A stretch of DNA of 26,080 nt, taken from contig JADGJH010000137.1 of NCBI GenBank assembly GCA_027596945.1, positions 2,418 through 28,497 on the forward strand, written 5' to 3'. Source of the DNA: Physocladia obscura. Lineage: Eukaryota > Chytridiomycota > Chytridiomycetes > Chytridiales > Chytriomycetaceae. This document shows positions 1-26,080 of the stretch, piece after piece. The position numbers were made by a program, and so were the translations under genes. The first letter of the stretch is position 1; each line of letters opens with the position of its first letter. The notes beneath the pieces were generated by a model, which saw only the letters and a list, made by a program, of their open reading frames with translations, had not been told where the DNA came from and did no database searches.

Positions 1-665
1 AAAGAAACCTTCAAGCTTTCTCGAAGTAAATAAGAGATTTCATCTTCAAAAAATGGCGCACGTAAGCCTAAATAGATGTAAATAACGAAAATCACGCAAT
101 TGGTTTGGCAAAACAAGAATAATCTCACAAACTTTTATAAAGCGATTCAACTGATCCGCCTCCACAATACTCCATCGCTATCCAAATATTTCTTTGTCCT
201 CTCAACGCCCCGCGCTGCATAAAGCAACCGTAGTATGCAACAATATTTTCATGTGCGCAATCGCGTAGAAAATTCACCTCATGCAACACTTCATCAAGAT
301 TCTCTCCGGCTTCCAATTTTATTATCTTTATTGCCGCAAAACGTTCGTGATCCCCGCTATCTGTAGATTCTACGAACCGCGCCTGTTGGTAATAGGAATT
401 AAACTGTGTCGCCGTGAGGTACTTTTTCAATAAAATACCTTGAATACTTCACCGTAACTGAATTATATAAGTTATAAAAGAAATAGGGAGGCGAACGGAT
501 AATTAATTAGTGTCTTCCGTCAAAAATTCACCTCACCAACCTTCCTGAGCCAATCCGCTCACGCAGCTCAAATAAAGCTTCTGGATTTCGGTCTATTTGA
601 AGACGAGCGAACGCTGCGTCATTGCTGCCTCTTCGGTTTGGTGATGCTGGAATCACTGTGTTCAT
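1..665 (-). CDS. MAP4K/GCK-family Ser/Thr protein kinase, N-terminal part (runs off the window)
   Basis: This is the start of a Ste20-group kinase of the germinal-centre (MAP4K) type, a family that acts upstream of MAP-kinase cascades. Exons read on the minus strand: 541-665, 439-457 (a 19-nt microexon), 133-382 and 1-67 (continues outside). Introns are 83, 56 and 65 nt, all GT-AG, and the phases agree. Splicing rebuilds the glycine loop IGSGSYGEVFK (residues 38-48). The catalytic Lys is K67 (AAIK) and the alpha-C Glu is probably E83. The hinge is MEYCGGGS (118-125). The stretches RNPEALFEL before the loop and KLEAGENLDEV after the Lys match MAP4K3/5-like kinases. The catalytic loop, activation segment and any C-terminal CNH domain are not in the window. 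The start is the ATG at 663-665, the only Met before the kinase core. Subfamily is confident; a specific orthologue is not assigned. Confidence 0.88.
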
Positions 666-722
666 TTGTCCAAGCTTTGAGCAATTTTTTTCCCGTAAAA
701 AAATTTCGAAAAGGAGGAAAAC
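666..722. promoter_or_regulatory. 57-bp divergent start-to-start gap (shared promoter region)
   Basis: Only 57 bp separate the kinase ATG (663-665, minus) from the MORN gene ATG (723, plus). The segment is T-rich on one side and A-rich on the other. I see no clear TATA box or named motif. Both transcripts must start within or very near it, or each 5' end must overlap the other gene, so shared or coupled regulation is likely. This is inferred from spacing only. Confidence 0.5.
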
Positions 723-1412
723 ATGGCTGCAAAAACGACGAAAAAAACACCCCCTGGTGGAACAGCAAAAGTGAAAACAGATGACGGTATAATTTTTGAT
801 CGCTAATAACACACTATTCGTATTGAAGTGGAAACAAAACTATAGCCCCTCCAATCAAAACCGGTGTTTACATCTTTTTGGATTTATCCCGCTATGGTAT
901 CTGAAACAAAATTAATATTCCTACATCTTTGTGTGTGAAAACAACTATACGGAGTACAGATGGCGCATACAAAGAACTTGAAGGCGGTGGTATTGTCCGG
1001 CATGGTGAAGGCAAACAGTCTTCTGCCGAATATGCTTATACTGGAACTTGGGACATGGATAAAATGTGTGGAAAAGGTCATCTTTTTTCTTCTATTCAAA
1101 GCAGCTTATCGTGTTTTTTCTGCTTTTTCAAGGCCGCCTTGAATTTTTTAACGGTGCTGTATATGACGTGAGATTCTGCAAATTATTTAACTTCACAAAA
1201 ATTTTTAATTTGTAATATTTCAGGGATTTTGGAAAGATAATAAATTTATGGGTCACGGAACATATACTTGGACCAATAACTCTTCTCTTTCTGGCGAATG
1301 GGATCGAAATCGCGTGAATGGACCTGGAAAATTCACTGATGAAAATGGACAGAACTGGATTGGAATTTTCTTAAACGGGACAGCAACAGGGCTGTCTGCA
1401 GATCTTTCATGA
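723..1412 (+). CDS. MORN2: MORN2-like MORN-repeat protein (about 140 aa)
   Basis: A small protein made mainly of MORN repeats (Y-x-G-x-W-x(n)-G-x-G), which in this family mediate membrane or scaffold contacts; MORN2 relatives occur mostly in flagellated eukaryotes. Exons: 723-786, 846-863 (18 nt, optional), 960-1076, 1133-1167 and 1224-1412; all junctions are GT-AG. Successive repeats read YTGTWDMDKMCGKG, VYDGFWKDNKFMGHGTYTW, LSGEWDRNRVNGPGKF and NWIGIF, as in the C-terminal half of MORN2. The N-terminus is Lys/Thr-rich with no obvious fold. The 18-nt exon keeps the frame whether included or skipped, so 134 and 140 aa forms are both possible. It ends 71 bp before the convergent 14-3-3 gene. 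Family assignment is firm; the role in flagella is family knowledge only. Confidence 0.82.
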
Positions 1413-1483
1413 AGGGACACGATATCAAAAATTTTCTTTTTTTGTAAAAAAAACAACAAACAAAAAAAAACTAAGTAAAGAGA

Positions 1484-1977
1484 TTAGCTTTGAGCTTCGG
1501 CCTCTTCAGGCTTGGCATCTTCTGCCTTTTCCGCCTCAGCTATTAAAAAAAAGAATGTTAAAGTTACTTGAAAGCAAAAAATAAAATAACAATGGGCACA
1601 AACCATCCGTAAGATCGGAAGTCCAGAGGGTCAAATTGTCTCTGAGAAGTTGCATAATCAAAGTCGAGTCCTTGTATGATTCCTCACTGAGCGTGTCAAG
1701 TTCGGCGATTGCATCATCGAATGCCTGCTTAGCCAAGTGGCAGGCGCGGTCGGGAGAGTTAAGAATCTCGTAGTAAAACACAGAGAAGTTCAGGGCCAGT
1801 CCAAGACGAATTGGATGAGTTGGAGCAAGTTCGGTACTGGCAATGTCGGTGGCGGCCTTGTAAGCTTCGTGAGCATGACCTGCAGACTCCTTCCGCTTGT
1901 CGCCAGTAGCAAACTCGGCGAGGTAACGGTGGTAGTCTCCCTTCCTTTAAATTCGGCATAAAAAAAAAAAAAATTTA

Positions 1978-2008
<31 letters not shown>

Positions 2009-3067
2009 CAAGAAAAGCATTATCTTACATTTTGTAGTAGAATACTTTAGACTCTCCAGCCTCGGCAGACGGAATCAAGTGCTCATCAAGAACAGCAAGA
2101 ATGTCGGAGCAAACATCCTGAAGTTCCTGCTCGATCTTAGAGCGGTAAGACTTGATCTTAGCAACCTGACCCTCATTACCCTTGATTTCTTCTTTTTGTT
2201 CAATTGAAGAAACAATTCTCCACGATCCACGACGTCCTCCAATAACGTTCTTGTAAGCAACAGAGAGCAAGTTGCGTTCCTCGACAGTGAGCTCAACTCC
2301 CAACTAATCAAAAACATACGATTCGATTCAAATGAACGTACAACATGAAAGCCGATAAATTTTTACCTTTGCAACTTCCTATTACATGGCGGGAACATAC
2401 GAAAAAAAACGAATGAGAAAATTTGTCGAATGACATGGACCGTCATAGAATGTCAAAAAACCACTTTGCGATGATTAAGAATCACAAACCTTCATGAACA
2501 CAACCATCTCTGAAGAAAAAATAGCATCAAGTTAGTCAAACACGCAAAAGTAACAGAGAAAGGCAGAAAATAAAAACAGTTTAATAGACACTCTAACAAT
2601 GAAAATAGTGAAAACAAAAAGCTCACCATCATAACGTTCAGCCTGCTCAGCGAGCTTGGCCATGTAGACTTGGTCTTCGCGGGTTCCTAAAGAGAAAAGT
2701 GGCCAGCCATACACCGATTTATGATCAGTAATTGGCAACGACTTGAAAATAAAAAATAAAGAAGAAATGCAGCGGGAGATCAGGCGGCGTAGTAGACAAC
2801 GATACGGCAGCAACGGATCCGATATTTTCGCACGCCGGATGACTATTTCTGGGTGGTACGGGGCTCGACATAATCCAATATTGATTTATATTTTTTTAAG
2901 AGTGGCATACAGAAAAGCTCCAACGAAAAACGCAGCATATTGCATGGCGAAAGCAAAAACGCCGTCAACGGCATCAGTGCCGATACTAAGGAAGTGGGTC
3001 ACACGATACCATCTCGACGGGACATGGACGGTTAAAAGGGTTTTAGACACCAACCCTTCTCAGCCAT
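1484..3067 (-). CDS. BMH1: 14-3-3 protein (258 aa, 7 exons)
   Basis: A complete 14-3-3 phosphopeptide-binding adaptor; it acts as a dimer in cytosol and nucleus. Exons on the minus strand: 3055-3067, 2627-2686, 2490-2509 (20 nt), 2367-2378 (12 nt), 2029-2303, 1604-1944 and 1484-1539, totalling 777 nt with every phase closing. The N-terminus [19 protein letters not shown] is typical. Signature 1 reads [16 protein letters not shown] (residues 45-60) and signature 2 starts [11 protein letters not shown] (217 on). The phosphate-pocket Lys, Arg and Arg-Tyr residues are present. The usual GARRASWR is GGRRGSWR here, a mild variant. The tail is acidic and Glu/Ala-rich and ends in Ser. The first intron is 365 nt, long for this locus. 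The 84-nt intron 1945-2028 has a near-pure A run on the plus strand. The symbol follows the yeast orthologue. Confidence 0.96.
1961..2008. repeat. A-rich simple repeat inside a 14-3-3 intron
   Basis: Almost uninterrupted A (T on the transcribed strand) broken by two TTTAAA-like steps. It lies within intron 1945-2028 of the 14-3-3 gene, where it can serve as an extended polypyrimidine tract before the 3' splice site at 1945. It is likely to vary in length. Confidence 0.8.
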
Positions 3068-3181
3068 TGTGATTTTGCAAAAAACTGTTCGTGATTTTTT
3101 CCGACTTATTCTCTTTTTCCGCAAAAATTTTGGCTTGAAAAAACAAAACACGAAATATGAAGTAAAATAAAACAAAATCAT

Positions 3182-4943
3182 TCACTTATTTTGATCAATC
3201 CAGAATGCGTTAATACCAAACAACACAGCGGGACAATAATCCTTGTCCCCAAGAAGAAGCTGCAGATTTTCTTCAAGCGCATCATCTGCTACACCAACAG
3301 CTACATTGTTTGCTGCACCACCAAGCTTTGCGTAATGCAAATTAATTGCATCACGAAGCTTCTTTTCGTCTTGTTTTGGTTTCAACTGTTTTTTGTATTT
3401 TGTTTTTATACACAGCAGTATGGATCAAATCACTATACCTTCACAACAATTGGCTGAAAGTCTGGGGGCAGTCCGTAGCGTAACACAGATTCTACATATA
3501 CGCGCAAAATCTTGATGTGAATCCAACAAGAAAATACTTCTCCGAAGTTAGTTTTACAGAGACGCAGCAATGTGGTCTTGTAAATAAAACTCTTCAGAAA
3601 AAAATAATCGTAAAATAAATACAGACCCATTGATCTTTTTCTGCAGCACCAGCTTCAGCCAGTGCCTTTTTTTCCAACGCCATTTGTTGTTCATTCCATT
3701 TAAAATCACGAACAATGAATCTGAAAACATGTCAAATGTCCTTTTTTAGACAAAAGAAGGCAAAAAATTGAACAGATTTACTACGAACTTTTCGCTTCGC
3801 GCCTTCTGTGTGAATTCGTCCAAAATTCTCTGAAACAAGGTGACAGTAAACAGCGCATACTCATCATCCTCGGTAACTCGCCTATTTCAATAAACCTAGT
3901 TCAACAAAAAAAAAGTCTAAAATAATGAAAAAATAAAACAATTGTTAGACTTAACTGTGAAGATCTGGGAACAATCATTTGCGTCACAGTTTCATATCTA
4001 TTGAGCCATTCCTTTTCAAGCGATTTCGGAACTGCAACAAGCACAGTAACTAAATACTCAGAATCAAGCACGAAATATTCCTTTTTAACAACATCATTCA
4101 AACTACGGACCGATAAATTTCCCCTAAAATCAGAAAATAGAAAAAAGGACGCTTAAGACAAGCAAGAATCAAAGAAACCAGCCGAAAACTAAAGAAAACA
4201 TTATTCGCACGTTTGTTTCCTCTGCATTCCTGCAAGTGAAGTCTTGATGGTTGAATAGCTTTGCATTTTGTTCTTCATGAGAGTTTCGATTGAATTGACT
4301 TCCTGAACAGAAAAATAAAGTTATCAGATATTTGTAAACAAAAATTATATATAGACCTGAGAAACCAAATCCGTTAATTCGCGTAAACTCTTATCTGTGC
4401 GATATTTCATTGTGTTCCATTGAAATCCTTTCAGATATTGATCGATTGATTCTATAATGGAAAATGGTATTAAAACTGAAAAAAATAAAGAACGCTTGCA
4501 CTTGCTTTCGTTTACAGAAAGATTGCTTCTCCACTGATCGATATTGTTGTTCAGCAGTGCGCGAAGATTGTCGCCAATTTTTACAGTGATGGCTTCGAAC
4601 GCGACATCAGTTTTGGCGAGATCATCGGAAAGAACAACGAGTGTATCGAGGGTTCCCACCTTAAAAAGACAGAATATCAATGAAATAAAGTACATTTGGA
4701 AGATTAGCAAAGTACATTGGGAAGATAAGCTATACTGTTAAAGAAAATGTTTTCTCTTATTCTATGATAGGTTGTTGGCGTTTGCGTTTTTTGTACTGTG
4801 CGGAGTCAAACCTTGAAATCGGGTAGATTAAACGGATATATTTCAGCGAGGTCTTGGCTTCGCGGTGATGCGATTTTGTCGCGCAGCTTCGCGATTGTAT
4901 CTTGTCTCGTTGGGTTTGGTGGTGCAGACAGAATCCAAAACAT
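3182..4943 (-). CDS. VMA5: V-type H+-ATPase subunit C (389 aa, 9 exons)
   Basis: Subunit C of the V1 sector, which bridges the peripheral stalks and controls V1-V0 assembly on vacuolar membranes. Minus-strand exons: 4812-4943, 4506-4659, 4357-4451, 4211-4302, 3956-4123, 3789-3881, 3627-3720, 3439-3576 and 3182-3385; they sum to 1170 nt and all phases agree. The start [11 protein letters not shown] matches the family N-terminus. Diagnostic blocks are [20 protein letters not shown], the [17 protein letters not shown] block, [16 protein letters not shown] and [14 protein letters not shown]. Length is close to the family's usual 380-392 aa. The intron 4452-4505 is best read as a 54-nt GC-AG intron (donor GCAAGT); leaving it in would insert 18 residues that the family lacks. 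The gene ends 114 bp before the 14-3-3 start codon. Identification is very secure. Confidence 0.96.
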
Positions 4944-5660
4944 TTTTTTCTTTTTGTTTCCCCAAATGAAAACAACGGATGTTTCCATGAAGATACACAA
5001 AAAAAAAAGTAAAAATCGAGAAATTAATAAAATAAATACATGCCAAGTCTTTTTATTTTGTATTTTTGGCTGATATGTTATTATAATCTTTTTCAGAGTA
5101 GTGTTTATTTATAACATACACTTATAAGAAAGATAGAAATGAAAATGATAAGAAAATGATCTTTTCGCAAAAGAGACCTTTTGATTTCGAATGCTAGCAC
5201 TCTTGAATGTGTTCTTCTAAATGGTAATGTAATGGTTTGCTTGACTTCTTAATGAAAGAATATTTTGGAAAAAAATTTGTCATTCAGTAAAAACAGAACC
5301 ATTAAGTGATAAAAATAAAAAATACAATGAACAAAAAAATGCATTTCATTTTTACAGACTCACTAACTGATGTTGTAAAAATCCAATTCCATTATGCATG
5401 TCAACACCTCCAAGTATTTTTCCCTCTTACCCTTTGTACTCAGGAAATAAATACACCCTTCCAGCATGAATGCCATCAGCTAATAGACATGGAAAAACAT
5501 ATTGTTTAAGGATTCATTGACAATTTTTTGCAAACGTCAAGGATTCGGGACAGCTATATTTGTTTTATTGTGTTGAGGGCCTGAACATGCCATGTTTCAT
5601 TCTCCACGAAACTGGCGAATGATTCTCATTGATCCCATTGCCCAAATAGTTTTCCAAAAC
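4944..5660. other. AT-rich intergenic stretch, no gene seen
   Basis: Upstream of V-ATPase subunit C. Both strands are full of stops and no family motif, tRNA-like fold or repeat is visible. CpG is sparse but present. It forms the transition from the gene block to the CpG-free block that follows. Confidence 0.6.
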
Positions 5661-5829
5661 TATATTTCAACAGAGCTATAACGTAGTTTTTAAATGCTTT
5701 TAATGCTGGTTTTGGTGTTAGAATTGAAAATTAGTGAAATAAGGCTAAAAAAATAAAACAGGTGATATTCAAATGGTTTGAAATAAAACCTTGAAAAATT
5801 GAAAAGAGGAAAAATAGATAAAATTTTGA

Positions 5830-6700
5830 GCGAACTGTTGTACACATCATATTGTACCAAAATGATTTGACATCACCAAATCCAGAATCAAAACATTGTA
5901 GTATCAGCATAATCAAGTCACAGTTGGTATTATTTTTGACAACTAGACAATATTTCTTAAAAATATTGATATATTTCATGAATGGTGCAACTTCAATTGT
6001 AATATTTCTGATTTCAGTCCCATCAAATTCCATTTGATTTATATTGGTGTTGGCTCTGATTGTAGTAATTTCCATTCCATCATTTAGATTTATTTGTTCA
6101 GTTATGTCAATTGGGTCAGATAAGACAGCTGAATCTGTTGAGTTTGGTAACTTAATTCAGTAGGACACTACTTTTTCAGAAAATTTATAGACATGCTGAA
6201 AAAATATATTCACCTAATTGCAAAAGATCAATCCACAGGACTGTTAGAATCTGTAATGCCTAAAAATAGAGATAGTAGTTGCCCAGATATTTTTTTACGC
6301 TTTGTGCATAAAATTTGCAAGCCATCAACTGTTACATGATGCCCAATAATGCAATTTGGATGTATATCAAACTCTCTTTTGTTTTTGTCTATGAATTCTT
6401 CTTGACCAAGATTTGATACTTGAAAAAGTTACAAAAATTTTGAAATGCCATACATGAAAGCACCAGTGTTTCTAATGCTATACAGAAATAGTAATATTTG
6501 AATGAAAATATTGAAAATGCAGCTGCAACTTACACATAGACAGGAAACACTGGCTGATTGTTCCAAAGAAGAGGATTCCCTTTATAGTTCAAGAATTTTT
6601 CACTGTTAGGAGTGATTAAAGAGTTGGCACTGCTTTGATGTAGTGATGGAGACCAAATTTGCTTTTGTCCTCTACACATCTAATGCATAATTTTACTTCA
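5830..6700 (-). pseudogene. Unidentified minus-strand coding remnants in CpG-free block 1
   Basis: Three well-reading stretches follow one another on the minus strand. About 6700-6540 encodes a segment ending WNNQPVFPVYV. A plausible 56-nt intron (donor GTAAGT) then leads to VIRNTGAFMYGIS, an in-frame TAA, and a further open piece containing FDIHPNCIIGHHVTVDG and LSLFLGITDSNSP (to about 6265). About 6165-5830 is open for roughly 110 codons and contains INLNDGMEITT and FDSGFGDVKSFWYN. I recognise no domain. The mix of intact splice sites with internal stops suggests a decayed intron-containing gene or transposon gene. CGN arginine codons are almost absent. Confidence 0.4.
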
Positions 6701-7074
6701 ATAAAAAAATTATTTAGGAATGTTTTCTTACTTGATACTGAAAAAATAAAACACAACAGTGGCAAGCAAGTGGCATCAGCAGAAACAAATGATGTTTACT
6801 AAAGCAAGAAAATTTAAGATGAATCAAGATAAATTTGGAAAGATGAAAAGATTTCAGAAGAATTTAAGAATGATTGATTGAAAAGAAATGAAAAGATGCA
6901 AGTTCTTTTGCATCTTATTGGAATTACAACTTTTCCAACAGTATCATATAAGACTGGACTGAATGATATGGGATATGTTTGAAGAAAATTAAAATAAACA
7001 CAGAATCTCAACTTTTGAAATGAAACTCCTTTTTTTTTTTTTAATAAACTCAAACACACAAAAAATAAAGTTCA

Positions 7075-7965
7075 TTATTCATTCTGGCAGTTGCTTATAT
7101 TGTCATCACTGTTAAGACCATTTTCTTCATCTTTGTGATATTCTTCATCTGGCATATTTGGAATTAATTGAAAATTTGCAGCAGCCCCTGGTGTCTCAAT
7201 TGGAGCCACTCTGTGAATTATTCTGGTGATTGATTATTTATTTATTTTTAAATTACACTCATTTGAAACCAGTTGATTTAAAATGTCTTGATAACAGTAT
7301 TGAAGTCTTTGCTTTAACAACTTACTATTTTTTTCTTGACCTTCAATCACAACCAGTGCTATGTGGAATTGATCCTGAATATGACTAACTGCAGTGTCTG
7401 CCCTCAGCTGTCTTCCAAATAAATTGTGTATTTCAGATAGAGGAGGTGATTGAATAGCATGCTGTAGCATTGCTGGATTGCAAAGGAAGATTGCAGCCCA
7501 GTCCTCCCAGATACATCTTTACCTTGAAGATGTATATTTGCTTCTTGTTGTTGCTGTACAACTTCATCAATACAAGCTTGGTTTGAAGGCCCTGATTGAT
7601 CTGTACCATTGGAACCAGCATTAAGATGAGCTATTATTGACTTGTGCTCAGATGATTTTGCCACTTGGCATGAAAAGCCGTATATGAGTATTGTCACATT
7701 ACTATTATTATTACCAGCAGCCAGTGTTGCTAGATTACTGTCTTTGATTGGGTGAAGAGGGGTCACCATTGATCTAATAACACCAATATCAAACTGCACA
7801 ATTAAATGATACAAAAACTTCACCTCCAAAAAAATATGGTCTGCTACCTTTTGAGATAATAAAATCTGAAAAATTATTAATTGTAATTCCTTCATTGTTT
7901 AATTGACCTGCATTGTTAACAACCTTGCTTTTTGTTAAAATTCCATGGCCAGTGGCAACAGTGTG
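7075..7965 (-). pseudogene. Unidentified intron-containing gene, 3' part, with an apparent frameshift
   Basis: The minus-strand frame is open through pieces reading LFHTVATGHGILTKS and NNAGQLNNEGITINNFSDF. Near 7790 it needs a one-base shift, then continues with VIRSMVTPLHPIKDSN and SEHKSIIAHLNAGSN. A 50-nt GT-AG intron (7473-7522) joins in phase to an exon (7259-7472) with QAMLQHAIQSPPLSEIHN. A very short 36-nt intron (7223-7258) joins to the last exon (7075-7222), which ends in an acidic tail (NMPDEEYHKDEENG) and a stop at 7075-7077. That frames agree across both introns argues it was a real spliced gene. No family is recognised. The frameshift could be decay, an unrecognised intron or a base error. 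Confidence 0.45.
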
Positions 7966-8410
7966 GAATAATTCACTGTCAAATATAATTAGTCCATTAA
8001 TTTTTTGTGTACAATAAATAAAAATTGAAATACAAAACTTTCATTAAAGATTTGGAATTCAAGTTCTAATCATAACTGAGATGCACTGAAAGAAACCATC
8101 TACAGTGATCACCACACTGAAATAACATATAAAGATAAAGTACACAAGAAACATCATACGCAATATTTCTGTATGTTAGTCAGCTGCCTTATTAAACAGG
8201 ATTTCTTTATCATTGAGTAACATAACATATACACATAGTGACTCTCTCAGGACTTGTTATGCATACATGAGACTTCAGCTTGTGTAGATAATAAGGGTAG
8301 CATTGTAATAATAACAGAGATGAATAAAGCTGTACTTTTGGCCAAAGGCACTATTGGTACAACAACTGTGCAATGTGCCATAATGGGCTGTCCCAATAAA
8401 ACTATTTTTA

Positions 8411-8902
8411 TTACTCATTCACAATTAATGCTAAAAAATGCTGGAGACCTAGAAATGGCTCTGTATTAATTGTATGCACTTTTGACAACATATTGTATGT
8501 TTTACAAGTGATGGATTGATTGACAAGTTTTTCTAAGTGCTCTAACTTTGAAAATTTGCATAGAAAAATGGAAAAATTGGTACCACCTACCAGGATTTTG
8601 ATTAAAGACACTGCTGGTATCACCAAAAGAGATAAATAAAGCATTTGCCACTTAGCTAAGATAGCAGGTGATCAATCAAGCCAAGGTGCCACCAAGACAC
8701 TGGGAAATATAAAACCATTGGTTTCTTTTCTAAAATAGTCAGAACAAATCAATAAAATTATATCATCTCTAAAACTCTTTGTTACACACATCAAATCAAC
8801 ACTTTTGCCAGTAGTTTTGGTCATGTAGCATCCCACAGAGTTGTTTTCAATTGGGCTGATTCCCATTGAACTGTATTGCTTCCAAATGTGTCCCACTTTC
8901 AT
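8411..8902 (-). pseudogene. Unidentified coding remnant beside ATG6
   Basis: Two successive minus-strand open stretches (8902-8672 and 8644-8411) lie at the edge of CpG-free block 1, on the same strand as the remnants further on. The first contains MTKTTGKSVDLMCVTKSFRD and reads like protein. The second is antisense to a plus-strand open stretch (8254-8469), and I cannot decide which strand was coding there. No domain is recognised. It may be the 5' part of the gene at 7075-7965. Confidence 0.25.
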
Positions 8903-9037
8903 TCTTCTGTAATTTGTAGAGCTTGGCTAGTGGAATAAGTGTTAGGGCAATCATAGCAAGAATCGCAACAAAAGCAAAAGCAAATTCCAAATTTCTTCAG
9001 AAATCAACAACAATATTGCCACCTGTTTATTTTTCAC

Positions 9038-10479
9038 TCATTTTGCAGAGACACAATACACAAGAAGCCATCGAATATTTATCAGCATATATTTTAAAGC
9101 TCGAGTCCACTGTTCATCTTGGTTAAACTGCACTTTGATTGAAATATTTTCGATTTTATCCTTATTGATTCTAGTTCAAAAAAATATAATGGATATATAG
9201 TAAGAATGCTGCAACTGTAAATTTTAGAATTTTGCAAACTTACAAATATGGTAGTTTAAGTTTTGCATCTCTTTGATGAATGTGGTCACCAAGTTGTTGA
9301 ATACAGTCGAGAAAAGACACAAGGGCATTATCAAATCGACGATTCCAGAATAAAACAGCTGTGAAATCATTTGATCCATACCTGCGTAAAAAAAATTAGC
9401 AAAGTAAATAAAATACTGCAAAGCACTAACAATTCATAAACAGTTCGATCGGTGGGTTTATCGCTGTCGATTTTTTCGATTCTTGAAAAACTACCCATAG
9501 GAACGAGTTTATATCTGACCAGAAAGTACTTAGCTCATCATAAAAGAGATTATACTAACCCTTTGAAAACAAATCGCAGTTTTGATGCCAACACATCAAC
9601 TAGCAATAAAGCCTGGCCCAAAGCTGCATTAATTTCAGACCACTCAACAGGTTGGTTCGGTAGTCTTCCCAGCCGAAATCCATTGATGGACGCAAAGGGC
9701 CCGTCATGCCAAATATAAAAAGCATCATTATATACATTGGTAGATTCAAGCCTGTTCAACTGTGCTTTCGCAATAGCTTTTGTGGAGAGCATGGAAGCAT
9801 GGTGAGCAGAAATATTTATGGCTTGAAGTTGGAGAGCGTTCACATCTGCCCAGTACTGCGTTTCCTGGCGATCCAGATCCGCAAGTTCGCGTTCGGCGTC
9901 TGCAAGTTGTGAAGCGACGTAACGGGACGCGTCTTGGAGACGAGAATATTCGGTAAGAGTTTCACGAAGAAGAGTTTCGTCGTCTTTGCTATCAACATTT
10001 TTGTCATCGTGATTGTTGTTACTGTCGCAGTTTGAATCCAGAGCTGTTAAATGAGCGGCATATGCATCTCGTTCACGCCGCGCATCGGCAAGCGCTGTTT
10101 CAAGACGCAGCTGTACTTCTGCTGCACATTCAACACACAGGAGACATTCGGCTGGGGCAGTTACATCGGTTGTTGTTTGCTCAGCTTCACTATCGATCAA
10201 CCGCTGGAGCCGCGCGGTTGTGTTGAGCCGTGCCGATGCTGAGTAATTTTTCGCCCGGAGACCACTAACAGCTGTCGGTATTGCTTTTGCTGGTACTGTG
10301 ATTGTTGTTGCCGTTAGACTCTGCTTTGCCGCACGGTCTTCGCGTTCGCTCAGAACAACAAACGATCCACCACCGTCTGATGTGCCGTCCAACTTGTCTC
10401 TGTCTTTTGTTTCCTTAACGTCTTTATCTGCTGATACCGTTCGCAATATGCTGCCACATTCATCGCAGATGGCGTTCAT
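9038..10479 (-). CDS. ATG6: Autophagy protein ATG6 / Beclin 1 (424 aa, 4 exons)
   Basis: A core subunit of the class III PI3-kinase (Vps34) complexes that start autophagosome formation and act in vacuolar sorting. Minus-strand exons: 9560-10479, 9431-9514, 9244-9381 and 9038-9170 (1275 nt, phases close). The N-terminus has the CxxC pair CDECG (C5, C8). The second cluster is CLLCVEC (C112-C118). A coiled coil covers about residues 119-215. The evolutionarily conserved domain holds FYIWHDGPFASINGFRLGRL and PVEWSEINAALGQ, then YKLVPMGSFSRIE, FWNRRFDNALVSFLDC and the closing QFNQDEQWTRALKYML. The start at 10477-10479 fits the family; an in-frame ATG at 10522-10524 would add 15 residues. The linker at residues 20-105 is poorly conserved. 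The intron 9515-9559 is only 45 nt. Unlike its flanks the gene is CpG-rich. Confidence 0.95.
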
Positions 10480-11061
10480 TCTTCTTGAAATCCGAAATTC
10501 AGATTGTTCGTCTCGGAGTTGCATATTGGCTTCTGACCAGAGCTTACTAATTAATGAGGAAGCAGACCAAAAAATTGAAATAACTTAGACAGAGCAAATT
10601 TAGTTGAGTTGGGGGCAAGAATAGGGCCTACTCCATCATCACTTCAATTCTAAAGAGTAAATTGGCCTTTGTATCCAAATGTCATAATCCTCAGGTAAGT
10701 TCTATCCATAGCGCAGTTAAGTCTGTGATGTCTAAAATCTAAATAATGACTTATGAAACCCAGGGACATGGGGCTTGTGATTGACAAGATTTTTCTTGAA
10801 AATCATCCTTCAATTATTTTCATAAATCACCAACAAGAGCATTCAAATAATAATAATGAAGAAACTTATATATATTTATTGAAGTGAACACATACTAAAA
10901 TGATATACTTACTTGCATGATATTGTGATGGAGATTCTTTGATTTTTAATGGTTAGCTTTGTGTAGGTAGAATACAGGCAAAAGCCTGGTAATTTGTGTA
11001 TGTGAACCAATTCAGGGTAGATTGCCATGTCATTTTGCAGGACTCATTATTCTTAAACCTG

Positions 11062-11332
11062 TTACATATCAACATTGACTTTCAAATTGCAGGTGTATTT
11101 TCCTGATCCGTTTTTGCCCTCTCTCAATCCTCCTTCTTCTTTGCTGCAGCCTCTGCAGTAGCCCATTTTGTTCAACTGCTTTTTGTTGGCTTTGGTGAAT
11201 GTCAACTTTAATAAAATTTTCCAGCTTTGCAAGTATCTTTTTAACTGTTCTTCCCATGCTTGAAAACTCAAAGACTTTCACAATCTCATTTGCAGCCACA
11301 TTTCCGGTTTTATTGCAACTGAATGGCATCAA
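11062..11332 (-). pseudogene. Unidentified coding remnant with a basic helical segment
   Basis: A minus-strand stretch reads ANEIVKVFEFSSMGRTVKKI and then a very basic run (QQRRRRIERGQKRIRK). Upstream sequence (to about 11530) continues in shifted frames, for example KIVEAAKLNFDAIQLQ, so the reading frame is broken. The profile resembles nucleic-acid-binding ORFs of retroelements but no motif proves it. It lies inside CpG-free block 2. Confidence 0.25.
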
Positions 11333-12547
11333 AATTCAATTTTGCAGCTTCCACAATTTTTTCTTTGTTGAAAGGAAAATTTTTGTTTCTTCAAAAGCAT
11401 GATGAATAATAGTTTGCAAAATAATGGATCTGGCTTCAATTGCAGTCAAGATTAGATTTTGCCAATTTTGCCCAATATTTCTATCATAAAGTTTCTTCTT
11501 TGAAAGTCAACATATCTTGTTTTTCATGTTTGTAAATATTACTGAATCCTGTAGCTACAGGAACTGAGTCATGTTTACTGGCAGGAAGAAGCCATCAATT
11601 GTTAATTTATATTTTATTTATTTATTGCCTGTCTGTTTGTCTTTGGTTATTCACATTTTTTTATAGTTTCTTTCGTTTCTTTCTTCCACTTTGTATTTGA
11701 AATTTATCAGTTTTTGGGTTTTTCTCCTTTTTTCTTTTTTTTGCAGTAAAACAAATGTTTTCATAACTGAAAATGATTGGCATTATAATGAATGGCAGTT
11801 AGCTCCTTCACTTAGTTTGTGCTGACTTTAGACAGGTCACTGTTTTGTTTAGTTGATTAATAGCTTAATATCTTTATTAACAAACTAAAGTTGATTGTGC
11901 AAACAGTGAATACATGTGCTGTGTCAAATCTGCTGTTACAAGAGACTGTAAATGCCTCCATAGTATCTTGCAACTGTCTTTTCTACAGTTTTCTAAATGT
12001 TTCTATTGATTTCTAGTACAATTATTTATGAAAAATGCTGATGTTCAAAGCCCTTGTACAATACAGGGCATCTTCCACTCTGCTCTCTAGCCTGCTATAC
12101 AAGCTATGCTCTTGTTTAAAATGATCAAGGAGAGTGTGTATTTACAGGCATTTGAACATTATAGTAAGTGGAGTGGCCTGGGAATAATTCACTACCAATA
12201 GTGCCAAAATAAAATGAAGGCTGCATTGGTCAAACACATCAAAATAGCAACAGCTACACTCAGTTTTTTGAGAAATGAAAGAATGAATGGTTTTTTCACT
12301 ACAATCACCACAGCTTTATCCAATTTTTGTATGCTTCCAGATAGAATATGGATTTGCACTAAAAGTTCATACAGAGGAAACTAAGTTGACCAAAAAGGTA
12401 CAAAACACAGCATTGTATGCTCTTTTTAGAGCAGGCAATAATATTTCAATAATTGTTACACATAATTAGTGCTACAATGTAACTAGGAATCACTTTCCAA
12501 ATGCAACCTTCATGCACAGACTACACATGTGCAATGATTTATGAAAC

Positions 12548-12917
12548 TTGGCTGCAATAACATACCAGGAAACGCTAAAGCAACAGATGCAGCCAAACAC
12601 AGTCTCTTGTATCCACAACAGCATGTACAAAAATTGCTTTTGGACTGGAATTGTACAACTGGCACACAATGCAACAATTCTGGATCTAGACATTTCTGTG
12701 AAAAAATTCTCTGAGGAATCTGTGGGATCAGCAAAAGCTTTTGGACTAATAGTGGAAAAGATGTGCTGAGAGTGTGCAAGAAACAAAACAACACTGGATG
12801 TGTGCAATAATAGCATAGAAAATGAAATTCAGGATGTACTGTGGGCCACACACTTGATGGACTGGAAGGAATCATACTTGGCAATGAAATGGGCACAACT
12901 GACAACAATCAAATAAA
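12548..12917 (+). pseudogene. Unidentified plus-strand coding remnant
   Basis: A plus-strand frame is open for about 120 codons apart from one TGA (near 12766). It contains TYQETLKQQMQPNTVSC, ISVKKFSEESVGSAKAFG and, beyond the stop, ATHLMDWKESYLAMKWAQL. Amino-acid use looks protein-like, better than the antisense frames, which are rich in Cys and Phe. No domain is recognised. It is on the opposite strand to the retrotransposon further right, so a different element is likely. Confidence 0.28.
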
Positions 12918-14437
12918 AATGGATATGTAAATAGACAACAAGCAGCTTACAGCTACACATATGGTCAAGACCCAGGACATGAGCCTGGAAGAAATTGCTG
13001 AGTAGGCCCTTTCAGCTGTTGTTCCTTTTTTACCCTGGTCCCAAGAGCAATCATGTCCAGTAACTACTGTACTCTTTTTTTTAAATCATAAGCACTTACC
13101 AAAAGTGCAGGGAACTTATGTGTAGATGGATTTATAGCTTGGATGTAGGAAATATGAAGGAAATGGGATTTTGTTATTCTGTTTTTTGATTTTACATCTC
13201 TTAACTTTTCTTGTATTCTTTTGAAATTCATTTTTTGTTAAGCAATGGTGAATAAAATAATTGAAGATGTAAGTGGTGGTGTGGGGAGAAAATTTCCTGA
13301 AATTGACTGCTGTCAAACTGCAAACAACCTTCAGACAATGCAACACCAATACACAACACAGCCTGAATGCACAACAATGGCAAATGCTGCTGCTCAGACT
13401 TTATTATCATTATTGAGAGTAAATTCTCTAACTAAAGCCCATCCTCAGACTTTGAAGTTGGTTTCTAAGTGCCTGACAGCTTAATGTACTACTGTGCACT
13501 AGTTGCAGCTCATCAGAAAGCATTGCCCTCCTTTATTAATTATTTCCTCCACTCTTGCAACTTGCATTAGTTTTTTTTTGCTTGTCATCCCAGCAATCTG
13601 GTAGCCATTCTAGGTTCCCTCAAAATATCTCCACCTCCCTTCTTCTGTGATTCCACTCCCTTCAATCCCTGTCACTTTGCTATTTCAGGTGGCCATCTAA
13701 AGTCCACTTTGTCATTCTTATTCCACTGCCTCCTAGGCCCAAATCCTCCTCTTAACCTTCAGGTGGCCAGAAAAATTGCTGTGGGAAAAGGCCACCAGCT
13801 CTTCCCTCCATTTTTTATCACTGCAAAAAACCCTGTGAGAAAAACTCTGCAAGCTCTTCATCTACTTTCTCTTTCATTGATTCACTATGCTTCTCTACAT
13901 TACTAGCACAGAGTATAGTTGGATTGTTAAAATCACTAAGTGTAGTGACAAACTCACTATTTATTTGTTATAGATCTCTGGGGTCTTGTGCTTGTTAGCT
14001 TCTTTTACATTTTCTTCCCATTTCTACTTCCCATTTGCATCTTTTGTGTATTGTGTAGTTGCTTTGCTTTACTTCTGCCAGTTTTGGTGTTTGTTTTGGA
14101 GTGCTTACTTCAGTTGGTTTCTTTAGGCCCTGGTTTGAATAGATTGTTTGATTTCTTTGGTTTTGCAGAGAGTGTGCTTCATCTTCATATACTGGTGGCA
14201 CTACAACAGTTTTGCTTCAATTAGCTTTCTCTTCTTCATCTTGTTTATGTCACATTTTTCCACCCAGCAGGTACTTTCTTAATCTCCATTTTGTGGTTTT
14301 CCAACATTTGTGCTTCCAACTGCCTCTCAGAATATTCTCCACTATGTTCATGTCTTTCATTAAGTGTAATTTCTGCTTTGCAGTTAGGCATCTTTTTCCT
14401 TTCTGTATTTTTGCTGCTTGTTTCCTCTTTTTTTCTG

Positions 14438-15353
14438 TTAGAGTCTTTGTCCCATCATTTCTCTGTCATTATCATACCAGGTCCCAAGCCATGCTCTAAA
14501 TTTTTCTGTACAGCCTTTTTCAACTATTACCCATTTTTTTTCTTCCTTTGTTTTATAGTGGTTATCATTTGCAACTGTGCTTTTTGTATGTTCTGAGCCT
14601 CTTTTTCCTGCTTTCTGTTTCTTTTCTTTTTTTTGTGCTGCTTCATCAGTTTTTTTGCCAAGAAGGTTTACATTTTCATGCATTATTTGAACTCTTTCCT
14701 CATGGGGGTTTTTGCACTGCCATAGGCATTCATTGGATTCAGGTATATTTTCATTACAGCATCTGCAGCTTCCATCCTGATATAGTGTTGGCTTGTTTCT
14801 TGCCATAATCACTTGAGTTGGCAGTCTGTTGTGAATTTTTTGGACAGTTTTTGAAGCTGTATGAGTAGATTTCCTAATGTCTGCCAAGATGTTAATTTTT
14901 TTTGGATGAAACTTAATGAGTGATTGTCATTGTTATCAAGCTTTCTTGGTGTCCTAAATCTGCCAAGAAGTCTGCCTTTTGATTCCCTGCCCTTTGACTT
15001 TTATGAGTATTGCTGGTGACCCAGGCCTGCTTCTTACTATTTCACAAGTTACTGTTGCACCATATGTATCCTCAATTTTCCACAGGTCTCTTGGTTTCAT
15101 ATTCTACTTTTGTTTTTGTAGCTTTTTGTGCTCATGCATGACATTGGCATTGTCAATAACAAATTTTTTTTCTCCTCCTGTGAGAAGTGCTACTTGGGCA
15201 GTAACTCTCTCTGTTTTTGTTCACAAGGTCCATCCATTTGTTTTGAAACTTATGACTTTTTCTTTGTTTTGTCCCTTTGTGATTACTACACCCCCAGCCA
15301 GGCTTGGATGTGTGCCATCTTTGGTGATGGATGAGTCATCACTATATATTTGA
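14438..15353 (-). mobile_element. Decayed, 5'-truncated non-LTR (LINE) retrotransposon: RNase H domain and C-terminal Cys knuckle
   Basis: On the minus strand the sequence reads IYSDDSSITKDGTHPSLAGG (about 15353-15290), the first RNase HI strand with its catalytic Asp. Next come TERVTAQVALLTGG (the Glu is Gln here), FVIDNANVMHEH (third acidic site, about 15150) and KVKGQ. After a one-base shift comes GNQKADFLADLG (14952-14987), the GN-x-x-AD motif with the last catalytic Asp. Downstream are HNRLPTQ and a Cys cluster CRCC...NECLWQC (14714-14767), the arrangement found at the C-terminus of RNase H-bearing LINEs. In-frame stops and shifts show it is dead. The TGA at 15221-15223 sits where CGA would fit. 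No reverse transcriptase is recognisable before the CpG block ends at 16147, so the copy is 5'-truncated. Confidence 0.75.
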
Positions 15354-16236
15354 TCTTTTTCTGGACTATTTGTGTTGTTTGTCCCAATTATTGTGAGAAT
15401 TTCTTCTGGGGTGCATTAAAAGTTTCAGCTTGTCTTTTACCCTCCTTTCTCATTTCTTCTGTTGTGCCTTCAGCCTCCTTATGCACAAGGTAGAAGTTTA
15501 TCAGTGATAGTTTTATTACTTGATAGTCTTCTTCCATGTCCATGTTTGCATTGTTTCCTGGTTTTATGCTGTGTTCCTGGTTATTTTCTTCAAACTGTTC
15601 AACTGTTCTCCTTTCTTCTTTCTCAATTGGTCTGGGAATTTCATTTGCACTGTGTTATATTTGACTCTTTTGCTCTTCCTTATTTGATCCTCATTTTTCC
15701 AAGTAGTGGTTATTCTGTATACAAAGTCCTCTCCATCTCCTACATCTATTCTACAATCTACCATGTCTATTGCATTGATATTTCCCATTCTCTGGGTTTT
15801 TCTTTTAGACTGCTGTTTTATAACGTCCTCTGTTTTAAGCTGTAGTTTCCATCTCAATGTGATTGTTGATAAAGGGGTTTGGCTTGAATTCTTGTTGCTC
15901 TGCTAACCTTGTTTCACCATTACTGTCCTTTTTCATCAGAGTATATTCAGAAAAATATGCCACATTATATTACTATGTGGTGCTGCTTTAGAAATAACCA
16001 GCAAATATAAACAGTTTTGGATAACAACTTGAACTCACTCAACATCCAAAACAGTCCATGGCTTCAAAATTTCTTATAATGGATAGAATTGCCTCAACAT
16101 GTATCTATACAAATATTCATGGACAATCAGGGATTAGTTATAAAATCCGAAGGCAAAATCAAAAGTTCATAATCAATGAAATAGACATAATTGCAGCAAC
16201 ATCAATTTTTCAAATTCGATTTAAAATTATAAAAAA

Positions 16237-18393
16237 CTAATTTTCTGTATTAATCACAAAACTTGATTCAATTTTAACTTCTGATAAAACATACTCTGAC
16301 ACAAGATGAAAGAATCCAATTGCTTTAGCATGTTCATGAGAAACACGTGACACAAAAATACAGTCATCCTGGCAAACGAACAGCCCCAAGTCAATGCTAT
16401 CATTTCCATCAGCATTGCAAATTTCATCAAATAGCATCTGTCCATTCTTTTCAAACTGTGTAATTGGCAAGAGAGCAAGAAAAACCGAATTTCCGGTGAA
16501 AATCACAACTAAGCTGAACTCATGCAATTGCGGCGCATAAAGTCCAGCCAACTTCAAAGAAAGCATGGAAATCGCTTCTTCGGAAACTTTATCCCCACAA
16601 TTATGCTCAGAGTAGCGCTGGGTAATCTCGGGTGATATTCTTTTCAAAAATGATGCAAGCCATCCTGAAACCAAACGGTCAGTGTTCTGTGTTATATCCA
16701 GTTCATCGGTTCCTATGACCACATTATGGAGATTTTCGTGATACGAGACAATAATGCGAATAGAGTTTCTTCCCACGTTTTGGAATTTAAGCGCCCTGCG
16801 TTGATTTGGGGGCGCATTTGGTGCAAATAAAATACCAGTGCCATATTCGACCGCAACAGGATGCTGGTGCTGCGAATGAGCAGATGTGGGCATTAAATGC
16901 ACATAACGTTTTATAGCTTGTGAAAAATGACGCATGCAAACATTTGGAAGCCAAGACTCCAACACTGAGATGTCTTCGTGGCAATCACAAGTTTGCGGGC
17001 GTGCAACTCTCAATCCAACTGGCAGAGCACCAGCAAGTACGAGTCCATGCATGAAATCTCTCACACGTTTGATATCATGTTCCTTGTCGGAAATATAATT
17101 GACCTCCACTTTCAAATGGTGTATTGCCAGACGTCCGTAAATTTGATCGGCATCATAGTAACTCGCACGATCGTCTTCAAAAGATTGACGGAGATCGAAA
17201 ACTGAGCCGGAACGTGCTCCTACGCGATGAAGAATCCGATCCATGGCGTGAACGCAAAAAAGAAGGGTTTGAGGTGGATCACTGGGAGAATTGTCGATAA
17301 CCAAATGATAAAGTTTTTTTGCTTGAAGATTTTGACTTTCCGCTTGAGCAATTTCTTGTTTTGTCATTTCGACATGAGTGTATACAGCTTGCAAAAAAAG
17401 TAAGTCCTTACTTTTTGAGAAACAAAAAGTTAATAGGTAGAATACCGTGCTTAGCCAAGCAGCGCTCCTGAAGAGTCCATACACGTTTGTTGTAGCTCAT
17501 GTTCCTGCATTGATTGATAGCAATGCGTACATCCGATACAAGCTTATCTAAAGTTGTGTCCCACCACTCAAAACCTTTTTTTGATTTATTAAATGAGTCC
17601 TTCTCCAATTTGGTTTTAACGGCTTTGAGAAAAATTGTGATTTTGTCTTGGGCATTAGTGTAGATTGCAAAATCATCTGCATCCAAAATAATAAAGGTTC
17701 TAGCAGCATTCTCGTAAATGGCGTCCATACGTTGCACGTGGTATTCCTTATCTTCTTGCGAGTCTTGATCGATCGATAAAAAGTCAACCCATATCGGTAG
17801 CTTGGACACTTCAGCGATTAGGGCAATGTGGTGGATTTTTTGAACTGGATTCACTGGTACACGTCTGCCAAAGAGAGTTAAATCTTGGGTCGCTGCAAAC
17901 AAACATAAACAGGGAGTTCAATTTCAATAAACCGTCGAATATTGTATATTGTATTCGAACTTGAGTTCGGAATTGAAAGAAAACCTGAAAAAAAACAAAC
18001 CTTGCCAAACATGGGAGACTGTTCCGATTTTTTGTCCACTTAGTTTCTGATCAACAATTTTCATATGGACTCCGTCGTTTTTGCTTGCGGAAAATACCAT
18101 GAATTTAGTGTGAACAGCGTTTGGATCTAAAAGATGAATATGTTATTTGACCTTGTTTACTGATTAGTTGTGTTTTTTGGAATGAGTGCTCACCACTCGA
18201 TTCATTACCAACAACATCTCTTTGTTTGCGAGCCTTCAAAGCAACATTAAAAAACTTTTCCCCCTTAGTTTGGACACATATATTATTATGAACCTGTTCT
18301 GTCGATAAACTTTATAGAACTTACCCAACCCATTTGAATCAATTTTTCCAAGAATTTGCTGCAAAATGAAAAACATGCAATGAGAAGTTTCAT
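16237..18393 (-). CDS. HET (heterokaryon incompatibility) domain protein, 620 aa, 5 exons
   Basis: Minus-strand exons: 18325-18393, 18194-18263, 18001-18126, 17446-17892 and 16237-17387 (1863 nt, all phases close). HET blocks appear in order: VSHVWQ (residues 83-88, matching the usual SYVWG-like block), IWVDFLSIDQDSQED (from 122), the HVQRMDAIYENAARTFIILD block and YNKRVWTLQER (about 223-232). In filamentous ascomycetes HET domains trigger non-self cell death; in other fungi the role is mostly unknown. The C-terminal 380 residues (238-620) match no family I recognise. They contain LRVARPQTCDCHED and end without a membrane segment. The start ATG (18391-18393) is the first Met in frame with exon 1; exon 1 is the least certain part. 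The gene is CpG-rich, in contrast to the block at its 3' end. Confidence 0.85.
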
Positions 18394-18428
18394 CACAAAA
18401 AAAGAATTCTGCACAGCCAAGCAGATGA

Positions 18429-18554
18429 AGGAGCCTGCACTCACTATATGATTATTTCTTTCAAGGAATAGCTATAACAAAGCTAGCTACTATCTATGGT
18501 AAGTCTGTACCGACCATCTATAGATGGTGGCGATGTTTCAAGAGCAACTTGTAA
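18429..18554 (+). mobile_element. Helix-turn-helix remnant of a DNA transposase (Tc1/IS630-like), weak
   Basis: A 41-codon plus-strand stretch just upstream of the HET start codon reads GIAITKLATIYGKSVPTIYR followed by WWRCFK. It has the layout of the N-terminal HTH of Tc1/mariner or IS630-type transposases (small-residue turn, then T-I-Y-R-W recognition helix). It ends at a TAA. A shifted frame beyond it is open but shows no DDE motif. If real it is a fragment only. A chance HTH-like match cannot be excluded. Confidence 0.35.
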
Positions 18555-19156
18555 GTGAGAAAGGGCATTCAAAGAATATTGCAAATTTTTATTGTCACTG
18601 GCCAACGGCTTTCTTGGAAGAGTGTGCTATTGCTCATTGCGATGATTCAAAGCAAAAAAAGAAAAGAATCGCATTTTTTCAATTCAACTCGAGAGGGAAA
18701 TAATTTCTTTCTTTTTTTTTCTTTTTTTTTGTTTTTTGAAGTCAATCGAATTGTCTTTTTCAGTGAATTTTTTCGTTCAAACGGAAGATATTGAAAAACA
18801 CGCTGTTTTAATTCTGGCTTTCTTTGTCATCTCCACAGCAATTTTATAATTTTTTGGGTTTGTCAAGCACCTACAGTGAAGTCAGGAATGACCCTAATGC
18901 ATGTAAAAAGATGTTCAAAATTCTTTCATCCTTTCTCAGCCATTTGTACCCGATAGAACGCAAGAATCTCTGAAAGAAATCTCGATTCTCCATTTCTAAA
19001 AATAAAATAAAACTTCAACAATAATTGTAATTATTCAAACTTATCTATCAGTCCAAATACAAAATAAAAAGAAAAAAAACAGTCAAATATTTAGTTGACA
19101 TCAAAAATTCTACTTTTTTTTTTTTAACTGCGAAGACACGACAATTCAAAAGTACT
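18555..19156. other. Intergenic region between HET gene and chitinase; one doubtful small ORF
   Basis: Contains T-rich tracts (18712-18740) and no recognisable gene. A minus-strand ATG-to-stop frame of 40 codons (18871-18993, beginning MENRDFFQRF) is rich in aromatic and basic residues. It could be a small protein or an exon, but nothing supports expression. The chitinase transcript's 3' end must lie at about 19000-19150. Confidence 0.4.
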
Positions 19157-21630
19157 CTAAACTAGAAAAAAGTTGAGAAGAAAGAAAAGGCCTGGGATAG
19201 AAACTAGATGCGCACAACCGCTGTACAAGTTGACACGGGCTGCGGTAACTGTACCAGGAATATAACTATTACCAGGCGCAACATACGCAGCTACAGTCAC
19301 AGGAACAGTTGCGATAGTTGTTGTTGAAGCGAGGATTTGAGTGATAGTTTTGGCAGAAGCTGTAGAACTACTTTGAGTGACAGTTGCGCCAATAGTGGTT
19401 GTTTGAGTGTTGGTTGCTGTCGCTGTAAATCCAGTAGACGATGCGGTTGTGGAGCTAACTGAAGTAGACGATGTGGCAGTATCAATTTGAGCAGAAGCAG
19501 TTGTGTTAGCACTTGTGGATGATCCTGTGACTCCTGTGGTGCTGGAAGTTGTGGAATTTCTTGTGAGTGTTGTGGTGCCTCTAGTCGTAGCATCAGTAGT
19601 CGCAGTGGTGGAGCCAGGAGTAGCACTGCCAGTAGTGGCAGCAGTGGAAGTACCAGTAATCGCACCAATAGAAGAACCAGTAGCGGCAGAAGTAGTGGAA
19701 GTGGTAGTAATATTATCCACTGTAGTAGTAGGAGCAATCGTATTGGTGGTGGTGGTAGTTGTAGTGGATACAGAAACAGTAGCAGTTGTACTTGTAGTAG
19801 TTGTAGCCAAAGTACTTGTAGTCGTAGTAGTCGCAGTAGTAGTTGTTGTTGTGGGTGTGATTGCAGTTGTCGTGGTAGTAGCAATGGCCGTGGTAGTTGT
19901 ACCAGCTGTGGTGGGCTCGGTTGTAGTAGTAGCAGTAGTAGTTGTAGTAGTAGTTGTTGTTGTTGCAGTCGTAGTTGTTGTAGTCGTGGTACTAGTGGTG
20001 GTAGTTGTAGTTGTAGTAGTAGTAGTGGGTTTGGGCGTTGTAGCAGTAGTAGTGGTAGTAGTAGTTGTTGTTGTAGTCGTAGTGGTAGTAGTGGGTTTGG
20101 TTGTAGTTGTTGTTGTTGTTGTAGTCGTGGTACTAGTAGTGGTTGGCTTGGTTGTAGTAGTGGTAGTTGTAGTTGTAGTAGTAGTAGTGGGTTTGGGCGT
20201 TGTAGTAGTAGTTGTTGTTGTAGTCGTAGTGGTAGTAGTGGGTTTGGTTGTAGTTGTTGTAGTTGTTGTAGTCGTGGTACTAGTAGTGATGGGCTTGGTT
20301 GTAGTAGTGGTAGTAGTAGTTGTAGTGGGTTTGGCCGTTGTAGTAGTAGTGGTAGTAGTTGTTGTTGTTGTGGTCGTAGTAGCAGAAGTGGGCTTGCTTG
20401 TAGTAGTAGTTGTTGTTGTAGTCGTGGTACTAGTAGTGATGGGCTTGGTCGTAGTGGTAGTTGTTATCGTAGTTGTGGTACTAGTAGTAGTCGTGGTGGG
20501 CTTGGTTGTAGTAGTAGTAGTAGCAGGCTTGGTTGTAGTTGTAGGTGTTGTGGTTGTGGTTGTGGTCGTCGTCGTTCTTGTTGATATGGTTGTCGTTGTA
20601 GGCTTAGTTGTGGTAGTCGTGGCAGTCGTTGTTTTAGAGGTGGCAAGTCCAAGTGCGCCAAGAAACGCTTTTCCATAAGCTCCAGGAACCCCTTGACTCC
20701 CATTTTCATCCCGCTCCGCAACCCAAAAAGAAACAAGCGACACATAGTTAACGCTCTTCACCCAAGCCGCAAGCTGATCGGCATTTGTAAGTGTAAAATT
20801 TTCCGCTGTATCGTCGTTAAGCCCGACCATAACAGTGACGCCGATGCTGCCGACTTGGTTGCCGACCTGTGCGAAAGTTTTTTCAGCTGCGCCAATGGCA
20901 GCATTTGCCATGTCAGTAACGCCATTAGCATCAATAGTGGGATCGTAGAAGTCGAATGCCATGATGTTCAGAACGTCCACAATGACGTTGTAGTAGGCAG
21001 CCGATTGGAGGATGTAGAGACCGTCGCTTGTGAGGCCATACGATGCCACAGGAAGTGTATAGGACACTTTGATATTGGGATAATATTTTTGGATGTATGA
21101 GATGGCCTGGTTTCGTCGGTCAATGGATCCTTTACTCACGGCTTCTTGGTATGCCAGGTTTTCAACATCAAAGTCAGCCCAGGTTGCGTTGTTAGCAGTC
21201 AAAACACTGATGTATTTTTCGGCAAGGGTGACAACGTCGGTCGTAGTATTGGCCAAGTCAGAACCAAGTTGTCCACCGAATGAAATACGGTAGTTGCCAC
21301 CAAGAGACTAGTGATAAATAAGAATTTAAGACGATCACGTTCAACTAAAGGTGACAGAAAAAAACGAACCCGAATGTCCGCCATCTGCGCCGAATAGTAC
21401 ACGCCATCGGTAGCCGATACTCCATTCCACTGCGGGTTTCCCGCACTGTCGGCCGTAACAAACGCCAAAGTAAAAGATGTAACACCGGTTTGGGAGTTGT
21501 ACTTGATGACGTCAAAGTTGTCCAGCGATTCAATGTCTACATACGGCGCAAACGTCAAGGCAGTAATCTGCTCCACAGCCTGCAGAGCACTGGCTAACAG
21601 CAGTGCAAAGATTCCATACACAATATGCAT
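19157..21630 (-). CDS. Secreted GPI-anchored GH18 chitinase with long Thr-rich linker (803 aa)
   Basis: A family 18 glycoside hydrolase hydrolysing chitin at the cell wall or surface. Exons: 21370-21630 and 19157-21307, separated by a 62-nt phase-0 intron. A signal peptide is clear (MHIVYGIFALLLASALQA). The catalytic signature is WADFDVE (DxDxE, acid Glu at 136), preceded by ISFGGQLGSDLA and followed by SYTLPVASYGL and VLNIMAFDFYD. This resembles the bacterial-like chitinase D / fungal wall-chitinase branch. The domain ends near residue 309. It is followed by some 300 residues of almost pure Thr with spaced Lys-Pro, then a Ser/Thr/Ala/Gly-rich part. This is surely heavily O-glycosylated and forms a stalk. 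The protein ends with a hydrophobic tail (IPGLFFLLNFFLV) after small residues, as expected of a GPI signal. No chitin-binding module was seen. Confidence 0.92.
19740..20640 (-). repeat. Degenerate Thr-codon tandem repeat in the chitinase linker
   Basis: About 900 bp of ACN codons (GTN on the plus strand) with larger repeated blocks. A phrase containing GTGGGTTTGG recurs near 20028, 20089, 20187 and 20238, and one containing GTACTAGTAGTGATGGGCTT near 20277 and 20428. The units encode runs of Thr ended by Lys-Pro or Pro-Lys-Pro. The block structure suggests expansion by unequal exchange, so length probably varies between strains. Because no NAC codon is a stop, the plus strand is also open here (a Val-rich shadow). 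Confidence 0.85.
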
Positions 21631-22233
21631 TTTTCGGTTTTTTTGGATAAGGGTTGCTCTGACAAATGAAAGATGCCATTTTCTAATCTCTTTTTTTTTT
21701 TAATTGATAAAAAGTCCGCATTCCAACAAGACTGCTAATTCGTTTGGAAAAGTTATTTTGACTTTATACTAAATTTCTAATGTGCTTTTTGCATGTCTCA
21801 CACACTCTTTGTGTCTTTTTTCCGGAAGGGTTAGCGAGCTAGTGGAAATTGGTTCAGGGTTTCTCACTCAAATCAAAATTTCATCAATCAAAATTTGTAG
21901 AAAAAAATACGGAAGTAATCTGTTTCGTTTATTGTCTTTTGGATTTAATTCATGCGCATTAATGATTAGCGCAAACAAAAAAAACCTGTGAAGAATTTTA
22001 AAAAAAAATTGTTTGCTAGATAGCCCTTTGTCTGATTTACATAAATCATGGGTAGATGGAAATGGGAATTTCCAAAGAAATAATCTGCAAAATTTGTTCC
22101 TTCTTCCGTTTGATCTATACGATCAGTTTTTCGTTCGACTACGCCATCCTTCGAATTCCGTCAGTTTTTTCAAGCGAAACTGATACGGAAAACGCTGGTA
22201 CTTCTGTCAGATACATCACGTAATGTGAACATT
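21631..22233. other. Intergenic region upstream of the chitinase, no gene seen
   Basis: AT-rich, with a T run at 21691-21700 and many stops on both strands. A plus-strand open stretch at 21782-21991 has no protein-like features. The chitinase promoter should lie in 21640-22000; no motif is identified. Confidence 0.5.
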
Positions 22234-22936
22234 TTAATGGAGGAAAAAATTACACTTCTTCTGAGCTACCGGAAGCCTTTTGGACTGACCAATTCCCTTC
22301 AAGATGGCTCGAACATGCTGGATCTTGATAGCATGAATTCGTGATTCCATGTGGTTGTCAGGGCAGCGACGCTGTGATCTTACCCAGTTGAAGAACCGGT
22401 CGTAGTCGGTCATGAATGTGGCTTTTGTTATTGGAATGTTCTTTTTATAGAATAGTGGAATTTGAGGCTTAAGGGGTAAAAATTCGTTACATCCGACTAG
22501 AAGTGAAGGAAGAAAAATTGGGTAAGAGATTTAGCTAATAAGTATTTATTCAACTTTCAAGAAACAATAAAAAATTATTCCTTATTTCTTCAAGGAAGTG
22601 TCATGACAGCATCACGCGACGTGAGAAAATCTCGCACCAGATAGATTGATCTCGCTTCATTGGCTCGATCAAGGAGACGGGTTCCCAACTTCGTAAATTC
22701 TGGCAACATCAATCTTGTCGAATGTCAGCGAGAAAGGTCACAAAAAATAATACGCCATAGAACCCTTGTATGTCTGGTTTCGGTGGCCGCTGGCAAATTT
22801 TCCGATTTTCTTCAAAGCATCTGATGATGATTCTGCAGATAATCGTTGGAATACTCCACCGGCTGTTGTGCATCCGCAGTCAACAAATGAAGGCAAACAT
22901 AATTGGGAGTAATTCTGACAGAAATCGAACTTGAAA
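22234..22936 (-). CDS. Unidentified spliced gene, 3' exons
   Basis: Three minus-strand pieces join in consistent phase. The first, 22764-22936, has an acceptor at 22937-22939; it carries a Cys-rich segment (CLPSFVDCGCTTAGG) and KKIGKFASGHRNQTYK. The second, 22616-22699, reads EFTKLGTRLLDRANEARSIY. The third, 22234-22496, contains GCNEFLPLKPQIPLFYKKN, TDYDRFFNWVRSQRRCPDNH and HAIKIQHVRAILKG, and ends at a stop at 22234-22236. Introns would be 64 and 119 nt with GT-AG ends. Codon use is protein-like and CpGs occur normally. I recognise no family. The 5' end is not found: the sequence upstream to 23100 has no convincing exon or ATG, so the gene may be truncated or transposon-derived. Confidence 0.42.
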
Positions 22937-24063
22937 CTGGATTATTGGAGTGAAAAGAAGTAAGAAATAAAACAAAAAGTAAAGAGAAAGTAGAAGTACT
23001 CTATTTTGCAAATACAAGAAAAAAAGTGAAGCAACTAAAAAACTCTGTAAGTATTGTGAGTTTTGCACAAAATGTCCGAGTGCAAATTTTCACCTTTCAC
23101 GCAATTTCAATTCTGCGCAAATTCCCCAGCACTTTTGATGCCATACAAATTCACTCCTGCCACCACCCTCAAAAATTTGAGTACAAGTACAATACCTAAC
23201 TGTGTTGTGGAACATGGAACAAGTAACTAAAAATATATGGAAGCACATTCATATGCACATTAACAGGCGAGCAGTGCTGGAAGATAACAAGTATATCATA
23301 GACACCACCAACCTGAAAGTTAGAAGTCTCAGAGTTCATAAAGATGAGCTGATCTAATCGGAAATTCTTGTTTGGTCCTGGTAAGTTGCGTATTGAACTG
23401 CGATGAACGTGAATTAACTTGTTCACACAGTCCAGGGACCATCATCAAAATAACTGATCGAATTCTTCAAGAATGGACAAAGAAGGAAGAAAGTATTCAA
23501 GCAACTGTCTATGAGTACCATTAGAGACAGTTTCACCAACAACTTTCCCTGCTTTTCCAACTTTTCAGCCTTTTGGATAATCACATGCATTGGCACTCGT
23601 AGTCACACTTGGTGTGTCAGTGGCTGTGGCAGTCATGGAAGTAGCAGCTATGAGTGATGAAAATGTGAGGAAGTGATGAAGGTGATGAAGGGCAAATTAG
23701 AATTTTTCAAAATCCCAGGGAAGAGTGTGATGTGGTAATGGGAATAGAAACGGCTCCAAAGGACGATCTTTTTGTTGACAAAACAAGTGGCATCAATGTG
23801 CAGGTCAAGGAACAAATCACTATTGATAGTACGGCATGACCGTTCACAAATTACGGCACATAAACAGTCAACATCAAATTCTAAAATCGATGGGCTGTAA
23901 TTCGATTGATTGCTTTGCTTTTGAAATTAGCAAAATAATCTCTGTGATTCGGTCGTTGAAGTTACAGAATCTTACAGTAATCATGGTGCTCTTTTTGTAT
24001 TATTGCAATATGTGTTTTCTCAGTGTGTACCTCTTCACAAAAAAAAAACAAAAAACAATTTCA
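22937..24063. other. Region with scattered plus-strand coding-like scraps
   Basis: No gene can be assembled. Short plus-strand frames read like protein: 23251-23357 (HINRRAVLEDNKYIIDTTN), about 23435-23522 (TDRILQEWTKKEESIQATVY) and about 23675-23840 (ECDVVMGIETAPKDDL, then TSGINVQVKEQ, ending in TGA). They are separated by stops and frame changes. A decayed transposon or pseudogene is the likeliest reading. CpG is moderately low. Confidence 0.3.
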
Positions 24064-26080
24064 TCACTTCTTTTTTTTAGACTTGCTTTTCCCAGATTTT
24101 ACAGATTCATTTGCCGGATTCACCACCTCATGCTGCTCAATAACCACCGTACCATTCTGTAACTCGCTTTTTATCGGGCTTTCGTTCACCTTCTGCTCAA
24201 TTAAATTGTTAGCGTATTTTAAAATATTCAAAAAAGAAACCTGTTGTGTCTCCAAGTAAAACATTAAATCCCTCACTTGCTCACTAAGTTCATCAATCTG
24301 CTTATTTTTATCTGCCAGCTCAATGGCTTTGGCTTCAATTTGACTTTTAAACACTTCTTGATTTTGCCGCAACGAATTATTCACACTACGCTCCTCCGAA
24401 AACGTTTTTTCTAAAGCTGCAAGGCGTTCGAAAATTTTTTCATGCTTTCTGTCCATTTTTTCCCGTTCTTTTTGAAAACCATCCTCCAGTTTTTTGCGTT
24501 CTGCTGCTGCGCTGCTGATTGCTGCATTGCACTCAGCTTCCAATTGCGCCTTTTCGGTTTCCGCAAATGCCAGCTTTTGCATAACTGCATCCAATTTACT
24601 AGTACTCTCAACTGCAAAAGTATCGATTTGTTCCTCATACCACCGCCGCTGACTTTCAAGCTGACTGCTTAGAAGCATCGAATACTCAAATTCAATAGCA
24701 TCAGCCTCAGAATCACTATCATCATCCCATCGTCTTCCATCGTCTTCAGAATAATCCCCAAAGTGTTTCCCACTCTTCTTCTTCATGCCGTCGTTAACTT
24801 TTCCTTTTCCGTCTTTTCCCTGTTGTCGTCGTCGTCGTCGCCGCCGCCGTCTACCATCATCGTCGTCGCCATCATCATCATCTCCACCAATCAGTTCAAC
24901 AACTTTTCCATCAACTCCAGCACTTCGTATTAGCCGGTGCACATACCCGTCCCCTGCATAATCCCAGACTCGTTGCGTTTCGAGTTCCAGTGCGTACAGA
25001 TGCAACGTGTCTGCATAATGCTTGGCAGCATGCGCACGCTGATATCGACCACATCCGACGTTACCACAGATTAAACAGATCCAAAGGTTTTGTGTCGTCT
25101 TACAAGCTGTGCACGTGTTTGGTGAGATGCTGTTTCCGTGATTGCTATTGCTGTCGTTTATTTCAGGGTGGTTGCTGCCAGAATCATTTCCAAGAGCTGA
25201 ATCGGTTTGGTTTGCATGAAGTTCGTCATCTGTTTGATTTTCAGTGGGGAACGTGCGCGCGTGACTTTGGTCCGAGAGCAAAGGCGTGATTGCGCGGTAT
25301 GTTTGCTGATTGCGAGTGTTATTTTGATGATTTCGTAGATAGTGTGTTGTCGGATTTGACGAATACCGACAAACGGGACATGACGCATCTTGCCATTTGC
25401 TCAAACTTTATAAAACTTAATAAACAAAAAAGTAAATACAATTGCATAGCGTTATTTACCAGTTGCAATGAAAAGAATGGTGACACAAAATAGTCACAAG
25501 CCCAGTTACAGACGCGTCCATCCGGTCCAAGCAAACAGGACAAGTTGGCAATTCAATTAACGGCGAAGTAGCTGTTGAACTCGACGCACCCTGAGGTGAA
25601 CCCACTTCGCTGCCATTTCCGCTTCCACGGGTCATGGCAAGAGCTGCGCCACCAACACTGAAAATCGAATTGACATCTCCTGAGACACTCTGCGCAAATA
25701 CAAATTGCGGCACGTCAATTAATCGCGCAGAAAACACCACATCCGCGACCCAAACAACTCGACAAACTCCACCGCTATCGTCTCCTTGCAATGAATCAAA
25801 ACGCGAGTTGTTAAATTCGGCAAAAAAAGCTGCTGGCTCGCCATCATATGCGCGCCCGGTCCGGAAGCGGACAAGTACAATTGCGCGCGATAGTTGCGAG
25901 TCGCGTAGAAATCGAATGTGCGAGATTGAGGCGGTGTAGCTGGCAATATAGCGGAGGAGATCTTGGGCGGCCCAGTGTGACGGGATAGCCAGAATGCAAA
26001 GAGTTGTTGATGAGTTATCTTCTTTTTGCGATTGCTTGCTTTCTTCTTGTGAATGTGGCTCAGTTGGAGTTGGGGGGGGC
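24064..26080 (-). CDS. ETP1: BRAP/ETP1-type RING ubiquitin ligase (N-terminus outside window)
   Basis: Orthologue of BRCA1-associated protein (BRAP/IMP; yeast Etp1), a RING E3 ligase that in animals modulates Ras-MAPK scaffolding. Minus-strand exons: 25460-26080+, 24241-25405 and 24064-24192. Domains in order: BRAP2 domain (TLCILAIPSHWAAQDLLRY...SHIRFLRDSQ); RING, spliced across the 54-nt intron (CPVCLDRMDASV...CHHSFHCNCLSKW...CPVC); an unusually long Asn/Ser/His-rich spacer of about 70 residues; ZnF-UBP (CTACKTTQNLWICLICGNVG, then CGRY...HLYALE...VWDYAGDGYVHRL); an Asp run followed by nine Arg; a coiled coil; and the family signature RDLMFYLETQQ. The stop is at 24064-24066 after a Lys-rich tail. 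The intron 24193-24240 (48 nt, stopless, multiple of 3) is inferred because removing it restores the family sequence after LETQQ. Confidence 0.94.
24823..24890 (-). repeat. Trinucleotide repeats coding Arg and Asp runs in BRAP
   Basis: GTC/GCC triplets on the plus strand encode nine consecutive Arg on the minus strand, directly after CAT/CGT triplets that encode two Asp runs. It sits between ZnF-UBP and the coiled coil, where animal BRAP has only a short acidic linker. It is likely length-variable. Confidence 0.75.

What the first reader, a model, noticed from the sequence alone, without database searches (positions are those of the whole stretch)
5660..16147. Two nearly CpG-free blocks flank a CpG-rich ATG6 gene with sharp edges
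By eye I counted 4 CpGs in 5660-8960 and 6 in 10561-16147, a few percent of the number expected from base composition, while 9560-10479 and the HET gene have normal to high CpG. TpG/CpA are common in the blocks. Both edges fall within about 100 bp of gene boundaries. Known mechanism: cytosine methylation at CpG followed by deamination. That a functional gene is kept as a small protected segment inside about 10.5 kb of CpG-free DNA suggests a boundary or an active demethylation or exclusion process at ATG6.
Basis: partly seen in the sequence, partly recalled or inferred. Interest (0 to 1): 0.75.

Follow-up and report, generated by a model that had tools for sequence, protein, structure and literature searches.

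The report
CpG-eroded transposon blocks around ATG6
In this chytrid fungus, transposon-filled DNA on both sides of a normal autophagy gene has lost nearly all its CG pairs, most likely because transposons are chemically marked and the mark mutates over time, and the same pattern occurs elsewhere in the genome, so there is no sign that this gene is specially guarded.

Summary
The counts are real. CpG observed/expected is 0.06 in 5660-8960 and 0.03 in 10561-16147, with GpC normal (1.27, 1.26) and TpG/CpA raised. ATG6 between them is intact, found at one place in the genome, with normal CpG. The genome is a chytrid's, probably order Chytridiales.

The blocks are decayed transposons. Block 1 ends towards ATG6 in a solo LTR (7933-8801, 5-bp target duplication) with matches on 38 other contigs; block 2 is a patchwork of other repeats. 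Among 11 LTR copies, former CpGs now read TpG or CpA independently; 17 of 275 cells are still CpG. That is the trace of CpG methylation and deamination, without a RIP signature. The genome encodes a DNMT5-like methyltransferase.

The ATG6-specific part does not hold. Over 56 sampled 2.5-kb stretches about 15% of the DNA is CpG-poor in the same way; another island exists, with one edge inside a reading frame. The edges here are repeat ends plus about 160 bp; I tested whether that length is a rule and it is not. Ordinary mechanism, clean example in a little-studied phylum.

The parts
5617..8963 (.). CpG-depleted block 1 (ragged left edge 5617-5920; a separate CpG-free stretch 5189-5534 lies outside it)
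7928..8806 (.). Solo LTR 7933-8801 (TGTT...AACA) with 5-bp target-site duplication CTTTT (7928-7932, 8802-8806); matches on 38 other contigs (lower bound, 40 of 207 candidates scored), 1 CpG against 22.7 expected
6897..7925 (.). Low-copy repeat remnants (matches on C166, C761 and short pieces elsewhere)
5922..6896 (.). Depleted DNA for which the search found no second copy (1 CpG against 22.3 expected); the tool warns that no match does not prove rarity
8802..8963 (.). Flank between LTR and ATG6, 0 CpG against 6.5 expected
9038..10524 (-). ATG6/Beclin gene, 4 exons (10524-9560, 9514-9431, 9381-9244, 9170-9038), 439 aa, intact, normal CpG (76 against 66.7 expected)
10525..10679 (.). ATG6 upstream flank, 0 CpG against 5.4 expected, between start codon and repeat end
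10515..16147 (.). CpG-depleted block 2
10680..10820 (.). Repeat end: matches on 15 other contigs begin within 4 bp of 10680 (begins TGTCATAATC; type not determined)
11763..12176 (.). 414-bp repeat with sharp ends, matches over most of its length on 32 other contigs, 0 CpG against 12.3 expected
12654..13276 (.). Repeat D, several partial copies
13386..15948 (-). Longer patchwork matching mainly C1222, C482, C703 and C1056, parts on other contigs; broken reading frames on the minus strand with no Pfam family above its cut-off
16237..17902 (-). HET-domain gene flanking block 2, normal CpG (65 against 69.8 expected)
2500..4943 (-). V-ATPase subunit C gene flanking block 1 (start codon 4943; lower limit approximate), normal CpG (100 against 88.0)

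Best explanation
Both blocks are intergenic DNA filled by old transposable elements in a chytrid genome that methylates CpG in transposons but not in genes. Methylated CpG deaminates to TpG/CpA and is not fully repaired, so transposons and a short flank lose nearly all CpG while the unmethylated gene keeps it. The sharp edges at ATG6 are the ends of a solo LTR (8801) and of another repeat (10680), each extended by about 160 bp. Shown by sequence: CpG-only loss, TpG/CpA gain, repeat identity, independent decay in copies, bimodality in genome samples, methyltransferase genes. Inferred: methylation itself, and that genes are unmethylated.
For: CpG o/e 0.03-0.06 with GpC 1.26-1.27 and raised TpG/CpA; TpA not raised, CpT/CpC 1.0-1.09. 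Block 1 ends in a solo LTR; 6 of 9 copies examined (of 11 aligned) have an exact 5-bp target duplication, the window copy among them. In 11 LTR copies, 26 column pairs look like former CpG, against 20-27 expected per copy from base composition; cells there are CG 17, TG 103, CA 122, TA 16, other 17, while the GpC control keeps GC in 278 of 640. In 281 500-bp windows from evenly chosen contigs CpG o/e is bimodal (45 below 0.3, 200 above 0.7) while no GpC window is below 0.6. Four contigs carry a cytosine-methyltransferase domain. The one on C134 matches PDB 7r76/7t02 at E 3.9e-100; the table names that molecule Rad8, and that it is Cryptococcus DNMT5 is recalled. It has SNF2 matches downstream on the same strand. 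Papers, passages seen: in the chytrid Spizellomyces 5mC is confined to transposons (PMC12695648); CpG loss in transposons without RIP in Austropuccinia (PMC8063080).
Against: No methylation data. Inferred former CpGs are fewer than expected in two other families (6 against about 12 in the 414-bp repeat, 9 against about 29 in F), so part of their loss predates the split of those copies. 975 bp of block 1 is depleted but the search found no second copy; it may be older repeat or spread. A few CpGs persist (5535-5831). PMC12695648 (passages) reports that genome-wide CpG depletion does not track 5mC level across distant eukaryotes (Naegleria low 5mC but depleted, prasinophytes the reverse). PMC13297926 (passages) speaks of near-complete replacement of 5mC by 6mA as the dominant mark in early-diverging fungi. 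Completeness of the 21.8-Mb assembly is unknown.
Confidence: 0.87

Rival explanations
1. A RIP-like process actively mutates C in CpG of repeats in a burst, rather than slow deamination of methylated CpG.
For: Loss is nearly complete (17 of 275 cells in inferred LTR sites still CpG) while copies differ by 9.4% elsewhere; a star-tree estimate gives about 29 times the ordinary per-base rate, above the roughly tenfold that I recall for mammals.
Against: Classic RIP acts in CpA context and raises TpA; here CpA is raised, TpA/ApT is 0.71 and 0.74 (0.64 in ATG6) and (CpA+TpG)/(ApC+GpT) is 1.64 and 1.61 (1.38 in ATG6), the opposite of RIP. Stretches with no second copy found are depleted too. The rate estimate rests on a star tree and on sites chosen for being variable.
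Confidence: 0.1
2. ATG6 is actively protected, by a boundary element or demethylation, against methylation spreading from both sides.
For: CpG is normal from 8964 to 10514 and drops outside; in the window 155-199 bp beyond three repeat ends are depleted too, so something stops the spread.
Against: The four other gene regions counted in the window have CpG o/e 0.84-1.15, and 200 of 281 sampled windows are CpG-normal, so ATG6 is not singular. Among 16 flanks of one repeat end the first CpG lies anywhere from 2 to 299 bp out. The TET/JBP search found nothing, but its control rang nowhere, so it is uninformative.
Confidence: 0.05
3. Base-composition difference or foreign origin of the inserted DNA, with no methylation.
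For: Blocks are more AT-rich (GC 0.32-0.36).
Against: GpC is normal with the same C and G content, and copies of one LTR carry TG in some and CA in others at the same place (18 column pairs).
Confidence: 0.02

Closest known systems
CpG depletion of transposons by 5mC deamination in the rust Austropuccinia psidii (PMC8063080, passages seen)
   Same: CpG loss in transposons, no classic RIP indices, methylation genes present, deamination proposed.
   Different: Other phylum (Basidiomycota), gigabase genome; here loss is compared copy by copy at one LTR family.
5mC confined to transposons in the chytrid Spizellomyces punctatus, 6mA on expressed genes (PMC12695648, passages seen)
   Same: Same phylum; transposons marked, genes free; MT-A70 matches also present here.
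   Different: Measured methylation there; only the mutational trace here. The passages seen do not report transposon CpG loss for it.
RIP in Ascomycota (PMC12543289 and PMC13297926, passages seen)
   Same: C-to-T loss in repeats.
   Different: CpA preference and TpA gain are absent here.
CpG depletion of Coccidioides repeats (Neafsey et al. 2010; seen only as a citation in PMC8063080, otherwise recalled)
   Same: CpG-specific loss in fungal repeats.
   Different: Ascomycete; details recalled, not read.

Membership tests
5mC-decayed transposon DNA | CpG depleted while GpC is normal and TpG/CpA are raised | tested here: met
5mC-decayed transposon DNA | Depleted DNA is transposon-derived | tested here: met
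   for about 2.2 kb of the stretches listed the searches found no second copy
5mC-decayed transposon DNA | Independent TpG/CpA decay of the same sites in different copies | tested here: met
   LTR family; weaker in the 414-bp and F families
5mC-decayed transposon DNA | CpG methyltransferase in the genome | tested here: met
   (by sequence; activity not tested)
5mC-decayed transposon DNA | 5mC present on remaining CpGs | not testable with these tools
   no methylation data held
RIP | CpA-to-TpA bias, raised TpA/ApT | tested here: not met
   TpA/ApT 0.71 and 0.74, CpA raised
RIP | RID-type methyltransferase | tested here: inconclusive
   the C78 gene is in the cytosine-methyltransferase family but its class is unresolved
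DNMT5 (gene on C134) | DNMT5-type methyltransferase domain | tested here: met
   E 3.9e-100 to 7r76/7t02 (named Rad8 in the table; DNMT5 identity of that entry recalled)
DNMT5 (gene on C134) | SNF2 ATPase downstream in the same gene | tested here: met
   matches at C134:23008-23511 and 22114-22587, minus strand, both reported with a 1074-aa open frame; the first has 3 stops inside its span.
Solo LTR (7933-8801) | TG...CA ends and 5-bp target-site duplication, no internal region between | tested here: met
   CTTTT on both sides
Protected CpG island with boundary at ATG6 | Behaviour differs from other genes next to transposons | tested here: not met
   from sequence only; methylation not tested

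The most novel reading that the evidence does not exclude
CpG loss in this chytrid is not slow deamination but a fast CpG-directed, RIP-like mutation of repeats, in a phylum where I know of no RIP, coupled to a maintenance methylase (DNMT5-like) and stopping at transcription units.
Probability: 0.1. Interest if true: 0.6.

Novelty: new member of a known kind. Interest (0 to 1): 0.3.

Why it matters
It shows that in a chytrid a plain sequence count can outline which DNA is probably kept as transposon chromatin, at fine scale, without methylation data. If the estimate of about 29-fold faster CpG loss holds, chytrid transposons would be a good system for asking how fast methylated CpG is lost and how far methylation spreads past a transposon end. 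For ATG6 itself nothing special follows.

Tried and rejected
A constant one-nucleosome spread. In one search, 8 of the 38 repeat ends listed, picked after the fact because they abut CpG-normal DNA, had 9 CpG against 39.1 expected in flank 0-160 bp and 40 against 38.7 in 160-320 bp (summed by hand from its rows), with several recoveries at 163-175 bp; L094 was an exception. I then fetched 12 more flanks of one repeat end. With the four already held the pooled o/e is 0.56, 0.60, 0.79, 0.73, 0.77 in successive 80-bp bins, with no return to 1. The 12 new ones alone (summed by hand) give 40 against 62.4 (0.64) and 27 against 45 (0.60); without the CpG-rich L107, 0.40 and 0.53. No step at 160, so rejected as a rule.

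Absence of TET/JBP, SRA and BAH: the controls rang nowhere, so nothing can be said. Methyltransferase class of the C78 gene: no useful solved-structure match, unresolved. Transposon proteins in block 2: no Pfam family above its cut-off; a non-LTR element is only my impression. Rfam and tRNA searches of the window: no hits.

Dropped before counts: one search left out 500-bp windows with more than 50 N (281 kept from 60 samples; two samples all N); one search used 56 of 60 samples (those with more than 1250 N dropped). TE starts in L102, L106 and L107 were shifted by 2-4 bases to the shared start; L100 was left 1 base off. One search examined 9 of the 11 LTR copies for duplications.
Full report
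What was checked. Block 1 (5660-8960) has 5 CpG against 85.9 expected and block 2 (10561-16147) has 6 against 180.2. GpC is normal (o/e 1.27 and 1.26), TpG and CpA are raised, TpA is not. CpT and CpC are near 1 in the blocks, so only CpG is lost. Edges by likelihood are 5683 (5617-5920), 8964 (8899-9072), 10515 (10515-10559) and 16148 (16056-16346); a two-state HMM gives 5832, 9070, 10515 and 16148. The left edge is ragged: 5189-5534 is CpG-free, 5535-5831 has 5 CpGs against 7.5 expected.

Where it is. The window is contig C137:2418-28497 of a 21.76-Mb genome in 1222 contigs. Among the best ATG6 matches are Rhizoclosmatium (41% identity over 94% of the query), Chytriomyces hyalinus (52% over 61%) and Obelidium (54% over 60%), chytrids of the order Chytridiales (order recalled). 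Genes around the blocks are V-ATPase subunit C (start 4943), ATG6, and a HET-domain gene.

ATG6 is intact. I extended the 324-aa first reading frame by three exons with GT-AG introns to a 439-aa protein ending at 9038; the splice sites were chosen by eye. The search with its first reading frame found one place in the genome. Its coding span has 76 CpG against 66.7 expected. The CpG-normal segment is therefore about the whole gene, 8964-10514.

What the blocks are. Block 1 ends towards ATG6 in a repeat, 7933-8801, with matches on 38 other contigs (40 of 207 candidates were scored, so this is a lower bound). It begins TGTT, ends AACA and is flanked by CTTTT on both sides. Exact 5-bp duplications appear in 6 of 9 copies examined; L004 has one mismatch, L006 none, and L008 fits if its end is shifted. 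It is a solo LTR. It was found in 3 of 60 evenly chosen 2.5-kb samples. Block 2 is a patchwork: a repeat end at 10680 shared by 15 other contigs, a 414-bp repeat at 11763-12176 matching 32 other contigs, and pieces up to 15948. The repeat-matched stretches listed have 8 CpG against 203.3 expected; the listed stretches for which no second copy was found have 6 against 59.4, and 5 of those 6 lie in 5496-5709. The tool warns that no match does not show that a sequence is rare.

How CpG was lost. In 11 aligned LTR copies, 26 neighbouring column pairs look like former CpG, against 20-27 expected per copy from composition. Their cells are CG 17, TG 103, CA 122, TA 16, other 17. Eighteen pairs have TG in some copies and CA in others; the same test on GpC gives 7, and GC is kept in 278 of 640 cells. 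So the ancestor of this family probably had a normal CpG number and the copies lost them separately. Two smaller families show this less: 6 sites against about 12 (6 copies), and 9 against about 29 (4 copies), so part of their loss is shared. A rough star-tree estimate gives about 29 times the ordinary per-base rate at former CpGs; it is biased by the choice of variable sites.

Genome-wide. In 281 500-bp windows from 60 samples taken at regular steps through the contig list, 45 have CpG o/e below 0.3, 36 lie between, and 200 are above 0.7, while no GpC window is below 0.6. Low windows have shorter open frames (median 300 against 544.5 bp). An HMM gives 15.2% of 139 kb in the low state over 56 samples; it shows four low segments with normal DNA on both sides and no complete normal island, which 2.5-kb samples would rarely hold. 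The contig lengths seen were all 10 kb or longer, so repeats are probably under-represented. Locus L021, fetched for its methyltransferase, shows another island: a DNMT2-like gene CpG-normal at 1109-2017 with depleted DNA on both sides, whose reading frame runs on to 2595 through depleted DNA (4 CpG against 18.7 in 2100-2595). So edges do not always follow gene ends, and genes are not always spared.

The edges. In the window, 162 bp beyond the LTR (0 CpG, 6.5 expected), 155 bp between the 10680 repeat end and the ATG6 start (0, 5.4) and 199 bp after 15948 (0, 4.7) are depleted. The idea of a fixed one-nucleosome spread came from eight ends chosen after the fact and failed on 12 further flanks.

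The enzymes. Four contigs match the cytosine methyltransferase family. C134 matches PDB 7r76/7t02, named Rad8 in the table and recalled to be Cryptococcus DNMT5, at E 3.9e-100, with SNF2 matches downstream on the same strand. C1197 and C830 are DNMT2-like, the tRNA methyltransferase class. C78 matches the family but its class is unresolved. Two contigs match MT-A70, the 6mA family. The review PMC13297926 (passages) lists DNMT5 for Basidiomycota and some Mucoromycota; the review PMC7862722 (passages) says methyltransferases of early-diverging fungi including Chytridiomycota were already grouped by Bewick et al. 2019, which is not held. So DNMT5 in a chytrid is not claimed as new.

Against the reading. 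There are no methylation data. PMC12695648 (passages) finds no general link between 5mC level and CpG depletion over distant eukaryotes, and PMC13297926 (passages) describes early-diverging fungi as dominated by 6mA rather than 5mC; the first of these nevertheless reports 5mC confined to transposons in the chytrid Spizellomyces.

Judgement. The special claim about ATG6 is not supported. In the rows listed by searches I saw no paper on CpG depletion of transposons in a Chytridiales genome; I judged by listings and the passages read only. The pattern is a new example of a known kind.

Noticed in passing
L021:1109-2595 (G000:C1197): A DNMT2-like gene sits as a CpG-normal island inside depleted DNA, but the last part of its reading frame is itself CpG-depleted (4 against 18.7 expected in 2100-2595).
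   Followed up: partly
G000:C1197 and G000:C830: Two different DNMT2-type methyltransferase genes in one genome.
   Followed up: no
16237-17902: A HET-domain gene in a chytrid; the domain is best known from Dikarya (recalled).
   Followed up: no
5535-5831: A small patch with near-normal CpG (5 against 7.5) between CpG-free stretches, upstream of the V-ATPase subunit C gene.
   Followed up: no
19157-21256: A reading frame with a very long threonine-rich repeat tract, no Pfam family found.
   Followed up: no
L094, L107, L108, L105 (flanks of the 10680 repeat end): These flanks have CpGs within 10 bp of the repeat end, unlike the other 12 of 16; possibly young insertions.
   Followed up: no
G000:C627 and G000:C329: Matches to MT-A70, the 6mA methyltransferase family.
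   Followed up: no
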